Origin: Streptomyces sp. NBC_00178
GTDB lineage: Bacteria; Actinomycetota; Actinomycetes; Streptomycetales; Streptomycetaceae
Reading direction: 5' to 3'
NCBI RefSeq assembly: GCF_036206005.1
Contig: NZ_CP108143.1
Location: forward strand, 682,001-746,000
Length of the DNA stretch: 64,000 bases
The notes under the pieces were generated by a model. The model made no database searches, had not been told where the DNA came from, and saw only the letters and a program-made list of their open reading frames with translations. How positions within the stretch are numbered: position 1 is the stretch's first letter; each line of letters opens with the position of its first letter. Below are positions 1-64,000 of the stretch, piece after piece. The position numbers and the translations under genes were made by a program.

Positions 1-244
1 CGGCGACCCGGTCCCCGACGGTGAGTTCCGTGACGTCGCGTCCGACACCGACGACCTCCCCGGCGAACTCGTGGCCCGGGACGATGGGCAGGGTGGGCGC
101 GAACTCGCCCTGCAGGATGTGGAGATCGGTGCCGCACAGACCGCACGAGGCGACGGACACGACGACGTCGCGCGGTCCGGGCGCCGGGTCCGGGACGGTG
201 GTGACGGTGACCTTGCCGGGGGCTTCGACGATCGCTGCCCGCAT
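1..244 (-). CDS. Zinc-dependent alcohol/polyol dehydrogenase, N-terminal part (runs off left edge)
   Basis: The first 81 residues of a medium-chain zinc alcohol dehydrogenase are visible; the rest lies left of the window. The GroES-like fold begins MRAAIVEAPGKVTV. The catalytic-zinc motif CGLCGTD and the following PGHEFAGEVV (zinc-binding His-Glu pair) are intact. The ATG at 244 shares its A with the TAA stop of the upstream permease, so translation is probably coupled. As last gene of a DeoR-linked carbohydrate ABC operon it probably oxidises the imported sugar alcohol (sorbitol/mannitol/xylitol type). The substrate is an inference from context; the family call is firm. Confidence 0.88.
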   Translation of the reverse strand, partial: MRAAIVEAPGKVTVTTVPDPAPGPRDVVVSVASCGLCGTDLHILQGEFAPTLPIVPGHEFAGEVVGVGRDVTELTVGDRVA

Positions 245-1119
245 TATTTCACTGCTCCGAGGGACAGGCCCTGGACGAGTTTGTCCTGGGCGGCGTAGCC
301 GGCGGCGAGTACCGGCAGGGACACGACGACGGAGGCGGCACACAGCTGGGCGAGGAAGAGGCCCTGGCTGGTGACGAATCCGGTGAGGAAGACGGGCGCG
401 GTCTGGGCGACGACACCGGTCAGCACCCGCGCGAAGAGCAGTTCGTTCCAGCTGAAGATGAAGCAGATCAGGGCGGTGGCCGCGATGCCGGGCGCCGCCA
501 TGGGGGCGACGACCCGGGCCAGGACCGTCGGCAGCCGTGCTCCGTCCACCTGTGCCGCCTCGATGACGGACACGGGGACGTCGGCCAGGAAGGACTGCAT
601 CATCCAGACGGCGATCGGCAGGTTCATCGAGGTGTAGAGCAGGACGAGGAGCCAGATGTTGTCCAGCGTCCCGGCGTTCTTGGCGAACAGGTAGACGGGC
701 AGCAGCCCCGCGACGACGGGCAGCATCTTCGTGGAGAGGAAGAAGAACATCACGTCCGTCCATTTGCGTACGCGCCTGATGGAGAGCGCGTACGCCGCCG
801 GGAGCGCCAGCAGGAGCACCAGGAGCGTGGAGAAGACGGAGGCGCCCAGGGAGTTGAGCAGCGGCGGCCAGGGGGTGACGCCGGTGTCGGCGCCGAAGAA
901 GGTCCGGTAGCCGTCGAGGGTGAGCGGCGCGAAGAGGGACGGCGGGTTGGTCGCCGCGTCCGGTTCGGCGTGCAGCGAGGTCAGCAGCATCCAGAGAGCC
1001 GGCAGGCAGAAGGCGAGTCCCGCCGCCCAGGCCAGCACACCGAGCGCGGTGGAGCGGCGTCGGGCCCGGCGCAGGGCGCGGGGTACGGACGGGGTGGCGG
1101 GAGGGGTGGCAGTGGTCAT
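244..1119 (-). CDS. Carbohydrate ABC transporter permease, MalG type
   Basis: A 291-residue inner-membrane permease with six likely helices. The first is around residues 30-50, after a basic N-terminus. The EAA loop that contacts the ATPase is readable as VIEAAQVDGARLPTVLARVV at about residues 185-205. The ATG overlaps the stop of the upstream permease (ATGA) and the stop overlaps the start of the dehydrogenase. Length and topology fit the MalG/MtlG class of CUT1 importers. No ATPase gene is seen in the operon; in Streptomyces such importers commonly share a single MsiK ATPase (family knowledge, not shown here). Confidence 0.92.
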   Translation of the reverse strand: MTTATPPATPSVPRALRRARRRSTALGVLAWAAGLAFCLPALWMLLTSLHAEPDAATNPPSLFAPLTLDGYRTFFGADTGVTPWPPLLNSLGASVFSTLLVLLLALPAAYALSIRRVRKWTDVMFFFLSTKMLPVVAGLLPVYLFAKNAGTLDNIWLLVLLYTSMNLPIAVWMMQSFLADVPVSVIEAAQVDGARLPTVLARVVAPMAAPGIAATALICFIFSWNELLFARVLTGVVAQTAPVFLTGFVTSQGLFLAQLCAASVVVSLPVLAAGYAAQDKLVQGLSLGAVK

Positions 1120-2081
1120 GCGCGGTTCGCCTCCTCACTGAAGAGGGACGAGACGGTCCGGAGCGCGAAGGTGGCGATGATGATCGTGCCGATCACCACG
1201 ACGACTCCGGCAGCGGACGCCAGTCCGTATTCGTGGGCCTGGTAGAAGGTCTGGTAGATCGTGTAGGGCAGGTTGGCCGTGCCGAGCCCGCCCGCGGTGA
1301 TCGTGAACACCGCGTCGAAGTTCTGCACGATGTACACGGCGCCGAGCAGCACACCGAGTTCGAGGTACCTGCGCAGGTGGGGCAGTGTCAGGTAGCGGAA
1401 GGTCTGCCAGGCGCTCGCGCCGTCGAGGCGGGCGGCCTCGACGACCTCGGCGGGCCGGCTCTGGAGCCCGGCGAGCAGGATCAGCATCATGAACGGCGTC
1501 CACTGCCAGACGAGCGCGGCGACGACCGCGAGCAGCGGCATCTGGGCGATCCAGTCCGGCTGGGCCGGGTCGGTGTCGCCGAAGAGCTCGCCGATCCCGC
1601 TGAGGGTGCCGTTGAGGAGGCCGTACTCCGGGTTGTACAGCGCGTGCTTCCACAGCAGGGCCGCGGAGACCGGGACGATCAGGAACGGCGTGATGAGCAG
1701 GGTCCTGACCATGCCACGGCCGAAGAACGCGCGGTCCAGCAGCAGGGCGAGCGCCAGCCCGAGGACCACGGTGGTGAGGACGACGCCCGCGGTGAGCAGG
1801 ATGGTGTTCAGGACCGACTCGCGGAGCGCGGCGTCGGTGAAGACGGACGCGTAGTTGCCGAGCCCGTTGAAGGCGCGCTTGTCGGGGCTGAGGGAGTTCC
1901 AGTCGAAGAGGGAGATCACCAGGGTCGCCACGAAGGGCAGTTGTGTGACGACGACGAGGAACACCAGGGCGGGCAGCAGCGGCGCCCTGGTGGCCCAGGC
2001 CCGCGCGCCGGGCCTCTTCGGGCGGGGTGCGGCGGGTGGCCGGGGTGGTGACTGCGGTGTGGTGCCGACTGCTGTGGTCAT
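1116..2081 (-). CDS. Carbohydrate ABC transporter permease, MalF type
   Basis: A 321-residue membrane protein, the MalF-type partner of the next permease. The N-terminus is cytoplasmic and proline-rich (about residues 1-30); the first helix follows at about 33-55. The EAA loop reads VVEAARLDGASAWQTFRYLT. I chose the ATG at 2081 because it overlaps the TGA of the solute-binding protein gene (ATGA); a longer open frame upstream of it is only a shadow of that gene. With its partner it should form the translocation channel for the sugar or polyol delivered by the lipoprotein. Confidence 0.92.
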   Translation of the reverse strand: MTTAVGTTPQSPPRPPAAPRPKRPGARAWATRAPLLPALVFLVVVTQLPFVATLVISLFDWNSLSPDKRAFNGLGNYASVFTDAALRESVLNTILLTAGVVLTTVVLGLALALLLDRAFFGRGMVRTLLITPFLIVPVSAALLWKHALYNPEYGLLNGTLSGIGELFGDTDPAQPDWIAQMPLLAVVAALVWQWTPFMMLILLAGLQSRPAEVVEAARLDGASAWQTFRYLTLPHLRRYLELGVLLGAVYIVQNFDAVFTITAGGLGTANLPYTIYQTFYQAHEYGLASAAGVVVVIGTIIIATFALRTVSSLFSEEANRA

Positions 2082-3436
2082 CGGTACTCCTTGGCGACCT
2101 GTTCGGCCAGCTTCTGGGAGGTGGCCAGCGCCGTGTCGACGGACTGGCGTCCGGCTATGGCCGCGCTGATCTCCTGCGCTACCCGGGTGCCGAGGTCGGT
2201 GAACTCGGGGATGCCGACGAACTGGATGCCGGGCACGGGACGCGGCTGGGTGCCGGGGTTCTTCGGATCCGCGCGGGAGATGGCCTGCTCGGTGACGTCC
2301 GCGAAGGCCCCCGCGGCCTCGCGGTAGGCGGGGTTGTCGTAGGTGGAGGCCCGTTTGCCGGCGGGCACGTCGGCCCATCCGCTGGTCTCGCCGACGAGCT
2401 CCTCGTACTCCTTGCCGGAGGCCCAGGAGACGAACTTCCAGGCGTCGTCCGACTTCTTGGACGCCTTCTGGATGCCCCAGGCCCACGTGTAGAGCCATCC
2501 CGAGCTCCTGGTGCGCTCGACCGGTGCGGGCACGTAGCCGATCTTCCCCTTCACCGGGGAGTCCGCCGCCTCCAGCGAGCCGGCGCCCGCGGTGGCGTCG
2601 TACCACATGGCGCTCTTGCCCTGGGTCATGTTGTTGAGGCACTCGGCGTACCCGGACTGGGAGGCGCCGCGCTCTCCGTGCTTGCGCACGAGGTCGACGT
2701 AGAAGCGGGTCGCCTTCTTGAACTCCGGTGAGGTGAGCCGCGGTTCCCAGTCCTCGGTGAACCAGGTCCCGCCCATGGTGTTGACCACGGTGGTGAGCGG
2801 GGCGACGAGTTCGCCCCATCCGGGCAGCCCGCGCAGGCAGATGCCCTTCATCCCGCGTTCGGCTCCGTCCGCCCGCGCGGCGAGCGCGGCCACCTGCTGC
2901 CAGGTGGGGTCCGGGGGCATCGTCAGGCCCTTCGCCTCGAAGACGTCCTTGCGGTACATGAGGAAGGACGACTCGCCGTAGAAGGGTTCGGCGTAGAGCC
3001 TGCCCTCGGCGGTGAGCGAGTCGCGCAGCGGTTCGAGGATGTCGTCCTGGTCGAAGGCGGTGTCCTGCTCGGCGTAGGTGTCGAGCGGGTGCAGCCAGTC
3101 GTTCTTCGCGAAGAAGGGCACCTCGAAGTTGCTGATGGTTCCGACGTCGTACTGGCCGGCCTGGTTGGAGAAGTCCTGACTGATCTTGTCGCGGACGTCG
3201 TTCTCAGGGAGCACGGTGAAGTGGACCTTGATGCCGGTCTCCTCGGTGAAGTGCTCCGCGGTGAGTTTCTGCAGCTGGACCATCTGCGGGTTGTTCACCA
3301 TGAGCACGTTGAGTGCGTCACCTCCTCCGAACGCGGTGCCGCCGGCTCCGGCGCATCCGGTGGCGAGGAGTGCCATGGCTGCCGTGCCCGCGAACGCACG
3401 CGCGCGGGTCCCACGGCGCCGTTGCTGGTGGGGCAT
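2078..3436 (-). CDS. Extracellular solute-binding lipoprotein of a sugar/polyol ABC importer
   Basis: A 452-residue family-1 solute-binding protein. It has an arginine-rich signal peptide (RRRGTRARAF) and a lipobox ending LLATGC, so the mature protein should start at Cys28 as a lipoprotein. The conserved MYRKDVFEAKGL region, typical of CUT1 binding proteins, is present. Sequence flavour (polyol-type SmoE/MtlE relatives) and the dehydrogenase at the operon end suggest a sugar alcohol ligand; that is an inference. The ATG at 3436 follows AGGAG by about five bases. It is the first transport gene after the DeoR regulator, separated by 142 bases, so it may have its own promoter. Confidence 0.88.
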   Translation of the reverse strand: MPHQQRRRGTRARAFAGTAAMALLATGCAGAGGTAFGGGDALNVLMVNNPQMVQLQKLTAEHFTEETGIKVHFTVLPENDVRDKISQDFSNQAGQYDVGTISNFEVPFFAKNDWLHPLDTYAEQDTAFDQDDILEPLRDSLTAEGRLYAEPFYGESSFLMYRKDVFEAKGLTMPPDPTWQQVAALAARADGAERGMKGICLRGLPGWGELVAPLTTVVNTMGGTWFTEDWEPRLTSPEFKKATRFYVDLVRKHGERGASQSGYAECLNNMTQGKSAMWYDATAGAGSLEAADSPVKGKIGYVPAPVERTRSSGWLYTWAWGIQKASKKSDDAWKFVSWASGKEYEELVGETSGWADVPAGKRASTYDNPAYREAAGAFADVTEQAISRADPKNPGTQPRPVPGIQFVGIPEFTDLGTRVAQEISAAIAGRQSVDTALATSQKLAEQVAKEYR

Positions 3437-3578
3437 GAGTTCTCCTGATCGGTCGTAGCGGCTCGTACATCGGTGGCTGGGGCAGTCCGGGCGGTCTTCC
3501 GGGCATGGCGGGGCTGCCCTGCGGGCTCCTGGGCAAGGCGGGGACGACGCGGCGGTGCGGGGTGGCGGGGGTGGGCGG

Positions 3579-4340
3579 TCAGACGCGGATGACGCTCGGG
3601 CCGAGGAGGGAGTAGCGCTGCGCCTCCGCGGAGGGCAGACCGGTGTCGGTGATGACGGCCTCGAAGTCGCCGACACCCGCGAAGCGGCAGAAGCTGACCG
3701 CCCCGAACTTCGTGTGGACGCCGGCGAAGACGCGGCGGCGGGCACTGCGCATGGCCTGCGCCTTGACCTCGCTGACGGCCGGGTCGGGCGTGGTCAGCCC
3801 GTACTGGCGGGAGATGCCGTTCGCACCGACGTAGGCGAGGTCGATGACGAAGTCGGCGAGCATGCGGGTGGCCCAGTGGTCGACGGTCGCCATGGTGCCG
3901 CCCCGGACGCGTCCTCCGAGCAGGAGCACGGCGGTCTTCTCGCTGTCCGCGAGGACCGACGCGACGGCGAGTGAGGCGGTGACGACGGTCAACTGCCGGT
4001 CCTTCGGCAGGGCTTCGGCTATCAGCTGCGGTGTGAAGCCCTCGTCGACGAAGACCGTCTCGGCGTCGCCGAGCAGTTCCGCGGCGGCCGCCGCGATCCG
4101 GGACTTCTGCGGTACGTGGTGCGTGGTGCGCATGGCCAGGGTGGTCTCGAAACCGGCGCTCTCCACCGGGTAGGCGCCCCCGTGGGTGCGCCGCACGAGG
4201 CCGTGTTCCTCCAGGGTGTGCAGGTCACGCCTGATGGTCTCCCTGGCCACCTGGAACCGCTCGGCGAGCAGGTTCACCTCGACCGCGCCCTCCTCCCGGG
4301 CCGTCTCGAGAATTGCTCGTCGGCGTTCCTCGGTGCCCAC
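3579..4340 (-). CDS. DeoR-family transcriptional regulator
   Basis: A 253-residue regulator. An N-terminal winged helix (about residues 1-58) carries the family signature region ERFQVARETIRRDLHTLE with the recognition helix. The C-terminal DeoR sensor domain includes VFVDEGFTPQLIAEAL and the YVGANGIS segment that binds phosphorylated sugars in this family. A GTG start at 4340 is preferred: AAGGA lies seven bases upstream and the family normally begins a few residues before RRRAIL. It is co-directional with the ABC operon and probably controls it in response to the transported sugar. A near-perfect palindrome 64 bases upstream (4404-4417) is a candidate operator. Confidence 0.88.
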   Translation of the reverse strand: MGTEERRRAILETAREEGAVEVNLLAERFQVARETIRRDLHTLEEHGLVRRTHGGAYPVESAGFETTLAMRTTHHVPQKSRIAAAAAELLGDAETVFVDEGFTPQLIAEALPKDRQLTVVTASLAVASVLADSEKTAVLLLGGRVRGGTMATVDHWATRMLADFVIDLAYVGANGISRQYGLTTPDPAVSEVKAQAMRSARRRVFAGVHTKFGAVSFCRFAGVGDFEAVITDTGLPSAEAQRYSLLGPSVIRV

Positions 4341-4403
4341 TTCACCATCCTTGCGCTCGGTACGGAATCTGCGTGGCCCCGGCGTCCGTTCGGGCCCACG
4401 CAT

Positions 4404-4417
4404 TGTTTGTACAAGCA
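4404..4417. promoter_or_regulatory. Candidate operator upstream of the DeoR gene
   Basis: TGTTTGTACAAGCA is a 14-base near-perfect palindrome (TGYTTGTACAARCA) in an otherwise GC-rich gap, 64 bases upstream of the DeoR start. An AT-containing palindrome here is unusual for this genome and fits autoregulation. Binding by this DeoR protein is an inference. Confidence 0.5.
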
Positions 4418-4455
4418 GGAACGGCTGTTCGACCAGCTTCTTCGCGAAGCGGGCT

Positions 4456-4577
4456 GTGCCCGTTCGTGCCCGTTCCGCTCGGCCGACAGACCCTGGTCGC
4501 CCGGGATTCGGGCTTCACCCGGCGGGCGGCGGTCGTCCGCTTCGCCGGGAACGACGCCCGTTCGGTGCCCGTTCGGT
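4456..4577. repeat. Cluster of GTGCCCGTTC direct repeats
   Basis: GTGCCCGTTC occurs as a perfect tandem pair at 4456-4465 and 4466-4475 and again at 4565-4574. The last copy is embedded in an 11-base tandem GCCCGTTCGGT at 4556-4566 and 4567-4577. The cluster lies in the 453-base divergent gap between the DeoR and lysyl-oxidase-like genes. No gene is seen in that gap. The repeats could be binding sites or simple slippage products. Confidence 0.55.
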
Positions 4578-4793
4578 GCCGTCGGCGTTCATCGAGGACG
4601 GCCGGCCGGTAGCACAGCCACCACAGGATCAAGGACGGAACAACGCGAAAATGTCTCATTACCGGCTTCGGTGTGTCATTCCGGCCAATCATGCGTGTTT
4701 TGTGGGCCTTCGGACAACCGCGGCGGCCGATGCCGTCTCTCACCGGCAAAGCGGTTCCATCGGCCCCACGGGGCACCCGGACATCGGAGAACG

Positions 4794-6515
4794 ATGAGCA
4801 TCAGAACCCCCCGCAACCGCCTGTGGCGTCCGGCGGTCGCCGCCGCCGCCGCGATCGCGGTGACCGCAGGCGTGGTCGCCGCGGCCCCGGACGGCAAGAA
4901 GGCCGGAACGGCTCCGCGGCTCGGCCTGGTCGCCGCCTCGGCGTCGGTGACGCTCGACTCCTGGAAGGAGGAGCCGGGTGTCTACCTGGACCTCGGCACG
5001 TACCTCACCGCGACGGGCGGCCCGTTCGAACTGCGGGTCACCCGCAAGGGCTACAACGATCCGGTCGTCGCCGCACAGGTCGTCCACGAGGGGAAGAAGA
5101 CCCGGACGAAGGTGCTGCCCAAGGGCGTGGTGAAGGACTTCACCGGGCTCACGGACTTCATCCGGATCACGATCCGGGACGCCTCCGGCAAGGCCGTGGT
5201 GACGCGCACCGAGTCGTTCTGCCCGAACAACGCGTCGGGCCGCATCCGTCCGGACGCGCCCGCGCGGTCGAAGTACCCCGAGAGCTGTCCCACGAACCCG
5301 TTCACGCTCGGTTCGGTGTGGGGCGTCGAGGACGGCTGGGCCGCCAACACCTACGCCGGCTACTACGGCGCGCCCGTCCTGATCCCGGCCGGGAAGTACA
5401 CCGCCGAAGTGGCCGTGACCAAGCGCTACCGCGACCTGTTCGAGATCGCCGACAAGCCGCAGAAGATCCGCCTGACCGTGCGTGAGCGCAGCTTCGAGGA
5501 GGAGAACCCGACCGCCCCCGCCGCCCGCTCCGCCGGATCGCACACCGCGCACGGCTCCGGGCACATGGACCACGGCGGCCACACCGGCCAGGCCCCGGCA
5601 CGCACACCCGCACCGGTGGCCCCGACCACCGGTGCGGGACCCTCGTACAACGTGGGCCACGGCCCCTTCCCGCCCGCTCCCGCCGCCGTGCCCTGGGCCG
5701 TGAAGCGCCAGGGTCTCCGGGCCGCCGCCGGCGACGCCCCCGGCCGCACGGACGGCTCCCGCCGGGCGCCCGCGGCGCAGCCGGCGGGAGCCCGCCCGAC
5801 CGGCAGGGCGTCGGTGCCGAACGTGCCCAAGCCCGACCTGCGCTCCCTGCCCGCCTACGGCATCACCATCGGCGGAGCCGACCCCGCGGCCCCGGGCCGG
5901 GACCACCTCGCGTTCAGCGCGAACGTCTGGAACGCCGGCCCCGCCCAGCTCGTGGTCGACGGCTTCCGCAAGCCCGGCAAGGAGCTGATGGACGCCTACC
6001 AGTACTTCTACGACGCCAAGGGCAAGCAGGTCGGGTACACGCCTACCGGCACCATGGAGTGGGACCCCCGGCCGGGGCACATGCACTGGCACTTCACCGA
6101 CTTCGCGAGTTACCGGCTCCTGAAGGCGGACAAGAAGGAGACGGTGCGCAGCGGCAAGGAGGCCTTCTGCCTGGCCAACACGGACGCCGTCGACTACACG
6201 GTGAAGAACGCCAACTGGCACCCCGGCAACACCGATCTGTCCACCGCCTGCGGCCAGGAGAACTCCATCTCCGTCCGGGAGGTGCTCGACATCGGGTCCG
6301 GTGACACCTACACCCAGGACCTGCCGGGCCAGTCCTTCGACATCACCGGCCTGGCGAACGGCACGTACTACATCCAGGTGCTGGCCAATCCGGAGAAGCG
6401 GCTCAAGGAGACGGACCTGACCAACAACAGCGCGCTGCGCAAGGTGGTCCTCGGCGGCAGGCCCGGTGCCCGCACGGTGACCGTGCCCGCGCACGGCCTG
6501 GTCGGCGGCAACTGA
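4794..6515 (+). CDS. Secreted lysyl-oxidase-like copper protein
   Basis: A 573-residue exported protein. A signal peptide covers about residues 1-30 (RNRLWRP, then an Ala/Val core). An N-terminal beta-rich domain runs to about residue 225, followed by a low-complexity Pro/Ala linker. The C-terminal lysyl oxidase domain (about residues 365-555) carries the copper-talon-like motif PGHMHWHFTDF with His429, His431 and His433. Such enzymes oxidise lysine side chains to aldehydes using copper and a lysine-tyrosyl quinone cofactor. The linker holds a His-rich patch (HTAHGSGHMDHGGH, about 249-262) that may gather metal. The start at 4794 follows GGAGAA. Role outside the cell, perhaps on wall or matrix proteins, is inferred. 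Confidence 0.82.
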   Translation: MSIRTPRNRLWRPAVAAAAAIAVTAGVVAAAPDGKKAGTAPRLGLVAASASVTLDSWKEEPGVYLDLGTYLTATGGPFELRVTRKGYNDPVVAAQVVHEGKKTRTKVLPKGVVKDFTGLTDFIRITIRDASGKAVVTRTESFCPNNASGRIRPDAPARSKYPESCPTNPFTLGSVWGVEDGWAANTYAGYYGAPVLIPAGKYTAEVAVTKRYRDLFEIADKPQKIRLTVRERSFEEENPTAPAARSAGSHTAHGSGHMDHGGHTGQAPARTPAPVAPTTGAGPSYNVGHGPFPPAPAAVPWAVKRQGLRAAAGDAPGRTDGSRRAPAAQPAGARPTGRASVPNVPKPDLRSLPAYGITIGGADPAAPGRDHLAFSANVWNAGPAQLVVDGFRKPGKELMDAYQYFYDAKGKQVGYTPTGTMEWDPRPGHMHWHFTDFASYRLLKADKKETVRSGKEAFCLANTDAVDYTVKNANWHPGNTDLSTACGQENSISVREVLDIGSGDTYTQDLPGQSFDITGLANGTYYIQVLANPEKRLKETDLTNNSALRKVVLGGRPGARTVTVPAHGLVGGN

Positions 6516-6528
6516 CAGTCCGTCGCGG

Positions 6529-6558
6529 CAGGCTCCGGGGGCGCTCCCCCGGAGCCTG
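6529..6558 (+). terminator. Hairpin terminator after the lysyl-oxidase-like gene
   Basis: Perfect 13-base arms (6529-6541 and 6546-6558, CAGGCTCCGGGGG and its complement) with a CGCT loop, starting 13 bases after the stop. There is no T-tract, as is usual in Streptomyces. Confidence 0.75.
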
Positions 6559-6649
6559 TCCCCCGGCCCCGATCGGTGCCGCTGGCAACGGAGTTGCTGT
6601 GGCAGACTTCGCAGGCGGAGCGGTTCACCCATCTGCAACGGAGCGCGTC

Positions 6650-7435
6650 ATGACGACCGGGATACCTCAGCCCCCCATCGACACCAGCCGGCCCCACTCG
6701 GCCCGTGTCTACGACTCGCTGCTCGGCGGCAAGGACAACTACCCGGTCGACCAGGCCGTGGCGGAGCAGCTGCCGCCCGAGGCGAAGGCCGGGGCGTTCC
6801 AGAACCGCGCCTTCATGAACCGGGCGACCGCCTGGCTGGCCGCTGAGGGCGTCGGCCAGTTCCTCGACATCGGCACGGGCATCCCGACCGCGCCGAACCT
6901 GCACCAGATCGCCCAGGAGATCAGGCCAGACGCGCGGGTCGTCTACTGCGACAACGACCCGATCGTGCTGCGGCACGCGGAGGCCCTCCTCGTCAGCCGC
7001 CCCGAGGGGGCGACGGACTACGTCCACGCGGACGTGCTCGAACCGGCGACGATCATCGAAGCGGCCCGCAGGGTCCTGGACTTCGACCGTCCCATCGCCC
7101 TCTCGCTGCTGGGGCTCCTCCACTTCCTGCCCGACGACCTGGACCCCGTGGGGATCGTGCGCACCCTGACGGCCTCGCTGAGCCCGGGCAGCCATGTGGT
7201 CCTGTCGCAGGGCGCGTCGGACGTGAACCCCGAACGCGGCGAGCAGGGCAGGGCGGAGTACGGCAAGGGCGGAATCCGGCTCGCCCTGCGCACCCGCGCG
7301 GAGTTCGAGCGGTTCTTCGAGGGCATGGACATCGTCGAGCCGGGGCTCGTGACGGCCCCCGAGTGGTTCCGCGGCACGCCGGCCCCCCGTCCCGAGATGA
7401 GCGGCGTGTACGTCGCCGTGGCCCGCATCCCGTAA
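6650..7435 (+). CDS. SAM-dependent methyltransferase, DUF574/Methyltransf_19 family
   Basis: A 261-residue protein of the S-adenosyl methyltransferase family common in Streptomyces. Its hallmarks are IDTSRPHSARVYDSLLGGKDNYP-type sequence near residues 8-30, the SAM-binding FLDIGTGIPTAPN at about residues 73-85, and VVYCDNDPIV after the next strand. The ATG at 6650 follows GGAG. The substrate is unknown for this family. A clear paralogue lies at 53433-54248. A second, unrelated class I methyltransferase starts 22 bases downstream, so the two are probably co-transcribed. Confidence 0.88.
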   Translation: MTTGIPQPPIDTSRPHSARVYDSLLGGKDNYPVDQAVAEQLPPEAKAGAFQNRAFMNRATAWLAAEGVGQFLDIGTGIPTAPNLHQIAQEIRPDARVVYCDNDPIVLRHAEALLVSRPEGATDYVHADVLEPATIIEAARRVLDFDRPIALSLLGLLHFLPDDLDPVGIVRTLTASLSPGSHVVLSQGASDVNPERGEQGRAEYGKGGIRLALRTRAEFERFFEGMDIVEPGLVTAPEWFRGTPAPRPEMSGVYVAVARIP

Positions 7436-7457
7436 CCGTCCGGAAGGGGACGACCTC

Positions 7458-8096
7458 ATGACCGAAGACCGGCGGCATCCCGCAGCCGAGGCGTTCGACG
7501 CCATCGGTGCCGACTACGAGACGGCCTTCGCCGGCTCACAGGCCCACCGCGCCTCGCTGGAGACGCTGCTGGCCCAGCTCCCGCCGCGCGGCCGGATCCT
7601 GGACGTCGGCAGCGGCACCGGCCGGCCGACCGCCCACACGCTGGCGGCCGCCGGGCACGACGTACTGGGCGTCGACGTGTCCCCGGTCATGGTGGACCTG
7701 GCGGCCCGCCGGGTCCCGGGCGCAACGTTCCGCAACGCGGACATCCGCCAGGTCCCGCTCGACGAGGGCGCCTTCGACGCGGTGTGCGTCTACTTCTCGC
7801 TCCTGCAGATGTCACGGGAGGACCAGCGTGCGCTGGTCCGGCGGCTCGCCGGGGCGCTCCGGCCCGGCGGCCGTCTGGTGCTGGCCACGATCCCGCTGGA
7901 CGTCGAGGGGGTGGAGGCCGTCTTCATGGGCCAGGAGGTGCGCGTGACCAGTTTCGGACCCGAGGAGTGCAGGGCCCTCGTCACCGGCGCCGGACTCACC
8001 CTCACGCAGGAGCACGACGCCGTGTTCACCCCCGGCCATCCGGGAGCCGTGCCCGAGCCGCACCTCTATCTCCACTGCCTGCGGGAACCGGTGTGA
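7458..8096 (+). CDS. Class I SAM-dependent methyltransferase
   Basis: A 212-residue methyltransferase with the standard Rossmann order. Motif I is ILDVGSGTGRPT (about residues 47-58), motif II gives GVDVSPVMVDLA, and LRPGGRLVLATI is the post-IV strand. It is closest in look to UbiE/Methyltransf_11/25 proteins. GGAAGGGGA precedes the ATG. It probably forms a two-gene unit with the DUF574 methyltransferase. No substrate can be read from the sequence. Its stop lies 27 bases from the convergent sensor gene. Confidence 0.88.
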   Translation: MTEDRRHPAAEAFDAIGADYETAFAGSQAHRASLETLLAQLPPRGRILDVGSGTGRPTAHTLAAAGHDVLGVDVSPVMVDLAARRVPGATFRNADIRQVPLDEGAFDAVCVYFSLLQMSREDQRALVRRLAGALRPGGRLVLATIPLDVEGVEAVFMGQEVRVTSFGPEECRALVTGAGLTLTQEHDAVFTPGHPGAVPEPHLYLHCLREPV

Positions 8097-8123
8097 CCGT
8101 GTGCACCCGTCCGGCCGCCGGCA

Positions 8124-10808
8124 CTACGGCTGCAGAAGCTGTTCCGTCCAGATGACCTTGCCCCCGTCGTCCGTGTAACGGGTGCCCCAGCGCTCCGCCA
8201 ACTGGGCGACGAGGAAGAGCCCCCGGCCGCCTTCGTCCATGCTGGCGGCCTGCCGCAGGTGGGGGGAGGTGCTGCTGCGGTCGGACACCTCGCAGATCAG
8301 CGTCCGGTCGCGGAGCAGGCGTACGCCGATGGGGCCCGTGGCGTAGCGGATGGAGTTGGTGACCAGCTCGCTGAAGATCAGCTCGGTCGTGAAGGCCTCC
8401 TCGGCCAGACCCCACTCACTCAGCTTGCGCGACACGTCGGCGCGTACCCGGGCGACCGCCGAGGGGTCGGAGGGCACCTCCCACTCCGCCACGTTCTCGG
8501 GGGCCATCCGGCGGGTGCGGCCGACCAGCAGGGCGACATCGTCGCGGGCGCGGGCGGGCACGAGGGTGCGCAGGACGGCCTCGCAGGTCTCCTCCGGGGT
8601 CCGCCCGGGGTGCCCGGCCAGCGTGGAGCGCAGGATCTCCAGCCCTTCGTCGATGTCACGGTGCCGGTCCTCGACGAGGCCGTCGGTGTAGAGCACCAGC
8701 CGGCTGTTCTCGGCGAGGTGCACGTCGAGGGTCTCGAAGGGCATCCCGCCCAGTCCCAGCGGGGGCCCGCCGGGCACGTCGGCGAACCGCGCGTCGCCGT
8801 CGGGGCTGACGACCACGGGCTGGAGGTGGCCGGCCCGCGCCATGCTGCAGCGCCCGGACACCGGGTCGTAGATCGCGTAGAGGCAGGTGGCACCGGTGAC
8901 GCCGCCGCCCTCGGAGCCGTCGGCCGACTCGTCCTGGTCGATCCGGGCGACCAGTTCGTCCAGGTGCCACAGCAGTTCGTCCGGCGGCAGGTCCAGGGTG
9001 GAGAAGTTGTGGACCGCCGTACGCAGGCGCCCCATCGTGGCGGCCGCGTGCAGGCCGTGCCCCACGACGTCGCCGACCACGAGCGCGACCCGGGCGCCGG
9101 GCAGCGGGATGATGTCGAACCAGTCGCCGCCGACACCGCCGAGCCCGCCCAGCCCGGCCTGAGCGGGCAGGTACCGGTAGGCCGCGTCGATGGCGGTCTG
9201 GTCCGGAAGTCCGCGCGGCAGCAGGCTGCGCTGCAGGGTGACGGCGACGTTGTGCTCGCGCGAGTAGCGGCGCGCGTTGTCGATGCTCACCGCGGCGCGG
9301 GCCACCAGTTCCTCGGCGACCGACAGGTCCTCGTCCTCGAACGGTTCGGGCCGCTCGGACCGCCAGAACAGCGCCACTCCGAGGATCACTCCCCTGGCCC
9401 GCATGGGGACGGCGATCAGTGAGTGGAGGCCGCAGGCGACGATCCGCGCGCCCCGCTCCGGATCGGGCTGCTGCCAGCCGGTGTGCTGTGCCAGATCGGG
9501 TACGAGGACCGCCTCGCCCCTGAGGAGACCCGCCCCGAGTTCGGTGTCCGGCAGGAAGCGGACCACCGAGCCCAGCGGGTGGAGTCCGGTGTCGTCGCGG
9601 AGCCCGCTGAAGGCGGACCGCCGCAGCCCGCCGGAGGTCCCGCCGGCCGATGTCGGCTCCTCGCCGCGCAGCACCGCCTCGGCGAGGTCGACGGTGGCGT
9701 AGTCGGCGAATCTCGCGGTGGCGAAGTCGGCCAGCTCCTCGCACGTCCGGATGACGTCGAGCGCGGTGCCGATCTCGGTGCCCGCGTCGTAGAGGAGCTT
9801 GAGCCGTCCGCGCGCCATGGCGGCCTTGCCGGTGAGGGCCTGCAGCTCGGTCGTGTCGCGCAGGGTCGTCACGCTGCCCGGCGGGCCTCCGTCCCTGTCG
9901 GTGGCGCGCTGGCTGACGGCGAGCAGCCTGTCGCCGACGGAGTACACCTCGTCGGTCGCACTGCGTCCGGAGGCCAGCAGCCCGGTGGTGACCTGGTCGA
10001 GGCCGAGGTCCGTGACACGTCGGCCGTCGAGGTCGGGGGGCAGCGCCAGGAGTCTCCGTGCCTCGTCGTTGGCCAGCAGCAGCCGTCCGTCGCCGCCGAC
10101 GATGACGACGCCCTCCCGCACGGAGTGCAGAACCGCGTCGTGGTGCTCGTACATCCGGGTCATCTCGGTGGGGCCGAGGCCGTGGGTCTGCCGCTTCAGG
10201 CGCCGCGTGACGAGCGCCGTGCCGCCCATGGTGAGCAGCAGGATCCCGGCTGCCGAGCCGAAGAGGAGGGGGAACTGGTTGTCCGCCACCCCGCTGACGC
10301 TCTTGATGGTGATTCCCGCGGACACCAGCCCGATCACCTTGCCGTCGGCGCCGGACACGGGGACGACCGCCTGGATCAGCGGCCCGATGGTCCCGGTGAG
10401 CTTCTCGGTGACGACGCGGCCGTCGAGTGCGGGGCCCACCTCGCCGACGAACTTCTTGCCGATCCGGTCGGGCAGCGGGTGGGTGAAGCGGATGGCGTCC
10501 CGGTTCAGGACGACGATGAAGTCGACCCCGGAGGCCTTGCGCGCGGCTTCGGCCTTCGGCTGGAGCACCGCGGTGGGATCGGGGCTCTTCAGGGCCGCTT
10601 CCATGCCCGGGGAGTTCGCGAAGGTCTCGGCCACGGCGACCGAGCGGTTGCGGGCCTCACGCTCGCTGTCCGCCCGGGACTGCAGCACGAGCGCGGCCAC
10701 GGCGGCTGCGACGAGCAACACCACGATCGCCACTTGGAGGAGAAAGACCTGACCGGCGAGGCTTCTCATGCCGAGAAACGAACGCGGGCGGCCGTCGCGT
10801 CCGGCCAT
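8124..10808 (-). CDS. Membrane sensor with PAS, GAF, SpoIIE phosphatase and HATPase domains
   Basis: An 894-residue multidomain protein. Helix 1 lies at about residues 20-43. An extracytoplasmic DcuS/CitA-like sensor follows (about 44-175) with RFTHPLPDRIGKKFVG, which resembles the carboxylate-sensing PDC fold. Helix 2 is at about 179-201, then PAS (about 222-325), GAF (about 350-510), a PP2C/SpoIIE phosphatase (about 540-745; GGVGGDWFD and VGDVVGHG carry metal-binding Asp residues) and a C-terminal RsbW-like HATPase with ELVTNSIRY and DEGGRGLFLV. Proteins of this build usually dephosphorylate anti-anti-sigma factors, and the HATPase may act as anti-sigma kinase. An organic acid signal is an inference from the PDC motif. 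Confidence 0.9.
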   Translation of the reverse strand: MAGRDGRPRSFLGMRSLAGQVFLLQVAIVVLLVAAAVAALVLQSRADSEREARNRSVAVAETFANSPGMEAALKSPDPTAVLQPKAEAARKASGVDFIVVLNRDAIRFTHPLPDRIGKKFVGEVGPALDGRVVTEKLTGTIGPLIQAVVPVSGADGKVIGLVSAGITIKSVSGVADNQFPLLFGSAAGILLLTMGGTALVTRRLKRQTHGLGPTEMTRMYEHHDAVLHSVREGVVIVGGDGRLLLANDEARRLLALPPDLDGRRVTDLGLDQVTTGLLASGRSATDEVYSVGDRLLAVSQRATDRDGGPPGSVTTLRDTTELQALTGKAAMARGRLKLLYDAGTEIGTALDVIRTCEELADFATARFADYATVDLAEAVLRGEEPTSAGGTSGGLRRSAFSGLRDDTGLHPLGSVVRFLPDTELGAGLLRGEAVLVPDLAQHTGWQQPDPERGARIVACGLHSLIAVPMRARGVILGVALFWRSERPEPFEDEDLSVAEELVARAAVSIDNARRYSREHNVAVTLQRSLLPRGLPDQTAIDAAYRYLPAQAGLGGLGGVGGDWFDIIPLPGARVALVVGDVVGHGLHAAATMGRLRTAVHNFSTLDLPPDELLWHLDELVARIDQDESADGSEGGGVTGATCLYAIYDPVSGRCSMARAGHLQPVVVSPDGDARFADVPGGPPLGLGGMPFETLDVHLAENSRLVLYTDGLVEDRHRDIDEGLEILRSTLAGHPGRTPEETCEAVLRTLVPARARDDVALLVGRTRRMAPENVAEWEVPSDPSAVARVRADVSRKLSEWGLAEEAFTTELIFSELVTNSIRYATGPIGVRLLRDRTLICEVSDRSSTSPHLRQAASMDEGGRGLFLVAQLAERWGTRYTDDGGKVIWTEQLLQP

Positions 10809-10900
10809 GTCCCCCTTTCTACACCCTGCCCATACGCCGGGCGAGCCGTGCGGGACGGTCCGCGCGGCCCCGACGGCCGGAACCGGTCATCGCGTACGGG

Positions 10901-10982
10901 CCCGGCCGCGGGCACCGGGCGCAGCCGTCCCGGGCCCCGTCCGCAGGGCTCCCGGCCGCGGGCACCGGGCGCAGCCGTCCCG
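10901..10982. repeat. Two perfect 32-base direct repeats, period 50
   Basis: The 32 bases at 10901-10932 (from CCCGGCCGCGGGCACCGGGC) recur exactly at 10951-10982, with 18 bases between. They sit in the 189-base gap between the sensor start and the convergent-facing end of the DUF2071 gene, upstream of the sensor gene. Confidence 0.85.
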
Positions 10983-10997
10983 CGCCGTCGGCGTCCG

Positions 10998-11744
10998 CTA
11001 CGGGCGGGCCGGGCGTCCGAAGCACACCCGGACGCCGGGCGAGTACAACACGCTCTCCGGCTCCCCGGCGGGCGCGGGGAGTCCCGCGGCCGTTACGAGG
11101 TCCTCGTCGCACGCGAGGAGGTGCGCACGGTGCAGGGGCCAGCGGGGATGGGCGTTCGGGAGGTACATCGTGCGTCCGCGGAAGGTGCTGTGCATGCCCC
11201 AGCGGGCCGTCACGAAGTGTTCGAGTGCGCTGGGGGTGCGGATGCGGTCGCCGGTGCGCACCACGATCCGGCTGTGGGCGCCCCTGGGGCCGGGGGCCAG
11301 CCGCGAGCTGGTGTACGTGAGGGTGCCGCCGTCGCGCCGGATCGCCATGCGGGACCAGACGTACGGGAGCCGGAACCCCGCGCGGGCGACGCCCACGGGG
11401 ATCAGGCGCGAGGCGTCGAGGGAGCGGAAGACCACCCCGCGCCGGCCGTGCGCGTCCCGCGAGTAGAGGCGGACGTTGGTCTCGGGGAACGTGCCGAGGT
11501 AGGGGATGCCGGGCAGGCGCAGCCATCCGACGCGGTACATGCGGAAGGCGACCAGTCCGACGTAGGTGACGCCGTCCAGCGTGTCCGGTTCGGTGCCCGC
11601 GGGGAGCAGTGGCGCCACGTCGGCCGGGTCGGCGGCCCAGTGCAGGAACGCGAGGTCCTGCCAGGACTGCGTCATCAGTGGTCTCATCGCCGGGTCAGGC
11701 GGGTCGGGGGTGACGGCCTGCGGCGTGCGGAAGGTGGGCGGCAC
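10998..11744 (-). CDS. YqjF/DUF2071 family protein
   Basis: A protein of 248 residues if the GTG at 11744 is used. It reads as a DUF2071 (YqjF-like) protein: TQSWQDLAFLHWAADP near the start, then GVTYVGLVAFRM, FPETNVRLYSRD and SSRLAPG further on, all usual for this family, which is related to acetoacetate decarboxylase-like folds. An ATG at 11687 would give a shorter protein still holding the whole conserved region. No ribosome-binding site is convincing for either, so the start is uncertain. The function is unknown. It seems to be monocistronic. Confidence 0.8.
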   Translation of the reverse strand: MPPTFRTPQAVTPDPPDPAMRPLMTQSWQDLAFLHWAADPADVAPLLPAGTEPDTLDGVTYVGLVAFRMYRVGWLRLPGIPYLGTFPETNVRLYSRDAHGRRGVVFRSLDASRLIPVGVARAGFRLPYVWSRMAIRRDGGTLTYTSSRLAPGPRGAHSRIVVRTGDRIRTPSALEHFVTARWGMHSTFRGRTMYLPNAHPRWPLHRAHLLACDEDLVTAAGLPAPAGEPESVLYSPGVRVCFGRPARP

Positions 11745-11949
11745 CCGTCCAGAATGGCAGAGCCGGGGACCCCGCACCGGGGGCAATGACCTGGTGACCT
11801 GATCATCGAAAGGCCGGGCCCCGCGCCCGTCCCCTCTGCACACGGCGGCCGACGTCGCTCCGCTGGTGGCGGAGTGGTCGGGCAGGCTGCCCACGCCACG
11901 CGTGAACGCAGACGCGGCAGCAGCTCAGAGCGCGCGCGTGTGCGCTGCT

Positions 11950-12075
11950 GCCTGTGGCTCACCATCTTGCAGTGGCCCGGGCCCGTGGAAGGTGCTGCGG
12001 CCGTCGTGCACGAACTGGTACGCAATGCCGTCCTGCACGGCTCCACTGCGCGGAACCGGCACGTCACGCTCGGAT
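11950..12075 (+). pseudogene. Fragment of an RsbW-like HATPase (anti-sigma factor type)
   Basis: About 40 residues read as the N-box region of an RsbW-type ATPase: LQWPGPVEGAAAVVHELVRN followed by AVLHGSTARNRHVTLGF. The reading loses all similarity before and after, with no ATP-lid motif, so this is a remnant. It lies in a roughly 550-base stretch without an intact gene. Confidence 0.6.
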
Positions 12076-12267
12076 TCGAGGCCCTCCCGAAGCTCCGGCA
12101 GGCGCGGCCCGGGCACCGTTGCCGTCCGCACCGGGCGCGCCGGCGCCGTCCGAGGCGCAGACCGTGTTGGTCAGCGCCGTGCCGTCGCAGATCCTGCCGC
12201 CCGGTCCGCCGTCCGCGTGCGCGGCCGGAGCGAGAACGCCGGCCAGGATCACTGCGGCCGCCAGCAC
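12064..12267 (-). CDS. Possible small secreted protein, start uncertain
   Basis: A 67-residue frame that looks like a signal peptide (VLAAAVILAGVLAPAAHA, cleavage after AHA) followed by about 50 residues rich in Gly, Ala and Asp with two Cys (ICDGTALTNTVC). The frame continues upstream without an ATG, reading DRRTDASRWCAA, which would make a natural charged n-region; the annotated GTG at 12267 lacks a clear ribosome site. It may be a gene that lost its start, or chance. I do not recognise the family. Confidence 0.3.
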   Translation of the reverse strand: MLAAAVILAGVLAPAAHADGGPGGRICDGTALTNTVCASDGAGAPGADGNGARAAPAGASGGPRIRA

Positions 12268-12301
12268 CGCTGCGCACCAGCGGCTCGCGTCTGTCCGTCG
12301 G

Positions 12302-12612
12302 TCAGGCAGCCACAGGGACGCCGAGCATCGCGGAAGCCTGCTGCACGGGCTGAGAACCCGGGTGGGTGCCGTGGCCGGGACTGGAGTGCGGCAGGTAAGC
12401 CGAGTTGGGGGTCATGGCCCGCAGGACTTCTCCTGCGCTGGAGCCTCGGCGGTCCTGGCGTGTGACGCCCTGGCCGACCTGTTTGTCGGGGCAGGTGCGT
12501 CGGCCGATGATCACGGCTCGCCGGAAACATGCTCGGGCTTGATGCCGTTCATCGATTCGAGGACGCCGCTCCTGGTCAGGTCGAACGGGAAGCGGGCGAT
12601 GACACAGCGCAC
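12302..12612 (-). pseudogene. SCO5918-like conserved Streptomyces gene, broken by a one-base deletion
   Basis: Reading from the GTG at 12612 gives RCVIARFPFDLTRSGVLESM then NGIKPEHVSGEP, and then a stop. One base later the frame resumes as VIIGRRTCPDKQVGQGVTRQ and runs to PVQQASAMLGVPVAA and a stop at 12302. With one base added near 12515 it would be 103 residues, all matching the pattern I know for a small conserved protein found beside cold-shock and DEAD-box helicase genes in Streptomyces (SCO5918 family, from memory). It is therefore a recent frameshift or a sequencing error. It is last in the minus-strand csp-helicase-CBS series. Confidence 0.65.
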
Positions 12613-12668
12613 GGTGCCTCACAAGGAGAGGCACGAAGAGGGAGCGGTTCCACCGCGGACGAGGCGAC

Positions 12669-13067
12669 TCAGCGGGCGAGGGCGAGAACGCCCAGGGCAC
12701 TGCCGTATTCGTCGACCACAGGCAGAGCATCGACGTCGCTGTGGCGCATCATGTGCCCGGCTTCGGCGATGGTGGTCACGGGCGAGGTGAACGGCCCTCG
12801 GCCGCTGAGGATGTCCCGCAGCCGGACCCTGTCCGAGTACGCGGAGCCGTCACGGAACGCTGCGAGCCGGGACCGGGTGACCAGCCCGGTGCACAGGCCG
12901 CCGTCGTCGCAGACAAGTAGATGTCCGGTACGGGCACTGGCCATGACGGACAGGGCCTCGACGGTCATGTCGTCACAGACCTGAGGTCCGGCGGTGTCCA
13001 TCGCGTCGGCCACCGTCCTTCCTGCGGCTGTGGCATCGGTCGAGCGGGGCTGCATCTGGACCAGCAT
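12669..13067 (-). CDS. CBS-domain pair protein
   Basis: A 132-residue protein made of two CBS motifs: TVADAMDTAGPQVCDDMTVE to about residue 65, then RLRDILSGRGPFTSPVTTIA onward with DVDALPVVDEYGSALGVLAL. Tandem CBS domains bind adenine nucleotides and often act as energy or stress sensors. The ATG at 13067 follows AGGAGG by nine bases; the frame is open a little farther upstream but without better signals. It lies 49 bases after the DEAD-box helicase and is probably co-transcribed. Confidence 0.85.
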   Translation of the reverse strand: MLVQMQPRSTDATAAGRTVADAMDTAGPQVCDDMTVEALSVMASARTGHLLVCDDGGLCTGLVTRSRLAAFRDGSAYSDRVRLRDILSGRGPFTSPVTTIAEAGHMMRHSDVDALPVVDEYGSALGVLALAR

Positions 13068-13116
13068 CAATAGGTGCCTCCTGCACAGGTGGGTCAACTT
13101 CCGGATCACGACGTTC

Positions 13117-14622
13117 TCAGGCAGCGGCGTCGAAGGAAGCCTGATGCGCGGTCACTCGCCCGGCCGCCGAGGCGGAGCTGCGCCGACCGCGTGAGGGCGC
13201 GCGGCGCCGGCGCCGCTCGACCACCGGCGCGGTGATCGTCACAGGAATACCTGAGGGGGCCTGGGCGCCGGTGATGCGACCGAGTGCCTCTTCGCCGGAG
13301 CGGACCTGGGTCGTCTGGGCCACGATGCCGGCGGCGGTCATGAGGCGGGTCATGTCCCGGCGCTGGTTGGGGGTGACAAGGGTGACGACGCTGCCGGACT
13401 CCCCCGCCCGCGCGGTTCGGCCGCCGCGGTGCAGGTAGTCCTTGTGGTCGGTCGGCGGGTCCACGTTGACGACGAGGTCGAGGTTGTCGACGTGGATGCC
13501 GCGGGCGGCGACGTTCGTGGCCACGAGTACGGTGACGTGCCCCGTCTTGAACTGGGTCAGGGTCCGGGTGCGCTGCGACTGCGCCTTCCCGCCATGCAGA
13601 GCGGCGGCCCTCACACCGCTGGCCAGCAGGTGGTCGGTGAGCTTGTCCACGGCCCGCTTGGTGTCAAGGAACATGATCACCCGGCCGTCGCGGGCTGCGA
13701 TCTCGGTGGTCGTACGGTTCTTGTCCGCGCCGTGGACGTGGAGCACGTGGTGCTCCATTGTGGTGACCGCACCGGCGGAGGGGTCGACGGAGTGGACGAC
13801 CGGGTCGCTGAGGTACCGGCGGACCAGGCGGTCGACGTTACGGTCCAGGGTGGCGGAGAACAGCATCCTCTGCCCCTTGGGGCGTACTTGGTCCAGAAGT
13901 TCGGTGACTTGGGGCATGAAGCCCATGTCAGCCATTTGGTCGGCCTCGTCCAGCACGGTGATCGCGACCTGGTCGAGTCGGCAGTCACCGCGGTCGATGA
14001 GGTCCTTGAGCCGGCCAGGCGTCGCCACGACGACCTCGGCGCCACCGCGCAGCGCGTTGGCCTGCCGGCCGATCGGCATCCCGCCGACGACGGTGGCCAT
14101 GCGCAGCTTGACCGAGCGGGCGTATGGGGCCAGGGCGTCGGTCACCTGCTGGGCCAGCTCACGCGTCGGCACGAGGACCAGGGCCAGTGGCCGGCGGGGC
14201 TCGGCACGCTGACCGGCGGTGCGGGCCAACAGCGCCAGGCCGAAGGCGAGGGTCTTTCCGGAGCCGGTGCGCCCACGTCCCAGGGCGTCGCGACCCGCGA
14301 GGGTGTCGGGCAGGGTCGCCCCCTGGATCGGGAACGGGACGCTCACCCCCTGGGCGGTCAGCGCCGCCAGCAACTGCCCCGGCATGTCGAGGTCGGCGAA
14401 CGCCTCGACGGCAGGCAGCGCGGGAGTGACCGTGAGCGGCAGAGCGAACTCGCCCTGAACCGCGGCGCGCCGCCGCCCATTGCCGGCCGAGCGGCCCGAA
14501 CCGCCGGAACGGGCCGGGGCAGCGGAACGGGTCGAGGCGGTCGAGCTGAAGCGGCTACCGCCCCGGCCGGGGTCGGCGGCACGGCTGCGGGAGGAACGAT
14601 TGTTCGTACGTGTGGGGTTCAT
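13117..14622 (-). CDS. DEAD-box RNA helicase of the cold-shock cluster
   Basis: A 501-residue ATP-dependent RNA helicase. After a basic Ser/Arg/Gly-rich tail (about residues 1-60) the motifs occur in order: GRTGSGKT (Walker A), PTRELAQQ, ATPGRL, DEAD, SAT, VLVATNVAARGIHVDNL and HRGGRTARAGESG. Motif VI has Gly where most have Ile (HRIGRTGRAG in E. coli relatives), as seen in other actinomycete members. The C-terminus is again basic and may bind RNA. It follows the CspA-like gene at 323 bases, with a hairpin just in front of its ribosome site, so it may be controlled both by read-through and in its leader. Confidence 0.92.
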   Translation of the reverse strand: MNPTRTNNRSSRSRAADPGRGGSRFSSTASTRSAAPARSGGSGRSAGNGRRRAAVQGEFALPLTVTPALPAVEAFADLDMPGQLLAALTAQGVSVPFPIQGATLPDTLAGRDALGRGRTGSGKTLAFGLALLARTAGQRAEPRRPLALVLVPTRELAQQVTDALAPYARSVKLRMATVVGGMPIGRQANALRGGAEVVVATPGRLKDLIDRGDCRLDQVAITVLDEADQMADMGFMPQVTELLDQVRPKGQRMLFSATLDRNVDRLVRRYLSDPVVHSVDPSAGAVTTMEHHVLHVHGADKNRTTTEIAARDGRVIMFLDTKRAVDKLTDHLLASGVRAAALHGGKAQSQRTRTLTQFKTGHVTVLVATNVAARGIHVDNLDLVVNVDPPTDHKDYLHRGGRTARAGESGSVVTLVTPNQRRDMTRLMTAAGIVAQTTQVRSGEEALGRITGAQAPSGIPVTITAPVVERRRRRAPSRGRRSSASAAGRVTAHQASFDAAA

Positions 14623-14632
14623 TCAGAACCTT

Positions 14633-14655
14633 CCTTGATACGGCACGTATCAAGG
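14633..14655 (-). promoter_or_regulatory. Leader hairpin abutting the helicase ribosome-binding site
   Basis: CCTTGATACG and CGTATCAAGG form perfect 10-base arms around a three-base loop. On the transcript the second arm ends in AAGG and is directly followed by the AAGG used to start the helicase at 14622. The stem could mask part of the ribosome site or be a protein operator. The rest of the 323-base gap to the CspA gene shows no gene. Confidence 0.6.
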
Positions 14656-14945
14656 AATTCTCGCAGCGGAAGAACAGCGCAGGGAATCACAAGAACGGGC
14701 CGAGCGGAATGAGAAATAAAATGAGATCTTCGAGTGCCCCGAACGGGATGCCGACCACGGAATGAGTGACGCCATATCGGCGAGGCATCCAGTTCCACCA
14801 ACAGGCGGAACTCGGAAGGATCGGGCAACGAGAAGGCTCTGCGGGCGGAAGTTTTCACCGCAGATGGCACCACTCACAGAGAATGCCCGTAGTTGGGGCC
14901 CGCACGCCTAAGATGCGGATCCCGGCTACGAAGTACGCGTCAGCG

Positions 14946-15149
14946 TCAGGAGGGAACGATGTTCTCGGCCGTCGGGCCCTTCTGGCCCGGTGCGATGTCG
15001 AAGGTGACCTTCTGACCTTCGAGCAGCTCACGGAAGCCCTGGGCGGCGATGTTCGAGAAGTGGGCGAACACGTCAGCGCCGCCGCCGTCCTGCTCGATGA
15101 AGCCGAAACCCTTGGCTGCGTTGAACCATTTCACAGTGCCTGACGCCAT
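14946..15149 (-). CDS. Cold-shock protein (CspA family)
   Basis: A 67-residue CSD protein, the normal length for the family. RNP1 is KGFGFIEQD and RNP2 is VFAHFSNI, both intact; [11 protein letters not shown] starts the OB fold. It binds single-stranded RNA/DNA and acts as an RNA chaperone. GAGGAG lies seven bases before the ATG. The DEAD-box helicase downstream is a classical partner, the two together melting RNA structure in the cold. A long inverted repeat sits in the leader at 15252-15288. Confidence 0.95.
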
Positions 15150-15251
15150 GTCATATCTCCTCTGGGGGGGCAGGTACGTCGGAATCCGTGATGCACGGAT
15201 GCCGCGTCGCCGCGATGATGCCCCGCCCGGAGAGAAACCGGAAATACAATG

Positions 15252-15288
15252 AAGCTTCCGCTGGTCGAAAATACCTACGCGGAAGCTT
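15252..15288 (-). promoter_or_regulatory. Inverted repeat in the csp leader
   Basis: AAGCTTCCGC (15252-15261) and GCGGAAGCTT (15279-15288) are perfect arms around a 17-base spacer, about 100 bases upstream of the csp start. The surrounding bases are AT-richer than average. It could be a leader structure of the cold-shock mRNA or an operator/promoter element. Confidence 0.5.
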
Positions 15289-16489
15289 TAAGTTTTGGGA
15301 ACCACAACTGCAACCGAGATCGACAGTAGCATGCCGTAATGGTCCGCGTACGGTGAAAAAATGCCACTCCCTTCGCCGCGGTAGGAACACTCCCAGCGCG
15401 GCGCACCGAACCCTCACGCCGTGGCCATAGATATCGGCCCGCCCCGAGCACAGCGTTGCAGGAAGGATGCGCACCCTCACCGCGCAGGGATGCCGACCGC
15501 TCGGGTAGAGGTCAGCGCACCAGCGCTTCACCCGTCAGAACGGAGTGTCAGGGTAGGCGCACCTGTTGCCCAACAGCCCAGAAGCGCGGCCGATGTTCGC
15601 GGGCTGGAGCTACGCGGCCCGGGATGTCGCACATGACGGCCTGCCCAGCCTGGCGCCCCGAAGGGCACATCACGAGCTGAGCGGCACGCGGCAGGGAAGC
15701 TGCCCCTTGTTCCCAGGCGAAGCCCTGACTGTGTCGAAGCCGCTCCACGGACGCCGCCCTGACCAGCCGATGGACATCTTGCGCGAAGAGGCAACGGCAG
15801 GACGGAGCACTCACGCCGAAGACGAGAGCATGCTTTCGAGTACGACAACCGCAGCGGAACTGCCCTTGAGCGCACTTCCGGCAGGCGGGTTCGGCATCTG
15901 CCGGTTTCCTACCGGACACGCAGGGCTTCAGGCCGAGGTCGGCGTGCTGGGCGGTTTGGTGTACCTCTCTTGCGGAACGCATGGAGGGGCCCCGGTGCCA
16001 TGGCACCGGGGCCCCGAAGGAACTGCTACACCATCCGCCGACCCTGATCCTGCGCCGGCCTGCCGAGCCAGGGGCCGGGGCTCGCAACGCCGGCCTTCCC
16101 CTTCGTTCGCTTTTTCAACGTGGAACGATCAAGTGACGCCGGGGTCACGACGGCTCACGTACGCCCGCGCCGCCAGGGTCTCCCGTCGAACTGCTCATGA
16201 AGGTGCTCCAGCGCCCAGGCGACGACCTAGGCGAGCGGGTCGGCGCCGATCTCCTCCGGTAAAGACCTGTCGAGGTAGCGCTCCTGACCGCCGAGCGGCG
16301 CGGCGGGACCACCGGTCGGCGGGCCAGGGCCCCTGCCGCCTCGTTGCAGTGGTCCGTCCGCACGATGTGGAGAGAATCGCCTCAGGCACCCGGCGTGTCA
16401 GCCAAGTCGACAACGCCCGCTGAACCGCTCCGGATCGATGGAGGCCCGGGTGAGGCTTCGCACTGACAGCGGTGGGTACATCCGCAAGC
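15289..16489. other. Gene-free stretch upstream of csp
   Basis: About 1.2 kb in which no reading frame on either strand has a recognisable domain or a consistent coding pattern. The only clear landmark is the 30-base palindrome at 15986-16015. A short minus-strand frame around 16160-16280 reads ERYLDRSLPEEIGADPLA, a stop, then VVAWALEHLHEQFDG, which may be a decayed gene I cannot name. Confidence 0.5.
15986..16015. terminator. Perfect loop-free 30-base palindrome
   Basis: GGGGCCCCGGTGCCA is followed directly by its exact complement TGGCACCGGGGCCCC. This is the shape of a strong Streptomyces terminator, usable in both directions, but no intact gene ends next to it. It is probably left from a lost gene. 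Confidence 0.6.
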
Positions 16490-16648
16490 ATGGACGCCGG
16501 CGCATGGATATCGCTGATAGCTACGGGGATCGTCTTGCTCATCGGGGCGGGGCTCATCTGCTACGAGCATTGGGGATCCGGCGCGAACCAGACCCGGGAG
16601 CATGACCTCGGTCCGGACAACACCAGCGGCGGAGGCGGAGGCGGCTGA
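16490..16648 (+). CDS. Possible 52-residue single-helix membrane protein
   Basis: A short frame starting ATG at 16490 encodes MDAGAWISLIATGIVLLIGA, a plausible transmembrane helix at residues 6-24, followed by a polar tail with HWGSGANQTREHDLGPDN and a Gly-rich end. Upstream GGTGGG is a weak ribosome site. The hydrophobic core and polar tail look like a genuine small membrane protein, but I recognise no family and its surroundings are degenerate. Confidence 0.45.
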   Translation: MDAGAWISLIATGIVLLIGAGLICYEHWGSGANQTREHDLGPDNTSGGGGGG

Positions 16649-16775
16649 CGCCCACGGTTCGGCCGAACCGCCACAGCCCGGACCTGCCGTCGATCTCACG
16701 ACCGCACAGCAGCAGAGCCTCGAACAGCGGCCTGGATCTCGTCGGGCTCCCATCGCGACAATCGGTGCCTTGGGT

Positions 16776-17390
16776 TCAGCGTCGCCGCTTCAGGGTGAGG
16801 ACGGCTGCAGCGATTGACGACATTCGATTCGGGCTGCACCGGGCCTTGCGGAAGATCCGCCACAACTTCAGCCGTGCGACACCACGCCCGACCGGAGCCA
16901 GTGCCGCGGACAGCACGCGGTTGACGGTCTGTCGGGTGGGCGTGAGGCCACGGCACGGTGGGCGTCCGAGGGGCGTCGTCACCCTCGGTCCGGCTCCCGC
17001 GTAGGCGCGGTCGGCCAGGACTGGAACACCCTGACGCTCGCAGATACTGATGATCCGGTGCGTACGGGCCGCGGTCAGGTCATGCGTGCGGCGGGGCAGT
17101 GCAGGCGAGATCCGCAGCAGCCGACCATCTGGAGCCGTCACCACCTGCACGTTCACCCCATGGGCGGTGCTTGTGGGAGTGGTCGGCCCGGCTGTCGCCG
17201 ACCCGGTCGCACTCCGCCAGAGCGCCGTCGAGCAGAACGTGGTCACGTTCGGCCTCGCGCAGGGTGCACAGCAGGCCGGGCGCGTCGTCGGCCGGCATGC
17301 CGACGACGGCTGCCACGTAGGCGTGCGGGTGCCGACGGAGATACCGAACCCGTCAGCGAGCCGGGGTGCGGCTACTCGGACGAGCCACAG
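16776..17390 (-). pseudogene. Decayed IS5-family (DDE) transposase
   Basis: The family sequence can be followed across three frames. RLADGFGISVGT breaks near 17330 by a missing base; HAYVAAVVGMPADDAPGLL continues through VLLDGALAECDRVGD to SHKHR, breaks again near 17170, then HGVNVQVVTAPDGRLLRISP runs to VLTLKRRR at 16776. The first two catalytic Asp are present (LLDG, LADRAY). The expected Glu in APVERGVARLK is Gly here (APVGRGVARL). The N-terminal DNA-binding part is lost. With two frameshifts and the lost Glu, it cannot be active. Confidence 0.85.
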
Positions 17391-17536
17391 CTCGCCGGAC
17401 CGCCAAGATCACACGCAGCCACCTCGCCGTCCGATCGGCGACTGTGACGTGGGCCGGCCCTACGGGCGGCCGGCCCGCACCGACACCACCAAAAGCGCAG
17501 ATACGGTTCTGCGCAAGCGGGAACGTCGGACGAGCC

Positions 17537-17944
17537 CTACTGGTCACGACCCCATTCCTCGGGCTGGGTGTTGTAGAAGTAGTCGCGGTTCCAGGTGATC
17601 TTGCCGTTCTCCACGCGCGTGAGAGCCATCACGTCGAATACGAGCAGAACGCTCCCGTCCTTTGCCAATATCTTCTCGATGCGTTGACTGAGGACGACAT
17701 CCCCCTGCGTGGCGATGAACTTGACGTCGAACTGATAGCCCTCGGCGCCCAGGTCACGGCGAGCCCGTTCGAGGTCGTTCACCAGTTCTTCGAGGGTGCC
17801 GACGGGGTTGGCGTCTGCGAGAACCGATTCCCAGGCGACCTTGTCGGCGACGAGCCGCTTGCAGGTGGCGATCGCCTCATCACAGGTAGGACCGAAGCTC
17901 TCCCAGAACTCCCGCACTACGGATTCAGATTCGGCGACACTCAC
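17537..17944 (-). CDS. SnoaL/limonene-epoxide-hydrolase-like small protein
   Basis: A 135-residue protein of the NTF2-like cone fold. FWESFGPTCDEAIATCKRLV and the closing ENGKITWNRDYFYNTQP are like limonene-1,2-epoxide hydrolase and SnoaL-type proteins. Several polar residues line the expected pocket (Asp in VFDVMALTRVE, Arg-Asp in NRDYF), compatible with an Asp-Arg-Asp triad, but I cannot confirm the catalytic set. It stands alone, flanked by IS debris and a 724-base empty region. AAGGGAAC precedes the ATG. Confidence 0.7.
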   Translation of the reverse strand: MSVAESESVVREFWESFGPTCDEAIATCKRLVADKVAWESVLADANPVGTLEELVNDLERARRDLGAEGYQFDVKFIATQGDVVLSQRIEKILAKDGSVLLVFDVMALTRVENGKITWNRDYFYNTQPEEWGRDQ

Positions 17945-18668
17945 GTCAGTTCCCTTCTCTGTTCACCTTTGCGCCTGACGACCGGTCATCCGGATATGAC
18001 GCCAAAGACTACTTTCCCGATGATCCAAGAATGACGATAACAAGTTGCTTGGTCAAGTGATTGGGGGCGTGCCGCGGAGTCCGAGCGCGCGGCGGCCTGC
18101 CGCGGCGCCTCCTGTGTGACTCCGCCCCAAGGTGCTCCGGAGGGGATACGTCACCGCGTACGGTTGCCCGGCTTCTCCGGGCCCGCCCGTCCGGGAGACC
18201 TGCACTGGCCGTGGCCCGAGCCCGGCCTCAGGGGGCAGGGGGCAGGGGGCAGGCCAGCAGAGGGCCGGCGCCGTGTCGGCAGCGGCCCGTCCGCTCCCGC
18301 GCAGCGCTCCGCGGCACCTGCGTACGGTCACCGGCTATGAGCACACCGCGCAGACCCTTGGGCTACGGCCCTCAAGCCCAGCCCAGGCCGGTCGGCGGGC
18401 ACGGGTATCACCCGGCGAGTCCGCGCCGCTCAGGCCGACATCGACACCGCCCCGTTGTACCGGCCAGGCACCACGGACCACCTGGGCCTGGATAGGTGTG
18501 CCGTTGCTTCAGGTGAACCCGTGCCCGCAACGGCGCGGGGACCCGAACCCCGACCTGAGGCACGGCCAAGAGCCGTTTCGGAGTTGACCTGCGGCCAACC
18601 GCCTCCGGCGCTCCGATGCGGACGCCTGGTTCCTGGCGGTACCTGCGGACGGCTCGGGTTGGTGGTGG
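17945..18668. other. Gap without recognised genes; G-run repeat at 18229-18253
   Basis: No supported gene on either strand. At 18229-18253 the plus strand has three tandem copies of GGGGGCA followed by GG, a run with G-quadruplex potential. An AT-rich patch of about 60 bases directly upstream of the SnoaL-like gene (17990-18060) may hold its promoter. Confidence 0.5.
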
Positions 18669-19160
18669 TCACGAGCCCAGGTTGTGGTACATGACATGCA
18701 GGCCGACCGGACCCAGCACTGGATGCCGGAACGCGCCGGGAACGGTGCCGATCATGGCGAACCCGAGACGCTCATACAGCCTGACCGCCGGTGTGTTGGA
18801 GGCCGCGACAGCGTTGAACTGCACGCCGGCGAATCCGCTGCTTCGCGCCCAGTCCAGCAGATACTCGCCCAATGCTTGGCCGACACCCCGACCGCGCGCT
18901 TCTGGCGCGACCATGAGGTTTCCGCTGGCGATGTGCGAACCCGGTCCTGGCCGGTTGGCGTACATGTTGGAGGTGCCGAGTACGCGCTGGTCCTCCACAG
19001 CGACCACGACGTGCCCTGGCGGCGGTACCACCCACAAGTCGTGCGCCTGCACCTCAGTTTGTAGCGGGTCGTAGCAGAAGGTGTCCCCTTTGCGGATGAT
19101 CTGCTCGACGACCGGCCAGACCTGCGGCCAATCAGGCTCCTCGAACGTTCGGATCTCCAT
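18669..19160 (-). CDS. GNAT-family N-acetyltransferase
   Basis: A 163-residue GNAT enzyme. Motif A reads LMVAPEARGRGVGQALGEYL with the acetyl-CoA-binding Arg-Gly-Arg-Gly-Val-Gly loop, motif B is NTPAVRLYERLGF. The pattern FEEPDWPQVWPVVEQIIRKGD with DTFCYDP is common in a phosphinothricin-acetyltransferase-like subgroup. The ATG at 19160 begins the conserved domain; the frame is open well upstream but that part does not look coding. The acceptor is unknown. Confidence 0.85.
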   Translation of the reverse strand: MEIRTFEEPDWPQVWPVVEQIIRKGDTFCYDPLQTEVQAHDLWVVPPPGHVVVAVEDQRVLGTSNMYANRPGPGSHIASGNLMVAPEARGRGVGQALGEYLLDWARSSGFAGVQFNAVAASNTPAVRLYERLGFAMIGTVPGAFRHPVLGPVGLHVMYHNLGS

Positions 19161-19526
19161 CTGCGTGAGATTAACCAACGGTGTGGCACTCCCACCGGTT
19201 ATTTCCCGTGGCGTGCTGCCGGCCAGGCTGCTCACCGGCGACGGAACAAGTTCGCCACGCGGCTGTTCACGCCCGCAGCCTCCGGTTGGTACCCGAAGAC
19301 GGTGCCGCAGGAGCCCGGCCTGTTCCCGTGCTCGTGGACCCGTGGCCCGGCGTGCCCGCTCGGGACAGGGGAGCCCAAGGCCGATGCGACACACCGCCCA
19401 AGTCGGACGGCGGCACCATCACCGCTCCTCATCCGCCGACCGACCCGGTGACGGCCACACAAGCTGGCTCCGGCGGGGCCGCCCCCTACGAAACCGGCGG
19501 CCTCGTGAGTCCGGCCCCGCGTGTCC
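19161..19526. other. 366-base gap between acetyltransferase and GH76 genes
   Basis: Long frames exist here on both strands but none has a known domain, a ribosome site or typical amino-acid use. I see no gene and no strong hairpin. Confidence 0.5.
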
Positions 19527-20978
19527 TCAGCGCGTGGCTGCGTTGAGCACGTCCAGAACGCTCTGCTGGCAGCCGTAGCCGGTGGTGCTGCTACCTCCGG
19601 CCCAGTGCGGGCCGTATTGGTCGAGCGGGTTGCGGTTGCGGTCGTAGGCGCTGTTCGCCCAGCGGGTGAGGGCCGCGGCGTAAGGGCGGTCCGACAGCCG
19701 GCGGTTGAGGACGCCGAGGCCGCGTACGTAGGCGCCCTTGAAGCTCGGGCCATCTCCCGTGCAGTTGTCGCCCTCCCCTGGTTCGCGCAGGACGCCGCCG
19801 GCCTCGAGCCGGGCGGTGGAGGCGTCGGCCAGGCCGCGCGCCGTCGTCAGGAGGCCGGCGTCACCGGTGGCCTTGTGGAACTCGGTCAGTGCGCCCAGGA
19901 TGACGCCCTGGTTATAAGTCCAAGTGGGTTGACCGTTGTTGGCGCAGGAGTCGGTGAGACCGTCGTTGATCATTCGCTCAGCGTTGATCATGCCGCTGCG
20001 CTGGAACCAGTTCCATTCGCTCTTCGCCCGCTCCAGGTAGGCGGTGTCACCCGGTATCCGGTTGTGCAGGGCCGAGGTGAGATGAAGGAACAGCTCGTTG
20101 GTTATGGCGTTCTTGTAGTTGCCGTTGGTGCTCCACCGGACACCGCCACCGCATGTGCTGTTCCAGTTCGCGTACATGTGGTCCGCGTCCGCCCGGGCGG
20201 TGTCGAGGTACCTGCGGTCGCCGGTCAGGTCGTAAGCGGCGATCCAGGCCAGGCCCCACCACCCGGTATCGTCGAGGTACTCGTTGCGGAACTGCCCTCC
20301 TTGCGCGTTGACGTTCTTCTCGTACGTCTCGGCGATGGCGTAGGCATAGCTGTTCATGCCGCTGATCCGGATGTTGTCGATGATCGCGGTGAGCGCGTTG
20401 GCGCCGGTCCACCAGCCGTTGCCACCGAAGAGTTTGCTGCCCCGGTCGAACGACATCATCAGGGCGGTTGCCGCGGCCGTGCTCCTGCTGCCCGCGTTCC
20501 AGGTGGTACGCGCCCAAGGCGTGCACGCGATGGGGCCTCCGGCCGGCTGGCCGCAGGCCCGAAGGGCTCCGACGCCCTGATTGTTCCAGTCGTCGACGTT
20601 GTACATCTGTGTGCGCCAGCCCCGCCCTCCGGCAGGCACCGAGGTGTCGCCGAGAGCGCTTCCAGCCGCCCAGGTCAGGCCGCCGTCCAGCGACCGGTCC
20701 AGCCAAACACGGTCGTTGGGACCGCCGTTGTCGATGGATGCCCAACCCATCGCGTCGGCGTCGTTGAAGTGCAGCGCGATCGACCGCGCGGAGACCGTGG
20801 CCGTGGCGGGGACACGGTCCTGGGCACTCAGCGCTGGATCCCGCGCGTCGCAGTACTTGTTGCACACGACCGCGGACGCCGCCGCGGCGGGGGCTGATGA
20901 CAGTCCGCCGACAGCAAGGGTCGACAACGTTGTCAGAGCGGCGCAGAGGGCGGCAGACATGGAACGCACTGGCTTCAT
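19527..20978 (-). CDS. Secreted GH76 endo-alpha-1,6-mannanase
   Basis: A 483-residue exported glycoside hydrolase. The signal peptide (KPVRSMSAALCAALTTLSTL, cleavage near the APAAAASA stretch) is followed by about 120 residues of a beta-rich region and then the GH76 (alpha/alpha)6 barrel. The catalytic adjacent Asp pair is D236-D237 in YLDDTGWWGLAW. NYKNAITNELFLHLTSAL and TWTYNQGVILGAL are typical barrel helices. It should cut alpha-1,6-mannan backbones such as fungal wall mannan. The ATG at 20978 has GGGAG upstream; an ATG 15 bases earlier has none. A LacI-type operator lies at 21031-21042. The divergent GH92 gene would trim the products. Confidence 0.9.
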   Translation of the reverse strand: MKPVRSMSAALCAALTTLSTLAVGGLSSAPAAAASAVVCNKYCDARDPALSAQDRVPATATVSARSIALHFNDADAMGWASIDNGGPNDRVWLDRSLDGGLTWAAGSALGDTSVPAGGRGWRTQMYNVDDWNNQGVGALRACGQPAGGPIACTPWARTTWNAGSRSTAAATALMMSFDRGSKLFGGNGWWTGANALTAIIDNIRISGMNSYAYAIAETYEKNVNAQGGQFRNEYLDDTGWWGLAWIAAYDLTGDRRYLDTARADADHMYANWNSTCGGGVRWSTNGNYKNAITNELFLHLTSALHNRIPGDTAYLERAKSEWNWFQRSGMINAERMINDGLTDSCANNGQPTWTYNQGVILGALTEFHKATGDAGLLTTARGLADASTARLEAGGVLREPGEGDNCTGDGPSFKGAYVRGLGVLNRRLSDRPYAAALTRWANSAYDRNRNPLDQYGPHWAGGSSTTGYGCQQSVLDVLNAATR

Positions 20979-21030
20979 GGGGAAGGCTCCCATACGTCTG
21001 GTCACGAGAAGGAGCGCCCTGCGACAGGGA

Positions 21031-21042
21031 GAGAGCGCTCTC
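21031..21042. promoter_or_regulatory. LacI-family-type operator upstream of GH76
   Basis: GAGAGCGCTCTC is a perfect 12-base palindrome with the central GCGC step seen in LacI-family operators controlling glycoside hydrolases in Streptomyces (CebR-type sites have a related centre). It is 53 bases upstream of the GH76 start. No LacI gene is in the window, so the repressor would be encoded elsewhere. Confidence 0.6.
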
Positions 21043-21278
21043 CGAAAGTAGCCATGCATCATGCCCACGTCAACGTATTGGGCAGTGCCGGTGGATCGGA
21101 CATCGACGAGCCCGGCTTATTGACAGGCCTTCAGGATGGCGGTCTGATGTGATTGCTTTCGCGGGGCGGGTTCACCTTGTGACGTCACCGTCGGGGGGAC
21201 GCTTGTCACGAACACGAAGTGGCCGACCGTACCGGTCGGCCTCTCTCGCCCCCGAACGCACTTCGATCCGACAGCGAC

Positions 21279-21299
21279 GGTCACACCGACGGTGTGACC
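21279..21299. promoter_or_regulatory. Inverted repeat in the GH76/GH92 divergent region
   Basis: GGTCACACC and GGTGTGACC are perfect nine-base arms around GAC. It lies in the 607-base gap between the divergent mannan genes, midway between their starts. It could be an operator serving the GH92 side. The gap holds no gene. Confidence 0.5.
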
Positions 21300-21585
21300 T
21301 CCTAGTGGACAGAGCATCGGGACCTGGGCGGCGACACAGGAAGTCGGCCCACCGCGCTCCTCCCCGTGGCGGCGCGGGCTTCCTCCCCCGGCGTCCGCTT
21401 CCGCGCGGCCCGCCGGATCGATCCAGCGCTCGCACGAGTCCGGGTCGCATCGGCCGGGCTTCGGAGAGCCGACCAGCCCGTACCGACGGCGCCCCGGCCG
21501 ACCCGACCGGCCGGTCGTCACCGGCCACCCACGTCCGCCCGGGCCCCGCACCGTCCTTCCATCACAACACCATGGAGCCGCAGCG

Positions 21586-24184
21586 ATGAAACGATGGCGC
21601 ATCCCCCTGACGTTCTGCCTCATATTCCTGGGGTTCACCGCACCGGTCACCGTTGCCGAGGCGGCGCCGGCGTCCGATCCCGCGTCGCTGGTCAACCCGC
21701 TCCTGGGCACCTCGAACGAGGGCAACACCTTCCCGGGCGCCGACGCCCCGTTCGGGATGGTGCAGTGGAGCCCCGACACGCCGTCGCGTCCACCCGGCGG
21801 CTTCTACGCGTACTCCGACAACGTTGTCACGGGCTTTAGCCTGAATCATCTGTCCGGCCCCGGATGCGGCGCCCTCGGTGACATCCCGATCCTTCCCACC
21901 ACGGGCGCAATCGACGGCAACGCGACGGTGGGCTTCTCGCACGCCAACGAGTCGGCGGACGCTGGGGCGTACTCGGTCGCGCTCGACAACGGCGTCAAGA
22001 CCGAACTGACAGCCACGCTCCGCTCCGGGATGGCACGTTTCACGTTCCCCGCGACCACTCAGGCGAACCTGCTGTTCAAGATGGGGTCGGGCAAGGGCAG
22101 CAACATCCGCTTCGACCGGGTGAGCAGCACCGAGGTCAGCGGGTCGCTCACCAACGGCTTCTTCTGCGCCTCGAGCCCGACCTACACCGTCCACTTCAAC
22201 ATGGTCTTCGACCGGCCGATGACCAGCAACGGGACGTTCAACGGCGGTAACTCGGTCACGTTCGACACGACGGGCAACCGGGTGGTCCATGCGAAGGTCG
22301 GGCTGTCGTACGTGTCCGTCAGCGGGGCCAAGGGGAACCGGACGGATGAGAACTCCGGCTGGAACTTCGACGCGACCCGCGATGCCACCCACACATCGTG
22401 GAACGCCCTGCTGGGCAAGGTTGCGGTCGCCGGAGGGACGACGGCCCAGCAGGAGGTGTTCTACACCGCCCTGTACCACTCGTTACTGCATCCGAACCTG
22501 CTGAGCGACAGCGACGGGAAGTACTGGGGCTTCGACAAGAAGGTGCACACCGTCAGCGGCAACCAGAAGGCCCAGTACGGCACCTACTCCGGCTGGGACA
22601 TCTACCGGACCCAGGCGCAACTCCACGCGCTCGTCGCACCCCAGCAGGCGAGCGACAGCGCCCAGTCCCTGGTCAACGACTACGCGCAGGGCGGGTTCCT
22701 GCCCAAGTGGTCACTGAACTCGGCCGAGACGCAGGTCATGAACGGTGACCCCGGTCCGGCCGTCATCGCGGACTACCACGCCTTCGGCGCACGCGCCTTC
22801 GACACCGCGGCCGCCAAGAACGCGATGGTCAGTCAGGGCACCACGTCGAACCCCATCCGGATGGGTCTCGACCTCCAGACCAAGCACGGGTACCTGCCCT
22901 CGGACGGCACGTACCCACGCGACTTCTACGGTTCGGTGGCGACCCTGCTGGAGTACAGCGCGCAGGACTTCGCGACTGCCGCGTTCGCCGGGGCCCTGGG
23001 TGACACGACCACGCGGGACCAGTTCGCCAACCGGGCACAGGACTGGCGCAACGTCTTCAACCCCGCGAGCGGCTTCATGCAGCCGAAGCTCGCTGACGGT
23101 GCCTGGCGGCCGGGCTTCAGTCCCACGAGTAGTGACCAGTTCGTGGAGGGTACCTCCTGGCAGTACACGGGCGCGGTGCCCCACAACGTTCGTGGACTGG
23201 CTGACGCCATGGGCGGCAATGCGAAGATGGCTGCCTACCTGGACAACGTGTTGTCGGACATCCGGGGGGGCCGGCGGCTCGCACGCCGACATGCGCAACG
23301 AACCGTCCATCGCACTGCCCTGGGAGTACACCTACATCGGGCAGCCCTGGAAGACCCAGCGGATCGTCCGCCAGGTGCAGAACGAACTGTGGAACAACTC
23401 GCCAGCCAACTGGGGGGTGGGCAATGACGACCTGGGCACGATGAGCGCCTGGTACGTCTGGTCGGCCATGGGGTTCTATCCCCAGACACCTGGCACGGCC
23501 GACCTGGCTCTGGGCAGCCCTCTGTTCACCAACGTCACGATCACTCTCGGCAACGGCAAGAAGATGGTCGTCAACGCCCCGAAGGCCGCGACCGACGCGC
23601 CGTACGTCCAGAGCGCCACACTCAACGGCTCCACCTGGAACAACGCCTACCTTCCGCCGTCGTTCGTGAGCGACGGCGGCACCCTGAACCTCGACCTCGG
23701 CACCAGCGCGAACACAGGCTGGGCCACCGCTCCGTCCTCCGCTCCCCCGTCCTACGGTGGCAACGGCGGCCCCAAGCCGCCGGGCCCGCAGCCGCTGCCC
23801 ACCGGTCCGGTGAGGTCCGGCATCGCCGGAAAGTGCCTGGACGTCGACCAGGGTTCCTCGGCCGACGGAACGAGAATACAGACATGGTCGTGCAACAACT
23901 CCGCCGCTCAGCAGTTCGCCCTGACGCCCGACGGCAACCTGCGGGGCCTCGGCAAGTGTGCGGATATCAGTGGCGGTACCGAGAACCATGCTTCGGTGGT
24001 CCTCTGGTCCTGCCACGGGGGACCGAACCAGAAGTGGACCTACAACGCCTCCACCAAGGCACTGGTGAACCCGCAGTCCGGCCGTTGCCTGGATATCCCC
24101 GAATCCAGTGACCGGGACGGCACCCAGCTCCAGATATTCGACTGCAACAGCACTGCGGCCCAGCAGTGGTCGCTGCCGTCCTGA
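21586..24184 (+). pseudogene. GH92 exo-alpha-mannosidase with CBM13, one frameshift in a G7 run
   Basis: The reading starts at ATG 21586 with a signal peptide (CLIFLGFTAPVTVAEAAPA). It follows GH92 sequence (VNPLLGTSNEGNTFPGADAP, QYGTYSGWDIYRTQAQ, GLDLQTKHGYLP) until the seven-G run at 23264-23270. There the frame must shift by one base to reach SHADMRNEPSIALPWEYTYI, whose NEPS holds a conserved GH92 acidic residue. A Pro/Gly linker and a ricin-B/CBM13 domain with QxW-type repeats (QQF, QKW, QQW) end at 24184. Removing one G gives 865 residues. As read, the product stops at 23427 without the active-site segment or CBM. Sequencing error in the homopolymer is as likely as true inactivation. Confidence 0.85.
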
Positions 24185-24226
24185 TCCCACGACACCTCGC
24201 CGGCACTGAACCGGCGAAACGGAGAC

Positions 24227-24268
24227 AGCTCGGACCGGCACCACCAGTCGGCGGTGCCGGTCCGAGCT
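24227..24268 (+). terminator. Terminator after the GH92 gene
   Basis: Perfect 16-base arms (24227-24242 and 24253-24268, beginning AGCTCGGACCGGCACC) with a 10-base loop, 43 bases after the stop. Confidence 0.8.
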
Positions 24269-24370
24269 CTTTCGAGCAGGCCGGTTCCGGCCCTACCCGC
24301 GTGTTCCCGTCGACCATTCGGCCCCGCATCCGGCGACACCGCTCGGGAAGTCGCGCAGCTGCGGTGCTGT

Positions 24371-24766
24371 TCAGGCTGCCTGAATGAGTTCTGCTCGGCC
24401 GAACAGCAGGGCGTAACCAGGCGGAAGCTGTGCGAGGACGTCGTCCACGAGGCCGGGGCCCGCGATGCGGGTAACGGCCGCCAGGACAGCTCCGGCGTCC
24501 CAGCGCGCGGTGGCGGGTGTGCCGCCGGTGCGGGTGGCGAGGTCCTTGACGAATTCCCAGCCGGTGAGCGAGTCGGCGTCGGGGTTCTGTGCCGTGAGAG
24601 TAAGGGCGGCCTCGGCAGGAAGGCAGGCGGCAAGGTCGGCGCGTGTGTCTCTCGTGAGCTGACGGCCGAGACCTGCCAGCACAGCGTGTGTCACGGCCTC
24701 GGCTCGCTCGCGTGTGGGGTACGCGCCCTCGTACCTGATCCTCTCCAGTATCTGATCGAACGTCAT
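24371..24766 (-). CDS. DUF2267 protein
   Basis: A 131-residue, mostly helical protein. MTFDQILERIRYEGAYPTRE begins the DUF2267 pattern, with AEAVTHAVLAGLGRQLTRD and LAACLPAEAA after it and a second, weaker repeat of the same build in the C-terminal half (AGAVLAAVTRIAGPGLVDDV LAQLP). The family is frequent near heat-shock and dormancy genes in actinomycetes; its biochemical role is unknown. I start at the ATG at 24766, where similarity starts; in-frame ATGs lie 21 and 30 bases or so upstream. Its neighbour hsp18 is on the same strand. Confidence 0.75.
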   Translation of the reverse strand: MTFDQILERIRYEGAYPTRERAEAVTHAVLAGLGRQLTRDTRADLAACLPAEAALTLTAQNPDADSLTGWEFVKDLATRTGGTPATARWDAGAVLAAVTRIAGPGLVDDVLAQLPPGYALLFGRAELIQAA

Positions 24767-25099
24767 ACCCGATGCGGTGCAGTTCCGTTCACGCATGGAG
24801 CGCATGGGCACAGGGCCTTTCTCGGCTGGGGCTGCCGCTCAGCGAGGACCAAGCGGCAGCCGCTGGACTGGTCATGGGGGTGAGCGCGCCGTGTCGGACC
24901 CGCAGGAGGCTTCGGCCGCCCCACCGGAATGTCATTGAGGGGCGGCAGGCCAGGCTGCAGCCCCTGCCCTGACCAGCGGGCTGCCCAGAGGGATGGTTCG
25001 CGGGTCGGGGCATGCGCGTCCCGTGCAGAGCGCGCGCCGTGGGCCGGGCGGCCGAGCTTGCGGAAGGACTCACGCGCGTACGCGCGCAGAAGTGCTGGG
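24767..25099. other. Gap between DUF2267 and hsp18 genes
   Basis: About 330 bases with no supported gene. It separates two co-directional genes and should hold a promoter for the DUF2267 gene; no clear -10/-35 pair was recognised. Confidence 0.5.
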
Positions 25100-25132
25100 C
25101 AGGGCGCCCGATGGTCACGTTCGGGCGCCCTG
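25100..25132 (-). terminator. Terminator of hsp18
   Basis: CAGGGCGCCCGA and its exact complement TCGGGCGCCCTG (12-base arms) flank a nine-base loop, 12 bases beyond the hsp18 stop at 25145. Confidence 0.8.
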
Positions 25133-25144
25133 AGCAGAGCCGGT

Positions 25145-25579
25145 TCAGGTAGAGATCTGCCGGCGGGTGGCGCCTTCGCCGATGGCGATCTTGCGGGGCT
25201 TGGCACGCTCCGCGATCGGGATGCGCAGGGTCAGGACACCTGCGTCGTAGTCGGCATGGATGCGCTCGGTGTCCAGGGAGTCGGCCAGGACGATCTGCCG
25301 GGAGAAGACACCGAGGGGGCGCTCGGAGAGTTCCACCTTCACCGTGTCGGCCTTCGCGACCGGTCGGCGTTCCGCCTTCACAGTCAGCATGTTCCGCTCG
25401 ACGTCGATATCGATCGCCTCGGTGCTCACACCGGGGAGATCGAAAGCGATCACGTAGTCGTCGCCCTCACGGTAGGCGTCCATCGGCATGACGGACGGCT
25501 TCGACCAGGTCCCGGACGTACCCGACAGCTGCTGGACGATCCGGTCCATCTCGCGGAACGGGTCAGTGCGCATCAACAT
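25145..25579 (-). CDS. hsp18: Small heat-shock protein HSP18 (Hsp20/alpha-crystallin)
   Basis: A 144-residue small heat-shock chaperone. MRTDPFREMDRIVQQL forms the N-terminal arm; the alpha-crystallin domain starts at PMDAYREGDDYVIAFDLPGV and ends at the family signature DAGVLTLRIPI, followed by the short IPI-type tail. It holds unfolding proteins without ATP. GGAGG lies nine bases before the ATG. It is divergent from a RheA-like regulator, and the 129-base gap holds two copies of the RheA-type inverted repeat, so heat induction by derepression is likely. Confidence 0.92.
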   Translation of the reverse strand: MLMRTDPFREMDRIVQQLSGTSGTWSKPSVMPMDAYREGDDYVIAFDLPGVSTEAIDIDVERNMLTVKAERRPVAKADTVKVELSERPLGVFSRQIVLADSLDTERIHADYDAGVLTLRIPIAERAKPRKIAIGEGATRRQIST

Positions 25580-25646
25580 CGCGAAACACCTCCAGTTGGT
25601 TCAGGCAGAAACTGCCAATGCGCTTCAACGTGCATCCGTTGTAACA

Positions 25647-25665
25647 TGTCATCCAAGCGATGACA
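25647..25665. promoter_or_regulatory. RheA-type operator 1
   Basis: TGTCATC-N5-GATGACA, a perfect inverted repeat. As I recall it, this is the same consensus reported for RheA at hsp18 of Streptomyces albus. It lies 68 bases upstream of hsp18 and is placed to cover its promoter. Confidence 0.85.
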
Positions 25666-25672
25666 AGCAAGA

Positions 25673-25691
25673 CGTCATCAAAAGGATGACG
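25673..25691. promoter_or_regulatory. RheA-type operator 2
   Basis: CGTCATC-N5-GATGACG, a second perfect repeat whose outer base pair is swapped compared with operator 1. Its centre is 26 bases from that of operator 1 and its end is 17 bases upstream of the rheA start, overlapping the likely rheA promoter and pointing to autoregulation. Confidence 0.82.
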
Positions 25692-25708
25692 AAGCGACGG
25701 AGGTCCCC

Positions 25709-26377
25709 ATGACCGAAGCCACCCCACCGACCTCACCAGTCCCCTTCCCCGCCGCCGCAGCCGCACTGGAGGCCATCGACCAGTCCGTGCGGGACGCACA
25801 GACTTCCCCCGCACAGACACCCACAGCCGCGACGCCGCACCCAACCGACTCCGGCCCGCACCCTGCACTGGCCGCGCTGCTGATGCTGCGCAAGGTCCGC
25901 GAGGAGCTCGCCGGCTGGGAGAGCGCACTGATCGAGACCGCCCGCGGACAGGGCGCAAGCTGGGCCGAGCTCGCCGGGCCTCTCGGGGTCGCCAGCCGCC
26001 AGGCTGCCGAACGCCGCTACCTGAGGCTGCGGCCCGGCGCGGCCGGGAGCACGGGAGAGGAACGCGTCCAGGCCACCCGTGACACCCGCGCCGCCGACCG
26101 CACCGTCACCGTCTGGGCCCGCGACAACGCCGCCGACCTCCGCCGCCTCGCCGCACAGATCACCGCCCTCACCAACCTCCCCGACAGCGCCGCAGAAGCG
26201 GTCGGCGACCTGAATCTGGCCCTCGCCGACAGCGATGCCGCCCGCCTCGTGCAACCCTTGACCGGCTTCCGACCCCACTTGCAACCCGAGGACAGCGGCC
26301 TCGCCGAACGCATCGACGCCCTGACCCAGCACACCGACCAACTCCGCCAGAACACCCACGACCAACGCAGCGCTTGA
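25709..26377 (+). CDS. rheA: RheA-like repressor of hsp18
   Basis: A 222-residue protein. A Pro/Thr/Ala-rich N-terminus (about residues 1-50) precedes a helix-turn-helix region reading GASWAELAGPLGVASRQAAE with RRYLRLRP as wing/basic tail. A helical, Ala/Asp-rich C-terminal half follows. Gene position (divergent from hsp18) and two operators of the RheA pattern identify it as the HSP18 regulator. In S. albus RheA is known as both repressor and thermosensor, losing DNA binding on heating. GGAGG precedes the ATG. I rely on context as well as sequence for the name. Confidence 0.8.
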   Translation: MTEATPPTSPVPFPAAAAALEAIDQSVRDAQTSPAQTPTAATPHPTDSGPHPALAALLMLRKVREELAGWESALIETARGQGASWAELAGPLGVASRQAAERRYLRLRPGAAGSTGEERVQATRDTRAADRTVTVWARDNAADLRRLAAQITALTNLPDSAAEAVGDLNLALADSDAARLVQPLTGFRPHLQPEDSGLAERIDALTQHTDQLRQNTHDQRSA

Positions 26378-26954
26378 ACCACCGCTTCGCCGACGAAGTC
26401 GACGAGGTTCGGCACAAGGGTCGCTACGATCGGCCTCACCGCAGCGCGCCCGCCCCCGAGGTCTAGGGCGATGAAGCCATTCATGACTGGCGTCGCGCGG
26501 TTTCAGCGACGTGCCGATCCCACCCGGCTCCAGTCCCTGGCCGACGCGAAAGGCACGATCGTCTGGGACCTGAGCGTCGACCACATCGGACAGATCCGTG
26601 TCGTAGACCCAGGGCCGGCCCAGCCCGTCTCCCGCGTCCCGAACCGATGAGCGAGACAATCGCACGACACGGCAACCGAGTTGAACTCCGTGGCCTCGAC
26701 CGCGTACAACAAGGTCAACAGGGTCTCCTGATGCAGGTTCGTTGTCCTCAACAACTCCGGACTGCACCAGGGACCCTGACTTCGTGCATGGCCGGGGGCC
26801 GGAATCACCCATCGCGAACCCCACATTCGAACACATCGCACTCAAGATCGATAGAACCGCTCTACGATGGGTAGCTGCCTTTCCCACGCGTGCACCTAGA
26901 GCCCAGGGGGGCCATGGATATGGTTCGGCACCGCGCCTCTCCAGGAGATTCGTC
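26378..26954. other. Region with no firm gene; a 59-residue frame at 26471-26650
   Basis: This 577-base stretch between rheA and the pentapeptide-repeat gene has only one plausible short frame, listed separately. A long minus-strand frame across 26503-26841 is not like any protein I know and has codon use unlike its neighbours. Confidence 0.5.
26471..26650 (+). CDS. Possible 59-residue protein or gene remnant
   Basis: ATG at 26471 opens a frame reading FQRRADPTRLQSLADAKGTI then VWDLSVDHIGQIRVVDPGPA, ending at 26650. The codon pattern is Streptomyces-like and the segment looks like part of a globular protein. There is no good ribosome site and I recognise no family; it may be the tail of a lost gene. 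Confidence 0.3.
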   Translation: MKPFMTGVARFQRRADPTRLQSLADAKGTIVWDLSVDHIGQIRVVDPGPAQPVSRVPNR

Positions 26955-27782
26955 TTGACCCGGCACACCGCGCACGCCGCCGACCCCGACCTGCAGGCCG
27001 ACTGCGCGCACTGCTTCGGTCTGTGCTGCGTGGCGCTGCCCTTCGCCCGCTCGGCTGACTTCGCCGCGGACAAGGCCGCTGCCGCCCCGTGCGGAAACCT
27101 TCGACAGGACTTCAGCTGCGGCATTCACGAGCAACTGCGCGGCAACGGTTACAACGGCTGTACGGTCTTCGACTGCTTCGGGGCCGGGCAGAAAGTCTCG
27201 CAGGTGACCTTCAGAGGGCGCAGCTGGCGCGAGGAGCCAGAGGCGGCCCGCACGATGTACGAGGTTTTCCCGGTGATGCGGAACCTGCACGAACTGCTGC
27301 GCTACATCGCGGAGGCCCTGGATCTCCACGCCGCCCGGCCGCTCCGCCGCGATCTGCGCCGCGCCCACGACAGGCTCGACGCGATGACGCGCGACACGGC
27401 CCAGTCGCTGCTCGCCATCGACGTGATGGCGTTGCGCGCCGAAGTGAACCCGCTGCTGCTGCGGGCCAGTGAACTCGCCCGCGCCTCGGTGCCCGGCAAG
27501 AAGAGGGACCACCGGAACGCCGACCTTATGGGCAAGCACATGGCGACCGCCAAACTGCGCGGCGCCAGTATGCGCGGCGCCTACCTGATCGCCGCCGACC
27601 TCTCCGGGGCGGACCTGCGCGACGCGGACTTCATCGGCGCGGACCTTCGGGACGCAAACCTGTGCGGGGCAGACCTTACGGGAGCCCTGTTTCTCACCCA
27701 GCCCCAGCTCAATGCCGCTCGAGGCGACCAGGCGACCCGGATCCCAGCGGCGTTGCAGCGACCGGGCCACTGGGCCGCGTAA
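26955..27782 (+). CDS. Cys-rich pentapeptide-repeat protein
   Basis: A 275-residue protein if the TTG at 26955 is used; CAGGAG lies seven bases before it, and there is no better start. The N-terminal part (about residues 10-95) is rich in Cys: CAHCFGLCC, CGIHEQL and GCTVFDCFGAGQKVSQVTF, suggesting a metal or Fe-S site. A helical middle part is followed by pentapeptide repeats from about residue 195 (MATAKLRGASMRGAYLIAAD, LSGADLRDADFIGADLRDAN), a right-handed beta-helix of about two to three coils. This domain order recurs in Streptomyces; the function is unknown. TTG start and a separate promoter are likely. Confidence 0.78.
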   Translation: MTRHTAHAADPDLQADCAHCFGLCCVALPFARSADFAADKAAAAPCGNLRQDFSCGIHEQLRGNGYNGCTVFDCFGAGQKVSQVTFRGRSWREEPEAARTMYEVFPVMRNLHELLRYIAEALDLHAARPLRRDLRRAHDRLDAMTRDTAQSLLAIDVMALRAEVNPLLLRASELARASVPGKKRDHRNADLMGKHMATAKLRGASMRGAYLIAADLSGADLRDADFIGADLRDANLCGADLTGALFLTQPQLNAARGDQATRIPAALQRPGHWAA

Positions 27783-27814
27783 CGCACGGATCCCTGTCGC
27801 GCTCCGCAGGGAGC

Positions 27815-27968
27815 GGCCCGCTCCGGCAGATCCCTCACTGCACGCCCGTCCGGACCCGGTAGAGAACCCCGTTGATCACCCGACGGTGATCACTCCACCG
27901 CCCCCCGCGGGGCCCCACCAGGAGGCAGGAACGACTCCAGCCGGTCCACTCCGCATTCGTCAGATCCG
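27815..27968 (-). pseudogene. N-terminal fragment of an IS5-family transposase
   Basis: Minus-strand reading gives LTNAEWTGWSRSCLLVGPRG then GRWSDHRRVINGVLYRVRTG and VQ, the standard N-terminal DUF4096-type region of IS5 transposases. One base is missing at the expected Trp near 27838, after which RDLPER can be read before similarity ends. It faces the other way from the C-terminal fragment that begins at 27972. Confidence 0.75.
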
Positions 27969-27971
27969 TCC

Positions 27972-28433
27972 ATGCCGCGTTCACCTGGCGGTGGATGGCC
28001 GTGGCCCGCCCCTGTCGTTGGTCGTGACGGCCGGGAACGTGAACGACTCCACGATGTTCGACGCGGTGCTGGGCGCCGTCAAGGTGCCCCGCACCACGGT
28101 TGGCAGGCCCCGACGCCGTCCCGACCAGGTGCTGGCCGACAAGGCGTATTCCTCTCGGGCCATCCGGGCCAGCCTGCGGCGACGCGGCATGCGGGCCACG
28201 ATCCCCGAACGGTCCGACCAGGTGGCCCATCGCAAGCGGCGCAGCACCCGCGGCGGCCGGCCACCGCCTTCGACGAAGAGCAGCACAAGGGCCGCAACGT
28301 GGTCGAGCGCTGCTTCAACCGTCTCAAGCAGTTCCGTGGGATCGCGACCCGCTTCGACAAGCTCGCCGTCCGCTACCAGACGGGACTCCACCTGGCCTCG
28401 CTCATCTTGTGGCTCCGCGACACCGCACCATGA
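27972..28433 (+). pseudogene. C-terminal fragment of an IS5-family transposase, frameshifted
   Basis: Plus-strand reading gives VHLAVDGRGPPLSLVVTAGN, VNDSTMFDAVLGAVKVPRTT and RPDQVLADKAYSSRAIRASL. A missing base near 28262 then shifts to the frame AFDEEQHKGRNVVERCFNRL, KQFRGIATRFDKLAVRYQTG and LILWLRDTAP. The second catalytic Asp (LADKAY) and the Glu (VVERCF) are intact; the first catalytic Asp region is absent. Non-functional. Confidence 0.85.
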
Positions 28434-28483
28434 TCACCGTCGTTCCGTCGCGAGGGGCGGCCAACGTGCCAGGACAACTCACG

Positions 28484-29053
28484 TCAAGCCGTAACTCGCG
28501 TGGGCCGGTATCGCTGGGCTACCGCACCCGACCGGAACTCATGGCGGTCCACGGGCTCGAGCTGGATGCGCTCACGCAGACCGGCGAGCAACGTCGGCCC
28601 GTGTCCGGCAAGGACCGGCTGAACAAGGAACTCGTACTCGTCGATCAGTCCCAGCTCCGCCAACGCTCTGGGAAGCGTCACGCCACCCACCCACAGGCCC
28701 TCGCCCGACTCCTGCTTGAGCCGCTGAACCGCTTGCCCCAAGTCGCCTCGCACCAGGTCGGCATTCCAATCGACCCCGCTCAGCGTGCTCGACACGACGT
28801 ACTTCTTCGCCCGGTCGATGCTCTCGGCGAACGGGATCTGCCACTCACCCATCCAGTCAGGCCACGTGCCCGTGGTCGGCTTCCGCCACGCCGACTCCAT
28901 CATCTCGTAGGTCACCCGGCCGAACAGCAGGGCATCGGCTCGCTCCATCTCAGCGGTCCAGTAGCGCATCGACTCCTCGTCCGGGGGGAGCCCTGCCTCG
29001 TGATGGCAGCAGCCGTCGAGGGTGACGTTGATCGAGTATCGAAGTGGTCTCAT
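28484..29053 (-). CDS. Dihydrofolate-reductase-family (RibD C-terminal) protein
   Basis: A 189-residue protein of the DHFR/RibD_C superfamily. It starts MRPLRYSINVTLDGCCHHEA, has ADALLFGRVTYEMMESAW for the NADPH-side helix and GEGLWVGGVTLPRALAELGL for the glycine loop, and ends in the expected beta strands. Actinomycetes have many such stand-alone reductases whose substrates are unknown; they are not the housekeeping DHFR. GGGAGAGC precedes the ATG. It lies next to the IS5 debris. Confidence 0.82.
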   Translation of the reverse strand: MRPLRYSINVTLDGCCHHEAGLPPDEESMRYWTAEMERADALLFGRVTYEMMESAWRKPTTGTWPDWMGEWQIPFAESIDRAKKYVVSSTLSGVDWNADLVRGDLGQAVQRLKQESGEGLWVGGVTLPRALAELGLIDEYEFLVQPVLAGHGPTLLAGLRERIQLEPVDRHEFRSGAVAQRYRPTRVTA

Positions 29054-29442
29054 CTAGGTGCTCTCCCTTGATGCATGCTCCGCGATTCACCGGACCGTAC
29101 TCAGACGACTGCCGACGCCGTTTCTCATCGGCGCCCCGATCGCACATACTTTGACGCCGTCGCGATGCGCACCGCAACGTCGTCATGATGCGAACCGGAC
29201 CGCAGACCGAACGCGCCACCGATTCGGCGCTCGGAGCGTGCAGGTTCGCAAAGGGATGGCGCCCTCAGCGCTCGACTTCGATGCACCGTGCCGCGTCACC
29301 TTCCGTCGGCTCAGGGTCAGCGACAAACGTCGCGAACATTGCCTGACGCGGCACTGATCCAGAGGTGCTCGTGGGCAATGCGCCGACCCGATGCACACCC
29401 GCTCACTTGGCCAAGCACATAGGGGCACCCCCCGGGCGGCGC
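29054..29442. other. 389-base gap downstream of the csbD-like gene
   Basis: No gene recognised on either strand. It should hold the promoter of the DHFR-like gene, which starts at 29053 and reads away from it. Confidence 0.5.
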
Positions 29443-29616
29443 TCAGTGGCGGAAGCGATCCTTCGCGCCCTCCTTGGTCGCCCGGGCCTTCCCCCGTGCC
29501 TCCAGAGCGGCCCCCTTGGCTGCGGTGGTGTTTTTGCCCATCGCCTGGGCCAACTTCCTCACAGCCTTCCCGACAACCTGCTCGGTCGTGGCCTTCGCCT
29601 TCTCTCCGGCGCTCAT
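29443..29616 (-). CDS. CsbD-family stress protein
   Basis: A 57-residue, strongly charged protein: MSAGEKAKATTEQVVGKAVR, then KNTTAAKGAALEARGKARAT and KEGAKDRFRH. The Lys/Ala/Glu-rich helical repeats and the GKA-EARGKARATKEGAK pattern are those of CsbD-like proteins, which are induced by general stress in many bacteria. AAAGGG is close upstream of the ATG at 29616. It is too short for usual gene-size cut-offs and easily missed. Confidence 0.8.
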   Translation of the reverse strand: MSAGEKAKATTEQVVGKAVRKLAQAMGKNTTAAKGAALEARGKARATKEGAKDRFRH

Positions 29617-30222
29617 GTCAGCCCTTTCGTCGATGCTCTGCGACGCCCGTGCCCCGTTGACGGTAGAGAGGTGTGTCGTGAGATCAGCAACCTGGCCTTG
29701 CGGCGATCCGTTGTACCGGCGATCCCGCTCGAAAGGTTCTTGATCCCCGACCCGCCGCCCTTGGACAGCCGGCCAACGTCCTTCCCGCGCACAACTCGGA
29801 GCGGTTGCACACCGCGGTGCAAGCAGTCGGAGTCGGTCGCGGGTCTCAAAACCCTGCGTCCCCGCCCGCAGGGTTTTGATGCCCTACGGCGACCGGTCGC
29901 CGCCAAGCTCGTGGGCAGAATACGCTACTCATAACCATACTGAATACTTCGAATACAATTCAGATAGAGGTGCAGGATTTCTCGTCGGAGGATTCACTCG
30001 CTCTCCGGCGACGGCATCACTAAAGATCGTTTCGACGGCATCACGATGTCACCGTGCGATGCGGAAGACGTGGTCTTCGCTCCGGAGCCGAGGCGGCCTG
30101 GAACAGAAGACGACATCGCAGGGGGCGACGCGAAGCCGGCCCCATCACGAGGACGAAGGGGGAAGAGCGGCAGCCGGTCCGGTGGAAGGAAGTGGACCGC
30201 CGTTCGAGCGAAGGAGCATGTG
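29617..30222. other. Gap with an AT-rich island and an orphan terminator
   Basis: No firm gene in 606 bases. The hairpin at 29846-29879 is followed by about 60 bases of clearly AT-rich DNA (about 29925-29985: CATACTGAATACTTCGAATA and beyond), rare in this genome and suggestive of foreign sequence or a promoter region. A minus-strand frame reading GKDVGRLSKGGGSGIKNLS around 29740-29800 may be a remnant. Confidence 0.5.
29846..29879. terminator. Bidirectional hairpin with A/T flanks
   Basis: TCAAAACCCTGCG and its exact complement (13-base arms) with an eight-base loop. The arms start and end in AAAA/TTTT, so it looks like a true intrinsic terminator on either strand, yet no intact gene ends close by. 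Confidence 0.7.
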
Positions 30223-30450
30223 ATGAGTAGAGCCGTGGTCGGCTTGATGGCCGGAATGGCGCTGGGTTTCGCCGCGTACTTCGGTGACTTCTGGGCGTTC
30301 CTGCTCGTGCTGGGGCTTGGTGTCGTCGGTCTTGTGGTCGGGCGTGTGCTGGAAGGCGATGACGGACCGGGGGACTTCGTCCGCCGCCGAGACCGACAGC
30401 AGCGGATCCGCGACGACCGCCGACGGACGCGGGGAGACTGGCAGTTCTGA
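30223..30450 (+). CDS. DUF2273-like small membrane protein
   Basis: A 75-residue protein with two helices: SRAVVGLMAGMALGFAAYFG and FWAFLLVLGLGVVGLVVGRV, then a basic Arg/Asp tail. This is the DUF2273 pattern, usually found with Asp23/alkaline-shock proteins in actinomycetes; no Asp23 gene is here. AAGGAG at 30211-30216 serves the ATG at 30223. A larger membrane protein gene follows 200 bases downstream. Confidence 0.75.
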   Translation: MSRAVVGLMAGMALGFAAYFGDFWAFLLVLGLGVVGLVVGRVLEGDDGPGDFVRRRDRQQRIRDDRRRTRGDWQF

Positions 30451-30476
30451 CCCACACCGTTCCCCCGCGAGGCGTG

Positions 30477-30493
30477 CGATCACGAAGTGATCG
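30477..30493. promoter_or_regulatory. Short inverted repeat between two membrane-protein genes
   Basis: CGATCAC-GAA-GTGATCG, perfect seven-base arms, 27 bases after the DUF2273-like gene and 158 bases upstream of the next start. Possible operator. Confidence 0.4.
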
Positions 30494-30650
30494 TCACAGG
30501 CAGCGTTGTGGGTCCGGAGCGAGCGACTGGGGGTCGCGGGCCATCACTGCATGGCGTGGCCTACGCAGCGGGCGTAGCGTGGGCCGGGGGGCGAGATACG
30601 GCACACGGGAGTCTGCGTGCAGCAATCCGATTCCGCCGGGAGGTCACGGC

Positions 30651-31505
30651 ATGGGACGGGGTATCCGCAACACCATTGGACTGATCTTGGCGGTCATCGG
30701 CGCTGCTGCAGCGCTCTGGGCGCCCTTCCGCAGTTGGTACAGCGGCCGGCTGGGTGAGGACTTCCGGGTCGGGGAACTCTTTACCGGAACCGGCGTGACG
30801 GACGCCGGCGCGGGCCTGTTCGCGTCCATGTTCTTGCCTCTCCTGGTCGCCGCGGTCCTCACGCTTCTCGGCGTGGTGTTCCGATCGAGATTGCTGGTCC
30901 TTGTCGCCGGAGTCATCACCCTCGGGTTCGCCATCCTGTGGATGATCCGACAGGGTCAGGCACAGGGCGGCCTGACTGTCTCCGGGGAGAGCAACGGGCT
31001 CGGCATCGGAATAGGGCTCGCCCTTCTCGGCGGTGTCCTGATGCTGATCGGATCGGCCATCATGCAGGGCCGCGAGCGCCGGGCCGTTCGGAAGGAGCGC
31101 CACGGGCAACAACAGCAGGAGCGCGACGCGGTGTACGACGACGACCGGGATCGCCGCGGCGTCGAGGCCGATCGCCCATATGGCGTGGCGGCCCGGGACC
31201 GGAGCATGCCTGACGCAACTGGGCGGGGCAACGCCGAGGATATGCGGCCCGTGGACACGTCCTCCGCCGGACAAAACACAACTGGCACGGGCACGCCGCG
31301 AGGGTTTGCCCGGAAACCGCAGCAACAACCATCGGCGCCGCTCGGCCGGCCGGTCCCGGCCAGGGAGGCGGACGGCGAAGCTCGCGGGCACGGTGATCGC
31401 GACCGCACCCAGTACGAGGAGAATGACGATGCCAGGGGCGGCTCCCACCCCGCCGGCGAGCACCGCTCGGGCCGAGGGTCCACGTACCGCCGGGACCAGA
31501 TCTGA
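30651..31505 (+). CDS. Four-helix membrane protein with a long hydrophilic tail
   Basis: A 284-residue protein. Helices are expected at about residues 8-26 (IGLILAVIGAAAALWAPF), 58-80, 82-104 and 120-140 (GIGIGLALLGGVLMLIGSAI). Residues 145-284 are a charged, Arg/Asp/Gln-rich disordered cytoplasmic tail. The N-terminal half resembles a group of Streptomyces membrane proteins of unknown function. GGGAGG lies before the ATG at 30651. Its location next to the DUF2273-like protein suggests a cell-envelope stress role, which is an inference only. Confidence 0.75.
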   Translation: MGRGIRNTIGLILAVIGAAAALWAPFRSWYSGRLGEDFRVGELFTGTGVTDAGAGLFASMFLPLLVAAVLTLLGVVFRSRLLVLVAGVITLGFAILWMIRQGQAQGGLTVSGESNGLGIGIGLALLGGVLMLIGSAIMQGRERRAVRKERHGQQQQERDAVYDDDRDRRGVEADRPYGVAARDRSMPDATGRGNAEDMRPVDTSSAGQNTTGTGTPRGFARKPQQQPSAPLGRPVPAREADGEARGHGDRDRTQYEENDDARGGSHPAGEHRSGRGSTYRRDQI

Positions 31506-31529
31506 GCGTCGCCGCTCCCGGCGGGAATC

Positions 31530-31755
31530 CAGGAGCGTTGACCAGGAGAGTGGCCGTGGGTGAGGCCTCGACATGGTGGCCCATCGCAAAGAGTCGCGGT
31601 GAGGCCGTAGTCGCAGGTATCCCCTGCGATGGAGTCGGTCGGTACCAAGGCCGCGGCGAGGGCGAACGGGGCTTCCTCGCAGGAGGGGGCCGAGGGTAGA
31701 AGCTGGCGCTGGATCTCGGCAGCCAGGCTGAGCAGGGTGGTGCGCCGGCCCCAGT
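31530..31755 (-). pseudogene. Fragment of a SpoIIE-type phosphatase
   Basis: Minus-strand reading gives LLSLAAEIQRQLLPSAPSCE, then FALAAALVPTDSIAGDTCDY, which is the start of a PP2C/SpoIIE domain with its metal-binding GGDxFD equivalent. A frame change then yields DAMGHHVEASPTATLLVNA, the next conserved block. The rest of the domain is missing. Intact members of this family are at 8124-10808 and 62708-63847. Confidence 0.7.
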
Positions 31756-31808
31756 GACAGCGAGCTGCCGATTGGGATCGCGGCGAGGTCACCCGGCTCG
31801 GGTCGAAG

Positions 31809-32033
31809 CTACGAGTTGTGGTGAAACTCCCTGCGCCCTTGCCTGTACTCAGAAACCAAAGCATCGGCATTTTCGTAGGATGGAGAGGTCTGCGGATTCA
31901 AACCCGTTGATTGTCCGCCCTCTTCTTGCCAGGAACTCAGCAATTGCGCCTGCTGTTCTTCGGACAATTTTTCAACCCACCTCCGATTTTCCGAGGAAAG
32001 CTGGCCCAAGAAGGGTTCCAATGGGAGTGACAC
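31809..32033 (-). CDS. 74-residue protein with low-GC codon use, family unknown
   Basis: GTG at 32033 opens a frame reading SLPLEPFLGQLSSENRRWVE, KLSEEQQAQLLSSWQEEGGQ and a polar tail ending EFHHNS. AAGGA lies about 11 bases upstream. The amino-acid pattern (helical, Glu/Gln-rich, amphipathic) looks like a real protein. Codons such as TTG, AAT, TCT, CAA and GAA dominate, quite unlike neighbouring genes, so it was probably acquired recently. I do not recognise it. Confidence 0.55.
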   Translation of the reverse strand: MSLPLEPFLGQLSSENRRWVEKLSEEQQAQLLSSWQEEGGQSTGLNPQTSPSYENADALVSEYRQGRREFHHNS

Positions 32034-32266
32034 AGGCGCCCCAATCCTTGTGACTGATCACTATCGATGTGCTGCGGTGGGACCGGCAGGGGCCGAGATT
32101 ACCGCTCCCTCGCGCTCTTGCCGCACGCCCGGGCAGCGCCGCGCGTCGTCGCAGTGCCGAAATCACTCCACCAGACCCGGTGAGCCGCTGAGACGATGGC
32201 TGGACATGAGGGGTGAGCTGTGAGGTACCCCCTGGCACGCTGAGGGTGTCACCCGCCGCGCGTTCG

Positions 32267-32490
32267 TCAGCGCACCCGCACACCGGCGCGGAAGACCGCC
32301 TGGACGTCCGGAAGCGAGGCGGGGTCCATCGCGGGGTTGCCGCGCACCGCGAGGAAGTCGGCACCGGCGCCCACGACGATCCGTCCCTCGCGCCCCTCGA
32401 CCCCGCACGCACGGGCGGCCACGCTCGTCACGCAGGCGAGCGCGTCGAGGGCCGGCACGGGGGGCGCCGCCGTGATGCGCGCGGCGCCAT
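32267..32490 (-). pseudogene. C-terminal fragment of an amidohydrolase
   Basis: Minus-strand reading gives PALDALACVTSVAARACGVE, GREGRIVVGAGADFLAVRGN and DVQAVFRAGVRVR, the closing beta-sandwich of amidohydrolase/imidazolonepropionase-like enzymes. The metal-binding barrel is absent. The fragment abuts the 3-prime end of the srs-like operon. Confidence 0.7.
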
Positions 32491-32516
32491 TCCGGACGCC
32501 GCGCCCGGCGCATGCC

Positions 32517-33530
32517 TCACTGCAGGGCGCGCACGGCGGCGGCGAAGAGCGGGGGCAGGTGCTGGGCGGCGGGCACGATCATCCGCGCGGTAACCGGGCG
32601 GCCCGCCAAGCCCAGCAGCGCCCGGGTGAGCAGACGATGACGGCGGGTCAGCCGGGTCCATCGCGCGGGATACGCCTCGGGCCGGCCCGCGACGAGGCAG
32701 TCGACCGCCGCCGTGGCGGTCGCCGCCGCCAGGGCGATGCCCTCACCGGTGAGGGCGTCGACGTACCCGGCGGCGTCACCGACGAGCAGGACCCGGCCCG
32801 CGCCCTGCGTGCTGGCGGTCCGGCGCAGCGGACCCGCGCCGCGGACGGCGCCGTCCTCCCGTCCGCGCAGCGCACGGGCCAGGGCGGGGAACGCGTCGAG
32901 GTGCTCCCCGTGGGAGCGCCGGTGGCCGCTGAGCACGGCGACCCCGACCAGCCCGTCGCCGACGGGGGTCACGTACGCCTCGCCGTGCGGGGACCAGTGC
33001 ACCTCGACGAGGTCGGTCCAGGGCGCCACCCGGTAGTGGCGGCGCAGTCCGTACCGGCGTGGCGCGGCGGGGGCGCGTTCGAGTCCGAGCGCGCGGCGCG
33101 TGGGTGAGTGGAGGCCGTCGGCGGCGATCATCCAGCGGGCCGTGAGCCCGGCCGCCGTGACGCGGTCCTCCCCCTGACGCACCCCGTCCACCCGGCCCGC
33201 GACGAAGCGCACGCCGAGATCCGCCGCGCGGTGGTGCAGCGCGGCGTGCAGCGTGGTGCGCCGGACGCCGAGCCCGGGACCTCCCCGGAAGCGCGCCTCG
33301 GCGCGCCGGTCGCCCTGGACGTACCGGATCCCCCGGAGTTCCCGGCCGGCCGGGGAGACTCCCAGCGCCTTCAGAGCCGCCACCCCGCTGGGCATGACGC
33401 CTTCGCCGCAGGCCTTGTCCACGGGTACGGCGCGGGGTTCCACCACCACGGTTTCCAGACCCGCGGCGGCCGCCCGGATGGCGGCCGCGAGACCGGCCGG
33501 CCCGCCGCCCGCGACCAGGACGTCGATCAC
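32517..33530 (-). CDS. srsC: FAD-dependent monooxygenase, SrsC-like
   Basis: A 337-residue flavoprotein. The dinucleotide motif VLVAGGGPAGLAAAIRAA opens the protein, ACGEGVMPSGVAALKALG follows as in geranylgeranyl-reductase-like flavoproteins, and GRVLLVGDAAGYVDALTGEG binds the FAD ribityl chain. The GTG at 33530 overlaps the stop of the methyltransferase gene (GTGA). In Streptomyces griseus the third gene of srsABC encodes a flavin hydroxylase acting on the methylated alkylresorcinol; the same gene order here supports that role. Confidence 0.78.
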   Translation of the reverse strand: MIDVLVAGGGPAGLAAAIRAAAAGLETVVVEPRAVPVDKACGEGVMPSGVAALKALGVSPAGRELRGIRYVQGDRRAEARFRGGPGLGVRRTTLHAALHHRAADLGVRFVAGRVDGVRQGEDRVTAAGLTARWMIAADGLHSPTRRALGLERAPAAPRRYGLRRHYRVAPWTDLVEVHWSPHGEAYVTPVGDGLVGVAVLSGHRRSHGEHLDAFPALARALRGREDGAVRGAGPLRRTASTQGAGRVLLVGDAAGYVDALTGEGIALAAATATAAVDCLVAGRPEAYPARWTRLTRRHRLLTRALLGLAGRPVTARMIVPAAQHLPPLFAAAVRALQ

Positions 33531-34054
33531 GCGCGCACCCCGGCCTGCGCGGGACGTGCGAGAGCGTCGTCCTCGCACGGGATGCGTACGGCCATGAGGG
33601 CCGCGTTGAGCACGGTGAACAGGACGGCGGTCATCCAGGCGCCGTGCACCAGGGGCAGCGCGGCCCCTTCGGCCGCGACGGCCACGTAGTTCGGGTGGCG
33701 GATCAGCCGGTAGGGCCCGCCGGTGACCAGGGGGAGGCCGGGGACGACGATGACCCGCGTGTTCCAGCGCCGGCCCAGCGTGCGGACGCACCACCAGCGC
33801 AGTCCCTGAGCGGCGGCCACCACCGCCACCATGGTCCAGCCGAGCCACGGGACGAAGGCGCGGTCCGCCCGCCAGGTCTCGGCGATGCAGGCGGCGAGCA
33901 GCCCGGTGTGGAGGGCGACCATCGCCGGGTAGTGGCCGCGGCCGGCCTCCGTGCCGCCCTGCGCGAGGCTCCAGCGCGCGTTGCGAAGCGCGATCCCCAG
34001 CTCGGCGAGACGTTCGGCCGCGACCGCCGCCACCAGGGCCGTGTACCAGATCAT
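33527..34054 (-). CDS. srsB: Isoprenylcysteine-methyltransferase-like membrane methylase, SrsB-like
   Basis: A 175-residue membrane protein with about four helices. It ends in the ICMT signature LVTGGPYRLIRHPNYVAVAA followed by the last helices and a CEDDAL-type tail. Such enzymes methylate lipid substrates using SAM inside the membrane; in srs operons the homologue O-methylates the phenolic lipid. It lies 13 bases after the type III PKS and overlaps the monooxygenase gene. Confidence 0.82.
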   Translation of the reverse strand: MIWYTALVAAVAAERLAELGIALRNARWSLAQGGTEAGRGHYPAMVALHTGLLAACIAETWRADRAFVPWLGWTMVAVVAAAQGLRWWCVRTLGRRWNTRVIVVPGLPLVTGGPYRLIRHPNYVAVAAEGAALPLVHGAWMTAVLFTVLNAALMAVRIPCEDDALARPAQAGVRA

Positions 34055-34067
34055 GTGTCCCTCCGGA

Positions 34068-35126
34068 CTACCAGCGCAGCAGCACCAGTTCGCAGCAGAA
34101 GCCGGGTCCCATGGCCAGCAGCAGCCCGGGCGATCCGGGCTCGGGCCTGCGCTGTTCCATGGTGTCGCGCAGGACGTGCAGGACCGACGAGGACGAGAGG
34201 TTGCCGGTCTCGGCCAGAGAGCGCCGGGTGACGTCCAGGGCCTCCTCCGGCAGGGTCAGAGCCTCGGTGACCGCTTCCAGGACCTTGGGGCCTCCGGGGT
34301 GGCAGACCCAGCGGGCGATGTCCTTCGGTTTCAGCCCGTGCGGTTCGAGGAAGCCGCCGACGTCCCCGGCGAGGTGGCGGCGCACGACATCGGGGACGGC
34401 GGGGTCCAGCACCACGGTGAAGCCGGAGCCGCGGATGTCCCAGCCCATGACGTGGCCGGTGTCCGGGTAGAGGCGGCTGCGGGTGTCCAGCACCTCGGGT
34501 CCGTCCCCGGGGGCCGGGTGGTCGCCGCCGACGAGGACCGCGGCGGCGGCGCCGTCCCCGAACAGTCCTGTGGCGACCATGTTGGCGGGCGTCGGGTCGT
34601 CCCGCTGGAGGGTGAGGGAGCAGAGCTCGACCGAGAGGAGTACGGCCACCTGCCCCGGCCGGCCGAGCAGGTAGTCGTGCAGCCGGGCGATCCCCGCGGC
34701 CCCCGCGACGCAGCCGAGCCCGAAGACGGGGAGTCGCTTCACGTCGGGGCGCAGACCGAGGCGCCCGACGAGCCGTGCGTCGACGGAGGGTGCCGCGATG
34801 CCCGTCACGGAGGTGAACATGAGCAGATCCACGTCGCAGGGCCGCAGCCCGGCCTTGTGCAGCGCGCCCCGGATCGCCTCCGCTCCCAGTTCGACGGCGG
34901 CGCCGATGAACACGTCGTTCGCCGCCCCGAAACCGTCCAGTCCGGCGTACTGCTCCAGGGGCAGCACGGTGTGCCGGGTGCGCACTCCCGCGTTCGCGTG
35001 GACGCGGTCGAGCAGGCGTCTGTCCGCACCCTGGGGCAGACAGGCCCGCGCCGTCATGTCGGTGATCTCGGCCTGGGTGTGGCGGTACGGCGGCAGGACG
35101 CCGTGGACGGCCGCGATCCGGGTCAT
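34068..35126 (-). CDS. srsA: Type III polyketide synthase, alkylresorcinol-synthase-like (SrsA)
   Basis: A 352-residue chalcone-synthase-fold enzyme. The catalytic triad is readable: Cys139 in VFGLGCVAGAAG, His276 in VCHPGGPKVLEA, and Asn309 in ETGNLSSSSVLH. It condenses a starter acyl-CoA with malonyl/methylmalonyl-CoA. Followed by an ICMT-like methylase and a flavin hydroxylase, it matches the srsABC phenolic-lipid operon. I chose ATG at 35126 (MTRIAAVHGVLPPYRHTQ), which fits the usual length of about 350; an ATG at 35171 adds 15 residues and cannot be excluded, since neither has a strong ribosome site. Confidence 0.88.
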   Translation of the reverse strand: MTRIAAVHGVLPPYRHTQAEITDMTARACLPQGADRRLLDRVHANAGVRTRHTVLPLEQYAGLDGFGAANDVFIGAAVELGAEAIRGALHKAGLRPCDVDLLMFTSVTGIAAPSVDARLVGRLGLRPDVKRLPVFGLGCVAGAAGIARLHDYLLGRPGQVAVLLSVELCSLTLQRDDPTPANMVATGLFGDGAAAAVLVGGDHPAPGDGPEVLDTRSRLYPDTGHVMGWDIRGSGFTVVLDPAVPDVVRRHLAGDVGGFLEPHGLKPKDIARWVCHPGGPKVLEAVTEALTLPEEALDVTRRSLAETGNLSSSSVLHVLRDTMEQRRPEPGSPGLLLAMGPGFCCELVLLRW

Positions 35127-35466
35127 CCTGGCCACCGCTTCGGGAACGTCATGGCCACATCCTGACTGCATACCGGGGCAAATCCGCGCACATGCGGTTC
35201 GCGGCAGCCGTGTTCGCGGCAGCCCGGGCTGCCCAGGGGCTGTCCCGGCGCGCCTGGTCGCGCGCTCACCGGGAAGGCGGAGGCGGCGCCCGAGGGCTGT
35301 CCCGCCATCCCCGGTGGATCAGCGCGCGGCGTCGGATGCGGTGCATCGCAAGGCGGCGGGACGTCCGCATACTGGGTGCATTCGGGCGTTCCGACGACGC
35401 GGCGAGGCGCCGTAGCTGTCGTCGCGCGCCCGCCGGGGATTACGGGAGAGCCCTTAGGATCGCCGG
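35127..35466. other. Divergent promoter region between type III PKS and UbiA genes
   Basis: 340 bases between two divergent genes, so it should hold promoters for both. I see no regulator gene, no strong palindrome and no recognisable coding sequence. Confidence 0.5.
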
Positions 35467-36354
35467 GTGGACACCACGCACGGGTCGGCGGCGCCCGCCC
35501 CCGTCGCGCGACGGCCCGGCACGGCACGGGGACTGCTGCTCTCCTGCCATCCGGGTCCCTCCTGTGCGGTGACCGTGCTGATCGCCGCACTGGCCGTCAG
35601 CTCCGGTCTGAGCGGCGGCCGTTGCGCGCTCGTCGCCGCGGCGGTGCTCGCCGGACAGCTCTCCGTGGGCTGGTGCAACGACGCCTTCGACGCCCGGCGC
35701 GATGCCGAGGCCCGCCGCCCGGGGAAGCCGGTCGCCGGAGGCGCGGTCAGCCGCAGGACGGTGTGGGGCGCGGCGTTCACCGCGCTCCTCCTGTGTGTGC
35801 CGCTGTCGCTCGCGTGCGGCGCGGCGGCGGGCGTGGCGCATCTGACGGGCGTGGCGGCTGCCTGGGCGTACAACCTGAGGCTGAAGGCGACGGTCCTGTC
35901 CTGGCTCCCCTATGCGATCGGCTTCGCCGCCCTTCCCTGCCTGGTCGCCCTGAGCCTGCCCGGCGGTGCCCCGCCCGCGTGGTGGGTGGTGTCGGCGGGC
36001 GCCCTGCTGGGGGTGGGGGCCCATCTGGGCGACGTATTACCCGACATCGAGGACGACCTGAGGGCGGGGGTCCGCGGCCTGCCCCAGTGCTGGGGACCGG
36101 TCCGCACCAGGCTGCTGCTGCCCGTTCCCCTTGTCGCGGCGACCGCGCTGCTGGTGTTCGGGCCTCCCGGCGGGCCCGGCGGACCGGGCGTCGTCGCACT
36201 CGCCGCCGTCGCCCTGTGCGGGACGGCGGCGACGGTCGCGGGGGCCGCGCCCCGCCGCGAAGGGCCGTGGCGCCAGGCCGCGCTGGCCGGCACGGTCGTC
36301 GTGGCCTCGGCGGATGTCGCGCTGCTGCTGGTGCGGGGTGCGGGAATCGCGTGA
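35467..36354 (+). CDS. UbiA-family prenyltransferase
   Basis: A 295-residue membrane enzyme with about eight helices. The first Asp-rich motif is N71-D72-A-F-D75 (WCNDAFDARRDAEARRPGKP), as expected for binding the Mg-pyrophosphate of a prenyl donor; the second is DVLPDIEDDLRAGVRGLP. The UbiA family attaches prenyl chains to aromatic or lipid acceptors. Next to the srs-like phenolic-lipid operon, an aromatic lipid acceptor is possible but not shown. GTG start at 35467, with AGGA seven bases upstream. Confidence 0.85.
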   Translation: MDTTHGSAAPAPVARRPGTARGLLLSCHPGPSCAVTVLIAALAVSSGLSGGRCALVAAAVLAGQLSVGWCNDAFDARRDAEARRPGKPVAGGAVSRRTVWGAAFTALLLCVPLSLACGAAAGVAHLTGVAAAWAYNLRLKATVLSWLPYAIGFAALPCLVALSLPGGAPPAWWVVSAGALLGVGAHLGDVLPDIEDDLRAGVRGLPQCWGPVRTRLLLPVPLVAATALLVFGPPGGPGGPGVVALAAVALCGTAATVAGAAPRREGPWRQAALAGTVVVASADVALLLVRGAGIA

Positions 36355-36393
36355 CGGGTCCACGGACGCCGTGCCGCCCTCGAATGCGGCGGT

Positions 36394-36423
36394 GATGCGC
36401 TCACCTTTCGAGGATGCGCTCAC
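36394..36423. repeat. Direct repeat GATGCGCTCAC, period 19
   Basis: GATGCGCTCAC occurs at 36394-36404 and 36413-36423, both followed by a T-rich stretch (CTTTC, ATTTC). The pair lies upstream of the diiron oxygenase gene, about two helical turns apart, a spacing typical of regulator half-sites. Confidence 0.5.
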
Positions 36424-36635
36424 ATTTCTTACTGAGGGGTAGGCCCGCCCCGAGTCCTTGCTATACCTTGCGTCTAACAAGCGGGACGGAAGGCGGCCGG
36501 GCGAGGCGTGCGCCCAGCCCTCTCGCCCGGCCCTGCCGCCATGCCCCCTCACGGGCACGGCACATGACGGCCCGTCTCCCCGACCACGCTGTGACAGCGC
36601 CGAGGAACATCACTGACGAACCGAGGAGCCGCACC

Positions 36636-37550
36636 ATGGCAAGCAGCACCGTCCGGCCGGACGCGCAGGACCGGCCCTCCGAGAACGACCTCACCCGCCG
36701 CCTGCTCGCATCCGCGGCGACGCTCGCCTACGACCCCGCCACCGAGGTCGACTGGGACACCCCGCTCGACAAGGCGCACCACGGCGCGAGCCCGGAGTGG
36801 AGCACCCTCTACGGCACCGCTTACTGGGCGGAGCTGACGGAGGAGCAGCGCACGGAACTCACCCGCCAGGAAGCCGCGTCGGTCGCGAGCACCGGCATCT
36901 GGTTCGAGATGATCCTGCAGCAGATGATCCTGCGCGACGTCTACGCGAAGGACCCGACGAGCGCGGACGTCCAGTGGGCCCTGACCGAGATAGCCGAGGA
37001 GTGCCGGCACTCGATCATGTTCGCCCGCGGTGCGCAGAAGCTCGGCGCCCCGGCCTACCGGCCGCGCCGCCTCGCGGTGGAGCTGGGCAGGGCCTTCAAG
37101 ACACTCGCGTTCGGCGAGGCCGCGTACGCCGCGATCCTCGTCGCCGAGGAGGTCCTCGACGTCATGCAGCGCGACTGGATGCGGGACGAGCGGGTCGCGC
37201 CCTTCGTGCGCACGATCAACAACATCCATGTGGTCGAGGAGTCCCGCCACATGAAGTTCGCCCGCGCGGAGACCCGCAAGCACCTGAGCGGCGCCGGGCC
37301 GGTCCGGCGCCGCGTCAACGCGCTGGTCATCGCCATCGCCTCGTACGTCATCGTCACGAGCATGGTCAGCAAGGACGTCTACGCCAACGCGGGACTCGAC
37401 CCGGAGCGCGCCATCGGCGAGGCGAGGGCCAACGAGCACCACAAGTCGATGATGCGGTCGAGCTGTTCGGGCCTCATGGACTTCCTGGCCTCCGCCCGCC
37501 TGCTCACCAAGCCCGCCCTGCTGTTCTACAAGCGCGCCCACCTGATCTGA
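36636..37550 (+). CDS. AurF-like diiron N-oxygenase family protein
   Basis: A 304-residue ferritin-like enzyme. Two ligand clusters of a diiron site are visible: EECRH at residues 121-125 and HVVEESRH at 198-205 (His198, Glu201/202, His205), plus Glu in GIWFEMILQQMI. This is the pattern of AurF/CmlI-type oxygenases, which turn arylamines into nitro compounds, though related proteins do other oxidations. GAGGAG precedes the ATG at 36636. The next gene, nine bases away, encodes a fused ferredoxin and ferredoxin reductase and is a natural electron source. The substrate is unknown. A terminator and MarR gene follow. Confidence 0.82.
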   Translation: MASSTVRPDAQDRPSENDLTRRLLASAATLAYDPATEVDWDTPLDKAHHGASPEWSTLYGTAYWAELTEEQRTELTRQEAASVASTGIWFEMILQQMILRDVYAKDPTSADVQWALTEIAEECRHSIMFARGAQKLGAPAYRPRRLAVELGRAFKTLAFGEAAYAAILVAEEVLDVMQRDWMRDERVAPFVRTINNIHVVEESRHMKFARAETRKHLSGAGPVRRRVNALVIAIASYVIVTSMVSKDVYANAGLDPERAIGEARANEHHKSMMRSSCSGLMDFLASARLLTKPALLFYKRAHLI

Positions 37551-37559
37551 GCGGACGAC

Positions 37560-39209
37560 ATGACCTACGCCATCACCCAGACGTGCTGCAGCGACGCCAC
37601 CTGTGTCTCGGTGTGCCCCGTGAACTGCATCCATCCGACGCCCGGGGAACCCGGCTTCGGCAGGACGGAGATGCTGTACATCGACCCGGAGTCCTGCATC
37701 GACTGCGGCGCCTGCGCCGACGCATGCCCGGTGGACGCGGTCTTCCCGCTGGACTCCCTGCCCGCCGCACAGCGCGAGTACGGCCCCCTCAACGCGGCCT
37801 ACTTCGCGGACCATGAGCCCGCGCCGGCACCCACCGGGCCGAACTTCCACGCGTGGGCCCGGCCGTCCTTCGAGCGCAGCCTGCCGTCGGACTTCGGCCC
37901 GCTCCGGGTCGCGGTGGTCGGCACGGGGCCGGCGGGGATGTACGCCGCCGAGGACCTGCTGCTGCACACCGCCGCCGAGGTGACGCTGATCGACCGGCTG
38001 CCGGTCGCGGGCGGCCTGATCCGCTACGGCGTGGCGCCCGACCACCTGTCGACCCGCAAGGCCGGCGACACCTTCGCCAGGTTCCACTCCCACCCCCGGG
38101 TGCGCATGCACCTCGGCCTGGAGGTCGGCCGGGACGTCACCCCCGCGGAACTGGCGGCGCACCACGACGCCGTGATCTACGCGGTGGGCGCACCGGCGGG
38201 CCGCCGGCTCGGGATACCGGGCGAGGACCTGCCCGGCAGTGTCGGCGCCTCGACGTTCGTCTCCTGGTACAACGCCCACCCGGACGTCGCCGCGGACGCG
38301 GTCGTCCTGTCCGCCGAGCGGGTCGTCGTGGCCGGCAACGGCAACGTCGCCCTGGACGTGGCGAGGATCCTGGTGTCGGACCCGGGCGCACTCGCCGCCG
38401 GCGACATCGCGGGCCACGCGCTCCACGCCCTGCGGGACGGCGCCGTCCGCGAGGTCGTGGTACTCGGGCGGCGCGGCCCCGAGGACGCGGCGTACACGCG
38501 GTCGGAGCTGCTCGCCCTGAAGCATCTGCCGGGTGTGGAGCTGGTCGTGGACGACCACGACGCGAGGGTGGGCGCGGCGATCGACGCCGCGCTCCCGGGA
38601 GAGCGGGCGGCCCTGCTGGCCGGTGTCGGGCGCGCGCGGGTGGACTGGTCCCGCCCGCCGTCCGAGGGGCGTCGGATCGTGTTCCGCTTCCACTCCTCGC
38701 CGCTGGCGGCACTCGGCGACCGAGCGGTCACCGGCGTGCGGGTCACGGAGGCGGGGAGCGGCGCGGAGACCCGGGAGATCGCGGCCGGAATGCTGCTGAG
38801 CGCCGTCGGCCAGCGCGGCGTCGCGGTCGCGGGGCTGCCGTTCGACGAGGCGGCCGGCACCGTTCCGCATGTGGCGGGCCGGGTGGCGGGGCGGCCCGGG
38901 ACGTACGTCGTGGGATGGATCAAGCGGGGTCCGTCGGGTGGCATCGGGGCCAACAGGACATGCGCGGCCGAGACGATCGGCGCCCTGCTGGAGGACGCCG
39001 TCGCGGGCACCCCGCCGGAACACGGGCCGAAGGCCTTCGGGCGGCTTGCCCGGCGCCGTAACCGCGAGATCGTGGACGCCTGCGGCCTGGCGCGGATCGA
39101 GCGGGCCGAACTGGCCCTGGGGCACCGGGACGGACGCCCGAGACTGAAACTGGCGACGACGTCCGAACTGGTCGCCGCGGCGAAGGGCCGGCGGCGGACT
39201 GCGAGCTGA
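37560..39209 (+). CDS. Ferredoxin fused to ferredoxin-NADP reductase (FprB-like)
   Basis: A 549-residue electron-transfer protein. The N-terminal ferredoxin (residues 1-80) has two cluster motifs: CCSDATCVSVCPVNC and CIDCGACADACPVDAV. The reductase begins at about residue 115 with FAD-binding VAVVGTGPAGMYAAEDLL and has NADP-binding VVVAGNGNVALDVARILV and the closing KRGPSGGIGANRTCAAETI. It passes electrons from NADPH through FAD to Fe-S clusters. It is in one operon with the AurF-like oxygenase and probably feeds it. Similar fusions (FprB) occur in mycobacteria. ATG at 37560. Confidence 0.9.
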   Translation: MTYAITQTCCSDATCVSVCPVNCIHPTPGEPGFGRTEMLYIDPESCIDCGACADACPVDAVFPLDSLPAAQREYGPLNAAYFADHEPAPAPTGPNFHAWARPSFERSLPSDFGPLRVAVVGTGPAGMYAAEDLLLHTAAEVTLIDRLPVAGGLIRYGVAPDHLSTRKAGDTFARFHSHPRVRMHLGLEVGRDVTPAELAAHHDAVIYAVGAPAGRRLGIPGEDLPGSVGASTFVSWYNAHPDVAADAVVLSAERVVVAGNGNVALDVARILVSDPGALAAGDIAGHALHALRDGAVREVVVLGRRGPEDAAYTRSELLALKHLPGVELVVDDHDARVGAAIDAALPGERAALLAGVGRARVDWSRPPSEGRRIVFRFHSSPLAALGDRAVTGVRVTEAGSGAETREIAAGMLLSAVGQRGVAVAGLPFDEAAGTVPHVAGRVAGRPGTYVVGWIKRGPSGGIGANRTCAAETIGALLEDAVAGTPPEHGPKAFGRLARRRNREIVDACGLARIERAELALGHRDGRPRLKLATTSELVAAAKGRRRTAS

Positions 39210-39234
39210 GCCCTCCCTGCCCTCACCCTGCTCC

Positions 39235-39270
39235 CCGTCCGGCCCGCCGACCAGTCGGCGGGCCGGACGG
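39235..39270 (+). terminator. Strong terminator of the oxygenase/reductase operon
   Basis: Perfect 17-base arms at 39235-39251 and 39254-39270 (containing GTCCGGCCCGCCGAC) with a two-base loop, 26 bases after the reductase stop. Confidence 0.85.
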
Positions 39271-39283
39271 CGTTCCGCTTCCC

Positions 39284-39349
39284 ATTCCGTTTCCGCGTGC
39301 GGCCGATTCCGTTTCCGCGTGCGGCCGATTCCGTTTCCGCGTGCGGCCG
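39284..39349. repeat. Three exact 22-base tandem repeats
   Basis: The unit ATTCCGTTTCCGCGTGCGGC plus CG occurs at 39284-39305, 39306-39327 and 39328-39349, with a partial fourth copy (ATTCC) after it. Each unit contains the small dyad CCGC-GT-GCGG. The array lies between the reductase terminator and the MarR gene; 22 bases is two turns of DNA, so all dyads face the same side. Confidence 0.85.
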
Positions 39350-39420
39350 ATTCCCTTCCCACCCCCGCCCTGGGAGGTGACGTGACATCAACTCCGTCCC
39401 GGGTGAACCCGGTTACACAC

Positions 39421-39439
39421 TAAGGTTAGGCTTGCTTAA
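39421..39439. promoter_or_regulatory. Iron-box-like site upstream of MarR
   Basis: TAAGGTTAGGCTTGCTTAA agrees with the DmdR/IdeR iron-box consensus TTAGGTTAGGCTAACCTAA at 15 of 19 positions. It overlaps a second dyad, GCTTA-AC-TAAGC at 39434-39445. It is 44 bases upstream of the MarR start, a good place for a repressor. Confidence 0.55.
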
Positions 39440-39482
39440 CTAAGCATTCGAGCCGCATCGCGGTGTCCGAGGAGGAAGAACC

Positions 39483-40055
39483 ATGCGCCAGTCGGCCTCC
39501 CCCGGGGCGGAACGCGACACACCGGACCCCCAGGGCTCAGGGAGACCCGGCCCCTCGCCCCTCACCACACCCCCGAGCGTGCTCGGGCTGAACGCCTACC
39601 TGATGTACGCCACGGGCAAGGCCGCACGCCGCAGACTCACGGAGCGGCTGTCGGCCCACGGGCTGCGCCTGTGGCACCTCACCATCCTGGCCATGCCGGA
39701 GGACGCCGGCCGGGTCTCCAAGGGCGACCTCGCCTCCCGGCTGGACATGAACCAGAGCGACCTCACCAGGACGGTCACCGACCTCGAACGCGCCGGTCAC
39801 GTCCGGTGCGCCCGCGACCCCTCCGACCGCCGCCGCATAGAGGTCACGCTGACGCCGGCAGGCAGAAGCACCCTGACCGCACTCAACGCCGACGTCGCGG
39901 CGGCCGAGTCGGAACTCCTCGCGCCACTGGACGCGGACGACCGCGAGCGTTTCGCCCTGCTGCTCCGCCGCGTGCACGCGCACCTCGAACACGACAGGGC
40001 GGGCACGCCGTCCGACGTCGTCCCCAGGGCCCCGGCGTCACCCCGCAACGGGTGA
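39483..40055 (+). CDS. MarR-family transcriptional regulator
   Basis: A 190-residue regulator. After a Pro-rich, probably disordered N-terminus (residues 1-37) the MarR fold runs from LNAYLMYATGKAARRRLTER; the winged helix contains SKGDLASRLDMNQSDLTRTV and the wing RCARDPSDRRRIEVTLTPAG. GAGGAGGAAGAACC lies before the ATG. It follows the oxygenase/reductase operon on the same strand but behind a terminator and its own control region, and may regulate that operon in response to an aromatic ligand, as MarR proteins often do. The iron-box-like site suggests a link to iron supply. Confidence 0.87.
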   Translation: MRQSASPGAERDTPDPQGSGRPGPSPLTTPPSVLGLNAYLMYATGKAARRRLTERLSAHGLRLWHLTILAMPEDAGRVSKGDLASRLDMNQSDLTRTVTDLERAGHVRCARDPSDRRRIEVTLTPAGRSTLTALNADVAAAESELLAPLDADDRERFALLLRRVHAHLEHDRAGTPSDVVPRAPASPRNG

Positions 40056-40147
40056 CAGGCATCCCGGGACCACTCGCGGCACCGAGTGAACGAGCGTTTT
40101 CGGGTGTGGTTAACATATGAGCACCGCCTAGCTCGAAAGATGGACTT

Positions 40148-41593
40148 GTGACTGCCACCGAGGACTCGTTCACCAACTGGAAGACCCGTGAGGAGATCGC
40201 GGAGTCGATGATCCCGATCATCGGGAAGCTGCACCGGGAGCGGGACGTCACGATCCTGCTCCACAGCCGCTCCCTGGTGAACAAGTCGGTGGTCAGCATC
40301 CTCAAGACCCACCGCTTCGCCCGGCAGATCGCCGGCGAGGAGCTTTCGGTCACGGAGACGCTGCCCTTCCTGCACGCACTGAGCTCCCTCGACCTCGGCC
40401 CGTCCCAGATCGACCTCGGCATGCTCGCCGCGACCTACCGGAGCGACGACCACGGCCTGTCGGTCGAGGAGTTCACCGCCGAGGCCGTGGCCGGGGCCAC
40501 CGGCGCCAACAAGACCGAGCGCCGTGAGTCGCGTGACGTCGTCCTCTACGGTTTCGGCCGCATCGGCCGCCTGCTGGCCCGCCTGCTCATCGAGAAGACC
40601 GGCTCGGGCAACGGCCTGCGGCTGCGCGCCATCGTCGTACGCCGGGGAGCCGGGCAGGACATCGTCAAGCGCGCCTCCCTGCTGCGCCGCGACTCGATCC
40701 ACGGGCAGTTCCAGGGCACCATCACCGTCGACGAGGCGAACGACCGGATCATCGCCAACGGCAACGAGATCCAGGTGATCTACTCCGACGACCCGACGAC
40801 CGTGGACTACACGGCACACGGGATCAAGGACGCCATCCTCATCGACAACACCGGCCGCTGGCGCGACCGCGAGGGCCTGTCCAAGCACCTGGTCCCCGGC
40901 ATCGCGAAGGTCGTCCTGACCGCGCCCGGCAAGGGGGACGTCCCCAACATCGTCCACGGCGTCAACCACGAGACGATCAAGCCGGACGAGCAGATCATCT
41001 CCTGCGCCTCCTGCACCACCAACGCGATCGTCCCGCCGCTGAAGGCGATGGCCGACGAGTACGGCGTGCTGCGCGGGCACGTGGAGACCGTCCACTCGTT
41101 CACCAACGACCAGAACCTGCTGGACAACTACCACGACTCCGACCGTCGCGGCCGCTCGGCGCCCCTCAACATGGTCATCACCGAGACGGGTGCCGCTTCG
41201 GCCGTCACCAAGGCGCTGCCCGACCTCGACGCCAAGATCACCGGCAGTTCGATCCGCGTGCCGGTGCCGGACGTGTCCATCGCGATCCTCAATCTGCAGC
41301 TCGGCCGCGGAACGGACCGCCAGGAGGTCCTCGACCACCTCCGTAACGTGTCGCTGACCTCGCCGCTCCGCCGGCAGATCGACTTCATCACCGCGCCCGA
41401 CGCGGTCTCCAGCGACTTCATCGGTTCGCGCCACGCCTCGATCGTCGACGCGGGCGCGACGAAGGTCGAGGGCGACAACGCGATCCTCTACCTCTGGTAC
41501 GACAACGAGTTCGGCTACTCCTCCCAGGTCATCCGGGTCGTCCAGCACGTCTCCGGCGTGGAGTACCCGACCTACCCGGCTCCGGCGGCCTGA
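40148..41593 (+). CDS. gap: Glyceraldehyde-3-phosphate dehydrogenase, long form
   Basis: A 481-residue GAPDH, about 140 residues longer than the classical enzyme. The first 125 residues are a helical extension (IAESMIPIIGKLHRERDVTI and onward). The NAD-binding fold then starts at RDVVLYGFGRIGRLLARLLI. The catalytic Cys289 lies in SCASCTTNAIVPPLKAMADE, and WYDNEFGYSSQVIR closes the catalytic domain. This long type exists beside the normal glycolytic enzyme in many actinomycetes; an NADP or gluconeogenic role has been suggested for similar long GAPDHs but cannot be read here. GTG start at 40148. It has its own strong terminator. Confidence 0.9.
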   Translation: MTATEDSFTNWKTREEIAESMIPIIGKLHRERDVTILLHSRSLVNKSVVSILKTHRFARQIAGEELSVTETLPFLHALSSLDLGPSQIDLGMLAATYRSDDHGLSVEEFTAEAVAGATGANKTERRESRDVVLYGFGRIGRLLARLLIEKTGSGNGLRLRAIVVRRGAGQDIVKRASLLRRDSIHGQFQGTITVDEANDRIIANGNEIQVIYSDDPTTVDYTAHGIKDAILIDNTGRWRDREGLSKHLVPGIAKVVLTAPGKGDVPNIVHGVNHETIKPDEQIISCASCTTNAIVPPLKAMADEYGVLRGHVETVHSFTNDQNLLDNYHDSDRRGRSAPLNMVITETGAASAVTKALPDLDAKITGSSIRVPVPDVSIAILNLQLGRGTDRQEVLDHLRNVSLTSPLRRQIDFITAPDAVSSDFIGSRHASIVDAGATKVEGDNAILYLWYDNEFGYSSQVIRVVQHVSGVEYPTYPAPAA

Positions 41594-41607
41594 CTCCGCA
41601 GCCCCCG

Positions 41608-41643
41608 GCCGAAGGCCCCCGGCTCGCGCCGGGGGCCTTCGGC
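41608..41643 (+). terminator. Terminator of the gap gene
   Basis: GCCGAAGGCCCCCGGC and its exact complement (16-base arms) flank a TCGC loop, 15 bases after the stop. Confidence 0.88.
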
Positions 41644-41882
41644 GTACCCCGGGCGGTGCGGCCGGCGGCGCGCGGCCGGCCCCGGGTGCGGACGCGGCGG
41701 CCTCGTTGCTCGACCGCCCGGGCCGCAGGGCGGACGGGAAGGCGTGAGCGCACGGGACGCCTCGGGCCGGCGTCCCCCTCTCCGGCTCGGCATGGAGTCC
41801 GGGTGCACGGGACGGCCCCGGACACGCCGCGTCCCACGAGAATGACCGCGTGACCGCCACCGCCCAACCGGCAGGAGACGCC

Positions 41883-42233
41883 ATGTCCGTCCGCAGGGTC
41901 GTACCCGACATCACCTCGGAGGCCACCATGGAGGAGAACCGGGAGTTCTACGGCCGGCTCGGCTTCGAGGAGGTCATGAACCTCGGCTGGGTGATGACGC
42001 TCGCCTCGCCCACCGACCCCGCCGCGCAGGTCACCTTCATGGAGCACGACGCCACCGCACCGGTCGTACCCGACATGAGCATCGAGGTGGACGACGTCGA
42101 CGCGGTCCACGCGGCGGTGCTGGCCGCCGGTGCGGAGATCGTCCACCCGCTGCGGGACGAGGCGTGGGGGGTGCGCAGGTTCTTCGTCCGGGATCCCAAC
42201 GGCCGGGTGATCAACGTGCTGAGCCACCGATGA
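41883..42233 (+). CDS. VOC/glyoxalase-superfamily protein
   Basis: A 116-residue single-unit vicinal-oxygen-chelate protein: VVPDITSEATMEENREFYGR starts the first beta-alpha-beta unit and RRFFVRDPNGRVINVLSHR ends the second. Members include glyoxalases, antibiotic-binding proteins and dioxygenases; nothing here tells which. The ATG at 41883 follows CAGGAG closely, and is preferred to a GTG 33 bases earlier that lacks a ribosome site. Confidence 0.85.
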   Translation: MSVRRVVPDITSEATMEENREFYGRLGFEEVMNLGWVMTLASPTDPAAQVTFMEHDATAPVVPDMSIEVDDVDAVHAAVLAAGAEIVHPLRDEAWGVRRFFVRDPNGRVINVLSHR

Positions 42234-42570
42234 CGGGTGCGGACGCGATCGTGGGGCTCTCGGACCGGCTGCCGCCGCGGGCTGAGGTGCCACCGTCCGG
42301 GCAGGCCGGCCGGTAGCGCCCCGTGGTCACCGGGGGCGGCCGCGCCCCTCTCGCCTGGTTCCGGGCGTGACGCGGTACACGTCCCGCACCGGGCATGTCC
42401 CGCTCCGCTCGGGACAGTCTCTGGAGTGGACCGCCTGCCGGGACCGAGCGGTCCCGGCAGGCCGTCCGCCGACCAGCTGAACACCGGAACGGACGTCGCG
42501 ACCGGCTCAGGGGCCACGGCGGCCCGGGAGCGCGATCGCCCTGCCCGCACCCCCGTCGACCAGGTGAGAG
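42234..42570. other. Gap upstream of the PLD gene, with a 14-base-arm inverted repeat
   Basis: No gene seen in 337 bases. The inverted repeat at 42433-42462 (GCCTGCCGGGACCG, loop AG, exact complement) is the only clear structure and may be a terminator. Confidence 0.55.
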
Positions 42571-43782
42571 ATGACAAGCCACACAGACGAGATGCCCACC
42601 TCCTCCGGAGCCGTCGACTCGCTCCACGCAGAACGCACCCAGCGGCTCCGCAGACGGCTGGAGCGTCTGATCGGGATCGCGGCCACCGAGGGCAACGAGG
42701 TCGTCCCCCTGCGCAACGGTGACGAGATCTTCGCCGCGATGCTGGGCGCCATCCGCGGGGCTGAGCACACCGTGGACATGATGACGTTCGTGTACTGGCG
42801 CGGCGACATAGCGCGGGACTTCGCGGAGGCGTTGTCGGAGCGCGCGCGTGCGGGTGTGCGGGTGCGGCTGCTGCTCGACGGCTTCGGGAGCCGGCTGATC
42901 GAGAAGGACCAGCTGGCGATGATGGAGGACGCCGGAGTCGATGTGGCGTGGTTCCGCAAGCCGCTGTACCTCTCGCCGCTGAAGCAGAACCACCGCTGCC
43001 ACCGCAAGGTCCTCATCACCGACGAGGAGGCGGCGTTCACGGGCGGGGTGGGCATAGCCGAGGAGTGGTGCGGCGACGCCCGGGACGAGAACGAGTGGCG
43101 GGACACCCACGTACGGGTGAAGGGCCCGGCGGTGGACGGCCTGGCGGCCGCGTTCGCCCAGAACTGGGCCGAGTGCCATGACGAACTCTTCACCGACCGG
43201 GACAGGTTCGTCGACGCCACGCACCACGGCGACGCCGTCGTGCAGGTGGTGCGGGGTTCGGCCAGCTTCGGCTGGCAGGACATGCAGACCCTGCTGCGTG
43301 TCGTCCTGGAGTCCGCCGAGGAGCGGGTGCGCCTGACGACGGCGTACTTCGCGCCGGACACGTATTTCATCGAGCTGCTGTGCGCCACCGCCCGGCGCGG
43401 TGTGACCGTCGAGATCCTGCTGCCCGGCCCGCACACCGACAAGCGGGTGTGCCAGCTGGCCGGACAGCACCACTACGAGGACCTCACCGCCTGCGGCGTG
43501 AAGATCTACCAGTACCAGCCCACCATGCTCCACACGAAGGCGCTCACGGTCGACGGCGTCGCCTCGCTCATCGGGTCCACGAACTTCAACCGGCGCTCCC
43601 TCGACCACGACGAGGAGGTGATGCTCACCGTCCTGGACCCCGCCTTCACCGCGACCCTGGACGAGCACTTCGAGGAGGACGTGCGGCGGAGCGTCCTCAT
43701 TGAGGAGGGCCGCTGGAAGCGCCGTCCCGTCGGCCAGCGGGTGCGGGAGGCCGCGATCCTGCCGATCCGCCGCTGGCTCTGA
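42571..43782 (+). CDS. Phospholipase D / cardiolipin-synthase-like protein
   Basis: A 403-residue PLD-superfamily enzyme with two HKD motifs: H144-R-K146-V-L-I-T-D151 (CHRKVLITDEEAAFTGGVGI) and H321-T-K323-A-L-T-V-D328 (MLHTKALTVDGVASLIGSTN). The spacing and FNRRSLDHDEEVML fit bacterial cardiolipin synthases, which join two phosphatidyl groups. There is no N-terminal membrane anchor, unlike E. coli ClsA, so it resembles the shorter ClsB/YwiE-type. Start at ATG 42571 after GTGAGAG. Stand-alone gene; the GvpU-like gene follows 86 bases later. Confidence 0.85.
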   Translation: MTSHTDEMPTSSGAVDSLHAERTQRLRRRLERLIGIAATEGNEVVPLRNGDEIFAAMLGAIRGAEHTVDMMTFVYWRGDIARDFAEALSERARAGVRVRLLLDGFGSRLIEKDQLAMMEDAGVDVAWFRKPLYLSPLKQNHRCHRKVLITDEEAAFTGGVGIAEEWCGDARDENEWRDTHVRVKGPAVDGLAAAFAQNWAECHDELFTDRDRFVDATHHGDAVVQVVRGSASFGWQDMQTLLRVVLESAEERVRLTTAYFAPDTYFIELLCATARRGVTVEILLPGPHTDKRVCQLAGQHHYEDLTACGVKIYQYQPTMLHTKALTVDGVASLIGSTNFNRRSLDHDEEVMLTVLDPAFTATLDEHFEEDVRRSVLIEEGRWKRRPVGQRVREAAILPIRRWL

Positions 43783-43868
43783 GGCGTACGGACCCGGGAG
43801 TGTGGCGGCCCGCGCGCGGGGCATACGGGCATTCACCTGCCGTTCAGCGGGCGAGAGGGAGTGGAATC

Positions 43869-44297
43869 ATGATCGAGTCTGTCGAAGCACAGTCGGGTGC
43901 GACCGCGGTGACGACGGAGCCCGTGCCCGATCTGCAACTGCAGTTGCTCATTCAGCTGCTGGACAGGGAGATGCGTTCCAGCCTGCCCATCACCCTCACC
44001 CTGACCGGGGGCGTCCTGCACGGCGACGTGATCGGGCACGAGGCGTGGAAGGCCGACTGGGCCAGGAGTCTGCGCCAGGTCGAGGGTGAGGGCGCGAACC
44101 TGATCGCGGAGTTCCCGGAGACCGTCGACCAGGGAATCCGGGAGCTGGGGGCCGGTGACGGCACCTCTCAGTTGCCCCGCTGGATCCATCTCCGGGACGC
44201 GACGCTGCTGTTCGGCGGCTCGGGTTCGCTGGGGCTCCCCCTGTGGCGTGGCCGGCTGGCCGACGTGTCGGGCTGGGCCCTGGGCCGCCCGCAGTGA
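43869..44297 (+). CDS. GvpU-like protein, orphan
   Basis: A 142-residue protein. Three blocks match the gas-vesicle accessory protein GvpU as I know it: SLPITLTLTGGVLHGDVIGH (residues 37-56), LPRWIHLRDATLLFGG, and PLWRGRLADVSGWALGRPQ at the end. GGGAG precedes the ATG at 43869. No other gvp gene is in the window, so a role in gas vesicles is doubtful; similar orphans occur in non-gas-vesicle actinomycetes. The fold is probably beta-rich and the function unknown. Confidence 0.6.
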   Translation: MIESVEAQSGATAVTTEPVPDLQLQLLIQLLDREMRSSLPITLTLTGGVLHGDVIGHEAWKADWARSLRQVEGEGANLIAEFPETVDQGIRELGAGDGTSQLPRWIHLRDATLLFGGSGSLGLPLWRGRLADVSGWALGRPQ

Positions 44298-44411
44298 CGG
44301 ACGGTCCCCAGCAGCCGACGCCGCGGGGCGCGTGGTCCCGGGCCGGCCGGCCGAATGCGCCGCCGAGCGGGCGTCGCCGGCGGAACCGGTCGGTCACCAC
44401 GGGCACCAGGG

Positions 44412-44429
44412 GCCCGGCGCGCGCCGGGC
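44412..44429. terminator. 18-base perfect palindrome between convergent genes
   Basis: GCCCGGCGCGCGCCGGGC is self-complementary and lies between the convergent ends of the GvpU-like (44297) and GDSL hydrolase (44448) genes. It could stop transcription from both sides. Confidence 0.55.
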
Positions 44430-44447
44430 GCTGACGTGATCGACGGC

Positions 44448-45647
44448 TCAGCCGCCTGTGGTCGCGAACGGGCCGCCCGCGGCGAACACCAGCCCGGCGA
44501 ACCGTTCGCCCATGCGCGAGTGCGTGGCGGCGTCGGGGTGGAGACCGTCGGGCAGCGGGAGTTCGGCGTGGTCCTCCTCGCCGTAGAGTTCGCGTCCGTC
44601 GAGGTGGTGCAGGTGGGGGTCTTCCGCCGCACGCTGCTCGACGATGCGCGCGAGTTCGTCCCTGATGATGTTCAGGGTGAGCTTCCCGGTGGCGGTCTCC
44701 GCCGGATCGCCCGCCGCGCGGAACCGCAGCCTGCCCTCGCCGAGTGCGGTGAGGTCGGGAGCGCTCGGGCCCGGCGTGTTCTCGTGGATGGGGCACAGGA
44801 CGGGTGAGACGACCAGCAGCGGTGTGGTCGGGTGTCCCTCCCGGATGATGTCGAGGAATCCGTGGACGGCCGGGGTGAAGGCGCGCAGGCGCATCAGGTC
44901 CGTGTTGACGAGGTTGATTCCGATCTTGACGCTGATCAGGTCTGCGGGGGTGTCGCGGAGCGCCCGGGCGGTGAACGGGTCGAGCAGGGCGCTGCCGCCG
45001 AACCCGAGGTTGGTCAGTTCCACTCCGCCGAGCGCGGCGGCGCGGGCGGGCCAGGTGCCTGTGGGGCTCGCGGCGTCGGACCCCTGGCTGATCGAACTCC
45101 CGTGGTGCAGCCATGTCCTGCGTCCGTCGGCCGGTATCGGCTCGACGGCGGCGTTCGCGCGCAGGGCGACCAGTTCGGTCGTCTCGTTGTGCGGGAGCCA
45201 GATCTCCACGTCCTTCATGCCGGCGGCCAGCCCGGCGAAGCGGGCGGTGCCCGCCTCCCCGCGCCGGACCTCGGCGGATCCCGTGGTCATGTCGACGGTC
45301 AGGACGTCGCCGCCGGCCACGGTGGTGCCGGCCACGAGGCTGCCGTCGACGAGCAGGTCGTAGACCCCGTCCGGCCGGGGCGGTGCGCCCACGTAGGCCC
45401 GCTTGGTCGGCAGGGTGTCCAGTTCCAGGACGGTGGCGCGGGTGCGCAGCGCGAGCCGCACCCCGGACGGCTGCGCCTCGGCCATGGCGAGTTGCGCGTC
45501 GGTGTTCCGGGTGCGGGCCCGGGCGGGGAGGCGGTGCGGCAGCAGCCCGCGCTCGGTCCGTTCCAGTTCGAGACACCCGCGCAGGAGTCGGCCGGTGAGC
45601 GGAATCTCCGTCATTTCACCGTGCGTGCCGTCGTGGTGGGTGTTCAT
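44448..45647 (-). CDS. SGNH/GDSL-family hydrolase
   Basis: A 399-residue protein with an N-terminal beta-sandwich (about residues 1-180) and a C-terminal SGNH esterase domain. Block I with the nucleophile is LHHGSSISQGSDA; block II Gly is in LGFGGSALLD; the block V acid and His are in LPDGLHPDAATHSRMG. No signal peptide is seen, so it acts in the cytoplasm on an acyl or acetyl ester, perhaps a carbohydrate. ATG at 45647 is chosen; an in-frame ATG at 45614 is also possible. It lies 56 bases after the TetR gene and may be its target. Confidence 0.83.
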   Translation of the reverse strand: MNTHHDGTHGEMTEIPLTGRLLRGCLELERTERGLLPHRLPARARTRNTDAQLAMAEAQPSGVRLALRTRATVLELDTLPTKRAYVGAPPRPDGVYDLLVDGSLVAGTTVAGGDVLTVDMTTGSAEVRRGEAGTARFAGLAAGMKDVEIWLPHNETTELVALRANAAVEPIPADGRRTWLHHGSSISQGSDAASPTGTWPARAAALGGVELTNLGFGGSALLDPFTARALRDTPADLISVKIGINLVNTDLMRLRAFTPAVHGFLDIIREGHPTTPLLVVSPVLCPIHENTPGPSAPDLTALGEGRLRFRAAGDPAETATGKLTLNIIRDELARIVEQRAAEDPHLHHLDGRELYGEEDHAELPLPDGLHPDAATHSRMGERFAGLVFAAGGPFATTGG

Positions 45648-45703
45648 CGGGTACCGCCTGTTCCGGTGTGCGTGGCTGGTGGTTTCGGGGAGGCCGGTTC
45701 GCG

Positions 45704-46276
45704 TCAGGGGGCCGCGGGCCAGTTCCGCAGCAGGGCGTCCAGCGCGTCCAGGACCCGTTCCCAGGTCTCCTGCGTGCCGGGTGAGCTGTGGCTGAAGCTC
45801 CCGCCGCCCTCCAGACTGATGTAGCCGTGGAAGACGCTGCCCAGCAGCCTGACCGCGTGCGTCTGGTCCGGCTCCGTCAGGTCGTAGCCGCGCAGGATCG
45901 CCCGCGTCATCTGCGCGTGCCTCACGCCCGCACTGGCGGCCGCGGCCTCGGGTGACAGCCGGAGCTGGGCCGCGGCGTAGCGGCCCGGGTGTTCCCGGGC
46001 GTAGTCGCGGTAGGCGTTGGCGAACGCCTCCAGGGCGTCCTTTCCGGCCCGCCCCGCCAGCGCCACGGCGACGCGGTCCGCGAGCTCCGCGAGTGCCAGG
46101 AGGGCGATCCTGGTCTTGAGGTCCTGGGAGCTCTTGACGTGCGAGTACAGACTCGCGTCCTTGACACCGAACCGCCGGGCGAGTGCCGCGACGGTGACCT
46201 TGTCGAATCCGGCCTCGTCGGCCAGTTCGGCTCCGGCCTGCGCCAGTCGTTCCGCGGTCAGTCCTGCACGCACCAT
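45704..46276 (-). CDS. TetR-family repressor
   Basis: A 190-residue regulator. The helix-turn-helix reads TVAALARRFGVKDASLYSHV (residues 29-48); the C-terminal ligand domain belongs to the WHG/TetR_C_33 type (RLLGSVFHGYISLEGGGSF). The ATG at 46276 has GAGG nine bases upstream and is preferred to the ATG at 46285. It probably represses itself and the GDSL hydrolase gene downstream. A dyad of CCTAGG half-sites is found 39 bases before the start. Confidence 0.87.
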   Translation of the reverse strand: MVRAGLTAERLAQAGAELADEAGFDKVTVAALARRFGVKDASLYSHVKSSQDLKTRIALLALAELADRVAVALAGRAGKDALEAFANAYRDYAREHPGRYAAAQLRLSPEAAAASAGVRHAQMTRAILRGYDLTEPDQTHAVRLLGSVFHGYISLEGGGSFSHSSPGTQETWERVLDALDALLRNWPAAP

Positions 46277-46314
46277 GGGCACCATCCTCTTCGGCGAACT
46301 TGATTAAGCATACA

Positions 46315-46329
46315 CCTAGGCTTCCTAGG
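46315..46329. promoter_or_regulatory. Candidate TetR operator
   Basis: CCTAGG-CTT-CCTAGG, two self-complementary six-base halves that make a 15-base inverted repeat, in an AT-richer stretch between the divergent TetR and SAV_915-like genes. Likely site of autoregulation. Confidence 0.6.
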
Positions 46330-46519
46330 CAATTACCTAACCTGTCTGGCGGCATGATCGCGGCGCTGTCAGTGAGCTGTATGGACCTGGGCCCTCCGCG
46401 TCAGGGAGGCGTCAGGGACCGTCCCGGCGAGCCCCGGCGCGGGGATAGCTTCGGTGACGCGGCCCCGGACGGTCACTCGCCCCGGACGCCGCCACCCGCC
46501 ACACACCCCAGGAGAAGCC

Positions 46520-46858
46520 ATGTGCCTGATCTCGTACGAAAGCGAACCCGAGCCCGAGGAACCGCTCCCGGCCGGGCCCCTGCACGTGCCCGTCCGGCCG
46601 GGAAGAGGTACGGAGAAGGCCGTCAGGCTGTTCCGCACCCCCCTGGGCACCCGCACGGCCGTCGGCTTCACGAGTGCGGCGCGCCTGGAAGCGACGCTCG
46701 GCCGCGGTCAGGCGTCCATCCGGCTTTCGGAAGCGCTGCTGCGCGCCCTGTGCGAACCGCTCGGGGCGCACCTGGTGACGGTCGACCCGACCCTGTCGGC
46801 TCCCGCCGTCACCGCCTCCACACCCCGGCCGGGCCGCGCCGCGGTCCCCGCCGTCTGA
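46520..46858 (+). CDS. SAV_915-family small protein
   Basis: A 112-residue protein. The central KAVRLFRTPLGTRTAVGFTS followed by LEATLGRGQASIRLSEALLR is the SseB-like core I associate with the SAV_915 family of Streptomyces. The tail is Pro/Ala-rich. GGAGAAGCC precedes the ATG. Its stop is 13 bases before lysA, so the two are probably co-transcribed; SAV_915-like genes often sit next to decarboxylase genes. Function unknown. Confidence 0.72.
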   Translation: MCLISYESEPEPEEPLPAGPLHVPVRPGRGTEKAVRLFRTPLGTRTAVGFTSAARLEATLGRGQASIRLSEALLRALCEPLGAHLVTVDPTLSAPAVTASTPRPGRAAVPAV

Positions 46859-46871
46859 ACGGGGACGACGC

Positions 46872-48206
46872 ATGACCCTCACGACACCGCCCCCGGTCAC
46901 CCCGGACGCCGACGACCTGTCCGTCTGGCCCGCCTCGTCCGGACGTCTCCCCGGAGGTGACCTGGCCGTCGGCGGGGTGCCGCTGTCGGAGATCGCCCAG
47001 CGCTTCGGAACACCGGTCTACGCCCTGGACGAGGGCGAGCTGAGAGCCCGGTGCAGATCCTACCGGGACGCCTTTCCCGAAGCCGAAGTGATGTACGCCG
47101 CCAAGGCGTTGCTGTGCCGGGCCGTCACCCGCTGGGTGGACGAGGAAGGGCTCGGGATGGACGTCTGCTCGGCGGGCGAGCTGGAACTCGCGGTCGCCTG
47201 CGGGTTCCCTCCGGAGCGCATGCTCCTGCACGGCAACGCGAAGTCCCCGCACGACCTGGAGGCCGCCCTGCGGCTCGGGGTGGGCAGGATCGTGATCGAC
47301 AGCCCCTCGGAGATCGCGCGCCTGGCCGCCGCCGTCGGGACGCACGGTTCCCAGCGCGTCATGATCCGGGTGACCCCGGGGATATCCGCCGGCGCGCACG
47401 AGAAGATCCGTACGGGTACCGACGGCCAGAAGTTCGGGCTCTCCCTGACGGACGGTTCCGCGCAGCACGCGATCGCCCGCGTCATGGACCAGCCGCAGCT
47501 GCGGCTCACCGGCCTGCACTGCCACATCGGCTCCCAGATCACGGACATCAGGCCCTACGTCACCTCCCTGCGCCGCATGGTCGGGCTGATGGCCAGGATC
47601 CGCGACGTCCACGGTGTGGTGCTGCCGGAACTGGACCTGGGCGGCGGGCACGGCGTCGCCTACCGTCCCGGCGAACCGTCGATGGCGCTCCCCGCCCTCG
47701 CGCGCGCCCTGCGCGCGGAACTCGTGGCGAGCTGCGCCGCCGCGCGCCTGGACGTGCCGCGCCTGCTGATCGAGCCGGGGCGTGCCATCGCGGGCCCGGC
47801 CGGGGTCGCGCTCTACCGCGTCCTGGCCGTCAAGCGTGCGGGCGGCCAGGTCTTCGTGGCCGTCGACGGGGGCATGAGCGACAACCCCCGGCCCGCCCTC
47901 TACGGGGCGCGTTACGCCCCCCGCCTGGTCGGCCGGCACTCGTCGGCGGCGTCCGCACGGGCGACCGTCGTGGGCAGGCACTGCGAGGCCGGCGACATCC
48001 TGGCCGCCGACGTCGAACTGGCCGGCGACGTGCACCCGGGCGATCTGCTCGCCGTGCCCGTGGCCGGCGCCTACCACCTGTCCATGGCCTCCGGATACAA
48101 CCTGGTCGGCAGGCCGCCGGTGGTGGCGGTCGGCGGAGGTTCCGTCCGGCTGCTCGTACGCCGGGAAACCCTCGACGACTTCCGCGGCAGGGACGTCGGG
48201 GAATAG
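46872..48206 (+). CDS. lysA: Diaminopimelate decarboxylase
   Basis: A 444-residue fold-type III PLP enzyme. The lysine that binds PLP is K78 in VMYAAKALLCRAVTRW. The His of the cofactor stack is in GLHCHIGSQ, the phosphate-binding glycines in ELDLGGGHGVAY, and IEPGRAIAGPAG and ASGYNLVGRPPVVAVGGG complete the active site. It decarboxylates meso-diaminopimelate to L-lysine in the last step of lysine synthesis. It may be a second copy, paired with a SAV_915 protein and without argS or hom beside it (in Streptomyces the housekeeping lysA is usually near argS-hom-thrC). Confidence 0.88.
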   Translation: MTLTTPPPVTPDADDLSVWPASSGRLPGGDLAVGGVPLSEIAQRFGTPVYALDEGELRARCRSYRDAFPEAEVMYAAKALLCRAVTRWVDEEGLGMDVCSAGELELAVACGFPPERMLLHGNAKSPHDLEAALRLGVGRIVIDSPSEIARLAAAVGTHGSQRVMIRVTPGISAGAHEKIRTGTDGQKFGLSLTDGSAQHAIARVMDQPQLRLTGLHCHIGSQITDIRPYVTSLRRMVGLMARIRDVHGVVLPELDLGGGHGVAYRPGEPSMALPALARALRAELVASCAAARLDVPRLLIEPGRAIAGPAGVALYRVLAVKRAGGQVFVAVDGGMSDNPRPALYGARYAPRLVGRHSSAASARATVVGRHCEAGDILAADVELAGDVHPGDLLAVPVAGAYHLSMASGYNLVGRPPVVAVGGGSVRLLVRRETLDDFRGRDVGE

Positions 48207-48311
48207 GAGCGTTCCGCATACCGCACTTCCGGCCCGGCCCCTAAGCACCGTATCCCTGATTCCGGGGCGGATTCGGGACGGGTGACGTCGGTCTCCATGC
48301 CGGAGGAAGTG

Positions 48312-48339
48312 CGGTGTGCGGCCGTACCCGCACACCGCG
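48312..48339 (+). terminator. Inverted repeat downstream of lysA
   Basis: GCGGTGTGCGG and its exact complement (11-base arms) around CCGTAC, 106 bases after the lysA stop. Probable terminator. The following 283 bases up to 48622 have no gene and should hold the kdp promoter. Confidence 0.55.
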
Positions 48340-48622
48340 AAACCTCTTCGGCATAGGCGGATCACAGCCGTCATCCGAACGCCGGAATGCCGTTCTTCAC
48401 GCGCCGAGCGCCACGTTCCTGCTGGTCGTCGACGTGTCGGCGGCGCGAGGGCGCACCGGACGGACTCGGACCCGGTTTCCCGGCGTAGCGACCGCATCAA
48501 GAAATCCACAGCCCCCGTATGGAGCCCGTCAAAGGCGCTCGATGTGCCGCCGGACCTGCGGTTTGCTTTCCATCGGCCGCACCGGCCGATTCCCTTCCAT
48601 TCACTTCACACAGGAGCTCACG

Positions 48623-48706
48623 ATGGCCGATCTGGCCTTCGTCGTCACCACGGCAGCGATATTCGCGCTGGTGGCCTTCATCGCGAGGGGAGTGACGAAA
48701 CTGTGA
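48623..48706 (+). CDS. 27-residue membrane peptide in front of kdpF
   Basis: [20 protein letters not shown] then ARGVTKL: a single hydrophobic helix with a short basic end. CAGGAG lies seven bases before the ATG, and its stop overlaps the kdpF start (GTGA), so it is translated as the first member of the kdp operon. Size and topology are like KdpF, but the sequence is distinct from the true KdpF encoded next. I know similar short frames before kdpF in other Streptomyces. It may be a second small subunit of the pump. Confidence 0.7.
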
Positions 48707-48792
48707 CCGCCGAGAACATCGCCGGCCTGGTCGTGGCCGTCGCCCTGCTGGTCTACCTCGTCGTCGCGCTCGTACACCCGGAGAGGTTCTGA
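48703..48792 (+). CDS. kdpF: Potassium-transporting ATPase subunit F
   Basis: A 29-residue peptide, reading from GTG as [20 protein letters not shown] then ALVHPERF. This is the classical KdpF sequence pattern (one helix, PERF end). KdpF stabilises the KdpABC complex in the membrane. It overlaps the 27-residue frame and ends eight bases before kdpA. Confidence 0.9.
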
Positions 48793-48800
48793 GCACCGAA

Positions 48801-50465
48801 ATGAACCCTCTGACCGCAGGTGTGCTGCAACTGCTCGCGCTCGTCGCCGCGCTCGCGCTCGCCTACCGTCCGCTCGGCGACTACATGGCCCGGGTCTACT
48901 CCTCCGAGAAGCACTACCGGCCCGAGAAGTGGATCTACCGGGCCATCGGAGCCGACCCGTCGACGTCGATGCGCTGGCCCGCCTATCTGCGCGGCGTCCT
49001 CGCCTTCTCCGCGGTGAGTGTCCTCCTCCTCTACGCGCTCCAGCGCGTCCAGGGGTCGCTGCCCGGCTCCCTCGGTTTCGTGTCGATCGACCCCGACCAG
49101 GCGTTCAACACGGCGGCGTCGTTCGTCGCCAACACCAACTGGCAGTCCTACTACGGCGAGCAGGCCATGGGGCACGTCGTGCAGACCGGCGGGCTGGCGG
49201 TGCAGAACTTCGTCTCCGCCGCCGTCGGCATGGCCGTCGCCGTCGCCCTCGTGCGAGGGTTCGCACGCCACCGCACCGGTGAGCTCGGCAACTTCTGGAC
49301 GGACCTGGTCCGCGGCACCGTGCGCATCCTGCTGCCCATCTCGGTGATCGGCGCGATCGTGCTGGTCGCGAGCGGCGTCATCCAGAACTTCTCCGGCATC
49401 CACGGCGTCCCGCAGTTCGGCGGCGGTTCCCAGCAGTGGAACGGCGGCGCGGTGGCCTCCCAGGAGGTCATCAAGGAGCTCGGGACGAACGGCGGAGGCT
49501 ACTTCAACGCCAACTCGGCCCACCCGTTCGAGAACCCCACGCCGTTCACCAACCTCTTCGAGATCTTCCTGATCCTGCTGATCCCGTTCGCGCTGACCCG
49601 GACGTTCGGCCGCATGGTCGGCAGCCTGCGGCAGGGCTACGCGATCCTCGCCGCGATGGCCACCGTGTGGATCGGCTTCACGGCCCTCATGATGTGGACC
49701 GAGTTCGCCCACCACGGCCCGGCCCTCGACCTCGCGGGCGGAGCCATGGAGGGCAAGGAGACGCGCTTCGGCATCGGCGGCTCGTCCCTCTTCGCCGTGG
49801 CGACCACACTGACGTCGACCGGCGCGGTGAACTCCTTCCACTCCTCGTACACGGGGCTCGGCGGCGGGATCACCATGCTGGGCATGCAGTTGGGCGAGAT
49901 CACTCCCGGAGGCGTCGGTTCCGGCCTCTACGGCATGCTGATCATGGCCGTCATCGCGGTGTTCATCGCGGGGCTCATGGTCGGCCGTACGCCCGAGTTC
50001 CTCGGCAAGAAGATCGGCACCCGGCAGATCAAGCTCGCGGCGTGCTACATCCTCGTCACCCCGGCGCTGGTGCTCGGGTTCACCGCCGTCGCGATGGCCC
50101 TGCCCACCCCGGGCGACTCCATGACCAACAGCGGGGCCCACGGATTCTCCGAGATCCTCTACGCCTACACCTCGGGCGCCAACAACAACGGCTCGGCGTT
50201 CGCCGGACTCAACGCCGACACGCAGTGGTTCAACAGCACCATCGGCATCGCGATGCTGCTGGGCCGCTTCCTGCCCATCGTCTTCGTACTGGCGCTGGCC
50301 GGCTCGCTCGCCGAGCAGCGCCCGGTGCCGGCCACCGCGGGCACCCTGCGCACCGACAAGCCCCTGTACGCGGGCCTGCTCGTCGGCACGATCGTCATCG
50401 TCACCGGACTGACCTACTTCCCGGCCCTGGCGCTGGGACCGCTCGCCGAAGGACTCGCCTCATGA
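48801..50465 (+). CDS. kdpA: Potassium-transporting ATPase subunit A (channel)
   Basis: A 554-residue, ten-helix potassium-selective subunit. Selectivity-filter-like loops are readable, e.g. [20 protein letters not shown], and [15 protein letters not shown] in the first repeat. It binds and conducts K+ into the pump. The ATG at 48801 follows kdpF; the stop overlaps kdpB (ATGA). Confidence 0.96.
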
Positions 50466-52561
50466 GTACCGTCACCCCCACCCGTGTCCCGCACGACGAC
50501 CACTCCGGCGGCGGCACGGCGGAATCGGGCCGAGCGGGCGGAGGTCTCTTCGACCCGGGGCAACTGCTCAGGTCCCTCCCCGACGCGGTCAGGAAGCTCG
50601 ACCCCCGCGTCATGATCAAGTCCCCCGTCATGTTCGTGGTGCTCGTCGGCTCCGTGGTCACCACGGTGCTGGCGGTGAAGAACCCCGGTGACTGGTTCGG
50701 CTGGGCGATCACCGTGTGGCTCTGGCTGACCACCCTCTTCGCGAACCTCGCCGAGGCGGTCGCGGAGGGCCGGGGAAAGGCCCAGGCCGACACCCTGCGC
50801 AAGGCCAGGACCGGCACGGTCGCCCGACGGCTGGAAGGCCGCGAGGAGGTGGAGGTCCCCGGCACGGACCTGCGCGTCGGCGACCTCGTCGTGTGCGAGG
50901 CGGGGGACGTCATACCCGGCGACGGTGACGTGGCCGAGGGTGTCGCGTCCGTCGACGAGTCGGCCATCACCGGCGAGTCCGCCCCGGTCATCAGGGAGTC
51001 GGGCGGCGACCGCAGCGCCGTGACCGGGGGCACGAAGGTGCTGTCCGACCGGATCGTCGTCCGGATCACCACCAAGCCCGGCGAGACCTTCATCGACCGG
51101 ATGATCGCCCTGGTCGAGGGAGCGGCCCGGCAGAAGACACCCAACGAGATCGCGCTCAACATCCTCCTGGCGTCGCTGACCGTCGTCTTCCTGCTCGCCG
51201 TCGTGACGCTGCAGCCCTTCGCGGTCTACGCGGGCGCCCGGCAGTCCCTGATCGTGCTGACCGCCCTGCTCGTCTGCCTGATCCCGACCACGATCGGCGC
51301 GCTCCTCTCCGCGATCGGCATCGCGGGGATGGACCGCCTCGTCCAGCGCAACGTCCTGGCGATGTCGGGACGTGCGGTCGAGGCGGCGGGCGACGTCTCG
51401 ACGCTGCTGCTCGACAAGACCGGCACGATCACGCTCGGAAACCGGCAGGCCGCGGAGTTCCTGCCCACCCGCGGGACGACGGAGGCCGAACTGGCCGACG
51501 CCGCGCAGCTGTCGTCGCTGGCCGACGAGACTCCCGAGGGCCGGTCGATCGTGGTGCTCGCGAAGGAGCGGTACGGGCTGCGTGAGCGCAGCAGGGGCGA
51601 GCTCGCGCAGGCCACCTGGGTCCCCTTCACCGCCCAGACCCGCATGTCGGGTGTGGACGTGGACGGCCGCAAGGCACGCAAGGGCGCGGCGGGTTCGGTC
51701 ATCGCCTGGGTGAAGGAGCGCGGCGGGCACGTCGCGGAGGACGCCCCGCTCCTCGCCGACCGGATCTCCGAGGCCGGCGGGACGCCGCTGCTGGTGGCGG
51801 TCGAGGACGGCGCCGGCGCCAGGATCCTGGGCGTCGTCCACCTCAAGGACGTCGTCAAGGCCGGTATGCGGGAGAGGTTCGACGAACTCCGCCGCATGGG
51901 CATCAAGACCGTCATGATCACCGGCGACAACCCGCTGACGGCGAAGGCCATCGCCGAGGAGGCCGGCGTCGACGACTTCCTCGCCGAGGCCACCCCCGAG
52001 GACAAGATGGCTCTCATCAAGCGGGAGCAGGCCGGCGGCAAGCTCGTCGCGATGACGGGCGACGGGACCAACGACGCGCCCGCGCTCGCGCAGGCCGACG
52101 TGGGCGTGGCGATGAACACCGGCACCTCGGCCGCCAAGGAGGCCGGGAACATGGTGGACCTGGACTCCGACCCCACCAAGCTCATCGAGATCGTGGAGAT
52201 CGGCAAGCAGCTCCTCATCACCCGGGGGGCCCTGACCACCTTCTCCATCGCCAACGACGTCGCGAAGTACTTCGCGATCATCCCGGCCATGTTCGCGGTG
52301 GTGTACCCCGGCCTCGACAAGCTCAACGTGATGGGTCTGGCGTCGCCGGAGTCCGCGATCCTTTCGGCCGTCATCTTCAACGCGCTGATCATCGTCGCCC
52401 TGGTGCCGCTCGCCCTCAAGGGGGTGCGCTACCGGCCGACGGGCGCCGACAGGATGCTCCGGCGCAACCTCGGGATCTACGGACTCGGCGGCCTGGTCGC
52501 CCCGTTCGTCGGCATCAAGGTCATCGATCTCCTCATCTCCCTCATCCCCGGCCTCTCCTGA
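50462..52561 (+). CDS. kdpB: Potassium-transporting P-type ATPase subunit B
   Basis: A 699-residue P-type ATPase. The phosphorylated Asp318 lies in [13 protein letters not shown]; the actuator loop is ITGESAPV and the hinge motif [20 protein letters not shown]. Residues 1-60 include a disordered N-terminus. It couples ATP hydrolysis to K+ transfer through KdpA. The ATG at 50462 overlaps the kdpA stop, so I did not use the open frame upstream of it. Confidence 0.96.
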
Positions 52562-52582
52562 GCCAGAAACGGCTGATCAGCC

Positions 52583-53260
52583 ATGAACACCTCCTTCAAG
52601 AACACCGCCCGGCTGCTCGGGGCGGGGCTGCGCGCCCTGCTCGTCCTGACCGTCGTCTGCGGCGTCCTCTACCCGCTCGCCGTCACGGGTGTCGCGCAGT
52701 CGCTGTTCCCCGACAAGGCCGACGGTTCCGAGATCAGTGACGCGAGCGGCAGGACGGTCGGATCGTCGCTGATCGGGCAGACCTACAACCTGCCGAAGCA
52801 CAACACCGACGATCCCGACGAGGCCGCGGCCCCCGACCTCAGGTGGTTCCAGCCCCGGCCGTCCAACGGCCTGGGCACCAACAGCGTGAACCAGCGGTAC
52901 ACGCTGATCCTCTCCGGCGCCACCAACCGGGCCGCGGACAACGAGGACCTGATCGGCTGGGTGAAGGACGCCAAGGCCGCGGTCGTGGCCGACAACTCCA
53001 CCGCGGCCTACAAGGTCCGGCCCCAGGACGTGCCCGCCGACGCGGTCACCTCCTCCGGGTCCGGCCTCGACCCCCACATCTCCCCGGCCTACGCGAAACT
53101 CCAGATTCACCGGGTCGCCGAGCGCAACCACCTCGGGGTGGAGCGCGTGGCCGCGCTGGTCGCCGCACACACCGAGGGCCGCACCCTCGGATTCATGGGC
53201 GAACCCCGGGTCAACGTCCTCGAACTCAACAGCGCGCTCAAGGACCTCGGCAAGGGCTGA
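52583..53260 (+). CDS. kdpC: Potassium-transporting ATPase subunit C
   Basis: A 225-residue subunit with one N-terminal helix (LGAGLRALLVLTVVCGVLYP) and a periplasm-side domain containing SLIGQTYNLPKHNTDDPDEA, FQPRPSNGL, SGSGLDPHISPAYAKLQIHR and ALVAAHTEGRTLGFMGEPRV, all standard for KdpC. It ends the operon, followed by a 21-base-arm terminator. No kdpD/kdpE is seen in the window, so the sensor system is elsewhere. Confidence 0.95.
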   Translation: MNTSFKNTARLLGAGLRALLVLTVVCGVLYPLAVTGVAQSLFPDKADGSEISDASGRTVGSSLIGQTYNLPKHNTDDPDEAAAPDLRWFQPRPSNGLGTNSVNQRYTLILSGATNRAADNEDLIGWVKDAKAAVVADNSTAAYKVRPQDVPADAVTSSGSGLDPHISPAYAKLQIHRVAERNHLGVERVAALVAAHTEGRTLGFMGEPRVNVLELNSALKDLGKG

Positions 53261-53277
53261 CCCCCGGAGCAGCAGGA

Positions 53278-53324
53278 GCGCAGGGCGGCGGCGCATCCCC
53301 CGAGGATGCGCCGCCGCCCTGCGC
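53278..53324 (+). terminator. Terminator of the kdp operon
   Basis: Perfect 21-base arms (53278-53298 and 53304-53324, GCGCAGGGCGGCGGCGCATC plus C and complement) with a CCCGA loop, 17 bases after kdpC. Confidence 0.9.
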
Positions 53325-53432
53325 GCGGTGGAACAGGCCAAGGAGTTGCCGCTTCCTCGACACCTTCGGCACACAAGTTCCCTATTCTGTTCGCAAACTG
53401 ATCATCCAGCCCTGCACACACAGGAGTTCACC

Positions 53433-54248
53433 GTGGCCCGACCCGATGACGATGCACCCGCCCTGCGCATCGACACCAGCCGCCCGCATCCCGCCCGGAT
53501 GTACGACTGGTTCCTCGGGGGCAAGGACAACTACCCGGTGGACGAGGCCATGGGCCGCCAGATGCTGGCCGTCGAACCCGGTGTTCCGGTCATGGCCAAG
53601 GTGAACCGCGCCTTCATGCACCGCGCGACGCGCTGGCTGACGGGCCAGGGGATCCGGCAGTTCCTCGACATCGGCACGGGCATACCCACCGAGCCCAACC
53701 TCCACCAGGTCGCCCAGCAGGCGGCGCCCAGCACGCGCGTCGTCTACTGCGACAACGACCCGATCGTGCTGGCGCACGCCGAGGCCCTGCTCAAGGGCAC
53801 TCCGGAGGGAGCGATCGACTACGTCCAGGCCGACGCCCGCGACGTGGACTCCATCCTCGAACGCGCGGGCAAGACACTGGACTTCAGCCGCCCGGTGGCC
53901 CTTTCGATGATCGCTCTGCTGCACTTCGTCAGCGACGAGGACGGCGCGTACGAGCTGGTGGAACGGCTGACCGGCGTGCTCGCACCGGGCAGCCACGTGG
54001 TGATCTCGCACCTCACCGCCGACTTCCACCCGGCGGCGGCCGACAAGGTCGACGAGCTCTACAAGGCCAACACGCTGACGCTGGCGCCCCGGAGCCGTGA
54101 GCGCTTCGCCCGCTTCTTCGACGGCCTCGACATCGTCGAGCCCGGCATCGTGGCCGCGGAGGCCTGGCACCCCGAGCTCGGCGAGCCGGTCCCCGGCCAG
54201 GACGACGTGATCAGCGCCGGTTACGTGGCGGTGGGCCGCACGTCGTAA
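53433..54248 (+). CDS. SAM-dependent methyltransferase, DUF574/Methyltransf_19 family (second copy)
   Basis: A 271-residue paralogue of the protein at 6650-7435, with the same IDTSRPHPARMYDWFLGGKD start, FLDIGTGIPTEPNLHQVA SAM loop and VVYCDNDPIVLAHAEAL strand. By eye more than half of the residues are the same in the conserved blocks. The GTG at 53433 has CAGGAG six bases upstream; the open frame before it lacks one. Substrate unknown. It has its own bidirectional terminator. Confidence 0.88.
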   Translation: MARPDDDAPALRIDTSRPHPARMYDWFLGGKDNYPVDEAMGRQMLAVEPGVPVMAKVNRAFMHRATRWLTGQGIRQFLDIGTGIPTEPNLHQVAQQAAPSTRVVYCDNDPIVLAHAEALLKGTPEGAIDYVQADARDVDSILERAGKTLDFSRPVALSMIALLHFVSDEDGAYELVERLTGVLAPGSHVVISHLTADFHPAAADKVDELYKANTLTLAPRSRERFARFFDGLDIVEPGIVAAEAWHPELGEPVPGQDDVISAGYVAVGRTS

Positions 54249-54257
54249 AGGTTCGAC

Positions 54258-54301
54258 CGTACGGCGGCGGGCGGCGGCACCGTCCCGTCCGCCGCCGTAC
54301 G
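54258..54301. terminator. Bidirectional terminator
   Basis: CGTACGGCGGCGG and its exact complement (13-base arms) flank an 18-base loop that is itself GC-rich, between the convergent methyltransferase and DUF998 genes. Confidence 0.75.
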
Positions 54302-54321
54302 ACCGGCCGTGGGGCCGCCGC

Positions 54322-54999
54322 TCAGGCGGTCCGCCCGTCGTCTCCCGCCCACCGTGCACAGGAGACGACCACGACGAGCGGCCAGAACGACTGGGCGAAC
54401 GTGATCACGCGTTCGGCCGCTCCGGCCGTGTCGAGCACGAACAGGGCGAGCAGGAACCACGCTCCGCCGAGCCATATGAACACGCTCGCGCCGACGGACG
54501 GCCAGGGGCGCAGACCCCACGGGGCGGGCCCGGCGGGCAGCGGAACCGCCTCCCGTCGAACCGGCGCCGCCACCGCCACGGCCCCGGGACCGTCCCGCCT
54601 GCCCACGGCACGGCGTCGCATGGCAAGGACCGGCCAGACCGCGAGCAGCGAGAACCCGATCGCCACGACCACACCGTGGGAGAAGGAACCACCACTCAGC
54701 GGGGCCGGGAAGAAGGCCAGCAGGATCGCCGAGAGTCCGCCGCCCGCCAGCGCCGCGCGGCCGAAGGGCGCGGCGGGGCGCAGCCCGCACGCGGTGACGA
54801 CGTGACAGAAGCCCAGGGCGACCAGAGCCGACGTCATCACCCAGTAGCCGCCCGCCCCGTCGGCGGCGAGGACACTGATCGTCGTTGTCGCGGGGTCGTA
54901 CCCGGGACCTTGCAGTTCGGCCGACACGGACCAGCCTGCGACCAGGAGGACCGGGGCCGCCATCGAGGAGAGCAGGATCCACCAGGGGACAGTACGCAT
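54322..54999 (-). CDS. DUF998-family membrane protein
   Basis: A 225-residue integral membrane protein with about six helices: first WWILLSSMAAPVLLVAGWSV, then GYWVMTSALVALGFCHVVTA, GGGLSAILLAFFPAPLSGGS and later segments. The PGYDPATTTISVLAADGAGG loop after helix 1 is the usual DUF998 motif. Function unknown. ATG at 54999. Confidence 0.78.
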   Translation of the reverse strand: MRTVPWWILLSSMAAPVLLVAGWSVSAELQGPGYDPATTTISVLAADGAGGYWVMTSALVALGFCHVVTACGLRPAAPFGRAALAGGGLSAILLAFFPAPLSGGSFSHGVVVAIGFSLLAVWPVLAMRRRAVGRRDGPGAVAVAAPVRREAVPLPAGPAPWGLRPWPSVGASVFIWLGGAWFLLALFVLDTAGAAERVITFAQSFWPLVVVVSCARWAGDDGRTA

Positions 55000-55235
55000 C
55001 GGAGAACGGTAGAACGCCGGAGCCCGCGAGCCGGGGTGCACACGCAGGCGGGAACACCGATCGGTTCGGCGGATGTTCACCCTGTACCCGGACGAGGGCC
55101 CGCCCGCCTCTCCGCACGACGAGTCCGCACGCCCGGACGTATTCCGCCGTCGAGGGGGTAGGCGCGTGATGCCGGCCCACCCGACGACGCGTTGTCCGGC
55201 ACCGGACCTGGATCGACCCAGAGGAGAAACCTGCT

Positions 55236-55502
55236 GTGCTGACACCCAGTCCTCAGGACCTGCGAGTCGCCCTCGCGCGCTACGCCGACGCCCGCATCGA
55301 GGACGCGCGTCGTTCCACCGACGCCACCGCGCGTGCCGTCGAGGACGCCACCTACACGCTCTGCGTGATGACCGGCACCCGGGACATCCCGCAGGCGCTC
55401 CACATCGCCGACACCATGCTCGGCATGCGGACGCCCGCCTCCCCCACGGCCGCCGGTCCGCACCGGGGACTCCAGCAGGACGACAGCCTCCAGGCGGCCT
55501 GA
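55236..55502 (+). CDS. DUF5133-family small protein
   Basis: An 88-residue protein: LTPSPQDLRVALARYADARI starts it and EDATYTLCVMTGTRDIPQAL, HIADTMLG follow. This is the DUF5133 pattern, a helical Streptomyces-specific family often near developmental or antibiotic genes. GTG start at 55236 with GAGGAGAAA upstream. Function unknown. The 236 bases before it hold no gene. Confidence 0.75.
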   Translation: MLTPSPQDLRVALARYADARIEDARRSTDATARAVEDATYTLCVMTGTRDIPQALHIADTMLGMRTPASPTAAGPHRGLQQDDSLQAA

Positions 55503-55617
55503 GCATCCGTCAGCACGGCTCGCAGCACGGCGGGATGACCGGGGCGGGACAGCTCCGGCATGCCCGCCGTCGGCCTAATCCAGGGCGTCGCGACGGCGGC
55601 CCGGGGAGTCTGAACGG

Positions 55618-56256
55618 GTGGACGACACCCTGGCCGGCAGCGGCGCGGAGAAGAACGCCGAACGTCTGACGGCCCTGTCCGACGGCATCTTCGCGATCGC
55701 CATGACACTCCTGGTCCTCGACGTGCGCATTCCACCGGGACGGAGCGCCGCCGGCTTCAGGGAAGCCTTCCTCGACGTGCTTCCGGATCTGGGTGCCTAC
55801 GCCCTGAGCTTCTGGATCCTGGCCGGCTTCTGGCGCGACCACCGGCGGATCGTGCGGCTGGTTCCGCCCACCGAGAAGCTGCCGCTCAGGCTGGCGCTCG
55901 TCTGGCTCGGCGCCATCGCGCTCATCCCCTTCCCGACCTCACTGCTGTCCGAGTACGCCGACCAGCCGCTGGCCGTCGCGGTGTACGCGGGCACGGTGTC
56001 CGTCACCAACCTGCTGGAACTCGCGGTGCTCAGAACGGGCCTGAAGGGCTCCGGGCCCCATGGCCCGGCCACGGAGTACACGGTCAGGTCGGTGTCGGCG
56101 GACCTGGTGTGCACGGCCACGGTGTTCGCGGTCAGCGTGCCCCTCGCCTACGGCTTCTCGACCGCGGTCGCCCTGTGGTCCTGGCTGGTCCTCGTGCCGG
56201 CCAAGATCGTCCTGGGGCGCAGGTTCCCCGACAGGCCCCCGTCGGCGGCCGTCTGA
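55618..56256 (+). CDS. TMEM175/DUF1211-family channel-like membrane protein
   Basis: A 212-residue membrane protein of about six helices. Helix 1 has the family signature RLTALSDGIFAIAMTLLVLD (residues 16-35), where the usual FSD is LSD here; in the family this segment lines the potassium pore. Bacterial TMEM175 proteins form K+-permeable tetramers. Located 2.4 kb from the kdp pump, though with nothing to show a link. GTG start at 55618 with GGGGAG upstream. Confidence 0.82.
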   Translation: MDDTLAGSGAEKNAERLTALSDGIFAIAMTLLVLDVRIPPGRSAAGFREAFLDVLPDLGAYALSFWILAGFWRDHRRIVRLVPPTEKLPLRLALVWLGAIALIPFPTSLLSEYADQPLAVAVYAGTVSVTNLLELAVLRTGLKGSGPHGPATEYTVRSVSADLVCTATVFAVSVPLAYGFSTAVALWSWLVLVPAKIVLGRRFPDRPPSAAV

Positions 56257-56260
56257 CCCG

Positions 56261-56297
56261 CCGTCCGTCCCGCCTGCCGGGCACGCGGGACGGACGG
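56261..56297. terminator. Terminator between convergent genes
   Basis: CCGTCCGTCCCGC and its exact complement (13-base arms) around an 11-base loop, five bases after the TMEM175-like gene and 53 bases from the end of the convergent PRC-like gene. Confidence 0.78.
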
Positions 56298-56349
56298 AGG
56301 CCGGCACCGTCCCGGCACCGGCCTCGTCACGCGTCCGCCCGTGCCGCCG

Positions 56350-56706
56350 TCACGCGGGGGCGACGACGAGTGATTCGTAGTACGCGCCCAGCTTCCGCAG
56401 GTAGAAGAGGTCACCCGTGTCCTGGTCCCGCTCGAAGCGCGGGGCTTCCTTGATCTGCTCCTTGGTGCACCTGACCTTGATCACCCGTTCGGTGTCGTCG
56501 ACGCCGGTCACCATGCCGGCCGGGACGACGACACTCCTCCCGAACTTCCAGACGCCCGCGTCGACCACGAGGTGGTCGTATCCCGGGACGGGCGAGAGCC
56601 TGACGACGGTGCCGACGCTCCCGTCGGGCGCCTCCACACCGTATTCGACCAGGTCGTCGCCCAGGGAACGGTTCAGCTCGGCCGGACAGGCCCAGACGGT
56701 GTTCAT
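56350..56706 (-). CDS. PRC-barrel-like protein
   Basis: A 118-residue protein. VGTVVRLSPVPGYDHLVVDA followed by RSVVVPAGMVTGVDDTERVI reads as a PRC-barrel-type beta fold, and VRCTKEQIKEAPRFERDQDT with YLRKLGAYYESL matches the tail seen in actinomycete PRC/DUF2171-like proteins. It may bind RNA or membrane partners; the role is unknown. AGGAGGAGGCGACA precedes the ATG. Confidence 0.68.
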   Translation of the reverse strand: MNTVWACPAELNRSLGDDLVEYGVEAPDGSVGTVVRLSPVPGYDHLVVDAGVWKFGRSVVVPAGMVTGVDDTERVIKVRCTKEQIKEAPRFERDQDTGDLFYLRKLGAYYESLVVAPA

Positions 56707-56864
56707 TGTCGCCTCCTCCTGGCAGCCGACCGTTCCGGCCGCCGGACCTTCCATATGCCCCGCCGAGCGCACCCGAAGCGCGGAGGGAGGAGGTGTTGTC
56801 GGCCAATCGGCGGTGCGGCCGGGACGTGCGCCGCCCCCGGCGGAGGGGGCGGCGGCGTTCCCTC

Positions 56865-58583
56865 CTACGGAGCCATCTCGTACGCACCCGCGAGGGCTTC
56901 GACGCGCTCCCATATCCGGGCCGAGCGGGCGCCGTCGACGACGGGACGCCGCACGGCGGCGACGGCCCAGTCCTGCTGCGCCCCGGTGGCCGAGTCCTTG
57001 CCGTGCAGTTCGACGGCGTACGCGGAGAAGTCGCGCACGAGGACGGAGAACAGTTCGTCGAGCACGTCCTCGTCCAGGTCGGTCAGGCGGGCCTGCTCCA
57101 GGATCAGCTGGCCGTGCACCATGAGGGCGAAGAGCTGCCCCACGGACAGCAGGAGGTCCAGGTCGCGGCTCTGCTCCTCGTCGGGTGCGTGGTGGGTGAC
57201 GAACTCGCACAGGGCGTCGGCCTGCTCCCTGAAGCGGGCGACGTTGGGTACCGCCGCGTAGGCGTCGTACGCGGGCCGCCAGTCGTGGAACCTCACGGAA
57301 CCGAGACCGCGCGCGGGCCCCTGCCGGAAGAGGAACGCGTCGTCGGCAGCGTCCGCGCGCGTACCCACGGGCTCGTGGGCGACCGGGTCCAGCAGGTGGT
57401 TGCGCAGGAACTTCAGGATGAGGGCGAGGTTGACGTGGACGGTGCCCTCGAGCTTCGGCAGGCCGCGGATCTCGACGGCGGCCTGCGCGAAGTAGGTGTC
57501 CTTCTCGAAGCCCTTGGCCGCGATGACGTCCCACATGAGGTCGATGACGCGCTCGCCCTCCGTGGTCACCTTCATCTTGGTCATCGGGTTGAACAGGAGG
57601 TACCGCCGGTCGTCCGGGCCGGCCGAGCGGAAGTAGTCGACGGCGCGGTCACTGAACAGCTTCATGCCGACGAGCCGGACGTAGGCGTCGGCGAGCTCCC
57701 GGCGCACGTGCGGGAAGGCCGTCACGGGACGCCCGTACAGGATGCGCGTGTGGGCGTGGGTGACTGCCTCGTACATCGCGTGCTCGCAGATGCCGATCGA
57801 GGCCGTGCAGAGGTTGAACTTGCCCACGTTGACCGTGTTGAGGGCGGCGTCGAAGGCATCCCGCCCCGTGTGCAGGACGTCGTCTGCCGAGACCGGGTAG
57901 GCGTCGAGGCGGAACTCGCTCACGTACTTGGAGGAGTCGACGACGTTCTTCACCAGGTGGTAGGCGGGGTGGCGGCTGTCCGCCGCGAAGAAGACGTAGC
58001 CGTCCGGGCCCTCCACGTCGGTGCGGCGGCCGAAGACGGAGACGAGCCCGGCGGCGTTGCCGTTGCCTATGTAGTACTTGGATCCGGTGGCGAGGAACCC
58101 GCCGTCGCCGTCGGGCTCCAGCAGCATGTCGGTGGAGTAGATGTCGGCGCCGTGCGCCTTCTCGGACAGGCCGAAGGCGAACACCTCCCCCTGGGCCAGG
58201 AGGTCCGCGGCCCTGCTGCGGGCGGCGGCGTTGTCGCTCTGCCAGACCGGGCCGAGGCCCAGGATGGTCACCTGCCAGGCGTACCAGTAGTCGAGCCCGT
58301 AGAACCCGAAGATCTCGTTCAGGGCGGCGATCCGGGCCGTGTCCCAGCGCTGGCCGTCCCGGCTCGCGTCGGACGCGGGGGTGAGGAAGGTGGCGAACAG
58401 CCCTTCCTTGGACGCGAACGCGAGGAAGTCCCCCAGCCAGGCGCGCGACCGGTAGTCCTCGATGAGCCGGCGCTTGCCGCGGTCCTCGAACCAGTCGACG
58501 GTGGCGCGGAGCAGCCTGCGGGTCTCGGGGTCGAAGTGCGCCGGATCGTAGGTACGCGGGTTGAACAGCAGCGGGTCGGCCAT
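56865..58583 (-). CDS. Acyl-CoA dehydrogenase / oxidase-like flavoprotein
   Basis: A 572-residue protein with the three-part acyl-CoA dehydrogenase fold. The FAD/substrate-binding centre is QGEVFAFGLSEKAHGADIYS with STD, GSKYYIGNGNAAGLVSVFGR follows, and AVTHAHTRILYGRPVTAFPH opens the C-terminal helix bundle. It is larger than standard ACADs (about 380 residues), closer to acyl-CoA-oxidase-like forms. It would oxidise a fatty-acyl-CoA. ATG at 58583 after GGAAGG. The PadR gene lies directly upstream on the same strand (47-base gap), suggesting joint regulation. Confidence 0.82.
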   Translation of the reverse strand: MADPLLFNPRTYDPAHFDPETRRLLRATVDWFEDRGKRRLIEDYRSRAWLGDFLAFASKEGLFATFLTPASDASRDGQRWDTARIAALNEIFGFYGLDYWYAWQVTILGLGPVWQSDNAAARSRAADLLAQGEVFAFGLSEKAHGADIYSTDMLLEPDGDGGFLATGSKYYIGNGNAAGLVSVFGRRTDVEGPDGYVFFAADSRHPAYHLVKNVVDSSKYVSEFRLDAYPVSADDVLHTGRDAFDAALNTVNVGKFNLCTASIGICEHAMYEAVTHAHTRILYGRPVTAFPHVRRELADAYVRLVGMKLFSDRAVDYFRSAGPDDRRYLLFNPMTKMKVTTEGERVIDLMWDVIAAKGFEKDTYFAQAAVEIRGLPKLEGTVHVNLALILKFLRNHLLDPVAHEPVGTRADAADDAFLFRQGPARGLGSVRFHDWRPAYDAYAAVPNVARFREQADALCEFVTHHAPDEEQSRDLDLLLSVGQLFALMVHGQLILEQARLTDLDEDVLDELFSVLVRDFSAYAVELHGKDSATGAQQDWAVAAVRRPVVDGARSARIWERVEALAGAYEMAP

Positions 58584-58630
58584 GGTGATACGCCTTCCGG
58601 AGGATCGGGGACGGGAGGGGGCGGGGCGGT

Positions 58631-59197
58631 TCAGGCGCGGGGCGGGGTGCCGCCGAGCCGTCGGAGGGTGGCGAGCACGTCGTCGAGCCAGGCCACGGTC
58701 ATGCGCTCGTAGGCGATGCCGCCGCGCAGCACCACGTGCTGCAGCTCCTGGCCGGGGTCGAGCGGTGCCGGGGCGCCGGGACCGGTGAAGTCGCGCAGCT
58801 CCCCGGCGAGGTAGTGCGTGAGGCGGTCGCTGTGCGCCGCGTGGTGGCGCTCGACCTCGCGGAGCAGGGCGGCCGGGTCGTCGAAGGCCGCCCCCCGGAT
58901 CTTCACGGCGAGGTCGTGACGGATGCTCTCGGGTTCGATCGGTTCGTGCAGCCACGCGGAGAGGACGGCGCGGCCGGGATCCGCGACGGAGTACTCGCGC
59001 TTGTCGGGGCGGCGCTCCTGCGGGACGTCGCGGACGTCGAGCAGGCCGTCGCCCTCCATGCGTTTGAGGACTCGGTAGATCTGCTGGTGCGAGGCGGTCC
59101 AGAAGTAGCCGATGGACCGCTCGAACCTCCGGGCGAGCTCGTAGCCGGAGCCGGGCTTCTCCAGCAGGGAGACGAGGATCGCGTGTTCGAGCGCCAT
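58631..59197 (-). CDS. PadR-family transcriptional regulator
   Basis: A 188-residue regulator. The winged helix reads ALEHAILVSLLEKPGSGYEL, ARRFERSIGYFWTASHQQIY and RVLKRMEGDGLLDVRDVPQE; a C-terminal helical dimer domain contains HAAHSDRLTHYLAGELRDFT. PadR proteins respond to phenolic acids or other small hydrophobic ligands. The ATG at 59197 (MALEHAIL) fits the family; longer starts do not. A perfect dyad 16 bases upstream (59213-59226) is its likely operator, controlling itself and the acyl-CoA dehydrogenase downstream. Confidence 0.88.
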   Translation of the reverse strand: MALEHAILVSLLEKPGSGYELARRFERSIGYFWTASHQQIYRVLKRMEGDGLLDVRDVPQERRPDKREYSVADPGRAVLSAWLHEPIEPESIRHDLAVKIRGAAFDDPAALLREVERHHAAHSDRLTHYLAGELRDFTGPGAPAPLDPGQELQHVVLRGGIAYERMTVAWLDDVLATLRRLGGTPPRA

Positions 59198-59212
59198 GCC
59201 CCGATCGTGCTG

Positions 59213-59226
59213 TGCAACTTGTTGCA
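59213..59226. promoter_or_regulatory. Candidate PadR operator
   Basis: TGCAAC-TT-GTTGCA, a perfect dyad with AT extension on one side (CATAG), immediately in front of the PadR gene. The position overlaps the expected promoter/start region. Confidence 0.65.
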
Positions 59227-59279
59227 TAGCAAGCGGCGGCGGCCCGGTGAGACACGCCTCACTCGGCGGCGGCTCGTCG

Positions 59280-59313
59280 GGGGGCCTCCCGGCCGGACGG
59301 CCGGGAGGCCCCC
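59280..59313 (-). terminator. Terminator of the SDR gene
   Basis: GGGGGCCTCCCGGCC and its exact complement (15-base arms) around GGAC, 47 bases after the SDR stop on the minus strand. It isolates the PadR unit from upstream genes. Confidence 0.85.
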
Positions 59314-59359
59314 ACCCGCGTCGCGCTCTGCCGCGCCGCCGCGTGGAGGGCCGTCGTCG

Positions 59360-60289
59360 TCAGATGACGTCACCGGCGATCCCGGTCAGGCAGACCGACT
59401 CCTGCCACAGTGCCAGCGCCATGTTCATGTCCTGGGCGCGCGCCGACATGCGCGCGGGTCCCGGTGCGCCCCTGGTCTCGCCGAGCAGCCGGGGACCGTA
59501 GTAGCTCCCGCCGGGCGCGTCCGGCACCGTGGCCGTGTACAGCGTGGGCAGGGCTCCGGCGGAGGCCGGCTGCGTGAAGACGCGTGTGGCGCGTTCGAGC
59601 TTCGCCGCCCAGGTCCGTCCGGCCAGGCGCGGGCCCGCCTGCCCCAGCTCCGTCGCGGACAGACCGGGGTGGGCGGCCAGCGCGAGCACCTGCTTGTCCG
59701 CCGCGTCCGCCCTGCGTTGGAGTTCCGCGGTGAAGAGCAGGTTGGCCAGCTTCGACTGCGCGTAGGCACGCCACTTGTCGTATCCGCGTTCGGCGTTGAG
59801 GTTGTCGAAGTCGATGCGGCCGATGCGGTGGGCGAGCGACGAGAGGGTCACGACCCGGGAGGGACCGCCGGCCCCGAGGAGCGGCATGAGGTGCAGCGTG
59901 AGCGCGAAGTGGCCGAGGTGGTTGGTGCCGAACTGCATCTCGAACCCGTCGGCGGTGCGCAGCAGGGGCAGGGCCATCACGCCCGCGTTGTTCACCAGGA
60001 GGTCGAGCCTGCCGTCGGTCTCCTTGGCGATCCGGCCGGCGGCCTCCTCGACGGCCGACAGGTCCGCCAGGTCGAGCGCGACGAGCCGGGTGTCCGATCG
60101 CGGCGCGGCGCGGCGCACGGCCTCCAGCGCGCACCGTCCGCGCTCGCGATCACGGCAGGCGAGGATGGTCCTGGCGCCGGACCGTGCCAGGACGAGCGCG
60201 GTCACCGCCCCGATTCCGCTGTTGGCACCGGTGACCACCGCGGTGGTGCCGGAGAGGTCGGGCATGTCGTCGAGGGTCCATGAGTGCAT
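59360..60289 (-). CDS. Short-chain dehydrogenase/reductase
   Basis: A 309-residue SDR with NAD(P)-binding VVTGANSGIGAVTALVL (residues about 18-34), NNAGVMALP, and the catalytic Tyr176-x3-Lys180 in YAQSKLAN; Ser is in VVTLSSLAHRIG. The sequence resembles the retinol-dehydrogenase/WWOX-like group of bacterial SDRs. Substrate unknown. GGAGGCGTAACGC precedes the ATG at 60289. It lies 75 bases after the MFS gene and may be read from the same promoter. Confidence 0.88.
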   Translation of the reverse strand: MHSWTLDDMPDLSGTTAVVTGANSGIGAVTALVLARSGARTILACRDRERGRCALEAVRRAAPRSDTRLVALDLADLSAVEEAAGRIAKETDGRLDLLVNNAGVMALPLLRTADGFEMQFGTNHLGHFALTLHLMPLLGAGGPSRVVTLSSLAHRIGRIDFDNLNAERGYDKWRAYAQSKLANLLFTAELQRRADAADKQVLALAAHPGLSATELGQAGPRLAGRTWAAKLERATRVFTQPASAGALPTLYTATVPDAPGGSYYGPRLLGETRGAPGPARMSARAQDMNMALALWQESVCLTGIAGDVI

Positions 60290-60364
60290 GCGTTACGCCT
60301 CCCCCGCGACGGCGGCCGCACACCCCCGGGCCGGTCACCGGGAGCGCGGGTCCGGCTCGCGCCG

Positions 60365-62020
60365 TCAGCCGGCTTCCGGCTCCCGGGGCTTCGGGTCCGG
60401 GTCCGGTGCGGCGGGCGTGTCCGTCGCGGTGTCCGCCGTGACCCGGGTCCCGGGGTGCCACAACGAGCAGAGGAAGGCGATGGCGAGCGCGATGGCCATC
60501 CCGTTGAAGACCCACTGGTTCGCCTCGGCGAAATCCATCCTGACGGCGTCCATCGAGTCCCGCATCAGGGCGGCGATCCGCCCGTCGCCGCCCGGTTCCT
60601 TCGCGTCCGCGTGTCCGGTGACCGCCTCCGCGACCGACCGGGCCGCCTCGCGGGCGGGTCCGTCCGGCACGCCCTTCGAGGTGAGGGTCTCGACGACCTT
60701 GTCGGTGGTCACGTGCGTCAGGACGGTGCCGAACACCGCGATGCCGATGCTGGCCGCGTAGTTGCGCAGGGTCTGGGTGATGCCCGTGACCTCGCCGTAC
60801 GACGCGCCGATCGACCGGTTGACCGCGTCGGTGGAGGCCGGGGCCAGGAGGAAGCCGATGCCCGCACCGGCGAGCGCGGCGTACGGCCACTGGTCGTGGA
60901 TCGAGAGGTCGGTCAGCTTGCCCGCCCACAGGGCGAATCCGACCGCGCCGAGGGCCGTGCCCAGCTTCATCGCCGGCCGGGCCCCCCGCCGGTCCAGGAT
61001 CCGGCCGCCCCACTGGGACGCGATTCCGAAGCCGATGAAGAAGTACAGCAGGTACAGCGCGGCCTGGTTCGGCGAGGCGCTCAGGGAGACCTGCGCGTAG
61101 ACGGAGGCGAAGAAGAACACGGGGACGAAGGCCGTCATCGCGAAGAACAGCACGAGGGAGTCGACGGTGAACGCCCGGTCGCGGAAGACCCGCAGGGTGA
61201 TGAGGGGCTCGGCCACCCCGAGCTCGTACCGGCAGAACACCGCGAGCACGGCGAGGCCGCCCACGATGCAGGCCCAGGTGGCCGCGCTGCTCCAGCCCCA
61301 CGCCGAGGCCTGCTGGAAGCCGAGCACGCTCAGCCCCATCCCGACGGCGACGAGGACCGCGCCGGGTACGTCGAGCCGCTCGCGCCTGCGTTCCTCGGGG
61401 ATGCGGGCCAGGGCGGCGAGGACCAGTGCGACGACGGCGACCGGCACGTTCACCCAGAAGATCGCGCGCCACGTCCAGTCCGTCAGCCAGCCGCCGAGCA
61501 GCGGCCCGACGGCGGTGAGCGCCCCCGACAGTCCGAAGAAGAGCGCCAGCGCACGTCCGCGCCGCTCGACCGGGAAGACGGAGATGACGACGGCGAGAGC
61601 CGCGGGGAACAGGAGCGCCGCGCCGAACCCCTGGGTGGCGCGGAAGACGATGAGCCACTCCTGGGCGAAATCGCCGGTGGGCACGCATCCGCAGAGCACC
61701 GAGGAGACGACGAAGACGAGCGTGCCGGTCAGCATCACCCGGCGGTGCCCCATGATGTCGGCGAGGCGCCCGCCGAGTGCGAAGAAGGCGGCAAGGGAGA
61801 GCAGGTAGGCGTTGACGACCCATTGCATCCCCGAGGCCGAGAGACCGAGTTCGTCGATGATGCTCGGCGCGGCGATGGCGACGATGGTCTGGTCGATGAA
61901 GGTCATCGACACGGCGAACAGCATCGCCGCGAGAGCGAGGGTCTGACTGGCCGTGCCCTGTCCGTCCCGGGCCCCGGCGGGGTCCTGGCCGGGGCCCGGA
62001 GGGCCTCTGTGCTTGCGCAT
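60365..62020 (-). CDS. MFS drug/metabolite exporter, DHA2 (EmrB/QacA) family
   Basis: A 551-residue transporter with 14 expected helices. DHA2 signatures are SMTFIDQTIVAIAAPSI (motif D1 area), GGRLADIMGHRRVMLTG (motif A), and FRATQGFGAALLFPAALAVV (motif B/C region). It likely exports drugs or natural products with proton exchange. The C-terminal tail is Pro/Asp-rich. ATG at 62020. The SDR gene follows; no regulator lies next to it. Confidence 0.9.
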   Translation of the reverse strand: MRKHRGPPGPGQDPAGARDGQGTASQTLALAAMLFAVSMTFIDQTIVAIAAPSIIDELGLSASGMQWVVNAYLLSLAAFFALGGRLADIMGHRRVMLTGTLVFVVSSVLCGCVPTGDFAQEWLIVFRATQGFGAALLFPAALAVVISVFPVERRGRALALFFGLSGALTAVGPLLGGWLTDWTWRAIFWVNVPVAVVALVLAALARIPEERRRERLDVPGAVLVAVGMGLSVLGFQQASAWGWSSAATWACIVGGLAVLAVFCRYELGVAEPLITLRVFRDRAFTVDSLVLFFAMTAFVPVFFFASVYAQVSLSASPNQAALYLLYFFIGFGIASQWGGRILDRRGARPAMKLGTALGAVGFALWAGKLTDLSIHDQWPYAALAGAGIGFLLAPASTDAVNRSIGASYGEVTGITQTLRNYAASIGIAVFGTVLTHVTTDKVVETLTSKGVPDGPAREAARSVAEAVTGHADAKEPGGDGRIAALMRDSMDAVRMDFAEANQWVFNGMAIALAIAFLCSLWHPGTRVTADTATDTPAAPDPDPKPREPEAG

Positions 62021-62092
62021 GATCCGAGTCTGGGCCGCACGTGGGCCGGGCGCACATCGGGGCGGGCCGCCCGGTGCGGCGGCGGCCGTGGT

Positions 62093-62659
62093 TCAGTCCT
62101 TCCTGACGAGCAGTCCGGCCGCGAGGAGTCCGGCGTGGCCCATGTCCGCGTCGGTGTACTCGCCGCCCAGCAGATGGGCGACGAACGCGTCCTGCTCCAG
62201 GGTGAACGGCTCGACGAACTCCTCGGCGTCGGGTGTGGGTTCGGAGACCTTCCGGCAGCCGCGCGCCAGCACCCCGTACCGCACGTGGGTCGCGTAGGAC
62301 GCCAGGTACGTCCTCAGGAAGATCTCCAGCGTCCCCGCCCGGTATCCGCTCTCCTCGAGCAGTTCGCGCGCCGCCGCGTCCAGCACCTCCTCACCGGGCT
62401 CGACCATGCCGCCCGGGAGCTCCGCCAGGACCTTGCCGGGCCCGGGACGGAACTGGCGTACGAGAACGCCCCGCCCGTCCTCCGTGAAGGCGACGAGGGC
62501 GACCGTGGGCGAGCCGTGGAGGATGTCCCACCGGGAGTCCTTGCCGTCGGGCTGGACGTAGGTACGGCAGCTCACCGTCAGGTAGCCGGCCGGCTCGGGG
62601 CGCTCGCTCTTCAGCGCCCATGTCAATGCGTCAGGGCTCTTCGTCACGCACGGGATCAT
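62093..62659 (-). CDS. Nudix hydrolase
   Basis: A 188-residue protein with a complete Nudix box: GGMVEPGEEVLDAAARELLE then ESGY, matching GX5EX7REUXEEXGU. The N-terminal part (ALKSERPEPAGYLTVSCRTY) and VRQFRPGPGKVLAELPGGMV resemble ADP-sugar/ADP-ribose pyrophosphatases. It probably hydrolyses a nucleoside diphosphate linked to another group. ATG at 62659 is chosen; an ATG two codons upstream (62665) is about as good. Confidence 0.85.
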   Translation of the reverse strand: MIPCVTKSPDALTWALKSERPEPAGYLTVSCRTYVQPDGKDSRWDILHGSPTVALVAFTEDGRGVLVRQFRPGPGKVLAELPGGMVEPGEEVLDAAARELLEESGYRAGTLEIFLRTYLASYATHVRYGVLARGCRKVSEPTPDAEEFVEPFTLEQDAFVAHLLGGEYTDADMGHAGLLAAGLLVRKD

Positions 62660-62707
62660 GTCCATCCCACAGCGGGACAAACGGGTCGGATGCCCCGGCC
62701 GGACCCC

Positions 62708-63847
62708 TCACCCCGGAGCGGCGGCCGGGGCGGGCCGGTGCGGCGGGGGTTCGCGTCCGGCGTGGGCGCGGTGCAGGGCGAGGAGCGCCTGGTCGTCCTT
62801 GGGCCGGCCGCCGATGTGCCGCCTGACGTCCTGGATGAGCGCGTCGAGGATCTGTCCGGGCGCGAGGTGGCCGCCGGAGCGCGTGCGGCGGCCGAGGGCG
62901 AGGGGCAGACGGGCGACGGGATCGTAGAAGCTTCCGGCGGCGTCCCGGGACTCGGTGATTCCGTCGGTGTAGCAGAGCAGGGTGGAACCGGCCGGGAAGG
63001 CATGGCTGTCCACCGGGGCGGACCAGACGCCGAGGTCGCTCATGCCGAGCGGCGGCGCCTCCTCGGAGGCGTCCAGAAGGGTGGCCCGCCCCCGGGCGTC
63101 CAGGAGCACGGGAGGCGGATGGCCGCGGTTGACCAGACGCAGGGTCTCCAGGTCCGTGGAGAACTCCACGATGAGCGCGGTGGTGAACCCCTCCGCCTGC
63201 TGCTGGCCTCCGCGGCGGCCGCCCTCTCGCAGGAGGGCCCGTTCCAGCCTCGTCACCAGCTGCGGGAGGTCCTCGGCCTCGTCCGCCGCGTACCGGAAGG
63301 CGCCGAGGTCGGCGCTGACGGCGCTGACCGCGCCGAGCCCCTTGCCCCGTACGTCGCCGACCATGACGCGGATGCCGAACGGGGTGCTCTGCACCACGTA
63401 CAGGTCCCCTCCGATCAGGGCCTCGCTCTCGGCCGGCACGTACCGCGCGTCGATGTGCAGGTCGCCCAGACGTGACGGCGGCCTGGGCAGCACGGCGTGC
63501 TGGGCGACGGCGGCGACGTGCTGCGCGCGCCTCGCGCGGGCGTCCTGTGTGCGCAGCGTGCGGTGGATCAGGACGGCGAGGGCGGTGACCGCCGCCAGGG
63601 TGATCTGGTTGGCCAGGCCCGCACGCCAGCCGAAGGTGCCGTCGAGGCGTGCGAGGAAGGCGTGGACGATCATCGCCGTCACACCGGTCCCGATGATCCC
63701 GCGCACCCCGAAGAGCGGCGCCGCCGCGACCGGTGCCGCTATCAGGAGCGGCGCGGACGTGACGTCGTGCGGGGTGACCAGGTCGATCACCACGGCCAGC
63801 ACGATGAGGCCTACGGGGATCCACTGGGTTCTCGGCGGGTGCGGCAC
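62708..63847 (-). CDS. Membrane-anchored SpoIIE/PP2C-type phosphatase
   Basis: A protein of 379 residues from the GTG at 63847. Two to three helices at the N-terminus (TQWIPVGLIVLAVVIDLV and later segments to about residue 105) precede a PP2C/SpoIIE domain: AAVAQHAVLPRPPSRLGDLH, GGDLYVV, VMVGDVRGKGLGAVSAVSA, NRGHPPPVLL and LLCYTDGITESRD, with the metal-binding Asp residues. It likely acts on an anti-anti-sigma factor. The frame stays open to the right edge, so the true start could be farther out, but the extra part does not look coding. Confidence 0.82.
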   Translation of the reverse strand: MPHPPRTQWIPVGLIVLAVVIDLVTPHDVTSAPLLIAAPVAAAPLFGVRGIIGTGVTAMIVHAFLARLDGTFGWRAGLANQITLAAVTALAVLIHRTLRTQDARARRAQHVAAVAQHAVLPRPPSRLGDLHIDARYVPAESEALIGGDLYVVQSTPFGIRVMVGDVRGKGLGAVSAVSADLGAFRYAADEAEDLPQLVTRLERALLREGGRRGGQQQAEGFTTALIVEFSTDLETLRLVNRGHPPPVLLDARGRATLLDASEEAPPLGMSDLGVWSAPVDSHAFPAGSTLLCYTDGITESRDAAGSFYDPVARLPLALGRRTRSGGHLAPGQILDALIQDVRRHIGGRPKDDQALLALHRAHAGREPPPHRPAPAAAPG

Positions 63848-64000
63848 TCCCCCACGTTGCCCGCCGGGGCGCCCCTCCGCATCCGGGCGAACCGCCGTTC
63901 GACGCACATGGCGGGGGTGTCGGGCGGGCACGAGCCCTCGCGGTGGCGGGCCGGCAGATGGCCGTCCGTGCGCGGTGACCTCCGGCCGGCGGGCGGCCAC

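What the first reader, a model, noticed from the sequence alone, without database searches (positions are those of the whole stretch)
36636..39209. Self-contained diiron oxygenase plus fused ferredoxin/reductase operon of unknown substrate
An AurF-like enzyme (EECRH and HVVEESRH ligand clusters) is followed nine bases later by a protein that carries both a ferredoxin and a ferredoxin-NADP reductase. AurF/CmlI-type N-oxygenases need an electron source that is often unknown or encoded elsewhere. A dedicated two-gene unit beside a UbiA prenyltransferase and an srs-like phenolic-lipid operon could make an N- or C-oxidised aromatic lipid. The substrate and the link to the neighbours are inference.
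Basis: partly seen in the sequence, partly recalled or inferred. Interest (0 to 1): 0.75.

Follow-up and report, generated by a model that had tools for sequence, protein, structure and literature searches.

The report
Diiron oxygenase with a private reductase
This Streptomyces gene pair encodes a protein of the AurF family of iron oxygenases together with a fused ferredoxin-reductase that stays beside it in many actinobacteria and is likely its private electron supply, which would show where some of these enzymes get their power, although what the pair acts on is still unknown.

Summary
36636-37550 encodes a PF11583 (AurF) protein with all seven diiron ligands of N-oxygenases. Nine bases later, 37560-39209 encodes a 7Fe-type ferredoxin fused to an FprA-type reductase. 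The pairing is steady: 80 of the 80 named loci kept, and 13 of 14 members of this oxygenase clade in 148 genomes of the class. A second, distant clade with mycobacterial relatives is paired with its own branch of the same fusion family (18 of 23 members with known context). The reductase tree groups by partner, and five genomes hold both pairs without swapping. In 61 Streptomyces genomes a 25-bp palindrome occurs only in front of this gene. The AlphaFold model ranks CmlI and AurF first among solved structures. UbiA and the srs-like genes lie within 8 kb of only 3 of 63 homologues, so the aromatic-lipid idea is not supported. Most likely this is a self-contained NADPH-driven diiron oxygenase, probably acting on nitrogen. 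The substrate is unknown and electron transfer is inferred.

The parts
36428..36445 (+). GGGGTAG-type element (CTTACTGAGGGGTAGGCC in the window) upstream of the palindrome; possibly part of the promoter/operator
   Evidence: 67 upstream regions aligned on the palindrome show GGGG in at least 80% at this place; the rest of the element was read by eye
36457..36481 (.). 25-bp palindrome CTTGCTATACCTTGCGTCTAACAAG, predicted operator of the pair
   Evidence: >=14 of 20 specified bases in 75 of 80 upstream regions (window plus 79 loci) against 3 of 1600 shuffles; only site in the window and in the genome with up to 3 mismatches, where the backwards control pattern matched two places
36636..37550 (+). 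AurF-family (PF11583) ferritin-like protein, predicted diiron oxygenase, 304 aa; ligands E91, E122, H125, E172 (or E171), H198, E202, H205
37560..39209 (+). fused ferredoxin (residues 1-~86, Cys motifs of the 7Fe type) and FprA-type ferredoxin reductase (114-539), predicted electron donor of the oxygenase
   Evidence: co-occurrence and matched tree with the oxygenase

Best explanation
The two genes encode an AurF-family protein that keeps the seven diiron ligands and a ferredoxin-reductase fusion that is likely its dedicated electron donor, so that together they would form a self-contained NADPH-driven oxygenase. Predicted flow: NADPH to FAD in the FprA-type domain, to the two iron-sulphur clusters of the ferredoxin domain, to the diiron site (3 His, 4 carboxylates), which then activates O2. 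The seven-ligand site is the one described for N-oxygenases, so oxidation of a nitrogen atom of a small, still unknown substrate is the most likely chemistry (inferred). The pair is an accessory unit with its own operator, probably bound by a regulator encoded elsewhere (inferred), and not part of the neighbouring phenolic-lipid cluster. Shown here: gene order, ligands, fold match, co-occurrence, matched trees, palindrome. Inferred: metal content, electron transfer, chemistry, regulation, substrate.
For: Steady pairing: 80/80 kept named loci; 13/14 of the clade in 148 class genomes, gaps -4 to 106 bases. Matched trees: reductases beside clade I form one clade (13, SH-aLRT 100), those beside clade II another (18, 98), the 6 of 10 solitary ones included a third (89); five genomes hold both pairs without exchange. 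Of the 41 full fusions in the list, 31 follow an AurF-type gene, 2 directly follow a P450 gene, and 8 have neither in the 1.5-3 kb looked at, so the fusion tends to follow an oxygenase gene. The seven ligands are kept in the clade I, II and III members aligned; PMC13061610 (passages) calls the seventh His characteristic of FDO N-oxygenases. Best structural matches are CmlI and AurF. Palindrome: 15 of 61 Streptomyces genomes have it, every site beside this gene, which 18 of 61 have; backwards control pattern none.
Against: No biochemistry. Structure-based identity to AurF/CmlI is only 14-15%, so a different reaction is quite possible; C-H halogenases of the CylC type are predicted to have a related 3-His site (PMC12101540, passages). 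Some close members lack the fusion: L144, L097, L098 and Pseudonocardia plasmid pBCI1-2, so it is not strictly required. Most AurF-family members have none (67 of 98), and the paired label needs six changes on the tree. DnfA works in vitro without its operon reductase DnfB (PMC9478400, passages), so an operon neighbour need not be the donor. 3 of the 18 Streptomyces genomes with the gene lack the palindrome within one mismatch.
Confidence: 0.62

Rival explanations
1. Same two-protein machine, but it likely oxidises carbon (hydroxylation, desaturation or oxidative cleavage of a lipid-like or xenobiotic substrate) and not nitrogen.
For: Identity to AurF/CmlI is only 14-15%; RNR R2 and R2-like oxidases score next. 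A relative (31% identical to the query; up to 43% to unpaired class members) on Gordonia plasmid pGKT3, with a similar operon on a Rhodococcus plasmid, sits with an NAD(P)/FAD oxidoreductase, an SDR, a ferredoxin reductase and a hydrolase, which reads as a catabolic pathway. No amine-related neighbour is conserved in the Streptomyces loci.
Against: The seventh ligand His198 is conserved in the clade I-III members aligned; most nonheme diiron hydroxylases have a 2-His/4-carboxylate site (PMC12101540, passages).
Confidence: 0.25
2. The reductase fusion is a general donor (for P450s or other Fe-S acceptors) and the neighbouring diiron protein takes electrons from elsewhere.
For: Papers list M. 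tuberculosis FprB, a fusion of this kind, as a possible P450 partner (PMC6469627, PMC6208970, passages). Two of the 41 fusions directly follow a P450 gene, and eight have neither an AurF-family gene nor a P450 in the 1.5-3 kb looked at.
Against: 31 of 41 follow an AurF-type gene, the reductase tree groups by partner, and five genomes keep two separate pairs.
Confidence: 0.1
3. The pair tailors a phenolic lipid made by the adjacent srs-like operon and UbiA.
For: The neighbours are there, and three close relatives have these genes within 8 kb (L004, L008, L009).
Against: 60 of 63 long loci have the pair without these genes within 8 kb, and in the other three they lie about 3.4-3.5 kb farther off; the pair has its own palindrome.
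Confidence: 0.03

Closest known systems
AurF and CmlI, arylamine N-oxygenases (PF11583)
   Different: 14-15% identity in structure alignment; the dob cluster of the AurF-like Dob3 encodes no redox partner (PMC13061610, passages), whereas this locus does
FprB of Mycobacterium tuberculosis (Rv0886)
   Same: Ferredoxin fused to a ferredoxin reductase (PMC6469627, passages); by its number it follows Rv0885, which I recall, from no call, as an AurF-family gene
   Different: FprB is filed as a possible P450 partner with acceptors not characterised; the fusion beside L127, whose oxygenase is 98% identical to a Mycolicibacterium protein, falls in the clade II branch and not in the window's branch
DnfA/DnfB of Alcaligenes ammonioxydans
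   Same: AurF-like diiron enzyme, a hydroxylamine oxidase, encoded with a ferredoxin-reductase-like protein (PMC9478400, passages)
   Different: DnfB is described with a 2Fe-2S domain and not as a 7Fe ferredoxin fused to an FprA-type reductase; DnfB was not needed in vitro; a third gene, an amidotransferase, is present
FprA of M. tuberculosis (1lqt)
   Same: Reductase half, E 3e-92 over residues 114-539
   Different: FprA, 456 residues, is matched from its residue 3 on and has no ferredoxin part

Membership tests
PF11583 AurF family | Pfam gathering score | tested here: met
   328.8 bits against 29.6
PF11583 AurF family | seven diiron ligands (3 His, 4 carboxylates) | tested here: met
   E91, E122, H125, E171/E172, H198, E202, H205 in the query and in the clade I-III members aligned; positions match AurF in the alignment of a clade II protein
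PF11583 AurF family | fold of AurF/CmlI | tested here: met
AurF/CmlI-type N-oxygenase (function) | oxidation of an amine or other N atom | not testable with these tools
   needs enzyme assay
FprB-type ferredoxin-reductase fusion | N-terminal 7Fe-type ferredoxin with its Cys motifs | tested here: met
   FdxA-type match 1-86, below NCBIfam's own cut-off, and 7Fe ferredoxins of solved structure; CC.D..C...CPV.CI and C..C..C...CP in 37 of 37 fusions examined
FprB-type ferredoxin-reductase fusion | FprA-type FAD/NADPH reductase half | tested here: met
   E 3e-92 to FprA including GRRG; in 37 fusions GxGPA in 31 and GRRG in 25; that GRRG binds the NADPH phosphate is recalled
srs-like phenolic-lipid cluster | conserved gene neighbourhood with the pair | tested here: not met
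   within 8 kb in 3 of 63 long loci

The most novel reading that the evidence does not exclude
FprB-type fused reductases of actinobacteria, the mycobacterial ones included, are mainly private electron donors of a hidden class of AurF-type diiron oxygenases and not general P450 partners: two oxygenase clades each carry their own orthogonal reductase clade, and the Streptomyces one is controlled by an operator found nowhere else in the genome.
Probability: 0.5. Interest if true: 0.75.

Novelty: new variant of a known kind. Interest (0 to 1): 0.57.

Why it matters
AurF-type oxygenases such as Dob3 and RohS were assayed with a chemical mediator, phenazine methosulfate (PMC13061610, PMC10724926, passages), and the Dob3 paper says its cluster lacks a redox partner. 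Here a donor is named by gene order and matched phylogeny, and can be tested directly. It would also give the orphan FprB-type reductases a likely partner. No paper in the held library contains both AurF and FprB (0 papers); that library lacks most subscription journals.

Tried and rejected
Aromatic-lipid link through UbiA/srs: rejected by neighbourhood comparison. A third conserved neighbour in Streptomyces: none (the next most frequent family is in 14 of 80 loci; the simple gene caller used there found the reductase itself in 70 of 80, against 80 of 80 by tblastn). Sigma-70 promoter and terminator scans: nothing. Regulon of the palindrome: no second site in the genome (in one search, at three mismatches, the backwards control pattern matched two places, the real one only its own), so the regulator could not be named. 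The GGGGTAG element as a genome-wide motif: the pattern used had no hit at all, not even in the window, so it was badly chosen. A TACC-N3/4-GGTA dyad upstream of several AurF-family groups was spotted by eye in the same sequences, so its excess over shuffles is not an independent test. The AurF-ferredoxin fusion protein P0190 looks like a frameshifted metagenome read and was not used. Placing AurF itself in the tree failed: branch length 7-9. Both trees are quick ones with SH-aLRT support alone. The class survey scored at most 9 candidates per genome for the reductase, and its list is cut at the weak end; a fusion is counted if its match runs from residue 7 or before to 485 or beyond, so one borderline match (G049, from residue 35) is not counted. 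60 AurF-family matches without a locus were fetched; most matches weaker than E about 1e-12 were not. Three fragments under 250 aa were dropped before the tree.

Full report
WHAT IS THERE. The first protein matches PF11583 (AurF) at 328.8 bits and no NCBIfam model at E 0.001. The second matches FdxA-type ferredoxins over residues 1-86 and FprA over 114-539. The window's genome, 7.4 Mb, is a Streptomyces by its nearest named relatives. It holds three AurF-family genes, of which only this one has the fusion beside it.

PAIRING. The 80 named loci kept out of 544 found (79 titled Streptomyces, one [Kitasatospora] papulosa) all have the fusion downstream on the same strand. In 78 it aligns as one piece; in L010 and L013 it is split, with pieces in different frames. 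In 148 genomes of the class, the window's own included, 72 have an AurF-family match. From the fetched loci 98 family members with known context were placed on a tree: 31 have the fusion next to them and 67 do not. The label needs six changes, against a shuffled mean of 26.5. The 31 lie in two places: clade I, the window's own (13 of 14; 13 of 16 with its unpaired sisters L097 and L098), and clade II (18 of 23). Clade II members are 19-21% identical to the query in the alignment, and the named relatives of one of them are Mycolicibacterium and Mycobacterium. The list holds 41 full fusions. 31 are these. The other ten have no AurF-family gene in the 1.5-3 kb looked at, and two of them directly follow a P450 gene (L130, L228). 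On a tree of 37 of the 41 (four solitary ones had no locus yet) clade I partners, clade II partners and solitary fusions are three separate groups. Genomes G022, G099, G102, G112 and G122 carry both pairs, each with its own reductase branch. A dedicated electron donor predicts this; a general donor does not.

PLASMIDS. Among 27 plasmid records with a match, the five at 60% identity or more are taken as clade I. I looked at four: NBC_01237, SGAir0924 and Rhodococcus qingshengii have the fusion, and Pseudonocardia pBCI1-2 does not. The fifth, a second Pseudonocardia plasmid, was not opened.

CONTEXT. In the 63 of 80 loci of at least 15 kb, the srs-like genes and UbiA lie within 8 kb of the pair in three, GAPDH in five and MarR in two. 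A clustering of neighbours in 80 loci found no other gene family in more than 14 loci. In three of eight non-Streptomyces clade I loci, genes that read by eye as groES-groEL lie upstream and guaB downstream. The pair is thus a unit of its own and not the tail of a biosynthetic cluster.

PROMOTER ELEMENT. Upstream regions share a 25-bp palindrome, CTTGNTAKAC-N5-GTCTAACAAG (window 36457-36481). 75 of 80 regions (window plus 79 loci; one locus was too short) reach 14 of 20 consensus bases, against 3 of 1600 shuffled regions; the consensus was derived from these same regions. In a scan of 61 Streptomyces genomes, which may overlap with those loci, 15 have the site within one mismatch, every site lies just upstream of the clade I gene, 5 genomes have two abutting copies, and the backwards control pattern has none. 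18 of the 61 have the gene, so three lack the site. In the window's genome it is the only match with up to three mismatches, where the backwards control matched two places. Of the 26 paired clade I and II genes outside Streptomyces none reaches 14 of 20; one unpaired gene, L146, does. The regulator is unknown; unpaired relatives L097, L144, L173 and L177 have genes beside them that look like TetR regulators by eye (not scanned).

LITERATURE. PMC13061610: passages; native redox partner of Dob3 not in its cluster. PMC9478400: passages; DnfA and DnfB. PMC10724926: passages; RohS assayed with phenazine methosulfate. PMC6469627 and PMC6208970: passages; FprB listed as a possible P450 partner. PMC4117774 and PMC4916473: passages on Rv0885 regulation by CRP and in hypoxia. 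Search listings only. That Rv0885 is an AurF-family gene is recalled, not shown here.

VERDICT. The lipid link is not supported. The chemistry is likely N-oxidation, and the substrate is open.

Noticed in passing
G000:C1:4958522-4960515 (L156 4956-5891 - and 6173-7189 +): Two further AurF-family genes stand back to back; the + one has Val at the seventh-ligand His position. A divergent twin is seen in 8 fetched Streptomyces loci, this one included.
   Followed up: partly
L130 240-3180; L228 3001-6023: Fused ferredoxin-reductases directly following a P450 gene (4 bases apart, and overlapping by a base), so the fusion family may also serve other oxygenases.
   Followed up: partly
L235 4400-10404; L236 4398-10402: Gordonia and Rhodococcus plasmid operons: DUF4873, diiron oxygenase, NAD(P)/FAD oxidoreductase, SDR, ferredoxin reductase, hydrolase.
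   Followed up: no
window 39421-39439: Iron-box-like sequence taaggttaggcttgcttaa upstream of the MarR-family gene 39483-40055 (read by eye against a recalled consensus).
   Followed up: no
window 39284-39354: Perfect 22-bp tandem repeat, 3.2 copies, just downstream of the reductase gene.
   Followed up: no
upstream of L088, L094, L095, L127, L129, L132, L136, L138, L192 and of unpaired L107, L162-L165, L172: TACY-N3-RGTA dyads upstream of AurF-family genes of several clades, perhaps a shared regulator.
   Followed up: partly
L233 5941-8135 (Pseudonocardia plasmid pBCI1-2; source given as Apterostigma dentigerum): A clade I oxygenase gene (62% identical) without the reductase fusion in 6 kb on either side.
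   Followed up: partly
L124, L134, L229: Three solitary fused reductases lie beside acyl-ACP thioesterase-like genes.
   Followed up: no
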